Assembly (NCBI RefSeq): GCF_001669775.1
Contig: NZ_LXWK01000018.1
Span: 62,001-126,000 of the forward strand
Reading direction: 5' to 3'
DNA length: 64,000 bases
From: Rheinheimera sp. SA_1
Lineage (GTDB): Bacteria; Pseudomonadota; Gammaproteobacteria; Enterobacterales; Alteromonadaceae
Positions 1 through 64,000 of the stretch are shown one piece after another. The position numbers and the translations under genes are program-made. Every line of letters begins with the position of its first letter. The stretch's first letter is position 1. Below the pieces are notes generated by a model. It did not search any database. It saw only the letters and a program-made list of their open reading frames with translations, and was not told the origin of the DNA.

Positions 1-176
1 AGAGCTTTGCATCTGACTGCCTGCCAATAAATATACTATTTATCAGACAATATAACATCAACACACCCTGCCAATGCAAGCCTGTTGCAACAGAAAATAG
101 TCAGGGAGAGCTTTTTAATCTGGATGTTTGAGTGAAGATGCTGAACAATAGCGCCCTGTATCAAAAGGAGCATATT

Positions 177-575
177 ATGTTACACAGGAAAATTATCGCG
201 GCAGTTTTGTTAACAATCTCGTTAGGAGCCTGCACATCTACTTATTTACAACAAAGTTATACTGACCCAATCGCCTACAATTTAACGCAGCCGCAACTGC
301 AGCAAGCAATCATGGAAGCAGGTATATCACGAGGCTGGATCATGACGCCTGTCAACCCGGGTGAAATTAATGCGGAGTTGAATATTCGCGCGCATAAAGT
401 CATTACGTTAGTGAAGTACGACGCCACTTCGTTTTCTATCAACTATGTTGATTCAGTGAATATGAATGCTAAAAATGGCAAGATCCATCGCCAATATGCA
501 AACTGGATCAACAACTTACGCCAGGACATCAAAGTCAAAATGAATTTGGTCAGTTATCAGAACGCAACGAAATAA
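177..575 (+). CDS. Small predicted lipoprotein of unknown function
   Basis: A 132-residue protein. It begins with a type II signal peptide (MLHRKIIAAVLLTISLGAC) whose LGAC lipobox predicts cleavage before the cysteine and lipid anchoring. An ATG at 132 would add 15 residues, but the ATG at 177 is preceded by AAAGGAG at ideal spacing and starts exactly at the signal peptide, so I chose it. The mature part (about 110 residues) has no catalytic motif that I recognise; it looks like a small alpha/beta periplasmic domain. It converges on the aryl-polyene operon and shares the terminator hairpin at 577-601. The 176 bases before it hold no gene that I can see. Confidence 0.75.
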   Translation: MLHRKIIAAVLLTISLGACTSTYLQQSYTDPIAYNLTQPQLQQAIMEAGISRGWIMTPVNPGEINAELNIRAHKVITLVKYDATSFSINYVDSVNMNAKNGKIHRQYANWINNLRQDIKVKMNLVSYQNATK

Positions 576-576
576 T

Positions 577-601
577 ACCGGCGTTACCACTCGCCGGTTT
601 T
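577..601. terminator. Hairpin terminator between convergent genes
   Basis: ACCGGCG and CGCCGGT form a perfect 7-bp stem with an 8-base loop, followed by TTTT on the plus strand. It lies directly after the lipoprotein stop and overlaps the last codons and stop of the minus-strand MipA/OmpV gene. Confidence 0.6.
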
Positions 602-1432
602 GAGGATCCGCACCACCACAAAACCGGCAGTCAGCTGATGCGATTTTGCAAATAACGGGCTATCAGCATAGACGGCATCAGCCAGATAATCGTACCTGCT
701 ATATACACCAAATCGCCAATCACCTTGTTGCAAGGTCATCCCATTGGCAAACCGCCAGCCGCTGCTACCACTTGTTGCGGTATAAACAGGCCTGCTGCTG
801 GTTTGATACTGCGGCGCCACGCCATAAAAGTATTGATGATAAGCACTGCTGCTATGCGCATAAGCCAGCGCTGAGCTAAATTGCAGTTGTGGATAAATCT
901 CACGCTCATAACGTAGCTGCGGTTCTACCCGCCAGCCGATCGACTCGGCTTGTTTAAAATCAGTGGCGACTGCAGCTCTGACCGGCAGATGCACTGCCCA
1001 GTGTTCGGCGATATCTATTTTAAGTACCGGCCCGGCTTCGCCAATCCAGTCCAGCACCGGCATCCCAGCCCGCAGCAGATTGTCGTCATTATCGACCGCT
1101 AAAGCACCGGCCAAACTTAAATCGATGGTCCAGCCATCACCTTGTGCCAGCAAACCGCTGGCACCGAGCCTATCAATCTGCAACTTCGGACTGCGATAAG
1201 TGATATAGGGTACAGGCAGCACAAAACGACTGGACTGCGCCGCTCCAGGGTAATGTGGTTGCGAGCCAACAAGCACGCCGACACCCAACTGATAATCTCC
1301 GGCATGCGCCTGTTGCTGGCTTATCAAGCCACCACTCAGCAGCAGCGCCAGCAGCCTAATGTTTTTGACGCCTGTTTTCACGGCGGTGTTGCCTGAACCT
1401 GGACAAATGGGTAAACCCTGCAGACGATTCAT
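584..1432 (-). CDS. MipA/OmpV-family outer membrane protein, last gene of the aryl-polyene operon
   Basis: A 282-residue protein. After an N-terminal extension comes a signal peptide (around residues 24-44, ending QQQAHA before GDYQLGVG). The rest alternates aromatic and polar residues as expected of a beta barrel: GVGVLVGSQPHYPGA near the start, a GWRVEPQLRYERE strand, and a VVVRILKTGEW end. The GSQPxYPGA-like opening and length fit the MipA/OmpV (MltA-interacting) family. Its ATG overlaps the apeR stop by one base (TGATG), so it is translationally coupled to the operon. A role in placing the pigment in the outer membrane or in peptidoglycan contact is inference from position. The true start could be a later GTG closer to the signal peptide. 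Confidence 0.75.
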   Translation of the reverse strand: MNRLQGLPICPGSGNTAVKTGVKNIRLLALLLSGGLISQQQAHAGDYQLGVGVLVGSQPHYPGAAQSSRFVLPVPYITYRSPKLQIDRLGASGLLAQGDGWTIDLSLAGALAVDNDDNLLRAGMPVLDWIGEAGPVLKIDIAEHWAVHLPVRAAVATDFKQAESIGWRVEPQLRYEREIYPQLQFSSALAYAHSSSAYHQYFYGVAPQYQTSSRPVYTATSGSSGWRFANGMTLQQGDWRFGVYSRYDYLADAVYADSPLFAKSHQLTAGFVVVRILKTGEW

Positions 1433-2667
1433 CAGCAGCCGTCCTGCCAGTTGCGGAAAATCAACGAGGTATTAATGCCACCAAAAGCAAAATTATTGCT
1501 CATCACATAATTGGTCTGTAGTAGCCTGGGTTGCCCGATAATGTAATCGAGTGGTGCACAAGCCGGGTCGACCTGGGTCAGATTTAACGTCGGTGCATAC
1601 CAGTTTTCCTGCATCATCATAATGCTGGCCCAGCTTTCAATCGCACCGCAGGCACCTAAGGTGTGGCCAAGATAACTTTTCAGGGAACTCAGCGGTATGT
1701 TGGCACCAAATACTTGATGCGTTGCTTCAGACTCGGCGATGTCACCGCGATCAGTCGCAGTGCCATGCGCATTGACATAGCCAATGGTCGAAGGCTCCAG
1801 CTCAGCATCGGCCAACGCCAGCCGCATCGCTTGTTCCATCGTCGGCGCCGATGGTTGCGTCACATGTAAACCGTCTGAATTGGTACCAAACCCCACCACT
1901 TCAGCATAAATTCTGGCGCCGCGGGCTAACGCATGTTCAAGTTCTTCCAGAATTAACGTACCGGCACCTTCGCCAATCACCAGGCCATCCCGTTGTTGAT
2001 CAAAAGGCCGTGGCGTTAATTCCGGCTGGGTATTGCGGGTGCTAGTGGCATACAAGGTGTCGAATACGGCGGCTTCGGTCACACACAACTCTTCAGCACC
2101 ACCGGCCACCATCAGTGTCTGGCGGCCAAATTTAATCGCTTCGTACGCATACCCAATACCTTGTGATGCCGAAGTACAGGCGGAACTGGTGGTATAAATC
2201 CGGCCTTTGATGCCAAAAAACACCCCTAAATTGACGGCCGTGGTGTGCGCCATCATCTGGATATAGCTGGTGGCGGTGACGCCGGCCATGGTCTGATGCT
2301 CCAGCATCCGGCCAAAAGCGGTGATAGGTTCGGTACTGCCGGTGGATGAGCCATAGGCAATACCACAACGGCCATCGGTCAGCGCTGGATGGCCCAGTAA
2401 ATCTGCGTCTAGCAGCGCAACTTCGGTGGCGCGGGTTGCCATTAACGACACGCGGCCCATTGAACGGATTAGTTTGCGCGAATAATGCGCCGGACGCACA
2501 AAATCCAGCACCGGTGCGGCCAGCCGGGTATTCAGATCGGCATAACAGTCCCACTCAGGCATCTGGCGGGTGGCACTACGTCCTTCGGTGATATTTTGCC
2601 GAAAAGTTGGCCAATCCTGACCCAAGGCGGTAATGGCCGACATACCGGTCACAACAACACGTTTCAT
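1432..2667 (-). CDS. apeR: Beta-ketoacyl-ACP synthase ApeR (FabF-like) of aryl polyene synthesis
   Basis: A 411-residue condensing enzyme with the full FabF-type triad: Cys164 in SSACTSAS, His301 in HGTATDRGD and His335 in LGHTLGACG, plus Lys330. It starts MKRVVVTGMSAITALGQ, typical of KAS II. In the E. coli APE pathway ApeR is a second ketosynthase beside the ApeO/ApeC pair; an early or priming condensation is its likely task. The gene abuts apeQ upstream with a one-base overlap and is followed by the MipA/OmpV gene with another. Fold and active-site assignment are sure; the exact condensation step is inferred from gene order. Confidence 0.92.
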   Translation of the reverse strand: MKRVVVTGMSAITALGQDWPTFRQNITEGRSATRQMPEWDCYADLNTRLAAPVLDFVRPAHYSRKLIRSMGRVSLMATRATEVALLDADLLGHPALTDGRCGIAYGSSTGSTEPITAFGRMLEHQTMAGVTATSYIQMMAHTTAVNLGVFFGIKGRIYTTSSACTSASQGIGYAYEAIKFGRQTLMVAGGAEELCVTEAAVFDTLYATSTRNTQPELTPRPFDQQRDGLVIGEGAGTLILEELEHALARGARIYAEVVGFGTNSDGLHVTQPSAPTMEQAMRLALADAELEPSTIGYVNAHGTATDRGDIAESEATHQVFGANIPLSSLKSYLGHTLGACGAIESWASIMMMQENWYAPTLNLTQVDPACAPLDYIIGQPRLLQTNYVMSNNFAFGGINTSLIFRNWQDGC

Positions 2668-3389
2668 TAAATCATCCCGCCATTGACTGAAATGACCTGC
2701 CGCGTAATGTACGCCGCCGGTTCAGAACATAAAAAGCTGACAGTGGCTGCAACTTCTTCCGCTTTGCCAGCGCGGCGCAGCGGGATCATTTGCATCATCT
2801 CGTCCAAGGGTAAATCGGCCACCATATCGGTTTCTATCAAGCCTGGCGCGACACAATTGACGGTAATTTTGCGCTTGGCCAGTTCCAGCGCCAGCGCTTT
2901 GGTGGCGCCAATCAAGCCAGCTTTGGCTGCTGAATAATTGACCTGGCCACGATTGCCGGCAATGCCAGATACCGACGAAATAGTGACAATCCGGCCGCCT
3001 TTACGCAGCTGGATCATCGGCATCACCAGCGGGTGTAATACATTGTAAAAACCGTCCAGATTAGTGTGGATCACCTGGTCCCAATCTTGTTCCGTCAGCG
3101 CCGGAAAAGCACCATCCCGGCTGATACCGGCATTGCACACCACCGCATAAAAAGCACCATGTGCTGCCACATCCTGTTCCAGCACTTCTCGGGCGGTGGC
3201 CCGATCAGCCACATCAAATTGCAGCAAATGCGACTGCCGACCCATGGCTTTAATTTCTTCGACCACAGCAGCGGCGCTGGTAGCATCCGAACGACAATGC
3301 ACCGTCACATCAAAACCATCTTTGGCCAGCTGCAGCGCAATAGCGCGACCAATACCTCGACCGGATCCGGTGACCAGACAACGTTGCAT
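2667..3389 (-). CDS. apeQ: 3-oxoacyl-ACP reductase ApeQ (FabG-like SDR)
   Basis: A 240-residue short-chain dehydrogenase of standard FabG length. The Rossmann motif TGSGRGIGR is at residues 7-15, NAG at 86-88, and the catalytic set is Ser139, Tyr152 and Lys156 (YSAAK). It ends in the usual VNGGMI. It should reduce the 3-keto group on the ApeE/F-bound polyene intermediate with NADPH. The start codon is one base from the apeP stop and its own stop overlaps the apeR start, so the three genes form a coupled ketoreductase/dehydratase/synthase block. Confidence 0.93.
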   Translation of the reverse strand: MQRCLVTGSGRGIGRAIALQLAKDGFDVTVHCRSDATSAAAVVEEIKAMGRQSHLLQFDVADRATAREVLEQDVAAHGAFYAVVCNAGISRDGAFPALTEQDWDQVIHTNLDGFYNVLHPLVMPMIQLRKGGRIVTISSVSGIAGNRGQVNYSAAKAGLIGATKALALELAKRKITVNCVAPGLIETDMVADLPLDEMMQMIPLRRAGKAEEVAATVSFLCSEPAAYITRQVISVNGGMI

Positions 3390-3848
3390 TTACGACTCCT
3401 TGAGCCAGTCGAGATGATTCTCTGGCTGAAACACATTTAAATTGGCTTGCACCAACACCACGCCATCGGCGGTAATTTCACATGAAAACACACTTAAGCC
3501 TGAATTTTCCATTACCAGCTTGTGCGCACTGATTTCCAGCGTGCTGCCCGCTTGGAATACCGTCACAGTCGGCTGATATTTGCGACTGCCAAGTAAAAAG
3601 CCAATTTTAATCGGCTCTGCCTTCGATAGCGCCAGCGCACCGGCATAACAGGCCACAGTTTGCGCCATATACTCCAGACCCACATAAGCAGGCACACCAC
3701 CAAGTTCAGAGCGGTAAAATGGGCTTTGTTCGCTGATATCAACCGCGCACAACACGGAATCGCTATGGGCATGGCTAAAACGGCTTAATAAAATCATCGG
3801 GTGTTCATGGGGCAATAACTGCTCCAGAGCGTATCCGGTTATCATCAA
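3390..3848 (-). CDS. apeP: Hotdog-fold dehydratase-like ApeP
   Basis: A 152-residue hotdog-fold protein. The opening LLPHEHPMILLSRF resembles the N-terminal part of FabZ/FabA dehydratases, and the middle GLEYMAQTVACYAG matches the helix that lines the acyl tunnel. In the known APE system two dehydratase-type proteins (ApeI and ApeP) form a complex that dehydrates the 3-hydroxyacyl-ACP to the conjugated enoyl form. It follows apeO after 35 bases, the largest gap between apeO and apeR, and runs straight into apeQ. The assignment rests on fold and on the operon order O-P-Q-R; catalytic residues are less obvious here than in ApeI. Confidence 0.85.
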   Translation of the reverse strand: MMITGYALEQLLPHEHPMILLSRFSHAHSDSVLCAVDISEQSPFYRSELGGVPAYVGLEYMAQTVACYAGALALSKAEPIKIGFLLGSRKYQPTVTVFQAGSTLEISAHKLVMENSGLSVFSCEITADGVVLVQANLNVFQPENHLDWLKES

Positions 3849-3883
3849 CGTATTCTCGAATCTATGTAGCTAACACAATTTAG

Positions 3884-5125
3884 TTAGCACCATTTAGTTA
3901 ATACAATGGCTGCGTTATTCCCGCCAAAGGCAAATGAATTACTGAGACAGCTGCTCACCACCTGACGCTGGCCAGGTTGCACAAAATTCAGTGGTGGCAA
4001 AGCCAGATCCGCAGCATTATCCCGTACCTGCGGCACTAAATCATCAAAGACATTCACGTCAGACAATAACAGCCAACATAAGCCGGCTTCAATGGCTCCC
4101 GCTGCACCCAGCGTATGACCGGTGATACTTTTACTGGAACTGGCTGGCACTGCTGCCGCGCCTAGTCGCTCTAACACGGTACTTTCCATCGCATCATTGA
4201 GCGGTGTCGCCGTGCCGTGCAGATTAATGTAACCCAGCTCACTGGCTGCCAGACCCGCTTCCGTTAAGGCTTGCCGAATCGCGGTTTCTGCACCTCGCCC
4301 TTCCGGATGTGGTGCTGACATATGATAGGCATCGGCAGCTGCCCCAACACCAGCAAGGCGGATTAGCGGATTCCTGGCTATTTCAATTGCCGACGGGTCA
4401 ACGACATCGGGCTCACGCTCCATTAAAAACAGCGCCGCCCCTTCGCCAATATTAATGCCATCCCGTGCCGCGCCAAACGGCTGGCAATAACCAGCAGCAA
4501 TAGATTCCAGTGCGGCAAATCCCTGTAACGTCATTCGGCACAGCGAATCCACCCCGCCAACAATCACCGCATCTGCTAATCCGGCGCGCAGTAAATTACG
4601 GGCGCTGATTAAAGCCCGAGCACTGGACGAACAGGCCGTTGAAATAACGTACGCAGGACCGGTTACCTTCGACAACTGGGCGATAAAATTGGCCGGTGCC
4701 ACCATTTCCTGTTTTTGATAGTCGTAACCGGCTGGCCACTCGCCTTGTTGTAACCGTAGTTCAAGTGCCTGCTCACCTTCAGCAATACCCGAGGTGCTGC
4801 TGCCAATCACCACCGCTATCCGATCTGCACCATAAAGCGCTCGTGCGCTGGCCACTTCGGTCTGAATTTGTAACCAGGCGCAATAAGCCAGATGATTGTT
4901 GCGGCTATAGACTGCAGCAAAGGCCGGGGCAAAGTCCGGTAATGGCTCAGTCACCGCACCAACCACCACCGGTTGGCCGGCTAACAATAAATCATCGCGC
5001 CATACCATGCCCGCTCGACTGCCGGCGACTGCCGCCTGCCACACCTGTTGTTTAGAGGTGCCAAGCGCACAACAGATGCCTAAAGCGGACAGTACCGGTG
5101 CGCCGGAGCTTATACTTTTGTTCAT
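3884..5125 (-). CDS. apeO: Beta-ketoacyl-ACP synthase ApeO, catalytic ketosynthase
   Basis: A 413-residue ketosynthase with an intact triad: Cys165 (STACSSSAR), His303 (LHGTATPLND) and His337 (TGHTLGAAGAIEAG), with Lys332 before it. In the studied APE pathway ApeO pairs with the inactive chain-length partner ApeC to extend the aryl polyene with malonyl units. The protein is rich in Ala and Gly between positions 210 and 290 but has no truncation. The start overlaps the apeN stop (ATGA), showing coupling. It is a paralogue of apeR in the same operon, with clearly different sequence. Confidence 0.92.
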   Translation of the reverse strand: MNKSISSGAPVLSALGICCALGTSKQQVWQAAVAGSRAGMVWRDDLLLAGQPVVVGAVTEPLPDFAPAFAAVYSRNNHLAYCAWLQIQTEVASARALYGADRIAVVIGSSTSGIAEGEQALELRLQQGEWPAGYDYQKQEMVAPANFIAQLSKVTGPAYVISTACSSSARALISARNLLRAGLADAVIVGGVDSLCRMTLQGFAALESIAAGYCQPFGAARDGINIGEGAALFLMEREPDVVDPSAIEIARNPLIRLAGVGAAADAYHMSAPHPEGRGAETAIRQALTEAGLAASELGYINLHGTATPLNDAMESTVLERLGAAAVPASSSKSITGHTLGAAGAIEAGLCWLLLSDVNVFDDLVPQVRDNAADLALPPLNFVQPGQRQVVSSCLSNSFAFGGNNAAIVLTKWC

Positions 5126-5697
5126 AAAAATTCCTGCTCCAACGTCGTCAGTGTCAGCTGATAGTCGGCTTGCTGCAGCACGGTAACCTGACCCACTGCC
5201 AGCACACCGCCGCCGCTGATCTGCAGTATTGCTTGCTGTTGTACCGGATCCAATACCTGACGCAGCCCGGCCTGTTCAGTCAGCTGCAAGCCTTGCAAAC
5301 GTGGTTGTATTTGCGCCACCGGCCATAAACTCCACTGCATTTCTGCCAGTAACCGCAGCGCAAAAGTGCGCTCAGAAAAAGGTGCCACGCCCTGATGTTG
5401 CAACTGACCATCGGCCGATAATTGCACCCGCCATAATTCATGACCTACCGGCGATAACGCCACCAGTAACAGTTGCTCTGGCAACATTTGGACACTCAGC
5501 AGGAATTCCTGCGTAGTGGTTGCGCTTTTAAACTGCACTTGCTGCAACAATTGTTGTGGCTTACCAGGCCAGCCGGAACTGAGCTGGTACGAACCTCCGG
5601 CGACCTGATAAACCAGGCCATGCGCTGGCAACAATTGACAGCTGGCCAGACTAAGCGCCAAGCAGAGTGACAGCCATAATAAAACTAAACAGCGCAT
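5122..5697 (-). CDS. apeN: DUF3261 lipoprotein ApeN
   Basis: A 191-residue protein with a lipoprotein signal peptide (MRCLVLLWLSLCLALSLASC, lipobox LASC at the end). The mature part is a Gln-rich beta protein with the features of the DUF3261 proteins that sit in APE clusters: GxxYQLSSGWPGKPQQLL near the start and LWRVQLSADGQ in the middle. A LolB-like outer-membrane acceptor role together with the LolA-like ApeL is a reasonable inference, not shown. It overlaps the FAD enzyme upstream by 13 bases and apeO downstream by 4. Confidence 0.8.
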   Translation of the reverse strand: MRCLVLLWLSLCLALSLASCQLLPAHGLVYQVAGGSYQLSSGWPGKPQQLLQQVQFKSATTTQEFLLSVQMLPEQLLLVALSPVGHELWRVQLSADGQLQHQGVAPFSERTFALRLLAEMQWSLWPVAQIQPRLQGLQLTEQAGLRQVLDPVQQQAILQISGGGVLAVGQVTVLQQADYQLTLTTLEQEFL

Positions 5698-6929
5698 ATC
5701 TCACTCAGGGTTTTCAGCCGCCGTGGAGTATCAGCGACAAATGGATTTTTTTCATCCCAGGCATAACCGGCCAAAATTGACGAAATCATCTGACTGATTT
5801 GTTCCTGCCGTTGCTCGCTGAAAATGATGTCCTGAAAACGGCCGTCATACCAGGCTTCGACAAACTGACGAAAGGTGTTGATGCCTTTGCGCAGTGGGAT
5901 GCTGTACTGGCTATTCCAGTCAACGGTTTCACCGGCCAGGTGCTGAAGCACCAGTGGCACTGCGGTACTGGCTGAGCGCAGTGCAATGGTCACGCCCGAC
6001 GAAAAGACCGGATCGAGGAACTCACCGGCATTGCCCAGTAGTGCATAACGATCACCCGCCAGCGCACCAACATTGGCGGAATAACCGGTTAAATTGCGCA
6101 CATCATTAATCGCTTCCGCGTTTGCCAGCAAAGCAGCCAGGTCGGTTTCGTCAGCCACTTTTTGCCATAACGCAGCGGCGGAAGACTCAAATTCCACAAA
6201 ACGGCTGGTCGCACCTACCACGCCTAAGCTGGCGGTGCCGTCGCTGAACGGGATCAGCCAATACCAGACATCCTGTTGGGTTGGGTGCACGGTGATGAGA
6301 ATTTTATTGCGGTCGAATGACGGGTCGGTAATACCGTCGCGAATATGACAAAAACAGGCCTGTCGCACCGGAAAACCCGACGGCGTTTCCAATTTTAATA
6401 ATTTTGGCAGCACCCGGCCAAACCCAGAGCCATCCAGTACAAATCGGCTGGTTAGTTCGCTGACTTCCCCTTGGTCATTGCGCACGCTGAGCGTGACCCG
6501 CTGTGCATCCGGATAACTAAAATCAATCACTTCCAGACCATAACGAATATCGACCCCTTGCGCTGCAGCAGCATTTGCCAGCAACTGATCAAAAGGTGCC
6601 CGTTTGACCTGAAAGGTGGTGCCTGGGCCAACCGAAGTTTTCCGGGTAAAATCGAACTCAGTGCGCATGCCATTTTTTAAAAATGCCGCACCGTTTTTAA
6701 ACTGAAAACCAAGCTCAGCAGCGTGCTGCTCCAACGTGTCTAACAAACCAGCTTCGGCCAGAAATTCCATACAATGTGGCAACAGACTTTCGCCGATGGA
6801 AAACCGTGGAAAATGCCCACGTTCGACACAAAGCACATTTTTTCCGGCCCGGGCTAATAATGCGCCGGCACAAGCGCCTGCGGGGCCTGCACCTATAATA
6901 ATGACATCATAACATTGACTATCGCTCAT
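5685..6929 (-). CDS. FAD-dependent oxidoreductase of the flavin halogenase type
   Basis: A 414-residue flavoprotein. The dinucleotide motif GAGPAG is at residues 13-18, the family motif FPRFSIGES at 40-48, and WYWLIP at 222-227 matches the WxWxIP signature of flavin-dependent halogenases. A late GNAGEFLDPVFSSGV segment matches the FAD-binding end seen in that family. Xanthomonad pigments of this class are brominated, so ring halogenation is possible; however, related hydroxylases and reductases share much of this sequence, and the substrate cannot be read here. It sits between apeM and apeN, a place without an equivalent in the apeA-R lettering of E. coli. Both junctions overlap, so it belongs to the operon. 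Confidence 0.8.
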   Translation of the reverse strand: MSDSQCYDVIIIGAGPAGACAGALLARAGKNVLCVERGHFPRFSIGESLLPHCMEFLAEAGLLDTLEQHAAELGFQFKNGAAFLKNGMRTEFDFTRKTSVGPGTTFQVKRAPFDQLLANAAAAQGVDIRYGLEVIDFSYPDAQRVTLSVRNDQGEVSELTSRFVLDGSGFGRVLPKLLKLETPSGFPVRQACFCHIRDGITDPSFDRNKILITVHPTQQDVWYWLIPFSDGTASLGVVGATSRFVEFESSAAALWQKVADETDLAALLANAEAINDVRNLTGYSANVGALAGDRYALLGNAGEFLDPVFSSGVTIALRSASTAVPLVLQHLAGETVDWNSQYSIPLRKGINTFRQFVEAWYDGRFQDIIFSEQRQEQISQMISSILAGYAWDEKNPFVADTPRRLKTLSEICAV

Positions 6930-9205
6930 CGGCCCTGCGTCTCCAAATTACCGATCCTTGTTATTAGCGGTGCTGTCAGCACTGCCACCAAAATACCCGT
7001 TAAAATGGTTTGGCCAAAACCAGCAATCACCGGTGTCTGACTAAAAGCCAACATGCCAAAGGCCAGCATACTGGTGATGGCTGACAAACCCACCGCCAGC
7101 TGAACTTCTGCTGCCTCCAGTTTTGAGGCGAAAAAAATGGCGTAATCCAGCGCCAACGCCACCACCAATAACACCCCAACCAGATGAAACAACGTCAGTG
7201 CTTGCCCCAGCAGCAGACTGACATTCAGTGCACTACACACGGCAATTTGCAAAAACAGCGTGATAGCGAATGCGCGCTTGACCCCGTAATACCAACCCAG
7301 CAGCAATATCGCTACCACCACCGCCGTTGCCAAGCCGATACTCAATTGATGTCGCACTCCGGCCACTTTCGCCGACGCATCTTCGATCGGATCAAATAGC
7401 TGGGCAAAACCCAGCTGCGACAATTGCGCCAATTGTGCTTTGCCAAGGGTTGATTCGCGCAGCAGAATTAAACTGACTTTGGCCGGGGCACCTGCATCCG
7501 CCGCAGGAGTGTACAGCTGTTGCTGGACAAAATCGGGTAAATCTTTGGCGGTTAACCATTGCGATATCGGTAATGGAACTGCCACGCCAAGCTGCTGTAA
7601 AAACTGCTGCCCGACCGCGGATTGATAAGCCTGTTGCAGTTGTTGCTGTAACTGTTGCTGCGCTGAAATAGTCGGCAACCAGTCAGAAACCGCCTGCCAG
7701 TCGCGCAACAAGCCTTGTTGTTGCCATGCCTGCAACAAAGGGCGTAACTGTGATTCTCGTTCCAGCAATTGTTCAGATTGATCAGCGCTGACCAATAAAA
7801 ACTTGTTATCCCATTGCTGGCCACTTAGTTTCAGCATGTGTTGTTCATGCTGCTTCAGCGTTGGATCCAACTGATTAAAACCGCGTACATCATCGCTGAA
7901 TTTCACCAGTAGTAAAAACAGCAACGCTGAGAACATGGCACCAATGCCGAATAACATCCAGGCCTGACGCCGGTTAAACCGTTGCCAGAACTGCACCAGT
8001 AAATTGGCACCGCGACGGGCGCTGGCGGCAACTTGCAACGACTGCTGCTCAAGCGCCACCGGATAAACAAAACACACCATCAGATAAGCAGCGGTTAATC
8101 CGGCCAGCATAAAAACCGCCACCTGATTCAGAATAGTCAACGGCAGCAACAGCAATGCCGCGTACCCGAGCAGCGTCGACAATAAACTTAAACTGAGCCC
8201 AGGTAACATCCGCCGGAAAAATGCCGGGCCTTGTTGCACGGCCAGCAAACCGTGAAACGAATAATCAATCGCCACGCCAATCAACGTGGTGGCAAAAACA
8301 AATGCCAGTAAATGCGGCGATTCAAAAAACCACACCACTGCTACCAGACCAGCAAGCGCAGCGCTGCCTAATGTGATCACCGCCAATAACAGCGGTTTAG
8401 CGCTGGCAAACACCCACCACAGCAACAACACAATCGCCAGCATCGACAAGCCGCCATACCAGCTCATTTCCGCTTTGGCGGTGCTGGCCGCTTTTACCGC
8501 ATGGAATAACAAGCCACTATGCTGCCAGCGCAGCTCTGGATATTGTTGTTGCAACACATGCAATTGCTGCAGCAGCATGGCATGCAGCGGTACCGCTAAC
8601 TCGGAATCAAATGGGTCAATCGCCAACTCAGCGTGCAACAGTACAAAGGGTTCATTTTCAAACTTACCTTTTAACCAGCCGGCCGCAGGCGTTAAGGCGT
8701 GAAATTGCTGACTTAAACCGCTGGCGGTTTGTTGCATGGCCGCTTGTGACAATAACAACGGATCACGTTCCAGCATATTGTCAGCCAGCGGAAGTGGGCT
8801 TAATAATTGCTGCCAGGCGGCGTCAGCCAGGCGCTGATACTGCTGACCCGCTAATTGCTGGCTGGCAGTTTCGGTGGCAATAAGCCCGGCAGCGCCCTGG
8901 TAATAAGCTTGCAATTGCTGCCAGTGTTGTTCCGGAGTGATCCAGCGAAGCTGAGGGTTTTGTTGCTGAAATTTTGCGGCAACCGAGGCAAGCTGCGTTT
9001 CGGATAAACCGGTCAGTGCCAGCCGGATCTGCCGGTTGGCGCTATGATTGGCGACTAAATCCCGTTGCCAGTCGGCATCGCTTCCCGGAAAAGCGGCCGT
9101 GATACTGCTGCTCCAATGTCGCTGCGGCAATTGCCAGCTCAGATAAGCCGAGCAGAGCAGCACCAACGCCAACCAGCAGCTCCAAATCAGGGTGGTTTTT
9201 TTCAT
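6926..9205 (-). CDS. apeM: MMPL/RND-type exporter ApeM
   Basis: A 759-residue membrane protein. It has one N-terminal segment, then two copies of a large periplasmic loop followed by five or so membrane segments (for example AMLSIVLLLWWVF-like stretches near 255-400 and again near 620-750). This is the MMPL superfamily layout, with internal duplication. Acidic and aromatic pairs such as GVAIDYSFHG and ALDYAIFFASK lie in equivalent membrane helices of the two halves, as in proton-driven exporters. It probably extracts the lipid-linked aryl polyene from the inner membrane. Glutamine is very frequent in the periplasmic loops. ATGA overlaps link it to apeL and to the FAD enzyme. Confidence 0.88.
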   Translation of the reverse strand: MKKTTLIWSCWLALVLLCSAYLSWQLPQRHWSSSITAAFPGSDADWQRDLVANHSANRQIRLALTGLSETQLASVAAKFQQQNPQLRWITPEQHWQQLQAYYQGAAGLIATETASQQLAGQQYQRLADAAWQQLLSPLPLADNMLERDPLLLSQAAMQQTASGLSQQFHALTPAAGWLKGKFENEPFVLLHAELAIDPFDSELAVPLHAMLLQQLHVLQQQYPELRWQHSGLLFHAVKAASTAKAEMSWYGGLSMLAIVLLLWWVFASAKPLLLAVITLGSAALAGLVAVVWFFESPHLLAFVFATTLIGVAIDYSFHGLLAVQQGPAFFRRMLPGLSLSLLSTLLGYAALLLLPLTILNQVAVFMLAGLTAAYLMVCFVYPVALEQQSLQVAASARRGANLLVQFWQRFNRRQAWMLFGIGAMFSALLFLLLVKFSDDVRGFNQLDPTLKQHEQHMLKLSGQQWDNKFLLVSADQSEQLLERESQLRPLLQAWQQQGLLRDWQAVSDWLPTISAQQQLQQQLQQAYQSAVGQQFLQQLGVAVPLPISQWLTAKDLPDFVQQQLYTPAADAGAPAKVSLILLRESTLGKAQLAQLSQLGFAQLFDPIEDASAKVAGVRHQLSIGLATAVVVAILLLGWYYGVKRAFAITLFLQIAVCSALNVSLLLGQALTLFHLVGVLLVVALALDYAIFFASKLEAAEVQLAVGLSAITSMLAFGMLAFSQTPVIAGFGQTILTGILVAVLTAPLITRIGNLETQGR

Positions 9206-9822
9206 AAAGCGGTTTTAGCGCTGTCAGGCGCAGCGGTTAATAAAATTTCACTGCGGTTACCGGCAAGCTCGATCAGTTCAATCCGTGAAAGGCTACCTTC
9301 ACCACAAAGCACAATATGACGGTAAAAATTGGTTAACGGTGCTTGCAGCGGTACCAGCTGCACGCATTGCCCGGTTTGTTCTTGCCCGGAAGGCGCTTGC
9401 CCGGCAGAAGATTGCACTGGTTGCAGACTAAAATATTGCTGTAAAAAGGCTTGGTCTTGCTGCAATACAGCCAGCATTAAATGGCCAATCAATTCAGTGC
9501 CGGCTTGTAATTGAAAAGTGCCCGCCAGTTGTTGCTGCACGCCTTGTTTGTCGAGTCGCACCGCACTTTGCACCGGCTGTTCGGTGACCCAATCCAGACT
9601 TTGCGGCGACAGTTGCAGGTAACCCTGACTTTTCAACGGGCGCTTTAGTCCACGGATCCATTTCTGCTGCGTGAATAACAATTTGCCTTGTGGCAATTGC
9701 CACGACGCCATTTGTTGCAGCGCGGTGGCCTGTGGTGTCTGCGCCTTGTCAGAGACTGGGGCAGCAGCAGCAGCGCTGGCCGAAGCCAAAACCCAAAGCA
9801 AAAAACCTAAGCGCCAATTCAT
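9202..9822 (-). CDS. apeL: LolA-like periplasmic carrier ApeL
   Basis: A 206-residue protein with a classical signal peptide (MNWRLGFLLWVLASASAAAA, cleavage near residue 20-21). The mature part has the LolA/LolB half-barrel character: WQLPQGKLLFTQQKWIRGLKRPLKSQGYL followed by alternating strands and a Gln-rich segment near 130-150. This matches the outer-membrane-lipoprotein-carrier-like subunit of APE clusters, expected to ferry the hydrophobic pigment lipid across the periplasm from ApeM to ApeN. Coupled to apeK and apeM by 4-base overlaps. Confidence 0.82.
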   Translation of the reverse strand: MNWRLGFLLWVLASASAAAAAPVSDKAQTPQATALQQMASWQLPQGKLLFTQQKWIRGLKRPLKSQGYLQLSPQSLDWVTEQPVQSAVRLDKQGVQQQLAGTFQLQAGTELIGHLMLAVLQQDQAFLQQYFSLQPVQSSAGQAPSGQEQTGQCVQLVPLQAPLTNFYRHIVLCGEGSLSRIELIELAGNRSEILLTAAPDSAKTAL

Positions 9823-10229
9823 GCTTCAATCCCAAGTTTGCTGAGCAGTATTTTCGGCGATTCAAAACACAGTTGTTGGGTCGCCTGATCAACCGCCACC
9901 TGTACGGTACTGGCTTTGGTCAACGTCTGGCCGCTTTCAACGTCAGTGATGCGGTAGTTGATTTTTAAGCGGTGTTCCCATTCGACTAAAGTGGCAACAA
10001 CTTCAATCTTTTTACCAAATCGCGCTGAGCCACGGTATTTCAGATTCAGCTCGACAATCGGCCACATGTAGCCAGAAGCTTGCATCTGCGGATAATCATA
10101 ATCAAAAGTGCGCAGCAATTCGCAGCGGGCAATTTCCAGGTATTTGACATAATGGCCATGCCAGACAATCTGCATGGCATCGACATCAAAAAATGGCACT
10201 TCGAGGATCACGCTGACTTTTTTCATCAT
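9819..10229 (-). CDS. apeK: Thioesterase ApeK (4HBT family)
   Basis: A 136-residue hotdog thioesterase. The signature PFFDVDAMQIVWHGHYVKYLE near residues 12-32 is the 4-hydroxybenzoyl-CoA thioesterase/YbgC pattern with its conserved Asp. It may release or edit acyl chains on the APE carrier proteins. A possible RBS (AGGAA) precedes the ATG; the second ATG codon is three bases on. Unlike its neighbours it does not overlap the gene upstream: a 143-bp repeat element lies between it and the ammonia lyase gene, leaving a 135-base gap. Confidence 0.86.
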   Translation of the reverse strand: MMKKVSVILEVPFFDVDAMQIVWHGHYVKYLEIARCELLRTFDYDYPQMQASGYMWPIVELNLKYRGSARFGKKIEVVATLVEWEHRLKINYRITDVESGQTLTKASTVQVAVDQATQQLCFESPKILLSKLGIEA

Positions 10230-10256
10230 TTATTCCTGATACTGCTTTTCCTAATT

Positions 10257-10399
10257 TATACCCAAAATCATTGAAGATGCAGGTAGGCGACGAGTGAGCG
10301 AGACTGGAGCGCCAGCCCGGCCCGGAGCATAGCTGTTCTATGTGACTGGGGCGAGTGAGTGAAGTCAACACCCTCGCATCTTTAAGGATGAAGGGTATA
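10257..10399. repeat. 143-bp imperfect palindromic intergenic repeat
   Basis: The ends are inverted copies: TATACCCAAAATCATTGAAG on the left, and TATACCCTTCATCCTTAAAG read from the right. Each is followed by ATGC and G-rich sequence. Further in are paired GAGTGAG-type blocks and a CATAG/CTATG apical hairpin around 10329-10343. Similar elements that begin ATACCC are scattered through genomes of marine Gammaproteobacteria (recognised by type, not searched). It carries no coding sequence of its own and probably moves with help in trans. It overlaps the last 35 bases of the ammonia lyase gene and supplies that gene's stop codon. Confidence 0.85.
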
Positions 10400-12002
10400 A
10401 GGCCCAATGCTGGTTCTGAATCGCCTCGATGAGTACCCGTAAACTGCCTTCCAGCGGCCGATCTTCAGTGACCAATGGGTGCTCTTGCTGTAATTGATCC
10501 AGCATTTGCTGCAACTCCGGGATCAGACTGTCATGCTGCAGTTCCTGTTGTTGCATCCGGATCTGCACCCCTTGTTGCACCGCCAGTAAGGACGCGGCCA
10601 TCACTTGTTCGGTCAGCTGCAATACCCGCAGACAATCACGCGCGGCGATAGTGCCCATACTGACTTTATCCTGATTATGGCATTCCGTAGAGCGCGAAAA
10701 CACGCTCGCTGGCATCGTCAGCTTTAACGCTTCGGCGGTCCAGGCGGAGCAACCAATCTGCACTGCTTTAAAGCCATGGTTGATAAAACGCCGCTCTGGT
10801 GCCGCAGCGCTTAAATTCGAAGGCAAACCGTTGTTGTATTTGGTATCCATCAATAGCGCCATCTGCCGATCATGTAAATCGGCCAGATTGGCGACAGCAG
10901 TTTTCATGCTGTCCATCACCATCGCGATATGGCCACCATAAAAATGACCACCATGTAACACGTGTTCGCCAATGCCATCAACAATCGGGTTGTCGTTGGC
11001 GCTGTTCAGCTCATTTTCGATGGTATGCCGAAACCATGGCAGGGCGTCGCGCAGCACGCCGATAATATGCGGTGCACAGCGGATGGAATAACGGTCTTGC
11101 AGCCGGTCGGCATTGCGCGGATGTTCGTAATGATTTAAATCATGGCGGATCCAGCTTGCCACTTCATTTTGCCCCTGATGCGGTTTGACGCTGAACAAAA
11201 TCTCATCAAAATGATGGCTGTTGCCTTTCAGCGCCAGACTCATCAGCGCGGTGATCCGGCTCGATAAGCGGGTCAGATACTCCGCCCTTTCATACGCCAG
11301 ACAAGCCAGAGCGGTCATCACCGCCGTGCCATTCATCACTGCCAGGCCTTCTTTTGGCCGCAACGTCAAAGGCGTTAGCCCAAGCTCAGCCAGCACTTCC
11401 GCGGCTGGTCGGCGCTCGCCACCAAACATCACGTCACGCTCGCCAATCATTGCGCCTGCCACATAAGACAACGGCGTTAAATCGCCACTGGCGCCGACAC
11501 TACCTTCTTCCGGAATGCAAGGCACGATGTCTTTGTTCAAAAAGGTCAGCAACATCGCCAGCAAATCACGACTAACGCCAGAATATCCTTGGCTCAACGA
11601 ACATAATCGGGTGGCGAGCACCGCCCTGCTTTGTGCTTTACTCAGCTCCGCACCCAGGCCACAGCCGTGAAAACGGGTTAAATGGATTGGCAATTCATAG
11701 ACTTGCGCCAAAGGCACCCGCACCGTCACGCTATCGCCGTAACCAGTGGTCACGCCATAAATCACGCCGTCTTCTACCAGCAATTTATCCAGAAAGGCCA
11801 CCCCGGCATCAATGCGTTGCCAGAAGTCAGCCTGGTCTGTCAGCTGCACTGGTTTTTCACCACGGGCAATCGCCGTCACGTCATAAACACTGAGCCGCTG
11901 TTGCCCAAAACAAATCGCAGCGTCCGACTGTGCTGCTGGGCCAGTTTGAGGGCCGGTTTGGGTCGCCAAAAATTCGGGTGAGTCAAATACGGCAGAATTC
12001 AC
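10365..12002 (-). CDS. Aromatic amino acid ammonia lyase (HAL/TAL family), starter supply for aryl polyene
   Basis: About 545 residues when started at the GTG at 12002, which overlaps the upstream stop as GTGA and follows AAGGA at 9 bases; an in-frame ATG at 12041 would add 13 residues. The self-forming MIO cofactor triad Ala-Ser-Gly lies in SVGASGDLTPLSY (Ser about residue 172), and the catalytic Tyr in YGVTTGYG. The ring-selectivity pair is Phe-His (LTRFHGCG, about residues 111-112), unlike Ser-His of histidine lyases and His-Leu of typical tyrosine lyases. No hut genes are nearby, so tyrosine or phenylalanine is the likely substrate, giving coumarate or cinnamate for ApeH. The last 11 codons and the stop come from the inserted repeat. 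Confidence 0.88.
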   Translation of the reverse strand: MNSAVFDSPEFLATQTGPQTGPAAQSDAAICFGQQRLSVYDVTAIARGEKPVQLTDQADFWQRIDAGVAFLDKLLVEDGVIYGVTTGYGDSVTVRVPLAQVYELPIHLTRFHGCGLGAELSKAQSRAVLATRLCSLSQGYSGVSRDLLAMLLTFLNKDIVPCIPEEGSVGASGDLTPLSYVAGAMIGERDVMFGGERRPAAEVLAELGLTPLTLRPKEGLAVMNGTAVMTALACLAYERAEYLTRLSSRITALMSLALKGNSHHFDEILFSVKPHQGQNEVASWIRHDLNHYEHPRNADRLQDRYSIRCAPHIIGVLRDALPWFRHTIENELNSANDNPIVDGIGEHVLHGGHFYGGHIAMVMDSMKTAVANLADLHDRQMALLMDTKYNNGLPSNLSAAAPERRFINHGFKAVQIGCSAWTAEALKLTMPASVFSRSTECHNQDKVSMGTIAARDCLRVLQLTEQVMAASLLAVQQGVQIRMQQQELQHDSLIPELQQMLDQLQQEHPLVTEDRPLEGSLRVLIEAIQNQHWALYPSSLKMRGC

Positions 12003-12976
12003 GATGCTGGATCCTTGGCGGCAGTGTCTGGTAACTGCCAAAAATTATAAAAATTAAACCATTGCAATGGGTACCGCAGCGCATAGCGCTCCAATACCTT
12101 TGCATATTCAGTAATATACAGTTGCAGCGCCTGCTGCCGGCTTTTACGCGGCAGCACCACCTGTTCGGCGACAAATTCCAGCGTCAGCTGATAACCCTGG
12201 CCCTGCCGCACACAAAACAATAAATGCACCGGGCATTCTAATACACTAGCCAGCACCCAGGGCCCAATAGCGAAAGGCGCATCTTGCCCCAAAAATGGCG
12301 CATACAGCACTTTATCGGGCGCACTGACCGAAATCCGGTCGCCAACAATCACCACAAACTCGTTTTGTTCAACATATTGTTTGAGCTGCATCACCAGCAT
12401 CGGATCGATGGTATCGACCTGGATTAAATTCACTTCCACCTGCGGATTGGTCTGATGCAAAGCTTTGTTAAAAGCTGCGGCGTGGCGGGTAAACACCAGC
12501 ACATGAATTTTGGTCTGGTATTTGCCGGTCGCCATCGCCCGACATAATTCCTGATTGCCCAGATGGCTGCCAATCAGCACGCCACCCCGACCCTCTGCTA
12601 TCAAATCTGCAAAATGCACTGGGCCTTGTTGTTGAATTTGTTCAGGTTTTATTCGACCTAACCAGCCATCAATTTTCGCCAGTGCTTCCAATGCGAAACA
12701 ACGAAAATGCCGGAACGCGTCCAGCCAGCCCGGCATTTTCGCAAAAGGGCTGACGTGACCAGAGAACTGATGGACTTTCTGTAGAAAATCTAACGAGGCG
12801 CTTCGGGCGCGTTGGTTGGTGCAGACGAAATACCAAAGCACTGGCGTCAGCGCCAGTAAAATCAGAAACTTACCGCCAAGGCGATAACACAGCAGCAAAA
12901 CCCGGATCCCCAGATAGCTGCCGCTTTCTTGCTGTTGTGCCCAGTGCTCAGACTTTCTCACACCAAATTGTTTCAT
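11999..12976 (-). CDS. LpxL-like lipid acyltransferase (second half of ApeJ)
   Basis: About 325 residues when started at the ATG at 12976, which overlaps the stop of the glycosyltransferase as ATGA; an earlier ATG at 13003 would overlap more. GSHLGNQE carries the HX4E catalytic motif of the LpxL/HtrB family, and FVVIVGDRIS and YAPFLGQDAPFAIG fit later blocks of that family. In E. coli the APE cluster has one ApeJ protein with glycosyltransferase and acyltransferase parts; here these are two adjacent genes. It should acylate the carrier lipid, or add the polyene acyl chain to it, at the inner membrane. Confidence 0.85.
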   Translation of the reverse strand: MKQFGVRKSEHWAQQQESGSYLGIRVLLLCYRLGGKFLILLALTPVLWYFVCTNQRARSASLDFLQKVHQFSGHVSPFAKMPGWLDAFRHFRCFALEALAKIDGWLGRIKPEQIQQQGPVHFADLIAEGRGGVLIGSHLGNQELCRAMATGKYQTKIHVLVFTRHAAAFNKALHQTNPQVEVNLIQVDTIDPMLVMQLKQYVEQNEFVVIVGDRISVSAPDKVLYAPFLGQDAPFAIGPWVLASVLECPVHLLFCVRQGQGYQLTLEFVAEQVVLPRKSRQQALQLYITEYAKVLERYALRYPLQWFNFYNFWQLPDTAAKDPAS

Positions 12977-13731
12977 AGGGTTGCTCTTTGCCACTTGCGC
13001 CACAGCAACTTTGGCAAACGCCAGAGCATGCCAAAAAACAGCCGGGTGTGCATTTTGCTGATCAGCCAGTTGTCACGCACCACCATAAAATGCGACCGCC
13101 CGCCCGGCGGATAAATCACTTTCGTCGGCACAAACACCACCGGCACTTGTTGCCAGTACAAACGCACCATCACTTCAATATCAAAATCCATCCGCAGGCC
13201 AGGCCGTTGTGCTGCAAATAACTGCATACAAGCGGCCAGCGGATAGACCCGGAAACCACACATGGTGTCTTTGACGCTAAAACTTAAGGTTTCAACCCAG
13301 ACCCAAAAATGGGTGATGTAGCGGCCAATCTTACGGCCGGTCGGGATCGAATCGTCATACACCGGCGCCCCGCTAATCAGCGCTTGCGGTTGTTGCTCTG
13401 ACAACTGCCACATGGCAGGAATATCGGCAAGATTGTGCTGACCATCGGCATCAACCTGTAGCACATGGCTAAAACCCTGTTCCGACGCCAGCGTTAAACC
13501 GGCCATCACCGCGCCGCCTTTGCCGAGATTTTGCGGCAAGGTCAGTAACTGCATTTGCGGTACGGCAACGGCAAGTTCCGCCAGCACTTGTTTGGTCTGT
13601 TGATCAGAACCATCATCAACCACCAGCACCGGCAAACCAAACGGCAGCAGCGAATGCACGGTGTGGGCGATGGTATCCGGATGGTTATACACCGGGATCA
13701 CAAAGCATTGTTTTAAGGCGTTTTTATTCAA
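12973..13731 (-). CDS. Family 2 glycosyltransferase (first half of ApeJ)
   Basis: A 252-residue GT-A fold enzyme. FVIPVYNHPDTIAHTV at residues 10-25, VVDDGSDQ at about 37-44 and the metal-binding QVDADGQHN near 92-100 are the standard GT2 motifs. There is no transmembrane tail. It is close to the dolichyl-phosphate-mannose-synthase-like group. It overlaps apeI by 8 bases and the acyltransferase by 4. The likely role is to build the glycolipid anchor of the polyene. The sugar cannot be read from the sequence. Confidence 0.86.
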   Translation of the reverse strand: MNKNALKQCFVIPVYNHPDTIAHTVHSLLPFGLPVLVVDDGSDQQTKQVLAELAVAVPQMQLLTLPQNLGKGGAVMAGLTLASEQGFSHVLQVDADGQHNLADIPAMWQLSEQQPQALISGAPVYDDSIPTGRKIGRYITHFWVWVETLSFSVKDTMCGFRVYPLAACMQLFAAQRPGLRMDFDIEVMVRLYWQQVPVVFVPTKVIYPPGGRSHFMVVRDNWLISKMHTRLFFGMLWRLPKLLWRKWQRATL

Positions 13732-14077
13732 CAGCCGGTCCCCACTTTAACCGCCCTGATGCCACAGTTCGCTCATCGCAGCGATAACTGAAGGTGCTGG
13801 TATCGGCTTTTTGCACATCAAGCTCTAACCGCAGCTGACAACCCGGTTGCACCATCTGTTGAAATTTCAGCACTTCCACCGACACTACCTGCCGGTTGCC
13901 GAGCAAAAATTGCTGACTGAATTGCACTGCCCAGTCCAACTGCGCCACCCCGGCCAACACTGGCGCATCGGGGAAATGACCATCGAAATAATGTAAGTCG
14001 GCGCTGATGTCCAGCAATAAGCTGATGCCCTGATCGCGGCTTTGTTGCTGCAACAGGTTTGGAAACAGTTTTTTCAT
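13724..14077 (-). CDS. apeI: 3-hydroxyacyl-ACP dehydratase ApeI
   Basis: A 117-residue short hotdog protein. The motif ADLHYFDGHFPDAPVLAGVAQLDWA at residues 26-50 holds the catalytic His of the FabA/FabZ type (GHFP). In the characterised pathway ApeI works together with ApeP as the dehydratase that makes each double bond. The gene starts in the stop of apeH (ATGA) and overlaps the glycosyltransferase by 8 bases. Confidence 0.88.
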   Translation of the reverse strand: MKKLFPNLLQQQSRDQGISLLLDISADLHYFDGHFPDAPVLAGVAQLDWAVQFSQQFLLGNRQVVSVEVLKFQQMVQPGCQLRLELDVQKADTSTFSYRCDERTVASGRLKWGPAVE

Positions 14078-15456
14078 GATAAAAACAATAACTCCAGTTG
14101 TTGCCGCGGTAATTTGCCCTGGGCATTAAATGGCATACTTTGCACATAACGAAAGCGCCGTGGCAACAATACAGTTTCAAAACGGCTGGCTAAAGCCTGT
14201 TTAATTTGTTGGTTGAGAGCATGTTTGCCTGATATCGCTAGCAGCTGCTGGCCAGCTTCTGTCAGTTCGACTACCAACGCCAGTTGCTCACGGCCATGAC
14301 CTACGCTAACAGGCAAGATCAAGGCTGCAGCCTGGCGCACAAAACTAAGCGAGCTACAAAGGTTTTCAACATCCGCCAGCGACAACCGCTTTTCTGCCAG
14401 TTTGACAATCCGATCGACCCGACCTTCCAAACTAAACTGATCCGCAGCATGCAACCTGACCAAATCAGTGGTAGCAAACCATTCTTCTACGAGATAAGGC
14501 GATCGCAGCAGCAGACAACCCTGCTCATCCTGCGCCAGCTGCATTCCGGCAAAAGCCTGCCAGGCTGGTACAGTTTCAAAGGTTTGCGTCTGCCGATAAC
14601 CAATGCCACCGGTTTCGGTACTGCCATAAATTTCAGTGATCGCAAGACCACTTTGCTGGTAAAACCGCGCCGCATCAGCTGTTGCCAGCGGGCCACCAGA
14701 GCTGAACACCGCCGCAAACTGTGCCGGAAATTGTTGCACCATCGACACATCATCGTAACGGCTTAAATGCGCCGGGCTGCTGATCAGCATCACCGGTTGC
14801 GGCTGCTGCGCCAGTGCCAGCCATTGTTCGGCAAAATGAATCGTCGGCCGCTGTAAAGTCCAGCCAGCAGCAAGTGGCCATAACACTCTGAATAACAAAC
14901 CATAAATATGCTGATGTGGCACTGTTGATGCCACCAGCATGCTGGCGTGAGCCGCTAAACAATCAAAGGTCTGTTGTAATACCTGAATTTCAGTTTGCAG
15001 TTGCCATAAAGATTTGCTCACCAGTTTGGGTTGACCACTGGAACCTGAAGTGAAAAAAACCAGCTCTGCCTGTAACGGCAAGCTGGTGTGGGCAGTGATT
15101 TCGTCCGGGTTCGCAAAACTGTTGGCGTCCTGATTTACTGCCGGTAATGCCGTGTCAGCGAGCAGTTGCTCGTCCGCATGTAATACCGCTTGCGCCAGCG
15201 TCTCAGGCAAACCATTGGGTGCCAGCACCACGGTTTTCCCGGCCTGTAACAAAGCAAATAACCACAGGCTAAACTCTGCACTATCGTCCAGATACAATAA
15301 CACCCTGGATCCGGCCATGTTTGAGACGACGTCCCGACAGGCTGCCAGTTGCTCTAGCCAATAGCCGACTGTTATTGCAGAAGCTGCTTCGGACGCTGTG
15401 CTGGCAAACAGTGCTTGCGCTTTTGACGGCCAGCGAAAATGCCAGTGTTCAGTCAT
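14074..15456 (-). CDS. apeH: Aryl-acid:ACP ligase ApeH (AMP-binding family)
   Basis: A 460-residue adenylate-forming enzyme. The P-loop LVFFTSGSSGQPK is near residues 132-144, the A5-like motif EIYGSTETGGIGYR near 275-288, and the hinge GRVDRIVKLAEKRLSLADVE near 345-364 with the lysine-rich turn. It is shorter than acyl-CoA ligases, with a compact C-terminal domain, as in ApeH. It activates the aromatic starter acid as the AMP ester and loads it on a carrier protein. Given the lyase gene in this operon, the substrate may be a cinnamic-type acid rather than 4-hydroxybenzoate; this is inference. Confidence 0.88.
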   Translation of the reverse strand: MTEHWHFRWPSKAQALFASTASEAASAITVGYWLEQLAACRDVVSNMAGSRVLLYLDDSAEFSLWLFALLQAGKTVVLAPNGLPETLAQAVLHADEQLLADTALPAVNQDANSFANPDEITAHTSLPLQAELVFFTSGSSGQPKLVSKSLWQLQTEIQVLQQTFDCLAAHASMLVASTVPHQHIYGLLFRVLWPLAAGWTLQRPTIHFAEQWLALAQQPQPVMLISSPAHLSRYDDVSMVQQFPAQFAAVFSSGGPLATADAARFYQQSGLAITEIYGSTETGGIGYRQTQTFETVPAWQAFAGMQLAQDEQGCLLLRSPYLVEEWFATTDLVRLHAADQFSLEGRVDRIVKLAEKRLSLADVENLCSSLSFVRQAAALILPVSVGHGREQLALVVELTEAGQQLLAISGKHALNQQIKQALASRFETVLLPRRFRYVQSMPFNAQGKLPRQQLELLFLS

Positions 15457-16000
15457 GTTTTTTAACCTGCTGCCGCACCAGCCATTCGATGCCCAGCAAT
15501 AATCCCATCAGGCCATAAGCGATGCCGCCGTTATACCAGGCCCACCACTGCCAGTTGCCGACCCATGCCAGCCAAAATGCAATGGTGCCGTTGCCGATAA
15601 AAAACAGACACCAGACCTGCGTCACTTTTCGGGTATAGACGATGGCCTTGGGCGGTAAATCGCCTTCCATCAGCCGGGCAAATCGCTCGATCATGGTTGG
15701 CGGAAAAAATAACGACCAGCCAAACAGCAGTAACAATCCGGCATTGATCCATACCGGGTAATACAGCAATGCCAGTTCGGTCTGTCCCGCCAGTAACGCC
15801 AGCAATAACATCAATAATGTCAGTGCGGCAAAACCACGCTGAGCACTGCTGAGTTGTTTGTTGGCAAGCCGCACCACCACCAATACCAGCAACGGCAAAG
15901 GTGCCAGCCACAGCCAGTCGTAACTGACCATGACAAACACCCAGATTGGCACCAGCAAAGCGGCCAGGCTAAACAGCATGTTTTTCAATGGCGCAGGCAA
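15449..16000 (-). CDS. apeG: Integral membrane protein ApeG (COG4648-like)
   Basis: A 183-residue hydrophobic protein with about five membrane segments: near residues 6-28, 29-45, 55-72, 75-95 and 140-172. A conserved-looking loop FFPPTMIERFARLMEGDLPPKAIVYTRKVT lies between the third and fourth. It has the size and place of the unnamed membrane protein of APE clusters. Function is unknown; it may help at the membrane stage of pigment assembly. It overlaps apeH by 8 bases and follows apeF by 5. Confidence 0.78.
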   Translation of the reverse strand: MPAPLKNMLFSLAALLVPIWVFVMVSYDWLWLAPLPLLVLVVVRLANKQLSSAQRGFAALTLLMLLLALLAGQTELALLYYPVWINAGLLLLFGWSLFFPPTMIERFARLMEGDLPPKAIVYTRKVTQVWCLFFIGNGTIAFWLAWVGNWQWWAWYNGGIAYGLMGLLLGIEWLVRQQVKKHD

Positions 16001-16005
16001 AAGTA

Positions 16006-16254
16006 TCAGGCTTGGGCTAACTGGAACACTTCGTCGACGACATGCCCAACCGTACGCACCTGCTTAAAGGCTTCAGGTTCAATTTTACGGCCGGTCAATT
16101 CACGCAGTTTAACCACCAGATCTACAGCGTCGATGCTGTCTAAATCCAGATCCTGGTACAGATGTGCATCCAAATGGATTTTCTCTGCATCCAGTTCAAA
16201 TTCATCGACCAGAATTTTGGTTAAAACGGCCAGAATATCTTCTTTTGTGTTCAT
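16006..16254 (-). CDS. apeF: Acyl carrier protein ApeF
   Basis: An 82-residue carrier protein. DLDLDSIDAVDLVVKL at about 34-49 has the DSI motif with the serine that receives phosphopantetheine. The N-terminal half is strongly acidic, as usual. It is the second of two adjacent carrier proteins, one base after apeE. The two differ clearly in sequence, so they probably carry different intermediates (starter and growing chain). Confidence 0.93.
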   Translation of the reverse strand: MNTKEDILAVLTKILVDEFELDAEKIHLDAHLYQDLDLDSIDAVDLVVKLRELTGRKIEPEAFKQVRTVGHVVDEVFQLAQA

Positions 16255-16255
16255 G

Positions 16256-16522
16256 TCAGTTCTCCACGACTACTTGCTGTGCGACATAAGCTGCCAGGTT
16301 ATTAATACTGGCAAAGTGCTGTTGGGTTTGTTTTTCGTTGGCATCTATTTTGATGTTGTAACGTTTTTTAATGGCCAGACCGAGCTCCAGCGCATCAATC
16401 GAATCCAGCCCCAAACCATCGATAAACAATGGTGCGGCATCGTCAATATCACTGAAACTGATGTCTTCTAACGCCAGGCTTTCTATGATCAGTAATTTAA
16501 GTTCGGTTTTAAGTTGTTCCAT
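16256..16522 (-). CDS. apeE: Acyl carrier protein ApeE
   Basis: An 88-residue carrier protein with FIDGLGLDSIDALELGLAI at about 32-50; the serine of DSID is the phosphopantetheine site. It overlaps the end of apeD by 14 bases. Activation probably depends on the divergent phosphopantetheinyl transferase at 18125-18784. Confidence 0.93.
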   Translation of the reverse strand: MEQLKTELKLLIIESLALEDISFSDIDDAAPLFIDGLGLDSIDALELGLAIKKRYNIKIDANEKQTQQHFASINNLAAYVAQQVVVEN

Positions 16523-17288
16523 GATTTATAAGTACCTGATGATAAAAAGTTTCTAAATTTCTAGTCAGTTGCCGCGCTGCTAACGAAGACGAATCCTGAT
16601 GCCGATATGGCTGTATATCAAACTCCTGGAGCACGGCAATGGTTAAGGTCGGCCGCTGCGCTGGCACCTGATGCCAGGCTTCCTGTTTAGTTAAAGTTGT
16701 CGGCTGGCAGTGGATCAGACAAGCCAGAAAATTACAGCCACTGCGCAAAGCTATATTGGCAGCGCCCCGCTGAAAATGCTGCAAAGTTCCCGGTGTCGTA
16801 CGGGTACCTTCCGGAAATATAATCAAGGTATTACCTTGTTGTAGCGACAAGCTGCAATCTTGCAATAACGCATCAGGATCGGCATTGGTCAGGTAACCGG
16901 TTGACTGAATTACCCCGCGCATAAAAGGGTTTCGAAACAACTGCGCTTTCACCACACAATCTGCTTTCGGCAACAATGAAATCAGCGCCACTACATCAAT
17001 CAGACTAGGATGATTGGCAATCAGAATTTTACCGCTGGCCTGTGCCAATTCAGCATCATCCGGAAAATCAAAATGAAATACTCCGGTTACCCGCATCAGT
17101 CTGATAAAAAACTTAAAACTGCGATGGACCAGATAACGGGCAGCTGTTTTTCGCTGCCCGACATCACGGATCCAAAGTCGCTGTACCGGCAATACCAACA
17201 AAGATAATATCAGTCCACCGATACCAAAGACACTAAAACAGAAGCCGGTCGCCAGGATCCGATAGCCATGATTAAGCCGCTGCCACAT
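16509..17288 (-). CDS. apeD: 1-acyl-glycerol-3-phosphate acyltransferase-like ApeD
   Basis: About 259 residues when started at the ATG at 17288, which follows GGAG at 5 bases and overlaps apeC by 17. A far upstream ATG at 17387 gives an Arg-rich out-of-family extension and is unlikely. An N-terminal membrane segment (ATGFCFSVFGIGGLILSLLVL) is followed by the PlsC motif NHPSLID (HX4D) and by FPEGTRT. It should transfer an acyl chain, perhaps the finished polyene, to a lipid acceptor. Its place between apeC and the carrier proteins is the standard APE order. Confidence 0.87.
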   Translation of the reverse strand: MWQRLNHGYRILATGFCFSVFGIGGLILSLLVLPVQRLWIRDVGQRKTAARYLVHRSFKFFIRLMRVTGVFHFDFPDDAELAQASGKILIANHPSLIDVVALISLLPKADCVVKAQLFRNPFMRGVIQSTGYLTNADPDALLQDCSLSLQQGNTLIIFPEGTRTTPGTLQHFQRGAANIALRSGCNFLACLIHCQPTTLTKQEAWHQVPAQRPTLTIAVLQEFDIQPYRHQDSSSLAARQLTRNLETFYHQVLINHGTT

Positions 17289-17982
17289 GGACTCTCCGCT
17301 GCCAATGCCAATTGACCCGACTGGTTGGAATGTTGCAGTCGGCCGCATCCGACAGTAAAAACGCCTGCAGCGACCGCGCTTCCTCAACTACTGCCTCTGC
17401 AGTGGCTGGCTGGTGTTGTAAAGAGACGGGGATGCCCTGCTTGTTCGATAACAACAATGCCATGGCCACCGGCGCCGCGGGCTGCGTGGTAAAACACTGA
17501 TAAACCTCAGGTACCGGCTGATCGGCATACACCACCAACACTTCAGGACAATCGGCTTCCTGGAGCATAGCGAAGGCTTCCAACAGCGCATAATGCAAGC
17601 TGCTGTCACCGGCCGCTACCGACGAATGTTCGGCCTGATGTTGACTGAAAATACTATATTGCCCGGCAATCGCATTGTGAACAGATAAGGCAAATTGGGT
17701 TGGAGATAACGGTTGTTGCGTAGCGACATCGCGTAATAATTCGAGTGTTTTGTGCAGATCACCGTGTCTGGATGCAAAGACTAAGGGTGTAGTGCTGCTG
17801 ATAGGCTGGCTAAAAGCAACATGAAAAGCAATTTTGGTGAGCGGACTTAAGCGGCGGCGTTGCATGGCCGGTACTTGCGGTAAACCGGGCCAGTCATAAC
17901 CATCGGCAGCGGTTTCGGAAATGGTGGTATCCTGGCCTGTAACGGCTGGCCAAAAAAGCCAGCTTTGAATGAAAAAATCCAT
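17272..17982 (-). CDS. apeC: Beta-ketoacyl synthase chain-length-factor-like ApeC, first gene of the aryl-polyene operon
   Basis: A 236-residue protein of the N-terminal half-ketosynthase type (Ketoacyl-synt_2). LVFASRHGDLHKTLELLRDV at about 66-85 and QFALSVHNAIAGQYSI near 98-113 are typical; where a ketosynthase has its nucleophilic Cys there is none, so it is a partner subunit rather than an enzyme. In the known system it pairs with ApeO. No strong RBS is visible, only GAG before TTGCC and the ATG. The promoter region for the operon is just upstream at about 18019-18045. Confidence 0.85.
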   Translation of the reverse strand: MDFFIQSWLFWPAVTGQDTTISETAADGYDWPGLPQVPAMQRRRLSPLTKIAFHVAFSQPISSTTPLVFASRHGDLHKTLELLRDVATQQPLSPTQFALSVHNAIAGQYSIFSQHQAEHSSVAAGDSSLHYALLEAFAMLQEADCPEVLVVYADQPVPEVYQCFTTQPAAPVAMALLLSNKQGIPVSLQHQPATAEAVVEEARSLQAFLLSDAADCNIPTSRVNWHWQRRVHVAAA

Positions 17983-18018
17983 GGCAACTACTCAGCTAAG
18001 TCATGTTCATGTAGCTCT

Positions 18019-18045
18019 TCTATAAAGACGCGAATTCGCGGACAA
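18019..18045 (-). promoter_or_regulatory. Candidate aryl-polyene operon promoter with palindromic operator
   Basis: On the minus strand a TTGTCC (18045-18040) and a TATAGA (18024-18019) are 15 bases apart. The spacer contains most of CGCGAATTCGCG (18029-18040), a perfect 12-bp palindrome. Spacer operators of this kind are classical repressor sites. The region separates apeC from the divergent phosphopantetheinyl transferase gene. The promoter elements are weak matches and no regulator gene is present in the cluster. Confidence 0.4.
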
Positions 18046-18124
18046 TAGCTGCATGTAATCCAATTACTATACCTAAATCGCCACAAATTTGTAAACATGA
18101 GATTACAGTTCAGAGCGCTCATTT

Positions 18125-18784
18125 ATGCTGACATTGCCATCACACGTACCGAATACTGACACAGGGAATGCTGCCAACATTTGGCTCTCATTTACTTTTT
18201 TTCAACCGAATCAAGAACTCCCATTTACCTTATTGGATGCGTCTGAACTGCAGTGGATCAAGGGGAAATCGGCAAAGCGGGCAGCAACTTTTGCCTGGTC
18301 GAGGGCATTGTTACGACAATTATGTGCAGAAAAGCTCAAAGTTGAACCATATCAGGTACAAATCAGCCTGCCGGCAGCAAATAAAATCAGCCTGCGGGTG
18401 GCGGGGGAAATCGTGTATTGTTCAATCAGTCACAGTCAGCAGTTGGTGGCGGTGGCGATTAGTACCGATGCTGACATTGGCTTAGATGTGGAACTTATCT
18501 CATCGCACCGCGACAAGCGCCGTTATGCCGATTTATATCCGGCGTTGCGGCATGACTGCGATTCAGACCAGCAGTTTTATCAACGCTGGACGGCCATCGA
18601 AGCGTCGATCAAGCTACATGGCGGCGAGTTATTTGCAATGTTGGCACAGCAACAGCCGGCGCTGGCTTTGCAGCTGAAACACTGGCAACAGCAGAACTAT
18701 CAGTTTTGTGTTGCCAGTCACTTTGCCATCAAATCCTGCATAGTTCAGCAGGTTAATAGCCAAAGTGTTACGCTGATCGAGTAA
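18125..18784 (+). CDS. 4'-phosphopantetheinyl transferase (Sfp/AcpT type)
   Basis: A 219-residue protein with the family motifs: ISHSQQLVAVAIS at 101-113, DIGLDVELI at 117-125 (Mg-binding Asp and Glu) and FYQRWTAIEASIKLHG at 151-166 (the W..xEAxxK helix). It transfers phosphopantetheine from CoA to carrier-protein serines. It is divergent from apeC with about 140 bases between, so it very probably serves ApeE and ApeF. Its domain halves are a little shorter than Sfp but complete. Confidence 0.9.
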   Translation: MLTLPSHVPNTDTGNAANIWLSFTFFQPNQELPFTLLDASELQWIKGKSAKRAATFAWSRALLRQLCAEKLKVEPYQVQISLPAANKISLRVAGEIVYCSISHSQQLVAVAISTDADIGLDVELISSHRDKRRYADLYPALRHDCDSDQQFYQRWTAIEASIKLHGGELFAMLAQQQPALALQLKHWQQQNYQFCVASHFAIKSCIVQQVNSQSVTLIE

Positions 18785-18797
18785 ACAATGGCGTTAG

Positions 18798-19397
18798 TTA
18801 TTGGCCATCAGCCGGCACTAAAGTCCGCTCTGCCAATTCTGCTGCAGATTTTTGCTGCCATACCGGCCAGTATTCTGCTTGCTTAGCTTTAACATCATCT
18901 TTGTTTTTCAAAAACCAGGCTTCTGACTTGGGTGAGTTCTGCATCAGCACTGTTTTACTGATGAACTTTTGCACATCCTTATCTGCAGTATGGAACTCGC
19001 TGGTACCATTGCCACGCACTGGCCAGATTGAAAAACGGGCAACCCAGGCGCCCATCCGCGGCGTGACCATGGCGTAGTAGGTTTTACCACCTTCAACTTC
19101 GGCTTCCAGGAAATCCGCGGCTTCTGAAGTTACCATAAAGATATGTTTGCCAGCTGGCACTTCAACCGCAACTTTGCTCGAGTTTTCGACGATACCGATA
19201 AACTTCGGCTCACCAGCAGTCACATCAAACAATGGAGCGGAGATGGCTGAGCCAACAAACGAAGAACGCATAAAAATAATCTGCGCTTTGTCGGCGGCCG
19301 GTTTGGCCAATTGCTGTTGTGGTGCTTTGATCATCGAGGATGAGGCACAACCGCCAAGCAGCAACATAAAAGCGATAAGTAGTCCACGTAAAATCAT
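18798..19397 (-). CDS. DUF2846-like lipoprotein
   Basis: About 199 residues from the ATG at 19397, which has GAAGGA nine bases upstream; a longer reading from 19511 has no such site. The signal peptide MILRGLLIAFMLLLGGC ends in a lipobox with Cys17. The body (AQIIFMRSSFVGSAISAPLFDV, then PAGKHIFMVTS and a beta-sandwich-like pattern, EVEGGKTYYAMVTPRMG) fits DUF2846 lipoproteins, whose function is unknown. The C-terminal 60 residues are Lys/Glu-rich. It converges on the phosphopantetheinyl transferase gene with 13 bases between. The 254 bases upstream of it, before yigB, hold nothing that I recognise. Confidence 0.78.
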   Translation of the reverse strand: MILRGLLIAFMLLLGGCASSSMIKAPQQQLAKPAADKAQIIFMRSSFVGSAISAPLFDVTAGEPKFIGIVENSSKVAVEVPAGKHIFMVTSEAADFLEAEVEGGKTYYAMVTPRMGAWVARFSIWPVRGNGTSEFHTADKDVQKFISKTVLMQNSPKSEAWFLKNKDDVKAKQAEYWPVWQQKSAAELAERTLVPADGQ

Positions 19398-19651
19398 TGT
19401 TGTTCCTTCAATTTTAGTTATTAGAACTTTTGCTAATTGCAAAAGGCACAGGACAATAACAAAAATCACAGCGAGATAACATCGGGTTTGGCAGATTATT
19501 TTGATAACCATTGAGAGTGGATCATTTGACCAAAACTATGTATTTGCCGCAGTGACTTTAGAGCCGACAATTCAGCCATTAAGGTGCATCTGCGCGACCA
19601 AACTGCAATAATTACCGCTGCAGTGACCGCTCCCAGCCTATTCGAGAATTT

Positions 19652-20356
19652 ATGCGCATTTACAAAGCTCTCTCCCCTATTAAAGCCTTGTCCTTTGATC
19701 TCGACGACACCTTGTACCCCAACGCCGATGTCATTCACCAAGCAGAACTGGCGATGCAGCAACGACTGCAGCAGCTGCTCGGTGATGTTGCCTACAATCA
19801 ACCGGACTATTGGTGGCAGCAGCGTAAAGTACTGGCGGCAGTGCAGCCGGATATTCGGCATGATGTTAGCCGCTGGCGTTTGCTGGCGCTGGGACATGGC
19901 TTAACCACCCAAGGCATCAGCGGCTGTGAGGCTGCAGAAATTGCCGAATTAGCGATGTCGGCCTTTTTAACCGCCCGTACGGACATCAAGTTACCGCCGC
20001 AGGTCCGGCCTTTACTGGAACAGCTTGCAAGCCGCTTTCCACTGGTGGCGATCACCAATGGCAACGCCGATATTCAGCAAATGGGTATTGGCGATTTATT
20101 TCAGTTTGCGCTGCGCGCCGGGCCGGACGGCCGGATGAAACCTTATCCCGATTTGTTTTTGAATGCAGCAACTCGCTTAGAGATTGAGCCTGCTGCGCTT
20201 TTACATATTGGCGACCACGTCAAATCTGATGTACTGGGTGCATTACATGCCGGTTGCCAGACGGCCTGGCTAAATTTGACGCCGGGCTCGCTCAAAACGC
20301 TAAAAACCCTGCCACATCTGGAAATCAGTGATGTGCTGGAGTTAAAAGCACTGTAG
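19652..20356 (+). CDS. yigB: HAD phosphatase YigB (flavin pathway, 5-amino-6-(5-phosphoribitylamino)uracil phosphatase)
   Basis: A 234-residue HAD-IA enzyme. The nucleophile motif SFDLDDTLYPNAD has Asp16 and Asp18; FPLVAITNGNADI is motif II; a lysine lies in GRMKPYPDLF; and HIGDHVKSDVLGALHAG is motif IV. The segment IRHDVSRWR is nearly the same as in E. coli YigB, as are the opening and the LPHLEISDVLEL end. YigB removes phosphate from the riboflavin precursor, with broad side activity on sugar phosphates. There is a weak hairpin with GGCCTTTT after the gene at about 20391-20410. Confidence 0.88.
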   Translation: MRIYKALSPIKALSFDLDDTLYPNADVIHQAELAMQQRLQQLLGDVAYNQPDYWWQQRKVLAAVQPDIRHDVSRWRLLALGHGLTTQGISGCEAAEIAELAMSAFLTARTDIKLPPQVRPLLEQLASRFPLVAITNGNADIQQMGIGDLFQFALRAGPDGRMKPYPDLFLNAATRLEIEPAALLHIGDHVKSDVLGALHAGCQTAWLNLTPGSLKTLKTLPHLEISDVLELKAL

Positions 20357-20460
20357 TAAACACATCGACTATTGCTGATTTTTCGATGTTCACTTGCGAA
20401 GTGGCCTTTTGTTGTTAATGCTCAATCGAAGCCGCAACCAGCGACGGAGTGCCACTCGCT

Positions 20461-20973
20461 ATGTTCAGTGTGAATCAAACCAGTGCCGGACTGATGGAGG
20501 CATTTGCCCGCAACCATTGGCTGACCGCCGACAGTTCACCAGACCTGCAAAAGCGTTATGTTCTGCTGTTTGATTTGTATATCAAAGCCCGTAGCTATGC
20601 GCTATTGAATAAAACCGGTTTTATACTAACTTTGCTTGGTGTGCTGTCGATGCTGGCCTGGCCGGTAATAGCATTTATCTACCATGACGTCGAAGCCTTC
20701 TTTGGTTTTGGGGAATCAGCGGCGATTCAAACTGCAGTATCTGGTCTGACTGCTTTTGGTTATGCGTTGTATAGTCATTACAAAAAACGTCAGCAACAGA
20801 TGGAAAACCTGATGCGCCGGTTATGCCACAGCGATCAGCCTTATCAGCAACTTGTACCGCAATTATTGACAGACATTGAACGCATCGACAGCGGTTTTGC
20901 CTTTGCCGAACATCTACCCGGCGCGAAAAAACCAGCTGCCGATGCTGACCGATCGTCTCCATCATCCAACTAG
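20461..20973 (+). CDS. Two-TM membrane protein of unknown function
   Basis: About 170 residues from the ATG at 20461, which follows GGAG at 11 bases; a GTG at 20449 is also in frame but has worse spacing. Two membrane segments lie near residues 60-82 (TGFILTLLGVLSMLAWPVIAF) and 88-110 (a shorter hydrophobic helix with SGLTAFGYALYSHY), followed by a basic, then amphipathic tail. The layout, a soluble helix, a TM hairpin, then a helical tail, is like DUF4231/SLATT two-TM proteins, but I cannot confirm this. Its stop overlaps the stop of the alpha/beta hydrolase on the other strand. Confidence 0.65.
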   Translation: MFSVNQTSAGLMEAFARNHWLTADSSPDLQKRYVLLFDLYIKARSYALLNKTGFILTLLGVLSMLAWPVIAFIYHDVEAFFGFGESAAIQTAVSGLTAFGYALYSHYKKRQQQMENLMRRLCHSDQPYQQLVPQLLTDIERIDSGFAFAEHLPGAKKPAADADRSSPSSN

Positions 20974-21725
20974 GTCTTTGTAACAACCCGCTGATAAAAC
21001 GCCAGGAGTTCAGACGCAATGACTGCCGGTTGCTCCAGCGGTAGCATATGGCCACTATCAGGCAACACCACCAATCGTGCATCCGGAATTAACGCAGCCA
21101 TCTGTTGTAGCTGTGCCAGCGCAACCAGCCGATCGTCTTGGCCCGCGATAATCAGCACCGGGCAGCGGATCTGCGCCAACTGATCCATCAATGAAGGCCG
21201 CAGGCTGGTCTGGCTAAGTTGCATTTGCAACACCTCATGACCAAGTTCTTGATCCATCGCCAGCAAAGGTTCCGTCACTAACGGATTCTGCAGCTGCGAC
21301 GAATGGACAAATTCCACCAGACGTTTACGCGACATCCCCTGATATCGATGACTACTCAGCCATTGCAACACTTGTTGCCGCCCCTGAATTTCCGCTGCAG
21401 GCAAAGATCCGGCGCTCGCTGCAATCAGCACCAGCGACTTCACTTGCTGCAGTTTGGTTGGCGGATGGGTGAGCGGTTCGGCACTCGATAGGCCCAGCAG
21501 ATGTGACAACACCAGATATCCACCCATCGAAAAGCCAACCAAATGAGCAGCTTGTGGCGCGGCGATGGTCGCTACCATGCCACTCAGATCGGTTTGTTGC
21601 CAGATTGCCGCGTGCTGAATGGCAAATTGCTGCTGCAACTGCTCACCAGCTGCCGTTTGTAGCATCGGTTGCCACAGCCGCTGATCGCACATTGTCCCCG
21701 GCACGAACAGCAGCGTGTCAACCAA
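20970..21725 (-). CDS. Alpha/beta hydrolase
   Basis: A 251-residue hydrolase. FVPGTMCDQRLWQPML at residues 7-22 holds the oxyanion-hole region, LVGFSMGGYLVLS near 62-74 has the GxSxG nucleophile, RCPVLIIAGQDDRLV near 189-203 the acidic residue, and LPDSGHMLPLEQP near 222-234 the His. It fits small carboxylesterase or YbfF/BioH-like enzymes; the substrate is unknown. It overlaps the GNAT gene upstream by 8 bases, so the two form a pair. Confidence 0.82.
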   Translation of the reverse strand: MVDTLLFVPGTMCDQRLWQPMLQTAAGEQLQQQFAIQHAAIWQQTDLSGMVATIAAPQAAHLVGFSMGGYLVLSHLLGLSSAEPLTHPPTKLQQVKSLVLIAASAGSLPAAEIQGRQQVLQWLSSHRYQGMSRKRLVEFVHSSQLQNPLVTEPLLAMDQELGHEVLQMQLSQTSLRPSLMDQLAQIRCPVLIIAGQDDRLVALAQLQQMAALIPDARLVVLPDSGHMLPLEQPAVIASELLAFYQRVVTKT

Positions 21726-22233
21726 GCTGCTTCACCATAAATACACTATTTGGATCCAGTACATAGTCAGCAAATGGCGCACAATATTCAAAACCAAAGC
21801 GCTGATACAAAGCGCGGGCCGGCTCAAAAAAGGCCATTGAACCGGTTTCCAGATAAAGTTGCTGATAACCACGTTCCCTTGCGACTGCAATAAGATGCTT
21901 CAGCATGGCGGCAGCAATGCCTTGGCGGCGAAAATGATCAGCGGTACGCATCGACTTAATTTCAGCGCTTTGGCTATCTAATTGTTTCAGTGCACCACAA
22001 CCTGCTAATTGCAGCTCGTCCTGTTTTTGTATGGCATGAGTTTGCCCGGATTGTTTTTGCCCGGCATCAAGCGGCAGCCATAAAGTCCAGAAGCTCACAT
22101 CAGCCGCACGCAGGCCAGTGAGATCCAGCGCATGCACACTTTCCGGCGGTGACGTCAGGTGCATATCGCGCAGATGTTGTTGTAGCAGCGCGACAATTGC
22201 GTCACCTGTCAGGTCGTCAGATTTAATCAGCAT
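21718..22233 (-). CDS. GNAT family N-acetyltransferase
   Basis: A 171-residue protein. KSMRTADHFRRQGIAAAML at about 93-111 is the acetyl-CoA-binding motif A with R/QxxGIG/A, followed by ARERGYQQLYLETGSMAFF and the C-terminal LYQRFGFEYCAPF. This is the pattern of YjdJ/YhfO-like small acetyltransferases. The acceptor is unknown. The segment upstream to 22525 is about 290 bases without a gene and carries the uvrD control region. Confidence 0.85.
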   Translation of the reverse strand: MLIKSDDLTGDAIVALLQQHLRDMHLTSPPESVHALDLTGLRAADVSFWTLWLPLDAGQKQSGQTHAIQKQDELQLAGCGALKQLDSQSAEIKSMRTADHFRRQGIAAAMLKHLIAVARERGYQQLYLETGSMAFFEPARALYQRFGFEYCAPFADYVLDPNSVFMVKQLG

Positions 22234-22454
22234 TGTTCACCAGCGCAGTTGTCGTCATCGCATCCCTCAAAATGGCATTTTGATCAGGCACGTTTTGTCG
22301 CAGCATACCCAAATCTATTCCTGAACACCATTGGCTGTTGTTGACTGCAATTACAGCAAATTTGGCTGCGGTCATCCTGGTCAGCATGATGAAAATCCGC
22401 AAACGGGTTTAGCCCATCGCCAACCCCTGATATACTGCCTTTATCTGAAAACCA

Positions 22455-22470
22455 CTGTACATATATATAC
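22455..22470. promoter_or_regulatory. Weak LexA-like box upstream of uvrD
   Basis: CTGTACATATATATAC followed by CCC lies 56 bases before the uvrD ATG. The left half CTGT and the AT-rich core fit the SOS box CTGT-N8-ACAG, the right half does not. The E. coli uvrD box is also imperfect on its right side (TATATACCCAG), which makes this more plausible. Confidence 0.4.
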
Positions 22471-22525
22471 CCCTTGCCTGAAACGCCGGTTTCAGCGATG
22501 ACCGGTATAGCGATAGGCTGCTTCA

Positions 22526-24694
22526 ATGGACGTTTCATTATTACTCGATGGTTTAAACGACAAACAACGCGATGCCGTGGCGGCGCCGAGTCAGCATATG
22601 CTGATTTTAGCCGGTGCCGGTTCGGGCAAAACCCGGGTGCTGGTGCACCGGTTGGCCTGGCTGATGCAGGTCGAACGCGTTGCCCCGTACAGCTTGTTGG
22701 CGGTAACTTTCACCAATAAAGCGTCGCAGGAAATGCGGGCGCGGATTGAGCAAACCGTTGGTGTCAGCCTGAATAATCTGTGGATGGGCACTTTCCACGG
22801 TTTGTCGCACCGCATGCTCCGCGCGCATTTTGCCGAAGCCAACTTACCGCAAACTTTTCAAATTATCGATTCGGACGACCAATATCGTTTAGTACGCCGG
22901 GTACTGAAAGCGTTGAATCTCGACGAAAAACACTGGCCACCAAAACAAATTCAGTGGTTTATCAATGGTCGTAAAGACGAAGGCGAACGCCCGGGCAAAA
23001 TGGCGCATGGCGGCGATTTTAACTTAGAGACCATGATCAAAATTTACGCCGCTTACCAGGAAATGTGTGACCGCGCCGGTTTAGTCGATTTTGCCGAAAT
23101 ACTGCTGCGAAGCTTTGAGCTTTTGAAAAACAACAGTGAAATCCGCAGCCATTATCAGCAGCGCTTCCGGCAAATTCTGGTTGACGAGTTTCAGGATACC
23201 AACGCCATTCAATATCAGTGGCTGCGGTTACTGGCCGGCAACCATGCACGGGTGATGATAGTCGGTGACGATGACCAGTCGATTTACGGTTGGCGCGGCG
23301 CCAAAGTTGAGAATATTCAGACATTCTTAAAAGATTTCCCTGAGCCGGTGACTATTCGCCTCGAGCAAAACTACCGCTCTACTTCCACTATTTTAAAAGC
23401 CGCCAACGCAGTGATTGCCAACAATCAGGGCCGTCTCGGCAAAGATTTATGGACCGATGGCGAAGCAGGCGAAGCCATTTCGCTGTACAGCGCCTTTAAT
23501 GAACTGGATGAAGCGCGGTTTATTGTCAGCCGCATTCGCGAGTGGCGCCGTCAGGGCGGCAAGTTGATTGAAGCGGCAATTTTGTACCGCAATAACGCCC
23601 AGTCGCGGGTATTAGAAGAAGCACTGATTCAGGACGGCATCAATTACCGCATTTACGGCGGCCTGCGCTTTTATGAACGGCAGGAAATTAAAGACTCGCT
23701 GGCGTATTTGCGCCTAATCAATAACAGGCAGGACGACGCGGCGCTGGAGCGGATCATCAACACGCCAACCCGCGGTATCGGTGATTCCAGCATGGATAAA
23801 GTGCGTGAATTTGCCAAGCGTGAGCAACAAACCTTGTGGCAAAGCCTGCAGCAGATGGTGTTCCAAAAAGAGCTGACCGGCCGCGCCGCCAATGCCATCA
23901 GCGCTTTTATGGAGCTGATTAATAGGCTCGATGACGAAATTCGTGATTTGTCCTTAGACGAACAAGCCGATCACGTCATTCATCAATCTGGCTTGCATGC
24001 CATGTATCAGGCGGAAAAAGGCGAAAAAGCCCAGACCCGGATTGAGAACTTAAACGAATTGGTCAACGCCTGCGCCAACCAGAATTTTACCGCCAACGAA
24101 GAAATGAGCCCGCTGTCGGCGTTTTTATCACAAGCTGCGCTGGAAGCCGGTGAATATCAGGCGGAAGAACATTCGGATGCAGTGCAGCTAATGACTTTGC
24201 ACAGCGCCAAAGGTCTGGAATTCCCGTTGGTGTTTATCTGTGGTTTGGAAGAAGGCATGTTCCCGAGTCAGCAGTCCGGCGATGACCCGACCCGGATGGA
24301 AGAAGAACGCCGGCTTTGTTACGTCGGGATGACTCGCGCTATGCAAAAACTGTATTTATGCCACGCCGAAAGCCGTCGGTTATACGGGCAGGAGCAATAC
24401 AACAAGCCATCGCGGTTTTTGCGGGAAGTTCCATCTGAGTATATCGAAGAAATCCGCCTGACCACTTCGGTCAGCAAACCAACCCAATTTAACCGTTTTG
24501 GCAGCGCCGCTACCCACAGCGCTTTTGAAAATACCGGTTTTAAACTGGGGCAACGGGTGCTGCATGACAAATTCGGCGAAGGCACTGTGCTCAATTATGA
24601 AGGCACCGGCAGTCAGTCGCGCATTCAGGTTAACTTTGATGACCTGGGCAGCAAGTGGCTGGTGACTTCTTATGCCAGGTTAGAGGCGATTTAA
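22526..24694 (+). CDS. uvrD: DNA helicase II UvrD
   Basis: A 722-residue superfamily 1A helicase of standard UvrD length. It has Walker A AGAGSGKT (about 29-36), motif Ia TFTNKAS, motif II VDEFQDTN, motif III DDDQSIYGWRGA, motif IV EQNYRST, motif V TLHSAKGLEF, and motif VI YVGMTRAMQKLYLCHA. The C-terminal RVLHDKFGEGTVLNYEG segment is the UvrD Tudor-like end that binds RNA polymerase or UvrB. It unwinds DNA 3'-5' in nucleotide excision and mismatch repair. It is followed closely by tmcA. Confidence 0.96.
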   Translation: MDVSLLLDGLNDKQRDAVAAPSQHMLILAGAGSGKTRVLVHRLAWLMQVERVAPYSLLAVTFTNKASQEMRARIEQTVGVSLNNLWMGTFHGLSHRMLRAHFAEANLPQTFQIIDSDDQYRLVRRVLKALNLDEKHWPPKQIQWFINGRKDEGERPGKMAHGGDFNLETMIKIYAAYQEMCDRAGLVDFAEILLRSFELLKNNSEIRSHYQQRFRQILVDEFQDTNAIQYQWLRLLAGNHARVMIVGDDDQSIYGWRGAKVENIQTFLKDFPEPVTIRLEQNYRSTSTILKAANAVIANNQGRLGKDLWTDGEAGEAISLYSAFNELDEARFIVSRIREWRRQGGKLIEAAILYRNNAQSRVLEEALIQDGINYRIYGGLRFYERQEIKDSLAYLRLINNRQDDAALERIINTPTRGIGDSSMDKVREFAKREQQTLWQSLQQMVFQKELTGRAANAISAFMELINRLDDEIRDLSLDEQADHVIHQSGLHAMYQAEKGEKAQTRIENLNELVNACANQNFTANEEMSPLSAFLSQAALEAGEYQAEEHSDAVQLMTLHSAKGLEFPLVFICGLEEGMFPSQQSGDDPTRMEEERRLCYVGMTRAMQKLYLCHAESRRLYGQEQYNKPSRFLREVPSEYIEEIRLTTSVSKPTQFNRFGSAATHSAFENTGFKLGQRVLHDKFGEGTVLNYEGTGSQSRIQVNFDDLGSKWLVTSYARLEAI

Positions 24695-24695
24695 G

Positions 24696-26906
24696 GTGTC
24701 TGCCGACCTGGGCTTGCGCCAGCAGCTGGCTGAACTGCAGCAGCAGTACTGGCAACTGCGCTGGCGTTTGCCGCTGTGGTTGCAGGTCGATGCTGCTGAG
24801 CGCGACGGGTTGCCGCAGACGCTTGCTGAACTGCTAGCCTATCAATCCGAAGGAACCGGCTTTTGGCTCGGCGAATTTATTGCTGATTTTCCATTAGCCG
24901 CAACTACAGCCCAGATTAAACACAAAGGCCAGTTACTTGGCGTTGAAGCCGACTGGATTGTGATCAATGGCTTAGCTGGTATTGATTGGGATCTGCTGGC
25001 CGCCAGCAGTGGTTGTTTACGCGCCGGTGGCCTGTGGTTGCTGATCACCGTAACGCCGGAGCATTTTGCACTGCAACCCAATCCTCAAGCGCAGCGGATG
25101 TTGTCTTATCCGCTGCAAGCTCATGATCAAGCGAGTAATTTTCAGCAGTTTTGGCTGTCGCAGCAACAAGATTGGTGGTTGTATAACGAAGCGCTGGGCT
25201 TACACCGCCAGCACTTAGCTAAAGCACAACAGACCGTACTGACCGAGCCAAGCGCATCAACACAAACAACAGACTCGAAGCACCCTGCTGACGCAGAGTT
25301 GGTGCCAGCTCCCTTTTCTTCTTCGGAGCAACAACAAGCCGTTGCTGCCATTTTAAAAGTAGTTTCAGGCCATCGCCGTCGACCGCTGTTGCTGACGGCT
25401 CATCGGGGTCGCGGCAAATCGGCAGCTTTGGGTATTGCGGCGGTGCAGCTGCAACAACTAAGCAAGCAAAAACTCATTATCACCGCACCAAATCCAGCAG
25501 CTGCCGCCGTGGCTTTACAGCATGCCAAAGCCTATCTGGCAGAGTTACAGCCGGATGCACCGCTGGCGCTGCAATTCTGGCCCATTGATTTGTTATTGCA
25601 GCAACAACCAAGCGCCGATTTAATCATGGTCGATGAAGCCGCCGCCATTCCATTACCACAATTACAACAACTGACGCAGCAATACAGCCGGCTGGTGTTC
25701 GCCACCACCGAACATGGTTACGAAGGAACAGGTCGTAGCTTCAGTTTAAAGTTTCAGCCTTATTTACAACAACATTGCCCCGGCTGGCAGCAATTACGGT
25801 TGCAAACACCGGTACGATACGCCGAAGATGATCCGTTAGAGCGGCAAATTTTCCGCAGTTTTTTGCTGGCCTGCGAACAGCCAACACCGGCTTATGATCC
25901 CGCTTTGCCGTTATTCACCAAGCTGCATCCAGCGTCGGAATTACTGGCACAACCATCCTTGCTTGCCGGTATTTTTGGGCTGCTGAGTCTGGCTCATTAT
26001 CAAACCGAAGTGACGGATTTATGGGCTTTGCTCGATAATCCACAGTTGCATGTGCTGGCGCTGTATCAGCAAGCAGGCAATGAACAAGAACCAGGATCCA
26101 CACAACAATCATTGCAACTGCTCGGCTGCGCCGTGATGAGCTACGAAGGTCAATTGCCACCGCAGCTAGCCACTCAGGTTTATCAGGGTGATAGAAGGGT
26201 GCAAGGCCACTTGCTGGCACAAAGTCTGGCCTTTCATCTGGCAACACCGGAATTGGCAACCTTGCCACTGGCGAGAGTGCAACGGATAGTGATCCATCCA
26301 GCCTGGCAGAACAGCGGGCTTGGCCAGTATTTACTGAAGCAAGTGCAACAACATTGCCAGCAGCAGGGCGTTACGGCAGTTGGCAGCAGTTTTGGCGCGA
26401 CTGCGGCGTTATTGCGTTTTTGGACTGGCCAGGGATTTCTGCCAGTTAAACTCAGTCAACAAGCCGAACAAGCCAGTGGTGAGCCTTCGGTTTTAATGAT
26501 CAAAGCCTGCGACAGCGCGCTGGCACCCACCATGGTGCAGTTACACCAGCAGTTCGCCGCCAACTTGTATCTGCAATTAGCCGATAGCCAGCGTCACTTA
26601 AACCCACGACTGGCACTACAGCTCTGTCAGCCGCCAGTGACCACTATCGACACCCCAGCAAAACAACAACTGGTATTATTCGCGGCTGGCAAACGGCCCT
26701 ATGAATTGGTCGAATTGTTGGTACTGGCTTGGTTTAATCAGCATGCGCACAGTCTGCCGATCGATCTAACGCCTTTGCTGGTGCAAAAGCTGTGGCAAAA
26801 GCACAGCTGGGCAGATCTTTCGAAACAGCATAATGGCCAGGGAAAACAGCAACTCATCAATCAAATACGCCAGTTGATTGCCACTTTCTGCTTGAATCAA
26901 CCCTAA
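24696..26906 (+). CDS. tmcA: tRNA(Met) cytidine acetyltransferase TmcA
   Basis: A 736-residue protein beginning at a GTG one base after the uvrD stop, with GAGG nine bases before it. The helicase part has Walker A LTAHRGRGKSAALG (about 227-240) and Walker B LIMVDEAAAIP (about 308-318); the GNAT part lies at about 490-600 (VQRIVIHPAWQNSGLGQYLL) and the C-terminal tail binds tRNA. The enzyme makes N4-acetylcytidine at the wobble base of elongator tRNA-Met using ATP and acetyl-CoA. The N-terminal half is rich in Gln and Leu and looks more divergent than the core. Confidence 0.92.
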   Translation: MSADLGLRQQLAELQQQYWQLRWRLPLWLQVDAAERDGLPQTLAELLAYQSEGTGFWLGEFIADFPLAATTAQIKHKGQLLGVEADWIVINGLAGIDWDLLAASSGCLRAGGLWLLITVTPEHFALQPNPQAQRMLSYPLQAHDQASNFQQFWLSQQQDWWLYNEALGLHRQHLAKAQQTVLTEPSASTQTTDSKHPADAELVPAPFSSSEQQQAVAAILKVVSGHRRRPLLLTAHRGRGKSAALGIAAVQLQQLSKQKLIITAPNPAAAAVALQHAKAYLAELQPDAPLALQFWPIDLLLQQQPSADLIMVDEAAAIPLPQLQQLTQQYSRLVFATTEHGYEGTGRSFSLKFQPYLQQHCPGWQQLRLQTPVRYAEDDPLERQIFRSFLLACEQPTPAYDPALPLFTKLHPASELLAQPSLLAGIFGLLSLAHYQTEVTDLWALLDNPQLHVLALYQQAGNEQEPGSTQQSLQLLGCAVMSYEGQLPPQLATQVYQGDRRVQGHLLAQSLAFHLATPELATLPLARVQRIVIHPAWQNSGLGQYLLKQVQQHCQQQGVTAVGSSFGATAALLRFWTGQGFLPVKLSQQAEQASGEPSVLMIKACDSALAPTMVQLHQQFAANLYLQLADSQRHLNPRLALQLCQPPVTTIDTPAKQQLVLFAAGKRPYELVELLVLAWFNQHAHSLPIDLTPLLVQKLWQKHSWADLSKQHNGQGKQQLINQIRQLIATFCLNQP

Positions 26907-27016
26907 CGGCCCTAGCTTGATTGACCATTAACATGAGCCAAATCAAAACACCGGCCGTAACTAACAGCTAAGCTGTAGTGGAACCACTTCGGTGTCTTTT
27001 AAAGGGTCGTCCGTGA

Positions 27017-28183
27017 ATGTGCCGATATCTCTTGCTGTTTTCGTGCATTTTGGTGTGTTTTTCGCTGCAGGCGCAACCCGCTGCCCCGATTAAAATTGGC
27101 ATGTCAGCACCGTTTTCCGGGCGGGCCGAGTGGTTAGGCCTGGATTACCGCGCTGGCGCCAATCTGGCTTTTGAACAGTTAAATCAACAAGGTGGAATTA
27201 ACGGCAGACCCATTCAACTTATTTCGCTGGATGATGGTTACGAGCCACTCCGTACCGTCGACAACACCCGGCAACTGGTATTTAACGATAAAGTGCTGGC
27301 GTTGTTTGGCTATATTGGCACTCCAACCTCAAACGCTGTGCTGCCATTATTGCGCCATGAGCAAATTCCATTTATCGCCCCTTTTACCGGCGCCGATATA
27401 CTGCGCCAGCCAGAAGATCATTTTATCTATAACTTTCGCGCCAGTTATGCGCAGGAAGCCAGTGCGCAAATCAGCTATCTGGTTGATCAACGTCAATTTA
27501 AAAAAATCGCGTTGCTAATTCAGGCCGATGAATTTGGCGCCAGTGTCGAGCGTAATTTTCTGACGGAGCTGCAAAAGCGGCAGTTAAAACCTTTGGTCAT
27601 CAGCAGATTTAAACGCAATACCGCCGATTTAGCCGATGCAGTGGCAGCGCTTATTGCGCAAAAGCCCGACGTTGTGCTGACGGTCGGTACTTATCAGGTG
27701 CTGATTGACGCAATTCAACTTGGTGCGGCGAAAAAATTTAACCCGTTGTATTCAGTAGTATCTTTTACCGGCGTGTCGGAGCTAAATAGTTTACTCGACC
27801 ACCGTCATCAGGTGCTGGCATCGATGGTGATGCCGGATCCAAACCAGTCAAAACTGGCATTGGTTGATGCATATCGCCAACAACTACAGACTCAGGCAAT
27901 TAGCAAAGCGGGACAGCCTGCTGCAACGCTTCCGGCAACTGCACGTCTAAGTGATGCCCGAATGAGTGATGTGGCGCTGGAAGGTTTTGCCGCTGCCACA
28001 ATATTGGTCGGCGCACTCAAACAATGCGCCGCGACCATCACCCGGCGCTGTGTGTTGCAAGCGTTACCACAACAACAGCTGTACGATTTTCAGCTGCAAT
28101 ATGATGTACAGCGACACCAGGCTTCACAGCAAGTGTCGCTGGTGTGGCTGCGTCAACGCGGTCTGCAGCCGGTCAGTGACTAA
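27017..28183 (+). CDS. Periplasmic binding protein, branched-chain amino acid type (Peripla_BP_6)
   Basis: A 388-residue protein with a signal peptide (MCRYLLLFSCILVCFSLQAQ). Then IKIGMSAPFSGRAEWLGLDYRAGANLAFEQLN and INGRPIQLISLDDGYEP open the first lobe, and VLALFGYIGTPTSNAVLPL holds the usual ligand-loop serine/threonine. It belongs to the LivJ/LivK-like group. No permease or ATPase genes are beside it, so it may be a stand-alone sensor or scavenging protein. Its last 11 bases overlap the end of the protease gene on the other strand. A 110-base gap upstream may hold its promoter. Confidence 0.85.
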   Translation: MCRYLLLFSCILVCFSLQAQPAAPIKIGMSAPFSGRAEWLGLDYRAGANLAFEQLNQQGGINGRPIQLISLDDGYEPLRTVDNTRQLVFNDKVLALFGYIGTPTSNAVLPLLRHEQIPFIAPFTGADILRQPEDHFIYNFRASYAQEASAQISYLVDQRQFKKIALLIQADEFGASVERNFLTELQKRQLKPLVISRFKRNTADLADAVAALIAQKPDVVLTVGTYQVLIDAIQLGAAKKFNPLYSVVSFTGVSELNSLLDHRHQVLASMVMPDPNQSKLALVDAYRQQLQTQAISKAGQPAATLPATARLSDARMSDVALEGFAAATILVGALKQCAATITRRCVLQALPQQQLYDFQLQYDVQRHQASQQVSLVWLRQRGLQPVSD

Positions 28184-29396
28184 AATAACCAGCACAACGT
28201 TTGGTACCGCTTTTCGTCAGATAATAACGATTGCAATTGGTGTCATAACTGCTGCCGGTAGCGGTGATCTGCCAGCCAGAAACATAAACGCCATTTAAGT
28301 GCGTCCAGCTGCCATTTTGCTTCAGACTCCAATGCTGATGCGGGCCGGTAGAAGCTCCACCATTGCACAAGGCCTGTGGTTGGGTATTGGCCGGATTGGC
28401 AATTTTGGTGTTTTTACTGACGGAAGCGCCGGTGTTGTACTGAATATTCATCAAATGATAATAAGTGGTCGACCAGCCGCCACTATGCACTACTTCGGCA
28501 AAACAGGACGAATGGCGTTTAAAACTGCCCGCCGCAGATGCAGCCACCCAACGACCTGACTGATTACTGCCCCAGCCGCCACCCTGACTCATGTCCAACG
28601 ATGACATCGGATAATTGCCACTGCCGGTATTGGTATGTGCACCACCGACATGCCAGGATTGGCCGGTCGGAAACGGAAATTGTAAAAAGCCATTGGCCGG
28701 ACCGGCCAGAATAACCGGGTCATCCATCGTTTGTTGATCAGCGGCTTGCTTCTGTTCTGTTTGGCTTGAAACTGCTGAAAATTCTTCAGCAAACAACTGC
28801 TGATAAATGTCGTTGAATTGCCGCGCCGCGCCTTGTTGCTGTAAAGCTTGAGCGTCTGACAAAGCTTGCGGTTTTGCACTTTCAAATAAAAAATCTAATG
28901 CTGATGGCGCCTGACGATTACTGAATTCGGCAGCCTCAGGGTGGCTTGGTGCGCTGTATACCCGGGTCGCCAGTTGATCAGCGACATCCTGAAGCTGGCC
29001 GGCAAAATCGGCTTTTGCCGATAATTTGCCAAAAGGCTTGGCTAGTTGTTTTGCGCTCAGATTAGCATTTCGCAGCACGCCACTCTGTTGTTCCATCAAA
29101 GCCAATAACACCCGCGGGCTGATGCTGCTGTAACCGGCCCAATGCGAAATATGCTCGGCGTACGGCAATAAATGCGGCGCCTGACTGGCGAGATAGGCTT
29201 CAATATCAAAGTTAAACATTTCATCGTAGCTGTAGATCAGCGGGTTGACTGGCTGGTGTACCGCAGAAGCGTACGTACTGCCGGCCTGCACCGAGGTAGC
29301 TGCGGCAATGCCATCAGTCTTGGTTGCAGGAGTTGCAGCCGCCACCGATAAGCTGCATAACAATAGCGAAAGTGTTGATAGGTTCCTGGTGTTCAT
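28173..29396 (-). CDS. Secreted M23 beta-lytic metalloendopeptidase (LasA/Blp type)
   Basis: A 407-residue preproenzyme: signal peptide at 1-20, propeptide to about residue 225, mature protease about 180 residues. Zinc ligands His254 (GGAHTNTGSG), Asp268 (SSLDMS) and His355 (GPHQHWSL), with His314 (YYHLM) and His353 as catalytic residues. The mature sequence is close to beta-lytic protease of Lysobacter/Achromobacter and to LasA. It cuts glycine-rich bonds in peptidoglycan bridges or elastin-like proteins and may lyse competitor Gram-positive cells. Four Cys in the mature part (298, 344, 388, 401) suggest two disulfides, as in the family. Confidence 0.92.
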   Translation of the reverse strand: MNTRNLSTLSLLLCSLSVAAATPATKTDGIAAATSVQAGSTYASAVHQPVNPLIYSYDEMFNFDIEAYLASQAPHLLPYAEHISHWAGYSSISPRVLLALMEQQSGVLRNANLSAKQLAKPFGKLSAKADFAGQLQDVADQLATRVYSAPSHPEAAEFSNRQAPSALDFLFESAKPQALSDAQALQQQGAARQFNDIYQQLFAEEFSAVSSQTEQKQAADQQTMDDPVILAGPANGFLQFPFPTGQSWHVGGAHTNTGSGNYPMSSLDMSQGGGWGSNQSGRWVAASAAGSFKRHSSCFAEVVHSGGWSTTYYHLMNIQYNTGASVSKNTKIANPANTQPQALCNGGASTGPHQHWSLKQNGSWTHLNGVYVSGWQITATGSSYDTNCNRYYLTKSGTKRCAGYFSH

Positions 29397-29733
29397 AACG
29401 ACCTCTTATTTTGATTGTTTGTAGGGAAGGACAGCCAGAAACTGGCTGCCGTACCCACTGTAGTCAATGCTGAGATCGTCAAAAGCTAGGACAAGAAATA
29501 TCAGAAATTTGTCACTGAACTATCATCAAAAATGCTTCAGAATGTCATTAATTAGTAAATTTAAACTTGAAAAGGAGAGAGGGAAAGCCAATACAGGAAC
29601 AGCCACGGCGATTTCCAGCCTGACTTTTATCGTACAGATGACAAATGTCACCCCGCTTTGATGACGAATGCCCCTGCTGTCAAACCAGCGTTGGGCGCAC
29701 ACTCCACTGAAGCCTTCACAGCGGAGCACACTG
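29397..29733 (+). promoter_or_regulatory. Intergenic control region with a TGACA-AA-TGTCA palindrome
   Basis: These 337 bases separate the divergent protease gene and the ABC exporter operon. No convincing gene is present; a 64-codon frame at 29467 has no RBS or family resemblance. At 29639-29650 TGACA and TGTCA form a perfect inverted repeat with a two-base spacer, about 85 bases before the ABC start. It could be an operator for either gene. Confidence 0.4.
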
Positions 29734-30678
29734 ATGACCACGCCCTATATCGACATTCGCAATCTGAATAAAAAATTCTCGCAACACCCGGTGCTCAACC
29801 AGCTGAACTTAACCATTCAGTCCGGTGAAATTGTCGCCATTCTCGGCGAAAATGGCGCAGGAAAAACGACCTTGCTGAACATCTTGCTCGGGCTGCTGCC
29901 AGCTGATAGTGGCGATGTGCGGTTGTTTGGGCAACCAGTCAGCGCATTGCAGCAGTCGATGGCACTTCGCGCCAATCTCGGGGTGATGCTGCAACAAGCC
30001 AGTTTGCCGGGCAATCTGACGGTGCTGGAACATCTGCAACTGTTCAGCTGTTATTACCCCGATCCGCGACCGCTACCGGAACTGATCCAAAGTTGTGGCC
30101 TGAATGACATTGTGCAGCAAAGGTTTGCATCTTTGTCAGGTGGCCAGAAACAGGCCGTGTTATTTGCACTCGCCATCATTGGTAAACCAGTGTTGTTGTT
30201 TTTGGATGAACCCACAGTTGGCCTGGACGTGGCCGCGCGCCAGGCGTTCTGGCAGCAAATCCGCCAGGCCAAAGCCGATGGCATCAGCGTGATCCTGACC
30301 ACCCATTATCTGGAAGAAGCCGATCAACTGGCATCGCGGATTTTGGTGCTGAAAAACGGCCGTTTTATTGCCGATGGCAGCCCGGCCACCTTAAAAGCTT
30401 TTAGCCAGACCCGGCAAATAAGCTGCAGCACCAGGTTGTCGCAACAACTCATTAGCAGTTGGCCGGAAGTGCAGCTCGTCGTTCAACTTGCCGCACAGTT
30501 AGCCGCACAGCAGGACAATCCGGCAGCGCAACTTTTACAAATTCATAGCAGCCAACCCGAACAAACCTTACGCCGGTTACTGGCGCTGGACGAGCAACTC
30601 ACGGATCTCACCGTCAGCAGTGTCAGTCTGGAACAAGCATTTTTACATCTCACCAACAGCAAGGAGCATAGCGCATGA
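29734..30678 (+). CDS. ABC transporter ATP-binding protein (ABC-2 exporter type)
   Basis: About 314 residues from the ATG at 29734, which follows GGAG. Walker A GENGAGKTT, Q-loop MLQQASLPGNLTV, signature LSGGQKQA, Walker B LLFLDEPTVGLD and the His switch TTHYLEEAD are all present. The C-terminal tail of about 90 residues (from about 225) is typical of DrrA/CcmA-type drug or lipid exporters. It overlaps the permease gene by 4 bases (ATGA). Substrate unknown. Confidence 0.92.
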   Translation: MTTPYIDIRNLNKKFSQHPVLNQLNLTIQSGEIVAILGENGAGKTTLLNILLGLLPADSGDVRLFGQPVSALQQSMALRANLGVMLQQASLPGNLTVLEHLQLFSCYYPDPRPLPELIQSCGLNDIVQQRFASLSGGQKQAVLFALAIIGKPVLLFLDEPTVGLDVAARQAFWQQIRQAKADGISVILTTHYLEEADQLASRILVLKNGRFIADGSPATLKAFSQTRQISCSTRLSQQLISSWPEVQLVVQLAAQLAAQQDNPAAQLLQIHSSQPEQTLRRLLALDEQLTDLTVSSVSLEQAFLHLTNSKEHSA

Positions 30679-31475
30679 ATACGCCCAGGATGCAAACCAG
30701 CACTATCAAAGCGGCCACAATGCCATGGCTCAGCTGGCGACAAACTCTGAATTTACTGGTGATGGAGGCGAAACTTGATTTGCTGACGTTATGGCGCACG
30801 CCGGGTTTTGTCGCACCTAGTCTGATTTTTCCGGTGATGTTTTATCTGCTGTTTGGGGTTTTTATCACCAAAGGCGGTCAAAGCGATTATTTGCTGGTGA
30901 CTTATTGCTGCTTCGGCGTGATGGGCCCGGCGCTGTTTAACTTCGGCGTGAATGTCGCCACCGAAAAATCTCAGGGATGGCTAACGATGAAACAAATTGC
31001 GCCGGCGCCGGTGTCGGCTTATCTGTTCGGCAAAATGGTGTCGAGTTTGTTGTTTGCGCTGGTGATTGTGATGCTGTTGTTTGTCTGCGCTGCGCTGTTT
31101 GGCAATGTCCGTTTATATACCAGTCAGTGGCTGGGACTGGCGGGATTAGTGTTAGTTGGCACCCTGCCATTTTGTTTGTTCGGACTCTGGTTGGGGCTGA
31201 CGTTAAGCGCGAAAGCTGCGCCCGCTGTGGTGAATCTGATTTATCTGCCGTTGGCGTTTTTAGGCGGTTTATGGCTGCCCATCCACATCCTGCCAGGCTT
31301 TATGCAGCACTTTGCTCAGCTTTTACCAAGTTTTCATTTTGGTCAATTGGCACTCAGCGTGATTGGCCGTGATTTACCGCAGCCCTGGTGGCAGCATCTG
31401 CTTGCCTTGCTGGTTTTCACAGTGGTATTTGGCGTGCTGGCTAGCCGTGCCTTTCGTCAGAACAGGAGCGCCTGA
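30675..31475 (+). CDS. ABC-2 type permease
   Basis: A 266-residue membrane protein with six predicted membrane segments, among them FVAPSLIFPVMFYLLFGVFI, the pair around SSLLFALVIVMLLFVCAALF, and FTVVFGVLASRAF at the end. EKSQGWLTMKQIAPAPVSAYL is the conserved cytoplasmic ABC-2 loop. It forms the exporter with the preceding ATPase and is followed after one base by the amidohydrolase, so the three genes make an operon. Confidence 0.9.
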   Translation: MNTPRMQTSTIKAATMPWLSWRQTLNLLVMEAKLDLLTLWRTPGFVAPSLIFPVMFYLLFGVFITKGGQSDYLLVTYCCFGVMGPALFNFGVNVATEKSQGWLTMKQIAPAPVSAYLFGKMVSSLLFALVIVMLLFVCAALFGNVRLYTSQWLGLAGLVLVGTLPFCLFGLWLGLTLSAKAAPAVVNLIYLPLAFLGGLWLPIHILPGFMQHFAQLLPSFHFGQLALSVIGRDLPQPWWQHLLALLVFTVVFGVLASRAFRQNRSA

Positions 31476-31476
31476 G

Positions 31477-33300
31477 ATGTCCTCGAAAACTCTATTGATC
31501 ACCTTTGGCTCGGTACTGACGCTGGGTGTTTTTTTCAGTCTGTTGCCAACACCAGAAACTGCAACGGCACCAGTGGCAACAACAACTGCTTCACCTGAAA
31601 TCAGTGATCCAGCGAGTTTTGTGCTGGGGCCGGTGCAACTGTTTGATGGTGAAAAATGGCTAGGCCAGCGTTATCTGGAAGTGCGGCAAGGTCGGATCAG
31701 CCAGATTAGTGAGCACCCGATAAAAACCGATTTACCCCAAATTGAAGGCGAAGGCCGCAGCCTGCTGCCGGGGCTGATTGACGCACATGTCCACACTTAC
31801 GCCGATGCGCTGGAATTAGCACCGCAATATGGCGTCACCACCGTATTGGATATGTTTATGTCGGCGCAGTTAATGAAACCGCTGCAGGCGGGCCGTGACG
31901 AAACGCCGAGCCAGCAACGCGCCGATTTATACAGCGCCGGCACCCTGATCACAGCGCCAAAAGGCCACGGCACTGAATATGGTATGCCGATCCCAACCAT
32001 CAAAACGCCGGAGCAAGCCGATGCCTTTGTGGCGGCGCGCGTCGCGGAAGGTTCTGATTTTATTAAAATTGTCTATGAGTCGAACAAAGCACCCCGCAAG
32101 TTTTTCCCGTCGATTGATGAAGCAACATTAACTGCAGTGATTAAAGCTGCGCATCAGCAAGGCAAACTGGCGGTGGTGCATATCAGCGATCAACAATCGG
32201 CATTAGAAGCGGTGCGCGCCGGTGCCGACGGCTTGGTGCATGGGTTTATTGAGTCCAGAGTGCAGCAAAAACTGTTGGATCTGATGAAGGCACAAAATGT
32301 GTTTATTATTCCAACCCTGGCAGTGCATGAAGCGATGACGGTGCGCCAACATAACGCCAAATATGTGCTGAACCGGAATGATTTAAAGCTCAGCGCCAAT
32401 CAGCGCCATAATTTAAAACAAGGTTTTACCCAGTTTAATATTCCGCCGGCATTATTTGAAAATTTGCTCTACAACACCCGCGTCATGCATCAGCACGGCA
32501 TTCGCATTCTGGCCGGTACCGATGCGCCGAATCCCGGCACCGCCCATGGCATCAGCCTGCCGCTGGAAATGTTGTTATTGCAACAAGCCGGGTTGAGCAT
32601 TGATGAAGTGCTAAAAAGCGCGACCTCTTTGCCTGCCAGCAGTTTTGGCTTAAAGCAGGTTGGCTTGCTAAAAGTGGGGGCTAAAGCCGATTTGCTGTTG
32701 GTCGGTGATGTGCAAAACGATTTAACAACGTTATTCACCCCAGAAAAAATCTGGAAAAACGGTGTGCGGATTAACCCGATCATCAGCGCCGCGGCCAGCA
32801 AAGTCACAGCTGGATTACTGGCTGATTTCGCCCAAAGCCACAAAACCATCCAAGGGCTTGGGATCAGCGCCAGCAGCGACAGTATGATGCAGGGCCAGTC
32901 GAGTGCGAAAATGAGTTGGATAGCAGAAGGCTTTCAGAGTACCGGTGCCATCCGGGTTGATGGTGCGATCAAACCTGGCTTTAGCTATCCGTGGTCTGGC
33001 TTAACCTATCTGCCCGGAAAAAGCATGGAACAAGGTGCAGACTTGACTGCTTTTACTCATGTCAGTTTCGCAGTTCGCGGCACACCGGGCAGCTATCAAC
33101 TGCAGCTATTTAGTGCTGGCAGCATGCTGCCGGTGGTCGCTGATTTTAACGTCAGTAACGATTGGCAAATAATCAACATGCCACTGAGCCAATTCGCAGG
33201 TGCTGAACTTTCGGCCATCAGCATGCTGTTATGGTCAGCGCCAGCCAACGCCCCGCAACCGGAGTATTTTCTGGAACTGGATGAAATTAAAATCAATTAA
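31477..33300 (+). CDS. Membrane-anchored amidohydrolase with a C-terminal CIA30-like domain
   Basis: About 607 residues from the ATG at 31477, which follows AGGAG. An N-terminal signal anchor (LLITFGSVLTLGVFFSLL) is followed by an imidazolonepropionase-like amidohydrolase domain at about 45-440: DAHVHT metal ligands, a lysine in FIKIVYES, VVHISD and LVHGF histidines, and LAGTDAPNPG with the catalytic Asp. Residues about 465-607 look like a CIA30/CBM11-type beta-sandwich (FQSTGAIRVDG, WQIINMPLSQF). It acts outside the inner membrane, probably on a cyclic amide or prolyl peptide. Being co-transcribed with an exporter suggests it works on the exported compound; this is inference. Confidence 0.87.
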   Translation: MSSKTLLITFGSVLTLGVFFSLLPTPETATAPVATTTASPEISDPASFVLGPVQLFDGEKWLGQRYLEVRQGRISQISEHPIKTDLPQIEGEGRSLLPGLIDAHVHTYADALELAPQYGVTTVLDMFMSAQLMKPLQAGRDETPSQQRADLYSAGTLITAPKGHGTEYGMPIPTIKTPEQADAFVAARVAEGSDFIKIVYESNKAPRKFFPSIDEATLTAVIKAAHQQGKLAVVHISDQQSALEAVRAGADGLVHGFIESRVQQKLLDLMKAQNVFIIPTLAVHEAMTVRQHNAKYVLNRNDLKLSANQRHNLKQGFTQFNIPPALFENLLYNTRVMHQHGIRILAGTDAPNPGTAHGISLPLEMLLLQQAGLSIDEVLKSATSLPASSFGLKQVGLLKVGAKADLLLVGDVQNDLTTLFTPEKIWKNGVRINPIISAAASKVTAGLLADFAQSHKTIQGLGISASSDSMMQGQSSAKMSWIAEGFQSTGAIRVDGAIKPGFSYPWSGLTYLPGKSMEQGADLTAFTHVSFAVRGTPGSYQLQLFSAGSMLPVVADFNVSNDWQIINMPLSQFAGAELSAISMLLWSAPANAPQPEYFLELDEIKIN

Positions 33301-33305
33301 CATTC

Positions 33306-33357
33306 GGGGTCAGAGTCAATTGTTAACAGAATTTTGTTAACAATTGACTCTGACCCC
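33306..33357. repeat. 52-bp perfect inverted repeat (REP-like), copy 1
   Basis: Two 23-base arms beginning GGGGTCAGAGTCAATTG are perfect inverted copies around a 6-base loop GAATTT. It lies between the convergent ends of the amidohydrolase and rfbC genes and may also end transcription. Copies 2 and 3 are at 36756-36807 and 50568-50619. Confidence 0.9.
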
Positions 33358-33368
33358 ACAATTAACAA

Positions 33369-33926
33369 CTACTCGAAATACTCGGCAGCTTTAAATGTGG
33401 TGGCTTGTTGATCGCGCATTGAAAGGGACGGCGGCAATGCTGGTAACTGCGCCAGCGGCCAGTCAATCGCGAGATCGGCATCGTCCCAGCGGATACCACG
33501 CTCATGCGTCGGGGCGTAATAGTCGGTGGTTTTATAATGCACATCGGCACTGTCGCTCAGTACCAGAAAACCATGGGCAAAACCTTCCGGAATAAACAAT
33601 TGCTGCTGGTTTTGTGCCGATAAAAACTGTCCGACCCACTGGCCAAAAGTGGCGGAAGATACCCGTAAATCGACCGCCACATCAAAGATTTCACCTTGTA
33701 CCACCCGGATTAATTTCGCCTGCGGCTGGGCGATTTGATAATGCAAACCGCGCAGCACCCCTTGTTTTGAGTGCGAATGGTTGTCTTGCACAAAATTGAG
33801 TGGCCGCTTTAATAAAGTTTCATATTGCTGTTGCTGAAAACTCTGCAAAAAATAACCACGCTCGTCGCTGAACACCTTGGGTTGTAAAATAAGCACATCA
33901 GGAATCGCGGTTGGGATCAGTTGCAT
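33369..33926 (-). CDS. rfbC: dTDP-4-dehydrorhamnose 3,5-epimerase RfbC
   Basis: A 185-residue cupin enzyme of normal length. FSDERGYFLQSFQ near residue 18, QDNHSHSKQGVLRGLHYQ with the catalytic His around 47-64, IPEGFAHGFLVLSD, and TDYYAPTHERGIRWDD with the active-site Tyr are all conserved. It makes dTDP-4-keto-L-rhamnose for O-antigen or exopolysaccharide. The partners rfbA, rfbB and rfbD are not in this window, so it is an orphan here. It lies between two copies of the 52-bp repeat, together with the J-domain operon. Confidence 0.93.
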   Translation of the reverse strand: MQLIPTAIPDVLILQPKVFSDERGYFLQSFQQQQYETLLKRPLNFVQDNHSHSKQGVLRGLHYQIAQPQAKLIRVVQGEIFDVAVDLRVSSATFGQWVGQFLSAQNQQQLFIPEGFAHGFLVLSDSADVHYKTTDYYAPTHERGIRWDDADLAIDWPLAQLPALPPSLSMRDQQATTFKAAEYFE

Positions 33927-34165
33927 CAGCTTGTCTTCTCACGGAACATTTTGCTGCATTGTGCGTTTTTTGCGGTAAAAGGCAAGGATTTGTCCGGCGA
34001 TAGAACCGATTCGAAGCAGATTGCTCTGACCACGCCATTTAGGCTGCCGCCCACCCTGCTTTTTCTGCTATGATCGCCCCATTGTCTGCGGCCAGTGACC
34101 AGCGCCCAAGCTGGCAACACCTGCCCTTGTTCTCGTTTAACCACCTCGTATTCACAAGGTTTAGC

Positions 34166-34456
34166 ATGATTAACTATTTCCGTGTCCTGGGTGTTAAAGC
34201 CACAGCGACCGATGAAGAAATCAAAAAAGCATATAAACGACTGTCGAATAAATATCACCCGGACAAACTGTTGTCCGAGTCGGATGACGCCAAAGATCAG
34301 GCTGCGCTGCAGTTACAACGGGTGAAAGAAGCCTACGATGTACTGTCTGATGCTAAAAAACGCGCCGCTTTTATCAAAGATTTTAACAACGTGATAGTGC
34401 CGGACCCGACCGCAGCGATGAAAGAGCTGTGGGACCAATATTACCCAGCCGGTTAA
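34166..34456 (+). CDS. Minimal J-domain protein
   Basis: About 96 residues from the ATG at 34166; upstream in-frame sequence is poor coding and overlaps the space before rfbC. It is almost only a J domain: YFRVLGVKATATDEEIKKAY, then the HPD tripeptide in NKYHPDKLL, and VKEAYDVLSDAKKRAAF. There is no G/F region, zinc domain or client-binding domain. J proteins stimulate DnaK ATPase; one this small would rely on a partner, and the three genes downstream are candidates. Spacing to the next gene is 22 bases. Confidence 0.85.
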   Translation: MINYFRVLGVKATATDEEIKKAYKRLSNKYHPDKLLSESDDAKDQAALQLQRVKEAYDVLSDAKKRAAFIKDFNNVIVPDPTAAMKELWDQYYPAG

Positions 34457-34478
34457 CGAAACACAGACAGGAATAGCC

Positions 34479-35042
34479 ATGAGTAAAAAATTCGATCAGG
34501 CCAGATTACAACAACTGAAAACTGATGCCTTTGAAAACATTGAATCTTATAACGATCCAGATACGCCAAAAGCGCTGGGAAATTTCACCAGCCAGATTAA
34601 AAAAGTATTAGAAGCCGATCCGGAAATGCTGCAATCAGTACCGGAATATTTACCAGTGGCTTTGTTTGGCCGGGTGAAATTCACCGGCGAAGCCAAATTA
34701 AAATGGTCGCAGTGGCTGAAAACCAACACTTTCCCACTGTGGGACGATTTTAAAACTTCAGTCGCTTTTAATAATGACGATTTACCGCTGGTTAAAACCA
34801 TCCGCGGTTATGACGAAAACCTGCTGATCGAAGCCTGCGCCGTGCTGTTTATGCTGTCGAACGAATCTTCTACCCCGGCTAAACGCAGTAAAGACGACAG
34901 CGATGAAGACGGTTATGAAGAAGATTATGATGACGACGACCGCAATGAAGCGCAGGATGATTACGAAGGCCGCGACGAAGAAGACGAAGACGGCTATGAC
35001 GATCAATATGATGAAATTACCTTTAACAGGGAAGGTCGCTGA
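34479..35042 (+). CDS. Unrecognised protein with a very acidic C-terminal tail
   Basis: A 187-residue cytoplasmic protein, no signal peptide or membrane segment. Residues 1-130 are a mixed, mostly helical domain with several Trp (for example KLKWSQWLKTNTFPLWDDF near 73-91). Residues about 138-180 are almost all Asp, Glu and Tyr/Gly (DEDGYEEDYDDDD and similar), a disordered acidic tail. AGGA precedes the ATG. The stop overlaps the next start by one base (TGATG). I know no family; a chaperone-client or histone/nucleic-acid-mimic role would be a guess. Confidence 0.72.
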   Translation: MSKKFDQARLQQLKTDAFENIESYNDPDTPKALGNFTSQIKKVLEADPEMLQSVPEYLPVALFGRVKFTGEAKLKWSQWLKTNTFPLWDDFKTSVAFNNDDLPLVKTIRGYDENLLIEACAVLFMLSNESSTPAKRSKDDSDEDGYEEDYDDDDRNEAQDDYEGRDEEDEDGYDDQYDEITFNREGR

Positions 35043-35803
35043 TGAATAGTCTGATTGAAATTGCAGTCGCGGAAATTAAACAACTGGCAGTGGTTGAGCC
35101 AAAACAAGCCAGCAAAAAATTTGAGCTGATGGCCAACACCATGTCAGACGCGCAGTTGGTTGAAGTGATTGAAAATATTGATATTGTGACGCTGACCCAA
35201 ATCAACAGCCAACACGATATCTCGTTCCCATCGATTATCTCCGAGCTGATGACGCCGGAAAAAATCCGCGACATCGTCTGCCAGCAGCCGTTGTACTGGG
35301 AAGAAAAAATCAAAAACAATGCTGACGAGCTGAAGCAGCACACCTTCGATTTTCTGACCTATTTAATCCGTACCCAGGAAAGCGAAGAAAAGCAGGCTGA
35401 AATTCTGGAATGTATCGCTGAAGATCCGGCCGGTCTGTTTTATTTATCCATTCCGTTTATCGAGTTATATCGCGGCGAAGTGATTGAAGATGAAGACGAA
35501 ATCCACGATTTGCTGCACGAAGAAGAGGAAGATCTGGAAGAAGCCATCAGCTATACCGAGCGCAATATCAACGAAGAAGTGCATGGTTTAGGTTATGACG
35601 ACCCACGCAGTTTGCTGGCGCTGATCCGTCAGCTGACACCAGCGGTGGAGCAATCGATTAAAAGCCTGGTTCGTAACGAAAACTCCGGCTGGGAACATAT
35701 CATCAACAAGTTCGCTACTGAGCTGGTGATGCAAGCCAAAGAGAAAAACCAAGCCACCGACGAATACGCCGAAGTGGACGATATGTTCAGTTTTCTGGAT
35801 TAA
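35042..35803 (+). CDS. Unrecognised acidic helical protein
   Basis: A 253-residue, largely helical, acidic protein without signal peptide or TM segment. The middle (about 140-180) is dense in Glu and Asp (HDLLHEEEEDLEEAISY), and the end is MFSFLD. It is translationally coupled to the gene before it. Repeated helical hairpins (VVEPKQASKKFELMANTM, then QLVEVIENIDIVTLTQI) suggest a helical-repeat interaction module. I cannot name the family; its partner is probably one of the neighbouring proteins. Confidence 0.7.
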   Translation: MNSLIEIAVAEIKQLAVVEPKQASKKFELMANTMSDAQLVEVIENIDIVTLTQINSQHDISFPSIISELMTPEKIRDIVCQQPLYWEEKIKNNADELKQHTFDFLTYLIRTQESEEKQAEILECIAEDPAGLFYLSIPFIELYRGEVIEDEDEIHDLLHEEEEDLEEAISYTERNINEEVHGLGYDDPRSLLALIRQLTPAVEQSIKSLVRNENSGWEHIINKFATELVMQAKEKNQATDEYAEVDDMFSFLD

Positions 35804-35848
35804 GCACTGAGTTAAGCACTGAATTACGCACTTAATTAAGGGATCGAC

Positions 35849-36745
35849 ATGCAGTTAGCGTTACGCGACGCCAATCAGGGACCATTTTTAAGCAAAGTTA
35901 TCGCTTATGGTCAGGCGCAGGGCAAGCTCAGCGCCTCAGATCTTGAGAACATCAAAAGCAAAGCAGTGTTGATGAGCCTCAAGTTCGCCGACAAGTTTTA
36001 TAACAAGTACAAAATGCATCTGCTGGAACAAGCGGCGCACGACATTATCGGCGTCGCCAGTTTAGGTTTAGCCGAGCTGTCGGAGCAGGATTTAGACCGC
36101 GCACTGGCGCTACTGCAAAGCCCGGAAGGCATTGTCAAACCGTTCCAGAAAGGCTGGAGCATGCTTAGTCAGGTCAGTTTACTGAACCCAAGCCGCAAAT
36201 CTTTGTATGGTGACGTAGAAGCGCAGTTGCTGGCCGATATTGCGAGCCCACCAGACGCTGAAGAATGGTCAGGCTTGGCACAATATCAACATGCACTGCA
36301 GGAATGGCAGCGCCGCCAGGCGATTGCGGTATTAAAACAGACGTTTTTTTATCACACCCAGCTCGACCCATTCGAGCACTTTAACCTTGAAGGCATGCTG
36401 GCCGAAGTGGTGTTGTACCGGTTGTGCTGCAAAGGCGACAAGGTAAAACAGGATTTAAAACAACGGCTGAAGAACATCGAACTGCAAGACAGCTGGTTTG
36501 ACGTGACCTTCCTGCAAATCCAAACCCAACAAACCATCAGCTTGTTACCGCCTGGTTTTGCCGCAGCGGTGAACGAAGATATCGGTGATAACTTTGCGCC
36601 GGCGCTGCTCAAAACACTGCAGTTTGCCAAAGGTTATCAAAAACTACTCGCCGACAACGCCTCACCGGAACGTCGCGATGCGTTTGAGCATAAACAAGGC
36701 ATGCTAAACCCGCTATTGGGCTGGCCGCAGTATATTGAGATGTAA
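35849..36745 (+). CDS. Unrecognised 298-residue protein, last gene of the J-domain operon
   Basis: A 298-residue soluble protein of mostly alpha-helical character, neutral in charge, without signal or membrane segments. ALRDANQGPFLSKVIAYGQAQG opens it; FYNKYKMHLLEQAAHDIIGVASLGLAEL and a Cys pair in LYRLCCKGDKV near 190 are distinctive. It is 45 bases after the previous stop with AAGGGA before the ATG. A copy of the 52-bp inverted repeat follows it directly. The function is unknown; I describe it as the fourth member of an operon headed by a minimal J protein. Confidence 0.7.
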   Translation: MQLALRDANQGPFLSKVIAYGQAQGKLSASDLENIKSKAVLMSLKFADKFYNKYKMHLLEQAAHDIIGVASLGLAELSEQDLDRALALLQSPEGIVKPFQKGWSMLSQVSLLNPSRKSLYGDVEAQLLADIASPPDAEEWSGLAQYQHALQEWQRRQAIAVLKQTFFYHTQLDPFEHFNLEGMLAEVVLYRLCCKGDKVKQDLKQRLKNIELQDSWFDVTFLQIQTQQTISLLPPGFAAAVNEDIGDNFAPALLKTLQFAKGYQKLLADNASPERRDAFEHKQGMLNPLLGWPQYIEM

Positions 36746-36755
36746 TGTTAAATAT

Positions 36756-36807
36756 GGGGTCAGAGTCAATTGTTAACAGAAATCTGTTAACAATTGACTC
36801 TGACCCC
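36756..36807. repeat. 52-bp perfect inverted repeat (REP-like), copy 2
   Basis: Same 23-base arms as copy 1 (GGGGTCAGAGTCAATTG...), loop GAAATC. It lies between the convergent ends of the J-domain operon and the giant repeat-protein gene, 10 bases after the former's stop. Together with copy 1 it brackets about 3.4 kb that hold rfbC and the J-domain operon. Confidence 0.9.
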
Positions 36808-36832
36808 CACGCAACCTGCTGTAGCAAACAGA

Positions 36833-39800
36833 TTAAAACTGATACCTCAAACTCAACAACCAGCTGTTGACATCATTGGCTGCCAGATTGATTTGCTGAT
36901 AGCCACCACCCAGTTGCCAATCATTGGTGAGTTGATATTGCAGTTGTAATCCAAGCATCCAGTCATTGCCGTCAGATTCGGTGCGAAGCACGGTATTATT
37001 CACCCGGCTTTCAATCTCGGAATCCCAAAAAAACACCCCTACCGGTAATTCGAGGCGCAGCCTGTTATCTTGCCACAAGGTAAACCGAAACGCCGCACTC
37101 ACACCATCAACCAGCACCGGACTCACCGCTTTGAGCAATTCATGGTATTGACCGGGCGTCAGACTTTCACCACTGAGCTGACTGCTGGCATCCCCTAAAT
37201 CCTGATAACCCAACTCAATCGCGACCGACGGATGCAGTTGATATCCCAAAGCAACGCCGTAGGAAAAATCACTTTTATCAAAGTCGGTGATCGCGGTACC
37301 GGAAGGAAGCCCTGCCGCTAATGAGCTTTGCTTGCTGTCTGCACTGCTGTGACCCGCAGAGCCTTGCAGATACCAGTCAGCACTCTGGCTGATCGGGCTA
37401 AATAGCAGCATCACCGCGGCTGCGGCTCCGGCTGAACTGCGACGGAACACCGCCGCAGTTCCTAACAACAACAACGCCCATAACGTCATGCTGCCGCCGC
37501 TGGATTTGTTCTCGACCACCACTTCTTTAAAGGCCGTCACAGTGACCAGCACCTGGCCGGTTGCCGTCCCCCCCAAACCATCCGAGATGCTGTAGCTAAT
37601 GGTATCAACACCATCAAATCCGGATTTTGGGGTATAACGCAACCGCTGACCAGCTTCGATACTCACTGTTCCCTGGACGGCGGTGGCCGCAGTGACTGTC
37701 AGGTTGTTGCCGTCGACATCGGTATCATTGGTCAGCACCGCAATCACTATTGCGGTTTTGTCGTTGGTCGCAGCCACATCATTCACCGCGATCGGCGCGC
37801 TATTGCTAAAGACATCAATCACCAGCTGGCTACTTGCAGTGCCGCCTTTACCATCGGTGACGCTGTAGATCACCGTATCCAGACCGGTAAAGTCGGTATT
37901 AGGCAGATAACTTAGTTTTTGGTCAGCCAGAATCGTCACTGTGCCAAAACCACTAACCGCCTGGGTAATCGTTAAGCTATCACCATCGGCATCCGTATCA
38001 TTGGCCAGTACATTCACTACCACTGCGGTATTTTCTCTGGTCGATGCCTGATCGGCCACAGCAACTGGCAGTCTATTGCTACTGATGGCAACTGCAACGC
38101 CACCAGGGTCAACAATTGCACTATTGGCAATACCGTCAGCGTCATTCGGACCACCGTCTTCTACCCGAACCTGCACACACCAGTGACCTTCGGTTAAACC
38201 AGCAGTCCAGGCGGCATCACCCGGCGGCGGACAGAAACCACGTTCACCTTGGGTACTGGAGACTGAGTTTTGCCCGTTGCTGACAAAATCTTTCCAGCCG
38301 GTGGCATCGTTAAATTTACGATAAATTGCATTGGCCGGTACCGGTAACCGCTGTGGCAAGACCAGACTGTAGCTTTTACCCTGCTCTGGCAAACCATAGG
38401 CAATAAAGTCAAAGATACCGCCAATATTGACCGCCGATGTATCGGTATCGACTGCATCGTTTTCAATTTTCAGACCACCGGCATCCGTTTCAGCAGCCAC
38501 AGTACCTAAACGTAGACAGACCCCGGGTTCACCTTCGGCCACGAACTCAGTCTGCCCTAACAATTCGGTCGGCATCACATTACATTCGCTGATCGCATCC
38601 TGATAATCAGGGATACCATCACCATCCGAATCAGCAAACCCTTCCTGATTGTCAGGGACCAAATCGCCGTCAACGTCACTGCTACCCAATACCGGCAGAC
38701 TAGGTCTGACGACAATAAATACTCGGGAGGTGGTCGATAAATTTGGCGAGCCATTGTCGGTAGCAGTGTAGCTAACCTGATACAAACCAGGACCCTGCTC
38801 AGCCGGATCAAAACTCAGTTCTGTATCTGCTGGAGTGACATTTTCGAGTCGGCCAAAGTCCCAACTGCCGGTCAGTTGATCCTGTGTATTGGTGTCGGTA
38901 ACAGTGGCAGTGACAGTGACCACACCATCGCCTTCACTAATCGTCAATCGGTTCAGATTATTCTGCTCGACAGCTAAGGTCACCACAGGCGCAATATTGG
39001 CTTCAGTGATCACGATACGACTACTGCGTTTGCTGCCGCGATTGACACTGCTGTCCAACGTGATATCGATATTTTCTGGCGAATCGGCGAGTCCATCCTC
39101 CAGCACGTTAAAACGAACACTTGTGCTGGTGCCGGAGCTGATTTCAGCGACACCTGAGACCAACGTATGATCATTCGCCCCGGCACTGCCACTGACCGAA
39201 TATGGCACTAACACCGGATACGAAGGTGCCGTTCCATTCAGGATCACCTCAACCACCACTTCATTGCCTTCGGTAACTAGCTGATCTTTGCTCAGAGAAA
39301 TCAACGGATTCACGCTTACCTTCTGCGCTTTAGTCGCGGTATTGCCATCCGCATCTGTGGCTTGCCAGTACACAATATGCTCGCCCGGCTCAAAGAACAG
39401 ACTGCCATTGATTAACGACACCCGCAGTCGACGGCCGTTGCGATCAACTGCAGTAGCGTTGCCAAGCGGTACCCTGGTAAAGAGCGCAGTCGCATTGACG
39501 GTGATATCCGCAGGCACAGTAATGACTGGCAGATTGGTAGCATCGCCACCGGTAATAATCAGACTGACATTGGCTGTGCCACGGCCGCCTTTGCCATCGC
39601 TGACGGTATAGCGCAAAGTGACCGGCCCTGCATACAGTTCCGGCACCGTCAGAGTTAGGCCCTGTGCATTAAAGGTAACGGTACCAACGCTCGAAGACGC
39701 ACCATCAATCGTCAGTGGATCGGTATCCACATCAGAATCGTTGGCCAAAACCGCTAACTGATACTGATTGTTGCTGGTCCGTTGCAGGTTAAAGCTGTCA

Positions 39801-42800
39801 TCAGCGGCTATCGGTTGGTCATTGACCGCCGTCACGGTAAGACTAATGGTCGCCGTATTTGAACTTAATTCAGCATCTTTGGCGATAAACCCAATACTGT
39901 CGGTGCCGTTAAAATCCTGCGCCGGGGTGTAGATCAGTAAATCACCTTGCAGAGTCGCTGTGCCATGTACAGGTTGGGCTGCAATTTCATAATTCAGCTC
40001 ATCCCCATCAGCATCCTGTGCCGTCAAAGTCAGGCTCAGCTGGCTGTCTTCCTCTGTACTGGCGGCACTGTCCGTCGCAACCGGCGCCACATTTCCTGCC
40101 ACAACTGTGAGGTTAAACGCCGCTAAACTGGTACTGGTGGTGCCATCAGACACGCTAATCACAATCCCTGAAGTTACGCCGACATCAGCGCTGGCCGGCG
40201 TACCAGACAAGGCTCCACTGCTGGTGCTAAAACTGGCCCAGGCTGGTTTATTACTGATACTAAAGGTTAAAACCGCACCTTCATCCGGATCTGAAGCTGT
40301 TGGCGTGAAGCTGTAAGGCGTTCCGACGTCGACTGAAGTTGCCGGAGTTCCGCTAATCACCGGCGACTGATTCGCCGGTTGCACCGTAATACTAAATGGT
40401 GCCAGCGCAGCGCTCTCGGTACCATCAGTGACACTGATGACAATACCGCTGATAGTACCCACATCAGCAAGCCCTGGTATACCGGTCAGCGCCCCGGAAC
40501 TGGTTGAGAAACTGGCCCAGGCTGGCTGATTACTGATACTGAACGTCAGCGTTTGTTCGTCGGCATCCGATGCTGCGGGTACAAAGCTATAAGGTGTTCC
40601 CTGCACCACAGTGGTTGCCGGTGAACCACTGATCACAGGTGCAGTATTTGGCAGTTCCGGTGTTACAGCATTCGAAGCCGCCGAAGCTGCGCCTGTCCCG
40701 ACACTATTCACCGCAACAACGGTAAAGGTGTAAGCCGTGCCATTGGTTAAGCCTGGCACTGTGACAGGTGAACTTGCGCCTGTTGCTGTCAACCCGCCAG
40801 GATTAGAAGTCACGGTGTAACCGGTAATAGCGGCACCACCGTTCGAAGCCGGGGCGGTGAACGCCACTGAAGCAGAAGCATTACCTGCGGTTGCAGTGCC
40901 GATGACTGGAGCTCCTGGTAATACCGCATTCACAGCAAAACTCCGACTCACTTGCGTTGCAGCTAAATAACTGCCGTTACCGGCCTGATCGGCATTAATA
41001 GTACAAGTACCTGCGGTAACAAAAGTCAGCACACCGATGGAGGTGATGGTACAAACTCCGGTTGTCGACGAAGTAAAGGTAGGTGTCAGACCCGAATCCG
41101 ATGTGGCAGTCAGTGTTGGGCTGGTCCCAAAGTTCTGCGCTCCCGGATTGGCAAAGGTAATGGTCTGAGCTGCGGCAGGCGTGATCGAGTTGGATGCAGC
41201 TGATGCCGAACCTGTACCTGCCGAATTGGTTGCAGTGACCGTGAAGGTATAAGCCACCCCATTGGTCAAACCGGTGACAATGATTGGTGAATTGGCGCCA
41301 GTGCCGGTCAGTCCGCCAGGATTTGCAGTCACGGTATAGCCGGTAATAGCGGCACCGCCAATACTGGCAGGTGCAGTGAAAGCGACACTTGCCTGGGTAT
41401 CACCGGCAGTTGCGGTGCCGATGGTTGGTGCTCCAGGCACTACTGCACTAACAGTAAAGGTTTGACTGACTTGTGGTGCCACCAAATATGAACCGTCGCC
41501 AGCCTGATCGGCATTGATGGTACAGCTGCCAGCAGTGACAAAAGTCAGTAAGCCGCCGCTGGTAATGGTACAAACCCCGGTGGTGGCTGAAGTGAAAGTC
41601 ACCACATAACCGCCTCCGGCTGAGGAAGTAGCGGTCAACGTTGGCGTGGTGCCAAAATTCTGAGTACCCGGATTATTAAAGGTAATGGTTTGTGGGGCGG
41701 CCGGTGTCACCGAATTGGATGCCGCCGAAGCAGCGCCTTCACCCGCGGAGTTGGTGGCGGTGACGGTAAAGGTATAAGCCAAACCATTGGTTAAGCCCGT
41801 GACCGTCACCGGCGAACTGGAACCAGTGGCAGTGGCACCACCTGGGCTGGCAGTGACGGTATAACCACTGGCAATTATTGCCGCGCCACCGGTGCTGACT
41901 GGCGCAGTGAAAGTGACGGTCGCTTCAGTATCGCCAGCAGTTGCCGTCCCAATGGTTGGTGCACCAGGCACTATCGCATTGACGGTAAAGGTTCGGCTTA
42001 CTGTGGTCGCGGCGTTCCAGGCGGAATTCCCCGCCTGATCGGCATCGATGCTACAACTACCAGCAGTAACGAAGGTCAGAGTTCCAGTACTGGTAATGGT
42101 ACAAACTCCGGTTGTCGACGAACTAAAACTAACCGCAAGCGTGGAAGATGCACTGGCTGTAGGCCCCAGATCGGGTGTTGTACCAAAGTTTTGTGCCCCA
42201 GGATTCGGAAAGGTAATGGTCTGGTCGCCTTTAGGCGTCGCCGAAGCCGAAGCGCCAGAAGCAACACTGGTGCCGATTGCGTTGGTTGCGGTCACGGTAA
42301 AGGTATAAGCAGTACCGTTGGTTAAGCCCGTCACTGCGATAGGGGATGTGGTAAAACCAAAACCACCGGCTGAAATACCGCCGGGGTTCGAAGTGACGGT
42401 ATACCCGGTGATTGCGGCACCACCATTACTGCCCGGGGCACTAAAAGCTACAGACACTTGACCATCACCTGCGGTTGCGGCGCCGATAGTCGGGGCATCA
42501 GGTGCCGATAAGGCATTGCTTGTAGTGATGCCATTGCCGGTTAAATCAGCCACCACCACAGCAGCATCTGCACCCGCAGTCCAATCTTCAGCTGCCGCAA
42601 GATTATAAGTTGTAGCATCTACTGAGCTGGTGCCGTTTTTATTCAGTATTAAGTTCACGGCATTGCGGTCTGTCGCACTCAAGGTCAAGGTAAAACTGCT
42701 ACCAGAAGTAATTTCTACATCTGCGGTATCGGTCAGGCTATAAGTTGCAGCACCTTCGCCGGTCAAAGTAAATTTATTGGCAACGACGTCGTTGGTTGCA

Positions 42801-44815
42801 CCCGCCAGTTTAAGAAAACCAGCGCCGGTCACTACCAGTGCACCTGTTGCGGCATTATAAGTGGCACTGGTCACAGTCGGCACCGCTACATTGCTGACGG
42901 TAATACCATTGCCAGTTAGATCAGCAATCATGACTGCAGCATCCGCACCTGCCTGCCAATCTTCGGCAGCAGCCAGATTGTAGGTGGTGGCACCGGTTGA
43001 TGAGGTGCCATTTTTATTCAGCATTTGGTTTATTGCGGACCTGTCTGTTGCGCTGAAGGTCAGGGCAAAGCCAGTACCAGAAGAGATTTCAACATTCGAG
43101 GTATCCGTCAGGGTATAAGTGCTGCCACCTTCACCTGTCAGTGTAAATTTATTGGCAACAATATCGTTGCTGGCACCACTGGCCATTTTCAAACCAGAGC
43201 CAGTAACTGTGAGTACGCCGGTGCTCGCATCATAAGTCGCCGATGTCACTGCAGGTACCGCCACATTAGAGACCGTTATCCCATTTCCGGTAAGGTCCGC
43301 TGTCGCCGCCGAGTCTGCGATAAAACCAGCGGCCCCGGCCAGATTGTATGTGGTGCCACCGGTAGAACTGGTGCCATTTTTGTTCACAATCAGATTCACT
43401 GCTGCGCGATCAGTAGCACTGAGCGTCAGCGTAAATGCCGTAGCCGAAGATATTTCGACATTGGCGGTATCGGTCAGCGTGTAAGTGCTGCCCCCTTCGC
43501 CATTCAAGGTGAATTTATTGGCGACAACATCATTCGTTGCGCCGCCTGTTGCAGTGAAGTTGGTACCGGTAACGACCAATGCACCGGTGTTGGCGTTGTA
43601 GGTAGCAGACGTGATGGTTGGGGGCGGGACTACTGCATCTGCAAACACCAACTCATCCAGACTCACATACATGAGCTGATTACTACCGTCAGTAATCCTG
43701 ATCTGATCCACGTTCTGAAATTTAGCTGGCGTCAGGCCGTTTAGCTGCGTGTAATCATTATAAAAACTAACTGAGTTATCAATAGCTAATGTTTCACTGC
43801 CGGTAGATACCCCATCTCTAAACCCCTCAAATTTTATATGGGTATGTGCACCCAGATAATTGACAACCCGAATCCCCTCAAAGGAAAAATCTTCGCCACC
43901 CTGTGTTCTGATCACCGTCGACGCCGCGTCCCCTGCATCAGGAACCACACCGTCATCAATTTCATCTAAGCCATTATTGGCGATATCTGCCCAAAACTCC
44001 CAATGTTCGCCGGTATTGGTATCTGTCCCCAAGTTTGCAGCGTAAATTTCTATCACCACACCAGGAATATCAGCCGAATTCGCTTCGCCATCTGTGACCG
44101 TAGTACCAAGTACGTCTCCATTCGCTACACCGGAAAAATTCATTGAACCGGAAAACAAGCGACTGGCATACAACTGCCGGGCTTTGGCGGAAAAAGGTAT
44201 TTGCGTCTGAATATCGCCATAACCAGATTCCAGTGCCCAGTCTGCATTTTTCGCAGCGGCACCAGTGGCATTCGACGATGCAGCGACATCTGCTGAAGTC
44301 AGTTGTGCCAACTGACGGATAAAAGCGTCACCACGGCTGTCACGAGCAACATCACAACCATAAATAAGAATATCGCCGTCTTGCAGCAGACTGGCGCCTA
44401 TTTGTTTGAATTCTTTGCTATATCCCGCCACATTTGTCTGGTCGATGATGGTACTACCCAGTCTTATCTGCCCCTGCCCCCCATGGCTCACCACATGAAG
44501 TGCCGCGATATTTGTTCGATTTGCCAGTTGTTGCGCCATAAAAGCCACGCCATCCTGACCAGATGGCAGAAACACCACTTCAACAGCTGGGTCTAACTGT
44601 TCCAGCAGTGTCGAGGCATCTGGTACTGCCGCATCGACAAAGACAATTTCTGGCGCAGGCATTACATGAATATCAAGAGGTGATGCCTGCACTGGATTTA
44701 ACATCGCTAAGATAAAGCAACACATCCATGCAAAACCACGACTAATGCGCCTACCTAACCGGAGTGAATGAAGGGGTTTCATATAAGCAACTGGGATTGA
44801 CTTGCACCCTGACAT
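36833..44815 (-). CDS. Giant DUF4347 multi-domain surface protein with a terminal outer-membrane barrel
   Basis: About 2660 residues from the ATG at 44815, which follows AGGAG at 8 bases. A long signal peptide ends LNPVQA. In order: DUF4347 at about 55-200 ([30 protein letters not shown]); a unique domain to about 395; three Ig-like repeats of about 122 residues; a stretch of alternating Fn3-like ([11 protein letters not shown]) and [17 protein letters not shown] units; two putative-Ig (He_PIG-like) and several cadherin-like units; a Calx-beta-like unit; DxDGDG calcium loops; a choice-of-anchor-like domain; two more cadherin-like units; a GG-hydrophobic-RR segment near 2440-2459; a second signal-like stretch; and an OmpA-like 8-strand barrel of about 181 residues ending YQF. 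It is probably an adhesin or biofilm matrix protein. See findings on the fusion. Confidence 0.85.
42515..43620 (-). repeat. Three tandem in-frame repeats of about 370 bp inside the giant gene
   Basis: Each unit encodes SATYxAxTGxLVVTG, then [23 protein letters not shown] and an [19 protein letters not shown] core of an Ig-like domain. Unit starts are near 43620, 43255 and 42880 on the minus strand. DNA identity is high enough that recombination could change the copy number. Confidence 0.8.
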
Positions 44816-44884
44816 GTTAACGCTCCTGGCAAATTGCCTTCCAACCACAGCCGGAAAGGTGATGAGTAAATATCAAAAACGACT

Positions 44885-44922
44885 GCAATCATCTGAACTA
44901 GATAAATGATTCAGATGATCGC
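44885..44922 (-). terminator. Hairpin after the tail-collar gene
   Basis: GCGATCATCTGAA and TTCAGATGATTGC (minus strand) make a 13-bp stem with one mismatch, followed shortly by CGTTTTTG. It lies 24 bases after the stop of the collar gene and before the giant gene start, and probably ends the collar transcript. Confidence 0.45.
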
Positions 44923-44945
44923 AACTCTGTAAATAACCGAAGGTG

Positions 44946-45581
44946 CTACCCGTGCGAAGGGTATATCCCCACTAAAGCGATGATAAAATTCATGCCCAGA
45001 TACGGACTTGTAATAGGAACGGGCAACCCACCTCCCACCGGGTTTATCGTTACTGACCCAGCAGTTGTCACGCTACCATGTATACCACCAAGGTTTGCTT
45101 TGGTTGCATCTGGAGCTGTTGCGGTAAAAAGACCATTCACAGCTGCATTGGTTGGCCCGACTTTCGCCGTCATCGCAGACAGGTAGCTGGTATTACCAGG
45201 CGTTGGAGGTACCATGGCAGCAGCTGTCGTCGTCGCTAGATCCAAGGTTGCGGTCACCGCACTAACAGCGCCGGTAAACTGTGCTGTTGGTGCATGTATC
45301 GGCAGTTGTGCTGTGGTTAGGCTGACACTTTCATGACCGGCCATTTGCCCTAAAGCGATATAACTTAAACCAGCACCAGTCCCTGTTCCAACCGGACTGC
45401 GACTTTGTAAATTCGGCAAACCAAAGGTCGTATGGCCATCTCCGCCATAATTGGTCCCTAAGATAGAAAACAATGCAGCATTGCTCGCAATGGCCAGAAG
45501 CTGCCCTTGACAAAACGCCCAGCCATTCGGAGCAAAAGTACCGGCAAACATGCGGATTTCACCAATAAACGGATCAGACAT
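44946..45581 (-). CDS. Tail-collar/microcystin-dependent-like protein
   Basis: About 211 residues from the ATG at 45581, which follows AAGGAGAG. MSDPFIGEIRMFAGTFAPNG and WAFCQGQLLAIASNAALFS, then LGTNYGGDGHTTFGLPNLQ and RSPVGTGTGAGL, are the phage tail-collar (PF07484-like) pattern. The C-terminal 110 residues are low-complexity Ala/Thr/Val with IPxPxPITSPYLGMNFIIAL at the end, as in the bacterial MdpA/MdpB group. These bacterial relatives are found outside prophages; their task is not known. It lies just upstream of the giant surface protein, in the same direction but behind a terminator-like hairpin. Confidence 0.85.
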   Translation of the reverse strand: MSDPFIGEIRMFAGTFAPNGWAFCQGQLLAIASNAALFSILGTNYGGDGHTTFGLPNLQSRSPVGTGTGAGLSYIALGQMAGHESVSLTTAQLPIHAPTAQFTGAVSAVTATLDLATTTAAAMVPPTPGNTSYLSAMTAKVGPTNAAVNGLFTATAPDATKANLGGIHGSVTTAGSVTINPVGGGLPVPITSPYLGMNFIIALVGIYPSHG

Positions 45582-45794
45582 TCGAACTCTCCTTAGTAAG
45601 GTTTTGGTGCGGTTTGGTCGTGCCAAACCATTTTCAAAACAATGCCCGACAATTGGATGCGTTACTACCTGCCTGCGTCCGCTGCTGGCTTGCTTTGGTG
45701 GGTTAAAGTCTCACCACATTGTTGAATGGTGAGTCATTCAAAAATTTGCTTAAAAAACAAACTCCATCAACCGTAGATCAAATCAGGAAAAACA

Positions 45795-46313
45795 TCAACC
45801 CGGCACCGAATCAGAAACATCTGATGGTTGCCAATACAGCTGCTCATAGCCACCTGCCCCCGCCACTGACTTAAAATCATGCCGCAGATAAAATTGGCAG
45901 GCGCCGGTATTTTGTTGATCCACCAGCAAACTAATCGCCAATTGCTGTTGTCGTGCATACTGCTGCAAAAACTTGATCAATTCACTGCCAAAGCCCCGAC
46001 CACAATGGTTGGGCAAAAATGCCAGATCTGTAAGGTGCAAATTTTCAGGATGCCGCACCACGATCAGTCTGCCAACCGGTTCGGCATGACACAGCAGTAA
46101 GTAACTATCGGGTTTGGGGGATTGTTGCAGGTAACTCTGTTGCTGCAGCTGATATTGCTGTTGCAGCAATTGCTGAACCATTGGTTCAGGCAACCCACAG
46201 TGTTCGAAATATCGATGATTGGCGGCAAAAAGCTGCTGAAAAAAAGCTTCGTCTGCGGGAGTTGCAAGTCGAAAGGACAGCCCGGAATCCTTACAACTCA
46301 ACGATAGCTGCAT
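45795..46313 (-). CDS. GNAT family N-acetyltransferase
   Basis: A 172-residue acetyltransferase. DLAFLPNHCGRGFGSELI at about 90-107 is motif A with the R/Q-x-x-G-x-G/A turn, and QQNTGACQFYLRHDFK near 130-145 completes the fold. The first half has a Gln-rich helix (MVQQLLQQQYQLQQQ at about 44-58). The acceptor is unknown. A decayed partial copy of its N-terminal third lies at 47541-47690 in the same orientation, so it was duplicated. The stretch from 45582 to 45794 holds nothing that I recognise. Confidence 0.85.
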   Translation of the reverse strand: MQLSLSCKDSGLSFRLATPADEAFFQQLFAANHRYFEHCGLPEPMVQQLLQQQYQLQQQSYLQQSPKPDSYLLLCHAEPVGRLIVVRHPENLHLTDLAFLPNHCGRGFGSELIKFLQQYARQQQLAISLLVDQQNTGACQFYLRHDFKSVAGAGGYEQLYWQPSDVSDSVPG

Positions 46314-46320
46314 ACTAGTT

Positions 46321-46658
46321 CCTTAATTTAATAGTGGGGTCAGAACAAAATTAATCCCATTCTTTGTGCATGAACACGCGCACGCCTGATCACAACACAA
46401 ACCTGTCCTTGTTGATGTGTAGTTTTAGCCTAGGCTATTTCATTTGGATTGAGCCTGATATTCCGAAAAATAGCATAACCAACCCTAGGCGGTTGAAATT
46501 TGAACGAATATCAAATAAACCCTGATATCCAATTGTCATAAATATTTACACACAACACTAAAAGTTAAAATATTTCATTTAAAATCAATCAATTAATTAT
46601 CTGATCAATTATTGCATAAATATTTAATTAAAAATAAAATTTGTTAACTGGTGATTTA
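46321..46658. other. AT-rich spacer with a half copy of the REP-like repeat
   Basis: At 46336-46361 GGGGTCAGAACAAAATTAAT resembles one arm of the 52-bp repeats, but no complementary arm follows; it may be the remnant of a REP-type mobile unit. The bases from about 46480 to 46658 are strongly AT-rich with many TAATT/AATTA runs and probably contain the promoter of the following gene. No other gene is seen. Confidence 0.55.
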
Positions 46659-47537
46659 ATGTCCAATCTAATCAAAAATTTATGCTTACTTTTTCTCAGT
46701 TTATCTAGTTTCACCGCAGTATCTGGGGTTATTACCATCAATACTGGAACTGAGGCACTTTTCAGTCACTATACTTGGCGCGACGATGGCAGTGAATACG
46801 GTGAGTCTATTCACCATCCAAGCCAAAAATTATCAACGTTAAACGATACTTTCCAACTGACCCTCAATGATTTAACGCCGAAAAACTATCAGTTTTATTT
46901 TTACGGCGGCTGTGGTGACGATATCGTATGCTCTGCGATGGGTTGGCAATATCACGATGTTCAATGGCACAACCTTGCAACGAGCTCAGCGAGTTTGTTG
47001 TGCAACTATGCCGGGCTATCGGCTGAGATGTGCCCACAAGTGGTCGCAGCGCCAAACACCACTATGCAAATGGGGCACTCCAATGGCTATGACAATTATG
47101 ACGACACAAAAGAGCCTTTTAGTAGCACCAGTGGATACATCAGAAACGACTCAAAGCGTACCCGTCAGATTAATGAGTTAACAAATGAAATCACCATCGT
47201 CCGAATGTACCAATATTTTGGCTTGTACTCCGAATTAGCAACCACCCCAACTTGGGGCAGTCAATTTAAGGTTCCTACTTCACCCGAATTGTGGGACTGG
47301 TTGGGGGGCTCAAGTACAAAGACTTTTTATCATCATACAATGCAGATTTTTAACTATCGTTGCGACAATGTGCTGACATTAGTTAACTGTCAGAACACCT
47401 CAAGTGAAAATATGTACCTTAATTGGAATGCCAATGCTTCATTCCAACCAAACTCAGTCTCTGCACCTGCCACCAGTGCTTGTGTACTGCTTGGATTAGC
47501 AGGTCTTGCCTGGCGGCGTCGGCGCAGCATCCACTGA
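46659..47537 (+). CDS. Secreted PEP-CTERM-like protein of unknown function
   Basis: About 292 residues from the ATG at 46659. A signal peptide (LCLLFLSLSSFTAVSG) leads; the C-terminus is SVSAPATSACVLLGLAGLAW followed by RRRRSIH, the proline-containing motif, membrane helix and Arg cluster of PEP-CTERM signals in their Alteromonadales variant (VSAP). It would be trimmed and anchored by an exosortase, which is not in this window. The body is rich in Tyr, Asn and Trp with six or more Cys (pairs in YGGCGDDIVC, LLCNYAGLSAEMC, YRCDNVLTLVNC), suggesting disulfides. Codon use and base composition are more AT-rich than the surroundings, a sign of transfer. Confidence 0.75.
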   Translation: MSNLIKNLCLLFLSLSSFTAVSGVITINTGTEALFSHYTWRDDGSEYGESIHHPSQKLSTLNDTFQLTLNDLTPKNYQFYFYGGCGDDIVCSAMGWQYHDVQWHNLATSSASLLCNYAGLSAEMCPQVVAAPNTTMQMGHSNGYDNYDDTKEPFSSTSGYIRNDSKRTRQINELTNEITIVRMYQYFGLYSELATTPTWGSQFKVPTSPELWDWLGGSSTKTFYHHTMQIFNYRCDNVLTLVNCQNTSSENMYLNWNANASFQPNSVSAPATSACVLLGLAGLAWRRRRSIH

Positions 47538-47540
47538 ACA

Positions 47541-47690
47541 CGATCATGCAGCAGCTAAAATTAGCAGCCACAGGTATTTTGTTGTAAGTAACTGTGCTGT
47601 TACAGCTGATATTACTGCTGCAACAATTAGTGAACTATCAGCTCAGGCAAGCCTGAGTGTTCAAAATACCGATGATTGGCCTCTCCATCC
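47541..47690 (-). pseudogene. Decayed fragment of a GNAT gene
   Basis: Read on the minus strand, one frame gives ANHRYFEHSGLPELIVH, stop, LLQQ, stop, YQL, stop, QHSYLQQ. The intact gene at 45795-46313 has ANHRYFEHCGLPEPMVQQ then LLQQQYQLQQQSYLQQ. All three stops stand where the intact gene has Gln codons (CAA/CAG changed to TAA/TAG). It corresponds to about residues 30-75 of that protein, and begins four bases after the PEP-CTERM-like gene. Confidence 0.88.
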
Positions 47691-47756
47691 TGATTTGGGG
47701 AGGTGCCCAAACTTAATCCATGGTACTGCGCTGCAGAAGCGGTCAAACCTTCAATC

Positions 47757-47806
47757 CAGCGGACTTTCCTCCTGCTACAACTAAGCCAGCCGCTCGCTGA
47801 ATAAAT
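47757..47806 (-). pseudogene. Probable decayed 3' end of a zapA copy
   Basis: Minus-strand reading gives SERLA, stop, L, stop, QEESPLD, stop, against AERLAQLQQQVESSLE, stop at the end of zapA (49937-50233). The plus-strand DNA shares GCCAGCCGCTCG and TCC-CCTGCT blocks, about three quarters of 50 bases by eye. The two inner stops again replace Gln codons. It lies just upstream of the GNAT relic. The 150 bases from 47807 to 47957 hold only the leader of the holin gene. Confidence 0.55.
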
Positions 47807-47957
47807 ACAACGACACCCATTTCACTATAGCTTCAAAAAAATAGTTTCTTTTCTAACGTATGATAACTGGCGAATTTTTAACCAGTATTCTAGCTTTCAC
47901 TTGGCTTATTGCCAAAGCACTTAAAAATTTCACTCCGCCACATGAAGGGAACACATC

Positions 47958-48545
47958 ATGGCACCATTTCTCGTTACGCTGCTAAGCTCCGGCCTACGCT
48001 TAATTGCAAACGCAGTATTGGTAAAAGGCTCTGAATTTATTAAAGAAAAAACCGGCATCGACGTTGAGCATGCAACCCTTACTGACTCTGATACTGAAAA
48101 ACTCAGACAATTCCAAGCTGAACATGAGGAAGAACTGCTACGTCTTCAACTGGAAGACAACAAGCTAGGGCTGGAAGAAACCAAAGCTTATCTGGTGGAT
48201 GTGGCTGATGCCCGTAAAAACCATACAGCGGTTCAAACCAGCGCAGATGCCCCTTGGTACGTAAAAGCTATTCAACCAGCTTTGGCGGCATTTATTGTCG
48301 TTGCGACTGTTGTGCTGTTTGGCTTGTTTGTGTACTGGAGTGGAAACTCAGGCGTGCATGATAAAGATGGTGCACCGATTCCCAAATTAACCGATCCACA
48401 AAGAGAGATCATGATCTACATACTGGGCGTGTTATCTGCTGCGATCACCCAGATCCTGGGGTATTACTTTGGCAGCTCAAAAGGCAGCGCAGAAAAATCC
48501 AGAAGCATGGAAACTGCTCTCAGAAATCAATCGGAGGCAAAATAA
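47958..48545 (+). CDS. Holin-like protein (3-TM, GTA_holin_3TM type)
   Basis: A 195-residue protein. A weak hydrophobic helix starts it (MAPFLVTLLSSGLRLIANAVL), then a charged amphipathic region at 40-95, then two clear membrane segments at about 105-126 (IQPALAAFIVVATVVLFGLF) and 147-167 (ending ITQILGYYFGSSKGSAEKS). The last motif is typical of the 3-TM holins described for gene transfer agents. AAGGGAA precedes the ATG. It is followed without a gap by a muramidase gene, so the two form a lysis cassette. Confidence 0.82.
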   Translation: MAPFLVTLLSSGLRLIANAVLVKGSEFIKEKTGIDVEHATLTDSDTEKLRQFQAEHEEELLRLQLEDNKLGLEETKAYLVDVADARKNHTAVQTSADAPWYVKAIQPALAAFIVVATVVLFGLFVYWSGNSGVHDKDGAPIPKLTDPQREIMIYILGVLSAAITQILGYYFGSSKGSAEKSRSMETALRNQSEAK

Positions 48546-49874
48546 ATGAGCCTGCTGGATGAACAAATTGCCTTTCTGAAAGATACCCGGCGTTTGCTGG
48601 GCAAAGCCGAAGAGTTTGGGTTTGAAGTCAGTGGTGGCGAATTAGAACGAAGCATTGAAACTCAATCCGCTTTGGTGCGCACCGGACAGGAAAAGACGAT
48701 GGACAACGCCCATATTCGTCGCTGCGCCATAGTGCTGAATTTTTTCAAAGCCGACCAGGACAAGTGGCGCCTTATCCAGTCTGCTGCCGAGCTGGAACCT
48801 TTAGGTAACTATTGGGAAGAGCTGGACCCGCGTAATAGCTGGAACGGCCGCAATGGTAATGCTAAAAACTTTGGTCGATTTGAGCGTAGTCCAGGTGCTT
48901 GGCCAGCGAAAACTGTATCATTGCTGGACAGACCGCAACAAGCGCTGCCTATCCCAGATGCTGCCGCTCAAGCTGATGCCGGAAGATCATCAGCCATAAT
49001 TCTGCCCGCAAATGAACAGCAAAAAGCCAAACCCATAATTCGCCGTGGTTCAACAAACCAGACTGCGATTAGCCTGCTACAAGAATTATTACTTCAAGCT
49101 GGCATGCTGACTAAAACAGATACTAAAGGTGAATTTGACCAGCACACAGAACAAGCAGTAAAGGCTTTTCAGCTTGCAAATGGATTAGTGGCCGATGGTA
49201 TTGTCGGAGAAAAAACCTGGGTTACCTTGCAGCAAGTGACTTCAGCAGGACAAAGCGGCACTGTACAAAAGCCGCGTTATCTTGGCGAACAAGATTTTGT
49301 CAATGCCGCCTTAGCGCTGAACTTAGAGCCAGCTATTGTAAAAGCGGTCTACAAAGTGGAATCAAACGGCAATGGATTTGTTGGTGATCTACCCAAAATA
49401 CTGTTCGAAGGCCATGTGTTTTGGGAGCGGTTGAACCTAATCGGCAAAAATCCGCTGAAACTGGCTGTTGGTAACGAAACCATTCTTTACCCCAAATGGA
49501 CCAAAGTCCATTATTTGGGCGGAGCCAGAGAACATTTACGCCTGAATCGTGCTGAGGCTATTCATCAGGACACGGCTCGCGAATCTGCATCCTGGGGGCT
49601 GTTTCAAATCATGGGTTACCACTGGAAAACTCTTGATTACCTGTCTATCGACGATTTTGTAACTCGTATGCAGCAACATGAAAGTGAACAACTCGAAGCC
49701 TTTTGTCGTTTTATCCAAAAGAAAAAAGCTAAAAGCGGCATGTCGTTACGGGATTTGCTGGAACAAAAAGATTGGGCCAACTTCGCACTTTATTACAACG
49801 GCACTGGCTACCGTCAAAATGCCTATGACGACAAACTCCGTGAACAGTATCGAAAGTTCAGTACCCTGAGCTGA
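48546..49874 (+). CDS. Endolysin: degenerate M15-like domain, peptidoglycan-binding domain and N-acetylmuramidase
   Basis: A 442-residue protein after a strong GGAGG. Residues 1-115 resemble phage M15 peptidases (ALVRTGQEKTMDNAHIRR, PLGNYWEELDPRNSW), but the zinc ligands seem lost: only His56 remains, with Val63 and Arg111 where Asp and His are expected. A peptidoglycan-binding domain (PG_binding_1) lies at 172-230 (VKAFQLANGLVADGIVGEKT). Residues 248-440 are an N-acetylmuramidase (DUF3380 type) with probable catalytic Glu272 (VYKVESNG) and ESASWGLFQIMGYHW. It cuts peptidoglycan glycan strands. The first-domain reading is by eye and less sure. Confidence 0.87.
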   Translation: MSLLDEQIAFLKDTRRLLGKAEEFGFEVSGGELERSIETQSALVRTGQEKTMDNAHIRRCAIVLNFFKADQDKWRLIQSAAELEPLGNYWEELDPRNSWNGRNGNAKNFGRFERSPGAWPAKTVSLLDRPQQALPIPDAAAQADAGRSSAIILPANEQQKAKPIIRRGSTNQTAISLLQELLLQAGMLTKTDTKGEFDQHTEQAVKAFQLANGLVADGIVGEKTWVTLQQVTSAGQSGTVQKPRYLGEQDFVNAALALNLEPAIVKAVYKVESNGNGFVGDLPKILFEGHVFWERLNLIGKNPLKLAVGNETILYPKWTKVHYLGGAREHLRLNRAEAIHQDTARESASWGLFQIMGYHWKTLDYLSIDDFVTRMQQHESEQLEAFCRFIQKKKAKSGMSLRDLLEQKDWANFALYYNGTGYRQNAYDDKLREQYRKFSTLS

Positions 49875-49933
49875 CTTACAGGGTACGACCTTATACAAAT
49901 CACACAGGCGGTCTGTTGCACCGATTGCAACAG
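49861..49933. terminator. Two hairpins between the endolysin and zapA genes
   Basis: GTACCCTG (49861-49868) pairs with CAGGGTAC (49879-49886), across the endolysin stop codon. CTGTTGCA (49913-49920) pairs with TGCAACAG (49926-49933), just beyond the zapA stop. Neither has a T run, so they are weak or factor-assisted terminators for the two convergent genes. Confidence 0.4.
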
Positions 49934-49936
49934 CCC

Positions 49937-50233
49937 TCATTCCAAAGAACTCTCCACCTGCTGCTGTAACTGCGCCAGCCGCTCGGCGATTTGCTGGCGA
50001 TCTTGGGCCAGTAATTCGCGTTCGGTGAGCAGCTCATAGCTTAAATTCAGCGCTGCCAATACGGCTGCTTGTTCGGCGGTCAGGGTTCGGCTTTTGCTTT
50101 TCAGCTCGGCAATTTTCTCATTGAGCAAAGTGGCGGCTTCCTGCAACCCTTGTTGCTGATGCTGCGGCGTTTTTAGCTTGTAGTTGCGTCCGGCGATGTC
50201 GAGGCTGACTTCAGAAAATTCAGTGTGCAACAT
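49937..50233 (-). CDS. zapA: Cell division protein ZapA
   Basis: A 98-residue protein of normal ZapA length. The N-terminal FSEVSLDIAGRNYKLKTPQ strand pair and the helix QGLQEAATLLNEKIAELKSK are conserved, followed by the coiled coil ALNLSYELLTERELLAQDRQ and a Gln-rich end. It binds and bundles FtsZ at the division ring. It lies after a ZapB-like gene in the same direction (4 bases between). In many Gammaproteobacteria 6S RNA follows zapA; here a phage-type endolysin gene ends 62 bases beyond it. Confidence 0.9.
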   Translation of the reverse strand: MLHTEFSEVSLDIAGRNYKLKTPQHQQQGLQEAATLLNEKIAELKSKSRTLTAEQAAVLAALNLSYELLTERELLAQDRQQIAERLAQLQQQVESSLE

Positions 50234-50237
50234 CGGG

Positions 50238-50459
50238 TTAAACCTGAGCCGGGAACAATGCTAACAACGCCTCCAGCTTCTGTGCTGTGGCGGTTTGTAA
50301 CTCTTCCTGTTCCATCGCCTGCAGCTGAAAATTTTCCAGCTCTTCGTGCTTTTGCTGTAACTGTTGTTGGCTTTGCAGTAATGCCTGATTTAACTGCTGG
50401 TTTTCACTGACTAAACGTTGAATGGCGGATTCTAACTGACTGAATTGATTATTAAACAT
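50238..50459 (-). CDS. ZapB-like coiled-coil protein (TIGR02449 type)
   Basis: About 73 residues from the ATG at 50459; an earlier ATG at 50489 would add ten residues unlike the family. It is one long coiled coil: FSQLESAIQRLVSENQQLNQ, then Gln/Glu heptads and a short LEALLALFPAQV end. Small proteins like this stand just before zapA in many Gammaproteobacteria and are taken to help the division ring. No strong RBS is seen. Confidence 0.8.
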   Translation of the reverse strand: MFNNQFSQLESAIQRLVSENQQLNQALLQSQQQLQQKHEELENFQLQAMEQEELQTATAQKLEALLALFPAQV

Positions 50460-50558
50460 ACAAAAACTTATTCCAAAATAGCGGGGCAAGGGAAAGCCGC
50501 GCAGGATAACAGCTGTCGGGGAAAATCAAAGCGAAATTTCTATTTTTACACGGCACAA

Positions 50559-50628
50559 TTAACATTTGGGGTCAGAGTCAATTGTTAACAGACTTCTGTT
50601 AACAATTGACTCTGACCCCAAATGTTAA
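50559..50628. repeat. REP-like inverted repeat, copy 3, with extended arms
   Basis: The 52-bp core (50568-50619) has the same 23-base arms as copies 1 and 2, loop GACTTC. Here the palindrome goes on outward through AACATTT/AAATGTT, giving arms of about 32 bases in all. It lies between the end of mdtC and the zapB-like start. Confidence 0.9.
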
Positions 50629-50631
50629 TGC

Positions 50632-53600
50632 CTATGCTGAGGGTTGTGCATCCGCAACTGGCATCGACGCCTTGCGCCGGAACCGACTCAGTAACAAATA
50701 CACCACTGGCGTGCTGTAAAGCGTCAGCAGCTGACTGACCAACAAACCGCCAACAATGGTTATACCCAGTGGCTGACGCAGCTCGGAGCCTTCGCCCATA
50801 CCAAGTAGCAGTGGCACGGCGCCCAGCACCGCCGCGCAGTTGGTCATCAAAATTGGCCGCAATCGTTGCCCGGCAGCCTGCAACACGGCTTCTTTTGGTG
50901 ATAAGCCCTGGGTGCGCTCTGCTTCCAGTGCAAAATCAATCAGCAGGATGGCGTTTTTCATCACAATGCCAATCAGCAAAAATAACCCCAATAACGCAAT
51001 CAGGTTTAAATCGGAATTGGTCAGATACAGCGCCAGCAAAGCGCCAATCGCCGCACACGGCAAGGTGGAAATAATGGTCAGCGGCTGCACCATACTCTCG
51101 TAAAGTACGCCAAGCACTAAATACACCGCCAGCACCACGCCAACAAACAACCAGAAATTATCCTGACTTTCGAAAATTGCATTGCGCTGATCTTCACCGT
51201 TAATGCTGTGCACTGTCGACGGCAACATCAGCTTGGCCAGCAGCTGGTCTATCGCCGCTGCAGCCTGTAATGCGGTGACGCCAGGCGCCAACGCATAACC
51301 AATGCCCATCGAAGCAAACTGGCCGTCGTGCCGCACTCTATCGCTCACCAGGCCATAACCATAGCTGGCGATCGCACTCAGTGGCACTCTGCTGCCATCA
51401 CGGCTAATCAGCATCAGCTGCTTCAACACTTCCGGCTGCGCGGTATAACCCGGCGCCAACTCCATCACCACCCGATACTGGTTCATTTCATCGTATAAAG
51501 TTGCCACCTGGCGCTGGGAAAACGAGTTGTTCAACATAGTGGCGACAGTACGCATATCCACGCCCAACCGCTGCGCCGCTTCACGATCGATATTCAGCAC
51601 TACTTGCTGCGCATCTTCGCCGCCCGGTGCATCGACGTCCGTCAATTCCGGCAGCTCTTTCATGCCTTCAGCGACTTTTTTGCCCCATTCCCGCAGTGGT
51701 TTTAACTCACTGGATAACAACAACAATTCAAAATCGCTGCTGCCAAAAGGCGACGACAAGCGGATATCCTGATCCACACTTAAAAACACAATGGCACCTG
51801 GCACTTTCGGCGCATTCATTCGGATCCGATCTACCACCGCCTGCGCCGAGATTTTGCGCTCGGCCAAAGGTTTTAAGCGGATTTGGATGCGTGAATTGCT
51901 TAAGCCCATAGCGCCGCCACTGGCGCCGGTGATGTCGGCAATGGCCGGATCTTTCAGTAAATACTGGCGGAATTCTTCAATTTTTGGCTGCATCACCTGA
52001 TAAGAAAAGCCATCGTCACCACGGACAAACCCGTTCAGTTGACCGGTATCCTGATCCGGCAACATACCGCCGGGTAGTTGGTTATAGAGCCAGCCGGTGC
52101 TACCAAAAATCACGGCCATCACTAACAGCACCCAACGTTTATGCAGCAGCACTTTGCCAAGACTACGCTGATAACCAGCAGCAAACCGACTAAAAGCCCC
52201 GGCTTCGGTGCTGGTTGCTGGGCTGGTTAAAGTGTCGGTGGTTTTTTTAGTGAGCGGTTTTAATAACAAAGCCGACAAACTCGGCGTCAGCGTCAGTGAA
52301 ATCGCCAGTGAAATCAGCATGGCGCCGGCTAAAGTAATCGAGAATTCGCGGAACAGCCGTTCGACCAAACCGCCCATAAATAAAATCGATAAAAACACCA
52401 CAATCAGCGCTGCATTCATCGCAATCAAGGTAAACCCGACTTCACCGGCACCTTTACGGGCAGCCGCCACCGGCGATAAACCGGCTTCAATATGCCGTTT
52501 GATATTTTCCAGCACCACAATAGCGTCATCGACCACCAAACCCGCCGCGACAATCAGCGCCATCACTGACAAATTATTCAGTGAAAAATCACACAGATAC
52601 ATCACGCTAAAAGCGCCAATCAGCGACACCGGAATAGCTGCGGTCGGAATAAGCGCGGTACGGAAGCTACCTAAAAACAGCCACACCACGATCACTACCA
52701 ACAATACCGAAATAAACAAACTCAACTGCGCTTCACTTAAAGTAGCGCGGATCACCGGCGAGCGGTCCATCACCACCGATAAATCGGCATCGGCTGGGAT
52801 CAACGCCTGCAACTGCGGTAATTGCGCGTAAATAGCATCAATGGTGGCGACAATATTGGCACCACTACGACGGCTGATTTGTAGAATGACCGCACTGCGC
52901 TCATTATGAAAACCCGAGGCATAACGGTTTTCGGTGGAATCGGTGACGGTTGCGACATCGGTCAGCCGAATGGGCGAGCCATTTTGGTATTTAATCAATA
53001 AGTTCTGATAATCAGCAGCGCGGCGCATTGTTTGGTTCGTCGCCAACTGCCAACGCTGATCGTCCAGTTCCACCAGCCCAAGCGGCACTGTGGCATTGGC
53101 ACCACTGATCGCCGTGCGCACTTCGTCCAGCGCAATACCAAAATGGCTGAGCATCGCTGGATTTAATTGAACCCGCACAGCTGGCAAGGAAGCTCCGGTG
53201 ACTTCAACTTCACCAACGCCCTGAATTTGCAATATTTTCTGGGCGATCACTGTGGCAGCGGCATCATACAACACGCTCGACGCCAGATTGTCTGAGCTTA
53301 AGGCCAGCGCCATCACCGGTTGTTGTGATGGGTTAAATTTACGGTACATCGGGTTACCAGGCATTCCGGCCGGTAACTGCGCGCGTACCGCGTTAATCGC
53401 CGCCTGCACTTCGCGCGCCGCTTCGTCGACATTGCGATCGAGTTTAAACTCCAGCCGGATCTGGGTTGAACCCTGATTGCTGTTCGAGCTAATGCGGTTA
53501 ATGCCAGCGATGCTGCCGAGTGCCCGTTCCAGCGGTGTGGCCACCGTTGCCGCCATACTTTCCGGGCTAGCGCCTGGCAAACTGGCGGTCACCACAATCA

Positions 53601-53730
53601 TCGGAAAATCGACCGCTGGTAGCGGTGACACCGGCAGCAACCGCCAGCACAATAATCCCAGCAGCAAGATAGCGGTGGCGATCAGACCACTGGCGACCGG
53701 TCTTTCGATAAATGGATGCGCCAGATTCAT
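50632..53730 (-). CDS. mdtC: RND multidrug efflux subunit MdtC
   Basis: A 1032-residue RND transporter. FIERPVASGLIATAILLLG opens it, and the following LPVSPLPAVDFPMIVVTAS and LPGASPESMAATVATPLER are close to E. coli MdtC, as is YLCDFSLNNLSVMALIVAAG. The proton-relay Asp pair (GLVVDDAIVVLENI) in TM4 is intact. It forms a mixed trimer with MdtB and drives efflux of drugs, bile-salt-like compounds or metals. Its start overlaps the mdtB stop by one base. Confidence 0.92.
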   Translation of the reverse strand: MNLAHPFIERPVASGLIATAILLLGLLCWRLLPVSPLPAVDFPMIVVTASLPGASPESMAATVATPLERALGSIAGINRISSNSNQGSTQIRLEFKLDRNVDEAAREVQAAINAVRAQLPAGMPGNPMYRKFNPSQQPVMALALSSDNLASSVLYDAAATVIAQKILQIQGVGEVEVTGASLPAVRVQLNPAMLSHFGIALDEVRTAISGANATVPLGLVELDDQRWQLATNQTMRRAADYQNLLIKYQNGSPIRLTDVATVTDSTENRYASGFHNERSAVILQISRRSGANIVATIDAIYAQLPQLQALIPADADLSVVMDRSPVIRATLSEAQLSLFISVLLVVIVVWLFLGSFRTALIPTAAIPVSLIGAFSVMYLCDFSLNNLSVMALIVAAGLVVDDAIVVLENIKRHIEAGLSPVAAARKGAGEVGFTLIAMNAALIVVFLSILFMGGLVERLFREFSITLAGAMLISLAISLTLTPSLSALLLKPLTKKTTDTLTSPATSTEAGAFSRFAAGYQRSLGKVLLHKRWVLLVMAVIFGSTGWLYNQLPGGMLPDQDTGQLNGFVRGDDGFSYQVMQPKIEEFRQYLLKDPAIADITGASGGAMGLSNSRIQIRLKPLAERKISAQAVVDRIRMNAPKVPGAIVFLSVDQDIRLSSPFGSSDFELLLLSSELKPLREWGKKVAEGMKELPELTDVDAPGGEDAQQVVLNIDREAAQRLGVDMRTVATMLNNSFSQRQVATLYDEMNQYRVVMELAPGYTAQPEVLKQLMLISRDGSRVPLSAIASYGYGLVSDRVRHDGQFASMGIGYALAPGVTALQAAAAIDQLLAKLMLPSTVHSINGEDQRNAIFESQDNFWLFVGVVLAVYLVLGVLYESMVQPLTIISTLPCAAIGALLALYLTNSDLNLIALLGLFLLIGIVMKNAILLIDFALEAERTQGLSPKEAVLQAAGQRLRPILMTNCAAVLGAVPLLLGMGEGSELRQPLGITIVGGLLVSQLLTLYSTPVVYLLLSRFRRKASMPVADAQPSA

Positions 53731-56700
53731 CAGACGGTTGCCTCTGTCGTGGCTGTAGCCATCGGCTTCCGACTTAAATGCCGATCAAACCACAGATACA
53801 CCACAGGCGTCGTGAACAACGTCAGAATCTGGCTGACAATCAAACCACCGACCATCACCAGACCCAATGGCTGACGCAATTCAGCGCCAGAACCACTGGC
53901 CAGCAATAACGGAATAGCACCAAATAACGCCGCTAAGGTGGTCATCAGAATTGGCCGGAAGCGCAGCAGCGCAGCCTGATATATCGCTTCGCGTGGCGTT
54001 AAACCGTCATTTCTTTGGGCTTCCAGCGCAAAGTCGACCATCATAATGCCGTTTTTCTTCACCAAACCAATCAGCAACACGATGCCGATCACCGCAATCA
54101 GGTCCAGCGGCTGGTTCATAATCAGCAGTGCCAGTAAAGCGCCAACGGTGGCCGAAGGTAAAGTCGATAAAATGGTCAGCGGATGAATAAGGCTTTCGTA
54201 CAAAATCCCCAGCACAATGTACATGGTCAGCACCGCCGCAAAAATCAGCCACAAGGTGTTGGAAAGGGATGCCCGGAACGCCTCTGCTGCACCCTGGAAA
54301 CTCAGTTCAATTTCGGCCGGTAACAGCAGTTGTTGCTGCGTTTCTTCAATGGCCGCCACCGCTTCACCCAATGAATAACCGGCGGCTAAATTAAATGACA
54401 AGGTCACCGACGGGAATTGCCCCTGATGATTAATCAATAAGGTAGCCGGCCGCTGCGTCACTTTGGCCACCGCCGACAACGGCACAGTGCCGCCGGACGC
54501 TGTAGTTAAAAACAGTTTGTTCAGCGCATCGACGCCTTGTGCCTGGGCAGGGTCCACTTCCAGAATCACCCGGTATTGATTGGCCTGGGTAAACAAAGTG
54601 CTGATCTGCCGTTGGCTATAAGCACTTTGCAGTGCCGCACCAACCTGACTGACGCTAATGCCCAGTCTCGACGCCGCAGTGCGGTCGATATCGATATAGG
54701 CCTGCAAACCTTGTTGCTGTAAGTCATGTGCCACTTCCGATAATTCCGGTCTGCTACGCAGCGCCGCCAGCACATCGGGTAACCATTGCCCCAGCACTTC
54801 GCTGTCCGGCGTGGTCAAGGTGAACTGATACTGCGTGCGGCTAACTTTATCTTCGATACTCAGCTCCTGCACCGGCTGGAACCAGCCTTTGATCCCGCTA
54901 ACATCGGCCGCTTGCTGCTCCAACTGGCGCAAAATAACGGTCGCGCTTTCGCTACGACTGCCATGCGGTTTTAAATTCAGTAAAATCCGACCGCTATTGA
55001 TACTGCTATTGCTGCCATCAACACCAATAAAGGAGCTTAAACTGGCCACATCCGGGTGTTCGAGCAAGTTTGCCGCGAGCGCTTGTTGACGCTCGGCCAT
55101 CGCCTGAAAGGAAATATCCTGCGGCGCTTCGGTCACCACCTGAATAACGCCGCTGTCCTGCACCGGGAAAAAGCCTTTTGGCACCGCCAGATACAGCAAG
55201 CCTGTTAAGACCACAGTGCCGAACATCGTCAGCATCGCCAATCGCTGATGGTGCAATACCCATTGCAACATCACGCCATAACGGCGAATGATCCGCGACA
55301 TCCAGTCGTGTTCATCATCATGCGTCGGCATTTTGGTCAGTAACCGGGCGCAGAGCATTGGCGTTAACGTCAGCGACACCAGCAATGAAATCAGAATGGC
55401 CACCGCCAGCGTCACCGCAAATTCATAAAATAACCGGCCAACCACATCGGCCATAAACAGCAGCGGGATTAATACAGCAATCAGGGAAAAGGTCAGCGAA
55501 ATCAGCGTAAAACCAATTTCCTGCGCGCCTTTCAGTGCAGCTTCCATTGGGCTCGCGCCTTGCTCACGATGGCGGGCGACGTTTTCCAACATCACAATTG
55601 CATCATCCACCACAAAACCGGTGGCGATGGTCAGCGCCATTAAGGTTAAGTTATTCACTGAAAAATCAAGCAAGTACATCACGGCAAAAGTACCAACCAG
55701 ACTTAAAGGTACCGCCAGACTTGGAATAATAGTGGCTGGAATGGTGCGTAAAAACACAAAGGTCACTAAGACCACCAAGCAGATAGCGAAAATCAGTTCC
55801 ATCTGCACATCATGCACCGAAGCACGGATGCTCTGGGTGCGGTCAGTTAAAATCTGCACCTTAACGGCAGCAGGCATAGTCGCTGTGAGTTGCGGCAATA
55901 ATTGCTGAATTAAATCAGCCACTTCAATCACGTTGGCACCTGGCTGGCGCTGAATATTCACCAGCACGGCAGCTTCCTGATTGGCCCAGGCTGCTAAGAA
56001 TCTGTCTTCCGCGCCTTGCTCCACAGTCGCGACATCGCGCATCCGCACCGGCGCGTCGCCACGCCAGGCGATAATCAACTCTTCATATTCTTTGGTGCTA
56101 CGAATTTGGTCGTTGGCGTCTAGCATGGTCGAGCGAAATGGACCATCAAAACTGCCTTTGGGTTGATTGGTATTGGCGGAGGTTATCGCAGCGCGCAGTT
56201 GCTCCATACTCAGGCCCAACGAGGCTAACGCCGCCGGATTGGCTTTGACCCGAATGGCCGGGCGCTGACCACCGGCTAAACTGACCATACCGACACCCGA
56301 TACCTGCGCCAGCTTTTGCGCCATCCGGGTATCGACTAAATCATAAACTTGCGGTAACGGCAGGGTATCGGAGGTGACGGCCAGCGTTAGAATGGGTGCA
56401 TCGGCCGGGTTTACTTTGCGGTAAATTGGTGGTGCCGGTAAGTCATTTGGCAACAAAGATCCGGCGGTATTAATGGCGGCCTGCACTTCCTGCTCGGCCA
56501 CGCCCATATCCACCACTAACGCAAATTGCAAAGTCACCACCGAAGCGCCATTGGAGCTGGCCGACGACATTTGTTTCAGGCCTGGAATTTGCCCGAGCCT
56601 GCGCTCCAAGGGCGCAGTGATGGTTCTGGCGACAACATCGGAGCTGGCACCAGGTTGAAAGGTAAACACCTGAATAATCGGATAATCGACCTGCGGTAAC

Positions 56701-56807
56701 GCTGCCACCGGCAATAACCGCCAGGCCAGCATCCCGGCGATTAACATTGCCAGCATCAATAACGATGTCGCAACCGGTCGCAGAATAAAGGGTTTGGACA
56801 TATTCAT
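53730..56807 (-). CDS. mdtB: RND multidrug efflux subunit MdtB
   Basis: A 1025-residue RND transporter. [20 protein letters not shown] and [20 protein letters not shown] are close to E. coli MdtB, and [20 protein letters not shown] keeps the TM4 region with [14 protein letters not shown] (proton-relay Asp pair). It works as the second subunit type with MdtC. One-base overlaps with mdtA and mdtC show a single coupled operon. No TolC gene or BaeSR-like regulator pair is in the window. Confidence 0.92.
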
Positions 56808-58096
56808 TAGTTAGCCTGCCGCGCTGGTCTGGCTTTTTTTACCGGAGCTTCGCTTTTTACCGGAGCTTCGCTGCCCGCATCCGCAATCACTTCGACCTGC
56901 CGGCCTGGTCTTAATCGGTCCAGGCCTTCCAGCACTACCAAATCACCGGCAGCCAAACCTTCTTCCACGGCCACCAGGCCATTGTCAACGGCGCCTAATT
57001 TCAGCATTTTAATCTGCGATTTTTGCGCTTTATCAATGGTATAGACATAAGTGCCTTGCGAGCCATACTGCACCGCATCTTGCGGAATAGTCACAGCACC
57101 ACTTTGTACCGCTACGTTGAGCCGCACATTCACAAACTGGTTCGGGAACAACTCTTCATGCTGATTGGCAAATTCGGCTTTCAGTTTTAAGGTGCCGGTG
57201 GCCAAATCAATCTGGTTATCGAGGGTGGTTAACACGCCGCTGGTCAGTTGCTGTTGTTCCGAACGGTCCCAGGCTTCCACCGACAGCGCCACACCTTTGC
57301 GATAAGCGTCGCGTACTTGGGCTAATTGCGTTTCCGGAATGGTAAATTGCACCGCGATTGGCGAGCTTTGGGTAATAGTCACTAAACCGTCGGTGCTATT
57401 GGCCTGCACTAAATTACCAGGGTCAACCCGGCGCAAACCCAACCGGCCGCTAATTGGCGCTTTAATTTCGGTATAAGACAGTTCAAGTTTGGCGGCGTCG
57501 ATTTGCGCCTGATTTGATTTCAACGTGCCTTTGAGCTGATTGACCAGCGATTGCTGATTGTTAAACTGCTGCGCGGAGATAGAGTTTTGCTGCTTCAGCT
57601 TTTGATACAGCGCCAAATCCTGCTCGGCATTGACCAGCTGCGCCACATTCTGTTGCTTCACGCCTTCGGCTTGCGACAATTTCACCTGATAAGGCGCTGG
57701 ATCAATTCGTGCCAGCAACTGGCCAGCTTCGACTTTTTCGCCTTCTTTGAATAATACTTCGAGCAACGGACCACTGACCCGGCTTTGCAACACCACGGTA
57801 TTAAGCGGGGTGACGGTGCCAATGGCTTTGATTTGTACTTTTAAATCAGAACTGCCGGCAGCGACTACCCGCACCGGCACCGGCGCATTCCAAGGATTGG
57901 CACCGGCAGCACCTGGGCTGCCTGGACGTGGGCCACCCGCTCTAGGACCGCCTTGGCCGACCGGACGCTGACCTTGTTTGGCGGCTTGGCCGCTGGCCGT
58001 AGCAGCGTTATCAGCTGACAGATACCACCAACCGCCCATCGCCAGTGCCACGAGACTTAAACCAGCGATAAGGGTGCGTGTAGTTAACTTCGGCAT
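56807..58096 (-). CDS. mdtA: Periplasmic adaptor MdtA (membrane fusion protein)
   Basis: A 429-residue adaptor. An N-terminal signal anchor ([18 protein letters not shown]) is followed by a Gly/Pro/Arg-rich linker at about 38-70, the lipoyl half-domain ([18 protein letters not shown] and [17 protein letters not shown]), a coiled coil at about 140-200, a second lipoyl part ([20 protein letters not shown]) and barrel domains. It links the RND trimer to an outer-membrane channel. The Gly/Pro/Arg linker is longer than I would expect. A control region of about 255 bases upstream shows no clear operator. Confidence 0.9.
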
Positions 58097-58351
58097 TCTG
58101 AATTTCCCTGCAAATGCTCATGACTCTGTGAGTTCAGTCGCCAATATCTGTTTGCGTTATAGCAACAGCCGGCGGTCGAGCGGTAAATTACGACTAACCT
58201 GGTTGGTAAGTTCATACCAACGATGAATTTTTGCTGCATCCTAACGATTATTTGCGTCAGCACCACAACTGCTGCGGCCTTTCCACCAGCAGCTGCGACC
58301 ATTACTTCTGATTAACAGCCACTTTCAATGAGTAGCCGATCCCGGATTAAG

Positions 58352-59467
58352 TTAACGCCGCAGACCCAAAGTTGGCCCGAATGGTGAAACTGCGATCTGC
58401 TGGCGAACATCGTCGGGTAAGGCCTGTAATTGCGGCTTGGTAAGGCGCGCCAGATATAAACAATTGCTGACCAGCCACTCAGACCCGGCATCCACGCTGA
58501 ACTGATGCTGCGTCAATAAAGGTGCAATCAACTTGTGATCCAGCCCCCATAACGTCAGTAAGTAAGCGGAAATTGCCACGTCTGGCCTGATACTGTCAGT
58601 CTGCTCTGCTTCCAGACCCGGGTCATCCAACATCCAGCCATTTTGCAACAACAACAGTTGACCAAAACAGCTCAGGATTGATGTTACAAATACATGATCC
58701 TGCTGCATTCGTTTCAGCTGACTTTCTTTGGCTAAGGTGCGGCAAGCCGAAGCAAACTGCAGCGCCCGCTCCATCACCTGGCCATGCTCTTTCGCTGAAA
58801 CCGTTGCCGAAGCGCCTTTGACGGCCAGCATCAATACCAGCATTTCCACTACCTCCATGCCGAGGCGGCTGACAGCGATATCCAGCGACAGCGTTTCACT
58901 GGCAAAGCCCATATAAGGGGAATTCACCAGCTGCATTAAGCGCGACACGACGACCGGATCATTTTCCAGTAACCGCGCCACTCTGGCCACATCGACAGTC
59001 GGATCCGCCAGCTGCTGGCGTAATTTGCTACTGACCGCCGGGAATACCGGATAATGGGTAAAGGACGCCAGAATACGCCGCGATAACGCCGGTAACGGCA
59101 ACGTTTTCAGCCGTTCAGCATTTCGGAATAACTGGACTAAGTGTTCAAAATCAACAGATTCGCCGATAAAGGCATGGAAGTGATCCAGATGATCCAACAC
59201 CACATCGTCATGCAGGGTATTGGTCACCACCACCCGCAAAGCGAGCGGTGCCATAAAACACACCAAGCGCTTTTCTTCAACGCCTGCGACAATATCCTGC
59301 GCATCAAAAAACAGCAGATCGGTGCTGTCTTCATTGCGCGGCGCCGCAGCATAACTGCCAATCGTCGGAAAGCTACGCAGCTGCCAACGCGCATCGTATT
59401 TAGTGCAGTATTTATTTAAGAAACTCAGCAAGGCCGGGTTAAGACTGATAGCAACAACCTGAAACAT
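58352..59467 (-). CDS. HDOD-domain signalling protein with a receiver-like N-terminal part
   Basis: A 371-residue protein. Residues 1-120 (FQVVAISLNPALLSFL, LLFFDAQDIV) look like a receiver-type alpha/beta domain without a plain phospho-acceptor set. Residues about 125-330 are an HDOD domain: FPAVSSKLRQQLADPTVD, then ARLLENDPVVVSRLMQLVNS and SLDIAVSRLGMEVVEML. HDOD domains are HD-like folds without metal ligands, found in proteins that control chemotaxis, motility or c-di-GMP responses. It stands alone; neighbours give no clue to its partner. The 180 bases upstream hold nothing but the leader of the next gene on the other strand. Confidence 0.85.
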   Translation of the reverse strand: MFQVVAISLNPALLSFLNKYCTKYDARWQLRSFPTIGSYAAAPRNEDSTDLLFFDAQDIVAGVEEKRLVCFMAPLALRVVVTNTLHDDVVLDHLDHFHAFIGESVDFEHLVQLFRNAERLKTLPLPALSRRILASFTHYPVFPAVSSKLRQQLADPTVDVARVARLLENDPVVVSRLMQLVNSPYMGFASETLSLDIAVSRLGMEVVEMLVLMLAVKGASATVSAKEHGQVMERALQFASACRTLAKESQLKRMQQDHVFVTSILSCFGQLLLLQNGWMLDDPGLEAEQTDSIRPDVAISAYLLTLWGLDHKLIAPLLTQHQFSVDAGSEWLVSNCLYLARLTKPQLQALPDDVRQQIAVSPFGPTLGLRR

Positions 59468-59654
59468 GGGAATGTCCTTTGCAAGAATGGCTCAATGTAA
59501 CAGTAGCGGGGGCGGCGCTGTAGTCAATTTACATAACCTTTGCACTTACATCGGGTTACAATTTGACCGCACAAGTCCCGAAAATGTCACTTGTTTTGTT
59601 TTTGTAAATGAATTAGCTTATTTTTCTGTTAATAACCTAATTCAGGAACTCGTC

Positions 59655-59858
59655 ATGAAACAACTTTTCACCATTGCATTATTGGTTGCCCTCACTGGCT
59701 GTGGCTCAACCGCGAACGACACTGCAAAACAAAGCAGTGCCACAAACAAAACGGCCGCCACTGCAGAACAAGACAAGCCAAAAAAAGATATGATCTGCAG
59801 ATCAGAAAAGGCACTGGGTTCGAACATGAAAACCAAAGTCTGCCGGCCAAAAAGCTAA
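59655..59858 (+). CDS. Small lipoprotein of unknown function
   Basis: A 67-residue protein. MKQLFTIALLVALTGC is a lipoprotein signal (lipobox LTGC), followed by a Thr/Ala/Lys-rich linker and the short Cys-containing end KKDMICRSEKALGSNMKTKV-CRP. AGGA lies 9 bases before the ATG at 59655. The two Cys near the end may form a disulfide. Its length and layout match small lipoproteins that are widespread in this group of bacteria, function unknown. Confidence 0.75.
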   Translation: MKQLFTIALLVALTGCGSTANDTAKQSSATNKTAATAEQDKPKKDMICRSEKALGSNMKTKVCRPKS

Positions 59859-59895
59859 TAATAAAACTTCTACTCTTGGCCCTCTGGCGTTGACG

Positions 59896-59925
59896 ATTGC
59901 GTGGGATTTGCAGCCCACGGCAATT
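59896..59925. terminator. Hairpin between convergent genes
   Basis: ATTGCGTGGG and CCCACGGCAAT pair with one bulged base around an 8-base loop. It lies between the small lipoprotein and the end of the XRE regulator. No T run follows, so termination is not certain. Confidence 0.35.
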
Positions 59926-59926
59926 G

Positions 59927-61432
59927 TTAACCGCCACACCGCTGATAACAGGCCGGATCCCGCGGGCAGTGATTTCCCCTTGAACAAATCAGTTGCGCTG
60001 GCTTTTCCAGACTTCGCGCCACCCAATTAATATTCAGAATATTCGCCACTGTACTTAATGTGCTTTTTATCGCCGGCGGGATTTTTCCAGCGCCGCCTTG
60101 ACTGTTGCATAAGGCTTTTAATTCCTGCGCCATCGCATCCGCATCCATACCCTGCGCGTCAATCGCCGGGTTTAAATCAATGCCGGCACACAGCACATGC
60201 GCGTTGCCAGCCAAATCCAGCACCTTAGTCGATTCACAGCAATAAATTCTGGGTTGTCCCTGCACTTCCAGTAACGACAATTGCGCTGAACTTTGTTGCC
60301 CTTCAACATCAAACATCCGGAACACCGCCCAGTGCTGACAAGGATCTTCCACTTTGCGCATATTGCCCCACGGCAGCGGAATGCCATTGCCGCGATATAC
60401 CGCCTTGAGTTTGCCTGGGGTGTAAGCATCAAAATAGTGCCAATGATGATAAGGCGACACTGCCGTCATCCGCCGCATCGCCACCGAGGCTGACACACCG
60501 GCGCCCTGATGCGAACTGATTTCATAACCATGGCGGTCTAATAACTGCCGGAATGGCATTTTTGGGCACAACAAAGCGCCGGCGAAAAAGCTTGATTCAA
60601 AATCGCGCCAGGCATGCAGAATGTCCTGCGGCGCCATATCAGGTGAATCTGAACTTACGACTTCCTGCGCGCCGCCCACCGACATGCCGCTTTTGACACC
60701 GTCTTTGTTATGCAGCACCGCATGGCCAATATGCACCGCCAGCTCGTATTTCAGCCGGGTTGGATGGTTTTTCAGAATACGGTTTAAATGCAGGGTTTTT
60801 GGCGGCAAAAAAAACGAGGTGGAGACGTTTTTACTGAATACACCCAGCTCATCCAGTACTTCTTTCGGCGCTTCATCAAACCAACTGACGCTAAGTCCAA
60901 GCTGTTTTACAATCGCCAGCAAATCTTCGACGCTGAGCGGCATCCGCTTTAAACCAACTTCTTCAGCAGCGCGTTCCAGCTCTGGAAAATGGTTTTGATG
61001 ATGCTCCTGGTGCGCACGGATCAGCAGCTGAGCAAACTGTTTACCGCTGATACCGGTTTGCGACAGCATTTCCGGAATGGCTATTTGCAAGATGTCGTTG
61101 GAGAACAAAAAACCCGGCTCCAGTGCCATGCCATGAATGCCACCCCGACTGCCTTTAGCCGGTGTGATATCCAGTTGCTGCTCTTCACCGTCGAGAAACC
61201 ACTCCAGATCTTTTTGAAAAACCTGGGCAATTACCGTCAGCATTTCGACACTAGGCACCCGTTTGCCGCGTTCAATCATCGACAAATATGACACCGACGG
61301 CGCGTATTCCGGGTCAATCCGGATACAGCGGGTCGACAAGTCTTCCATCGTTAAGTTATTACGTTTCCTCAGGTTTCTGATTTTAGTCCCGAGGAAATGT
61401 GATTTTCTGAGTAAGCTTTTTGTTGAAGTCAT
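59927..61432 (-). CDS. XRE-family regulator with IrrE-like domain (ScfR/DUF3612 type)
   Basis: About 501 residues from the ATG at 61432; an ATG at 61477 would add 15 residues across the operator. An N-terminal HTH lies at about 9-70 (GTKIRNLRKRNNLTMEDLS, VSYLSMIERGKRVPSVEML). Residues about 180-260 resemble an IrrE/ImmA domain, but the zinc motif is lost (ELAVHIGHAVLH instead of HExxH). The C-terminal half is like short-chain acyl-CoA regulators, with a Cys-rich end (CSRGNHCPRDPACYQRC) that could bind metal. Such regulators sense acyl-CoA or propionate/acetate metabolism. The palindrome at 61442-61454 suggests self-regulation. Confidence 0.8.
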   Translation of the reverse strand: MTSTKSLLRKSHFLGTKIRNLRKRNNLTMEDLSTRCIRIDPEYAPSVSYLSMIERGKRVPSVEMLTVIAQVFQKDLEWFLDGEEQQLDITPAKGSRGGIHGMALEPGFLFSNDILQIAIPEMLSQTGISGKQFAQLLIRAHQEHHQNHFPELERAAEEVGLKRMPLSVEDLLAIVKQLGLSVSWFDEAPKEVLDELGVFSKNVSTSFFLPPKTLHLNRILKNHPTRLKYELAVHIGHAVLHNKDGVKSGMSVGGAQEVVSSDSPDMAPQDILHAWRDFESSFFAGALLCPKMPFRQLLDRHGYEISSHQGAGVSASVAMRRMTAVSPYHHWHYFDAYTPGKLKAVYRGNGIPLPWGNMRKVEDPCQHWAVFRMFDVEGQQSSAQLSLLEVQGQPRIYCCESTKVLDLAGNAHVLCAGIDLNPAIDAQGMDADAMAQELKALCNSQGGAGKIPPAIKSTLSTVANILNINWVARSLEKPAQLICSRGNHCPRDPACYQRCGG

Positions 61433-61441
61433 TTTGTAAAA

Positions 61442-61454
61442 TTCACACTGTGAA
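61442..61454. promoter_or_regulatory. Palindromic operator candidate upstream of the XRE regulator
   Basis: TTCACA-C-TGTGAA is a perfect inverted repeat just 9 bases before the chosen regulator start, and 105 bases before the divergent gene. Flanking AAA/TTT runs extend the symmetry roughly (AAATTCACACTGTGAAGTTTT). It fits an autoregulatory site that could also control the divergent gene. Confidence 0.5.
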
Positions 61455-61559
61455 GTTTTAATTGTCAAATTATGCACAAAAACAACATAGACTAGTTTCT
61501 AAGCAACAGCAACGACTGCTTGCAGCAATGAATAGCCAGAGTGAGCGAGGATAACCACC

Positions 61560-62114
61560 ATGACGATGACACAACGCAACGAGCAACATGATCAGCAACA
61601 CACGCAGCAGAACCAACCACAAATGCTGGATCATTTTATCCGCCAGGAAATCAACGCCATCAGCGCGTTAAATGATAGCCACTTACGGCAGATCCTGGAT
61701 TACTCCAAAGGCTTTCTGGATAAAGTCTTCCCACTGGAGCACGGCTCGCACAAAGATGTTCTGAGTTATGTGGTGTACTACCAACATTTGTTGGCGTTTT
61801 TAAAAGATGGCAGCAACAGTGGTTTAGCCGATCCAACCCAGTTTGTTGCCCTGTGTGGCTCCAAGCAAAAACCACAGTCAGTGTTATTACGCGGTGAAGG
61901 TCGTCATGTCGAACTGGTGTTCTGCGGCAGCGGTCAACACGGCGCCCGCGACAACGCTGGCATTGAAGATATTCAGTTAGAAATTGCCGCCGAGCAGCCA
62001 GAGCTGTCCCCACGTTGGTTCAGTATGATGGACGGGCAATTGCGCAGCGACCAGCTGCCAGGATGTCGCGGCACTTGTTTTACCGCGAAAGATGGTGGCG
62101 ATTATCAGCTTTAA
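61560..62114 (+). CDS. Unrecognised 184-residue protein divergent from the XRE regulator
   Basis: A 184-residue soluble protein. The first 22 residues are Gln/His-rich; then comes a helical part (HFIRQEINAISALNDSHLRQ, FLDKVFPLEHGSHKDVLSYV) and a beta part (SVLLRGEGRHVELVFCGSG, IEDIQLEIAAEQPELSPRWF). No signal peptide or membrane segment. I know no family for it. Because it is divergent from the regulator across a palindrome, it may be its target. GAGG precedes the ATG; a second ATG six bases on is possible. A strong terminator follows. Confidence 0.68.
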   Translation: MTMTQRNEQHDQQHTQQNQPQMLDHFIRQEINAISALNDSHLRQILDYSKGFLDKVFPLEHGSHKDVLSYVVYYQHLLAFLKDGSNSGLADPTQFVALCGSKQKPQSVLLRGEGRHVELVFCGSGQHGARDNAGIEDIQLEIAAEQPELSPRWFSMMDGQLRSDQLPGCRGTCFTAKDGGDYQL

Positions 62115-62118
62115 CGTA

Positions 62119-62167
62119 AAAAAGGGGGCGGAGCTAATTGCAATACAATACGCTCCGCCCCCTTTTT
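62119..62167. terminator. Strong bidirectional terminator
   Basis: AAAAA-GGGGGCGGAGC and GCTCCGCCCCC-TTTTT form a perfect 11-bp GC stem with A/T tails on both sides, loop of 17 bases. It lies between convergent genes and can stop both. Its arm GGGGGCGGAGCTAATTG resembles the GGGGTCAGAGTCAATTG arm of the 52-bp repeats, so it may be a distant relative. Confidence 0.85.
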
Positions 62168-62169
62168 AG

Positions 62170-63813
62170 TTATTGCTGTTTAATTTCAGGCTGATAAATC
62201 TTGTTATTCAGCACGTTATCTTGATTTGGATCCCGAACCTCTAAACCATTTGGAACAATGGCCGCTGCCGCAGATTTAGCCGCCAGCGCCTGAGCTAAGG
62301 TTTGGGTTTGCACTGGGCAAGTACCGCTACTCATATATTGCAGAGCAGCGCTGAACATCTTCTCGTTGCTGTCACCTAGTGGTCTCGTCAAATCATCCGC
62401 CACCGCACAACCTTTGACATCAGCAGCGAATTGTGGCGCCGGGGCAGGCCGTAAACCATCCGCATATTCACCAAAACCCTTGGCATTGACCCCACTGAAC
62501 TGAATAGTGCTGTACGTCACTCCACAGTTATCCGTTGGATAAAAGCCATAAGGTTTGCCGCAGGTTTTACTACCAATCAGGATCACTTCCAAATCTACGC
62601 CACGTAAAGCATTGATAAATGCTTCACTGGCAGAGCAAGTATTAGCCGTCGAAAGCACAAAAATCCGGCTCAGACCTACGACAGGTAAATCCTCGCTCGT
62701 CAGGACACCCGCCTGATAGTCAATTTTTTTGCCATAAAATGGCATTGGCTGCAGCGCACTTCCGGTCTCCGGATTGGTATTCGGATACTTGTCATTAAAC
62801 AGCGTTTTCTCAAAATAGCGGCCCTGAATAATATTCGGACCTGCCACCATATAGCCAAACTGACCAGCCAGTGCTAGCAAACCACCGCCGTTATAGCGTA
62901 AATCAATCACCAGTTCGCTGACATTATCACTTTTGAATTTATTAATAGCGTCAATTAGTTGCGGTTGAGCATTGGCGATATGGGAATTAAATTGCAGATA
63001 ACCGACTTTGCCTCTGGGGCTGTCGATTACTTTAACATTCTGTACCGGACTGGTCGGCACATCAGCGGAAACCAGGGTGTAGCTTCGGCGCACACCTTGC
63101 TGGTCAGCAAAAGTGAACTGGTGACTTTCGCCGGCTTTTGCCGGAAACAAACCCGCGTTAATTTTATCTACCCCAGCCTGGGTGTTGTCGTTGACAAAAT
63201 CGACGCCGTCGACTTCCAGCAATTTTGCGCCACGGCCCAGATTTTGTGCTACGGCCGGTGATGCACTTTCAGTGAACGCGATGACAAAATCCCGCGGTGG
63301 CGCAGTTGCACCGGCTTTCCAGCTGATGCCATAACCAGAAGTCACGCCACTTTGCGTACGTTTTTTATATTCTGCGGTATTTTCCTGATAATGGTATTTG
63401 TCCTTCACCGCACCAGAATCAATCACGGCGGTGGTTCGCAACAATTTAAAATAATCCGCTGTGGTATAGCTCGAAGGGTTAATGTCAGACAGCTCGCGGT
63501 ACCATAAATAAGTACGGTTACTCCAGCTGCGCAACCACATTTTCTCGTGGGCAGCAGTGCCGGCTTTATCCGGATATGCAGTATTGGAGTATGGGTCGAG
63601 ACCACTTCGCGGTGCGGCACAAAAGTTTTTTAACGTACTTTCGGCCGGGAATTGACCGGCAACCCAGTCGGGTGCCACCGGTATAGTACCTGTACCTGGA
63701 TTTGGTGCCGGTGGTGTGACCGTGGTGCCACCACCGCCACCGCCGCCACATGCGGTCAACGTCAGAGTAGAAATTAGCAGGAAAAGACTGCTGCGTAATT
63801 GAACAGACTTCAT
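62170..63813 (-). CDS. S41-family peptidase lipoprotein
   Basis: About 547 residues from the ATG at 63813, which has AGGTGA before it. A lipoprotein signal ends LTAC, followed by a poly-Gly and Pro/Thr linker (30-60). A PDZ-like part lies at about 190-290 (LGRGAKLLEVDGVDF, TNxQAGVDKINAG). The protease domain begins at GKVGYLQFNSHI; ELVIDLRYNGGG is typical, and the nucleophilic serine is in FVLSTANTCSASEAF with the C-terminal processing-protease/tricorn pattern. The N-terminal MWLRSWSNRTYLWYREL block is common in such S41 lipoproteins. It acts in the periplasm or at the surface; its substrate is unknown. The last 187 bases of the window hold no gene that I can see. Confidence 0.87.
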   Translation of the reverse strand: MKSVQLRSSLFLLISTLTLTACGGGGGGGTTVTPPAPNPGTGTIPVAPDWVAGQFPAESTLKNFCAAPRSGLDPYSNTAYPDKAGTAAHEKMWLRSWSNRTYLWYRELSDINPSSYTTADYFKLLRTTAVIDSGAVKDKYHYQENTAEYKKRTQSGVTSGYGISWKAGATAPPRDFVIAFTESASPAVAQNLGRGAKLLEVDGVDFVNDNTQAGVDKINAGLFPAKAGESHQFTFADQQGVRRSYTLVSADVPTSPVQNVKVIDSPRGKVGYLQFNSHIANAQPQLIDAINKFKSDNVSELVIDLRYNGGGLLALAGQFGYMVAGPNIIQGRYFEKTLFNDKYPNTNPETGSALQPMPFYGKKIDYQAGVLTSEDLPVVGLSRIFVLSTANTCSASEAFINALRGVDLEVILIGSKTCGKPYGFYPTDNCGVTYSTIQFSGVNAKGFGEYADGLRPAPAPQFAADVKGCAVADDLTRPLGDSNEKMFSAALQYMSSGTCPVQTQTLAQALAAKSAAAAIVPNGLEVRDPNQDNVLNNKIYQPEIKQQ

Positions 63814-64000
63814 CGATATCACCTCAGTTCGGTCGCCGGGACAAGCATTCACCGGGCATTTTTGGGCTCGTATATTAGCAACTTTGTAACATGTTGCGTA
63901 TTTTTGAGCAATGCAAATATTGGTATTTCCTGCATTGCGCTGTTCGTTGCAACTGCCCCGACACAGGTTCCCTGACTTTCCATCATGACTGCAAATAACC

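Follow-up and report, generated by a model that had tools for sequence, protein, structure and literature searches.

The giant gene analysed here, from Rheinheimera sp. SA_1, encodes in one open frame a large repeat protein, an internal GlyGly-CTERM sorting signal, a second signal-peptide-like segment and an OmpA-type outer-membrane barrel. This anatomy is conserved within the genus and recurs across the order and the class, and some relatives hold the same two parts as touching genes. We consider it probable (roughly 0.65) that the product is a polyprotein: rhombosortase would cut it at the GG and signal peptidase at the second signal, yielding a surface protein and a barrel, one for one. Throughout, the window is the whole stretch of 64,000 nucleotides that was analysed (contig NZ_LXWK01000018.1, positions 62,001 to 126,000).

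Results

Anatomy of the giant protein

The features of the giant gene are listed in Table 1. By inspection, the ATG at 44782 (residue 23) was preferred as the start over the GTG chosen by the ORF caller. The DUF4347 domain contains HVVSHG and YGCDVA motifs, which we take to resemble the His/Cys pair of clan CD cysteine peptidases. Between this domain and the choice-of-anchor U domain, profile searches identified fn3, Ig-like and cadherin-like repeats; relatives of the choice-of-anchor U domain were present in 61 of 70 sources in a phmmer search.

Table 1 Features of the giant gene, in window positions.
Feature	Position	Strand	Residues	Basis and remarks
Whole open frame	36833..44848	-		2671 aa as called from GTG; translation
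Likely true start ATG and N-terminal signal peptide MKPLHSL...LNPVQA	44684..44782	-	23-55	By inspection
DUF4347 domain	44162..44647	-	68-229	Profile match, E 2.3e-53
Choice-of-anchor U domain	38090..38419	-	2144-2253	33.3 bits, cut-off 32
Last cadherin-like/tandem-95 repeat ahead of the joint	37535..37804	-	2349-2438	Profile search
Internal GlyGly-CTERM signal: SGG motif, first hydrophobic helix, RR	37439..37501	-	2450-2470	TIGR03501 over cut-off
Second, internal signal-peptide-like segment	37379..37438	-	2471-2490	Possible signal peptidase I site SQS|A or SQSA|D
OmpA-type outer-membrane barrel ending in F	36836..37378	-	2491-2671	Read as 8-stranded

A phage-tail-collar gene and a GNAT gene lie directly upstream of the giant gene (44946-46313), and the three form a conserved neighbourhood. 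The collar gene has relatives in 17 of 70 sources, in some cases as two or three tandem copies, and in at least ten of these 17 it ends no more than ~140 nt from the giant frame on the same strand; relatives of the GNAT gene were found in 12 of the 70. At the other end, a perfect 25-nt inverted repeat with a 2-nt spacer (36756-36807, GGGGTCAGAGTCAATTGTTAACAGA) separates the stop of the giant gene from a convergent gene, and may be either a terminator or a mobile repeat.

The original prediction had placed a GlyGly-CTERM layout near residue 2440. This was confirmed, with the GG at G2451-G2452 of the translation. The TIGR03501 profile scored 17.1 bits on the whole protein, 21.0 bits on a 110-aa segment and 23.7 bits in the genome search, all over the cut-off of 15.5. 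The genome holds three such matches, the other two of which are terminal, each ending its open reading frame. The signal of the giant protein is not at the extreme C-terminus; because 201 residues come after it, we class it as an internal variant of GlyGly-CTERM rather than a plain TIGR03501 member. The same genome encodes a rhombosortase (167.7 bits in a profile search; cut-off, 84) and the type II secretion protein GspD (544 bits).

As judged by inspection, the second segment has a basic n-region, a hydrophobic core and small residues at -3/-1. The domain behind it matches OmpA_membrane (PF01389) with 36.4 bits (gathering score, 21), and its AlphaFold model (mean pLDDT 72.3, pTM 0.67) matches OmpA across its whole length (residues 45-230 of the model). 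The expectation of a signal-like stretch followed by a complete OmpA-like barrel ending in YQF thus held true. DSSP assigned ten strand elements to the model, two of them short, and we read the predicted barrel as eight-stranded. The window barrel differs from OmpA (PF01389) and from AcfA-like small barrels (NF033908) in being the tail of a giant surface protein; NF033908 gave the window protein only 26.3 bits against a cut-off of 100, and this copy of the barrel carries no peptidoglycan-binding domain. Elsewhere, an extra 140-240 residues follow the barrel in three fused loci (L104, L107 and L138) and three split loci (L110, L116 and L119), and by eye the tails of the three fused ones resemble the OmpA peptidoglycan-binding domain.

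Autotransporters (type V secretion) combine a large N-terminal passenger with a 12-stranded C-terminal barrel, with no helices between the two. The window chain likewise has a large N-terminal part and a C-terminal barrel; it differs in its small OmpA-type barrel and its two-helix hairpin. At 181 residues, the barrel is OmpA-like in size and falls short of the 12-stranded translocator of a type Va autotransporter, and this class was rejected on barrel size and the intervening helices.

The charges around the two helices, taken together with the split relatives described below, suggest a hairpin topology. With the basic loop inside, the first helix would run out-to-in and the second in-to-out, so that the giant part and the barrel would both be periplasmic.

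Conservation of the joint

The joint is intact in all seven loci from named records (five titled Rheinheimera and two gammaproteobacterial MAGs), where the 255-aa tail is complete in one frame and 62-87% identical. A tail search matched 24 of 60 relatives. Within the genus, 18 of 22 genomes, the window's own included, carry the fused form with the joint in one open frame; among the exceptions, G003 and G010 gave no match, G009 has a terminal GG protein only and G017 a barrel fragment only. In G020, the copy beside the same downstream gene as the window's is barrel-less and ends in a terminal GG signal. Since the joint is unbroken in 7/7 named-record loci and 18/22 genomes of the genus, the fusion is not a product of chance.

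An alignment of 19 fused tails, down to 32% identity, showed that N31, S33, G35, G36, R53 and the final F never vary, in contrast to the two helices, which drift. Over nine pairs, and where defined, pN/pS was 0-0.48 for the GG-helix-RR stretch, 0-0.38 for the second signal and 0.06-0.24 for the barrel; the joint offers few sites and single values are rough. These ratios indicate that purifying selection acts throughout the joint. The second signal is under weaker constraint than the barrel in several pairs (for example, 0.37 vs 0.15), and for this reason we slightly lowered our estimate for a polyprotein cut at both sites and slightly raised that for a cut by signal peptidase alone, which is discussed below.

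Fused forms across the order and class

A search with the tail alignment matched 63 of 394 genomes of the order and 62 of 369 genomes of the class; many of the weak matches look like ordinary OmpA-type barrels. Inspection of 69 stretches from the order sample identified 50 fused barrels, the window's included, spanning ten family codes of the order. Some of these 50 rows share a genome (two each in G274, G228 and G134, for example), and among them are also the near copies L120-L122 and L134 (SSGGSSGGW and WRRR), the last of which the hairpin-anatomy pattern missed. A fused form peculiar to the window's genome is therefore not supported: the form is widespread and under purifying selection.

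Nearly all fused loci keep the same order of parts, namely GG, helix, basic loop, helix, small residues and barrel. A strict hairpin test (helix, basic loop, helix) was passed by 45 of the 50 fused loci, whereas of 9800 control windows drawn from these proteins 20 passed; L134, L077, L094 and L085 failed it narrowly. The loop between the two helices holds two or more basic residues in 45/50 loci. L117 (G134:C95) has a single GG helix followed directly by the barrel, the second helix being missing, a layout that would place the barrel on the wrong side of the membrane. Behind the second helix, a loose signal peptidase motif is present in 45/50 fused loci vs 5711/9800 control stretches (58%), which is only moderately above background.

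The class census covered 19 loci from other orders (L150-L168): 8 were hairpin fusions, 3 were repeat-to-barrel proteins lacking the hairpin, 3 were split pairs and 5 were of other kinds. Further forms may exist among the weaker class matches.

Co-occurrence with rhombosortase

Rhombosortase scored over its cut-off in 57 of 59 genomes with the fused form (20/20 in the relatives' sample, 29/31 in the order sample and 8/8 outside the order), compared with a class background of 124/369. For the 8/8 outside the order, p is 1.3e-4, with kinship ignored and the 19 class loci as scope. Inside the order, co-occurrence carries little weight because rhombosortase is nearly universal there (51 of 60 relatives). 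At E<=1e-20, rhombosortase was not found in two fused genomes, G134 (99% complete) and G196 (80% complete), nor in the hairpin-less genome G521; it was found in the hairpin-less G778 and G480. G727 has two rhombosortase genes, one of which begins 41 nt after a fused 691-aa gene on the same strand. According to the available text of Haft and Varghese (PMC3237569), the target is adjacent to rhombosortase in most genomes with a single target. Separately, G706:C3:145598-147249 contains a rhombosortase gene and, ~600 nt away on the other strand, an OmpA-like barrel match.

These data bear on whether the GG site is cut at all. Signal peptidase could act alone, the GG helix being a mere stop-transfer segment and the giant protein either residing in the inner membrane or being cut elsewhere by GlpG. 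A TIGR03501 search at E<=1 gave a match in 36 of 58 tails, in favour of a cut at the GG, and reported none in the other 22, as processing by signal peptidase alone would allow; such a scheme would also suit G134, which is fused and yielded no rhombosortase at E<=1e-20, and the accessible text of PMC13393428 describes cutting of VesB by GlpG when RssP is absent. The GG and the neighbouring N and S are nonetheless invariant in the 19 tails, rhombosortase accompanies nearly every fused genome and adjoins the fused gene in G727, and the barrel-less relatives L034 and L036 end in a terminal GG-like signal. We thus regard processing by signal peptidase alone as unlikely, and as the alternative that survives best.

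Hairpin-less and split forms

The original prediction proposed that the fused chain could tether itself through the barrel, in which case the whole chain would stay intact and the C-terminal barrel would anchor the giant protein in the outer membrane. Outside the order, the repeats of L155 (G521), L162 (G778) and L166 (G480) lead directly to a barrel of this kind, with neither a GG signal nor helices in between. These loci combine the parts in another way and show that a repeat-barrel chain can exist uncut. In 45/50 fused loci, however, two hydrophobic helices with a basic loop intervene, and these would need to cross the periplasm uncleaved. The N-terminus of the OmpA barrel faces the periplasm, so a passenger fused to it would point inward, which also argues against a tether. 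The GG and the R are invariant, and the same two parts are separate genes in relatives. The tether was accordingly not supported, and we think it quite unlikely.

Split pairs were identified in eight genomes of the order sample (G402, G121, G111, G178, G385, G403, G127 and G183). In each, the barrel has a frame of its own, with an ATG at -5 to +4 nt that overlaps or abuts the stop of the GG gene. The coupled ATG, picked by script as the start codon nearest to the GG stop, is the first of the barrel frame in 7/8 pairs; L115 has earlier starts. The split barrel genes begin with their own signal-peptide-like N-terminus, at the place of the second signal of the fused protein. Among the fused loci, L086, L087, L105 and L107 retain an apparent remnant of such a barrel start. 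Three more split pairs occur in the class genomes G600, G429 and G691, and G385 carries both forms, one copy fused and one split. The original prediction had seen two genes joined in frame and pointed to relatives as the place to look for them apart; these overlapping or abutting pairs, eight in the order and three more in the class, bear it out. The 13 non-fused barrel rows of the order sample comprised the 8 coupled pairs, 1 duplicate of one of them, 1 fragment and 3 others; these last 3 had no GG gene upstream in the DNA examined, L109 lying near a contig end.

In a tree of 58 barrels (47 fused, 8 split and 3 alone), about five changes between fused and split states are needed, and the starred branches force at least four changes for the split label. 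The tree leaves out L102 (a duplicate), L143 (a fragment), L084 (at a contig end) and, as near copies of L121, both L120 and L122; a second weak match in L112 was also disregarded. Because the root was not inferred, fusion and fission fit this tree alike.

The joint could also harbour a start codon from which most of the barrel is translated, the fused product being minor. The split form has its own ATG at this place, and in some fused genes the second signal still begins with a Met. The count of a Met between the helices (23/49) is inflated by Met residues that end the first helix, and only single cases were relied on. No conserved Met precedes the second helix in the window and its near kin, where this helix directly adjoins the basic residues. 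An internal start as the main source of the barrel is therefore improbable.

That many relatives carry the same internal segment in a single protein, which the original prediction had counted against it, refutes only a recent or accidental fusion; the joining of two genes stands. Finally, a sequencing or assembly error has a negligible chance, as nothing was found in its favour and independent named-record assemblies and many further genomes share the in-frame joint; together with the invariant residues and the pN/pS values, this rules out a frameshift, an assembly error and a recent accidental fusion.

Discussion

In the polyprotein that we favour, the N-terminal signal peptide would direct the giant repeat protein into the Sec pathway. 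Transfer would be halted by the internal GG helix, leaving the RR inside, and the second helix would re-enter the membrane as an internal signal peptide and carry the barrel to the periplasm. Rhombosortase would then cut at the GG and ready the large part for the surface, possibly by type II secretion as for VesB, while a signal peptidase I cut after the second helix would free the barrel for insertion by BAM. The small hairpin left over would be discarded. One gene would in this way do what some relatives do with two touching genes, giving two mature proteins that resemble those of the split pairs and may act together or simply be made together. For VesB, the available text of PMC6219818 describes that the second Gly becomes exposed once rhombosortase has cut and, ahead of type II export, is joined to a moiety containing glycerophosphoethanolamine, and that of PMC13393428 that GlyGly-CTERM can be moved between proteins.

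The window protein shares several characters with GlyGly-CTERM/rhombosortase substrates (TIGR03501; VesB of Vibrio cholerae). These include the SGGS motif, one helix and basic residues, a large protein with an N-terminal signal peptide, and rhombosortase and the type II secretin in the genome. It differs in that its signal is internal, with 201 residues, a second signal and a barrel to follow. By contrast, the available text of Haft and Varghese (2011) defines GlyGly-CTERM at the protein C-terminus, and records that in none of 219 non-redundant proteins was a helix predicted to lie between signal peptide and GG region (PMC3237569). The words 'internal', 'barrel' and 'fused' are absent from the text of PMC3237569, as are 'internal' and 'barrel' from that of PMC13393428. 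Among the GlyGly-CTERM and rhombosortase papers listed, including those found with beta-barrel or OmpA, titles and abstract openings contain no report of an internal GlyGly-CTERM. Here a signal defined as C-terminal lies inside the protein and is conserved. This suggests that a helix with more protein after it can be a substrate of rhombosortase.

Few bacterial examples are known of cellular polyproteins that contain an internal signal peptide. One is the cytochrome b/c1 protein FbcH of Bradyrhizobium, a bacterial polyprotein whose internal signal peptide is cut by signal peptidase, as proposed for the window protein. FbcH differs in giving respiratory subunits of the inner membrane, and it has no sorting signal, rhomboid or outer-membrane barrel.

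More tentatively, and with odds that we put somewhat below even, the fused genes may represent a widespread gammaproteobacterial polyprotein system. In such a system, two membrane-embedded proteases would release a rhombosortase-sorted giant surface protein and a dedicated barrel in a strict 1:1 ratio, with the barrel serving as receptor, anchor or exit partner. If true, GlyGly-CTERM sorting would have an outer-membrane partner that goes unnamed in the portions of the literature examined. Collectively, the fused and split forms suggest that some rhombosortase substrates have a barrel partner, and such a partner would be a testable answer to how these proteins are held or received at the outer membrane.
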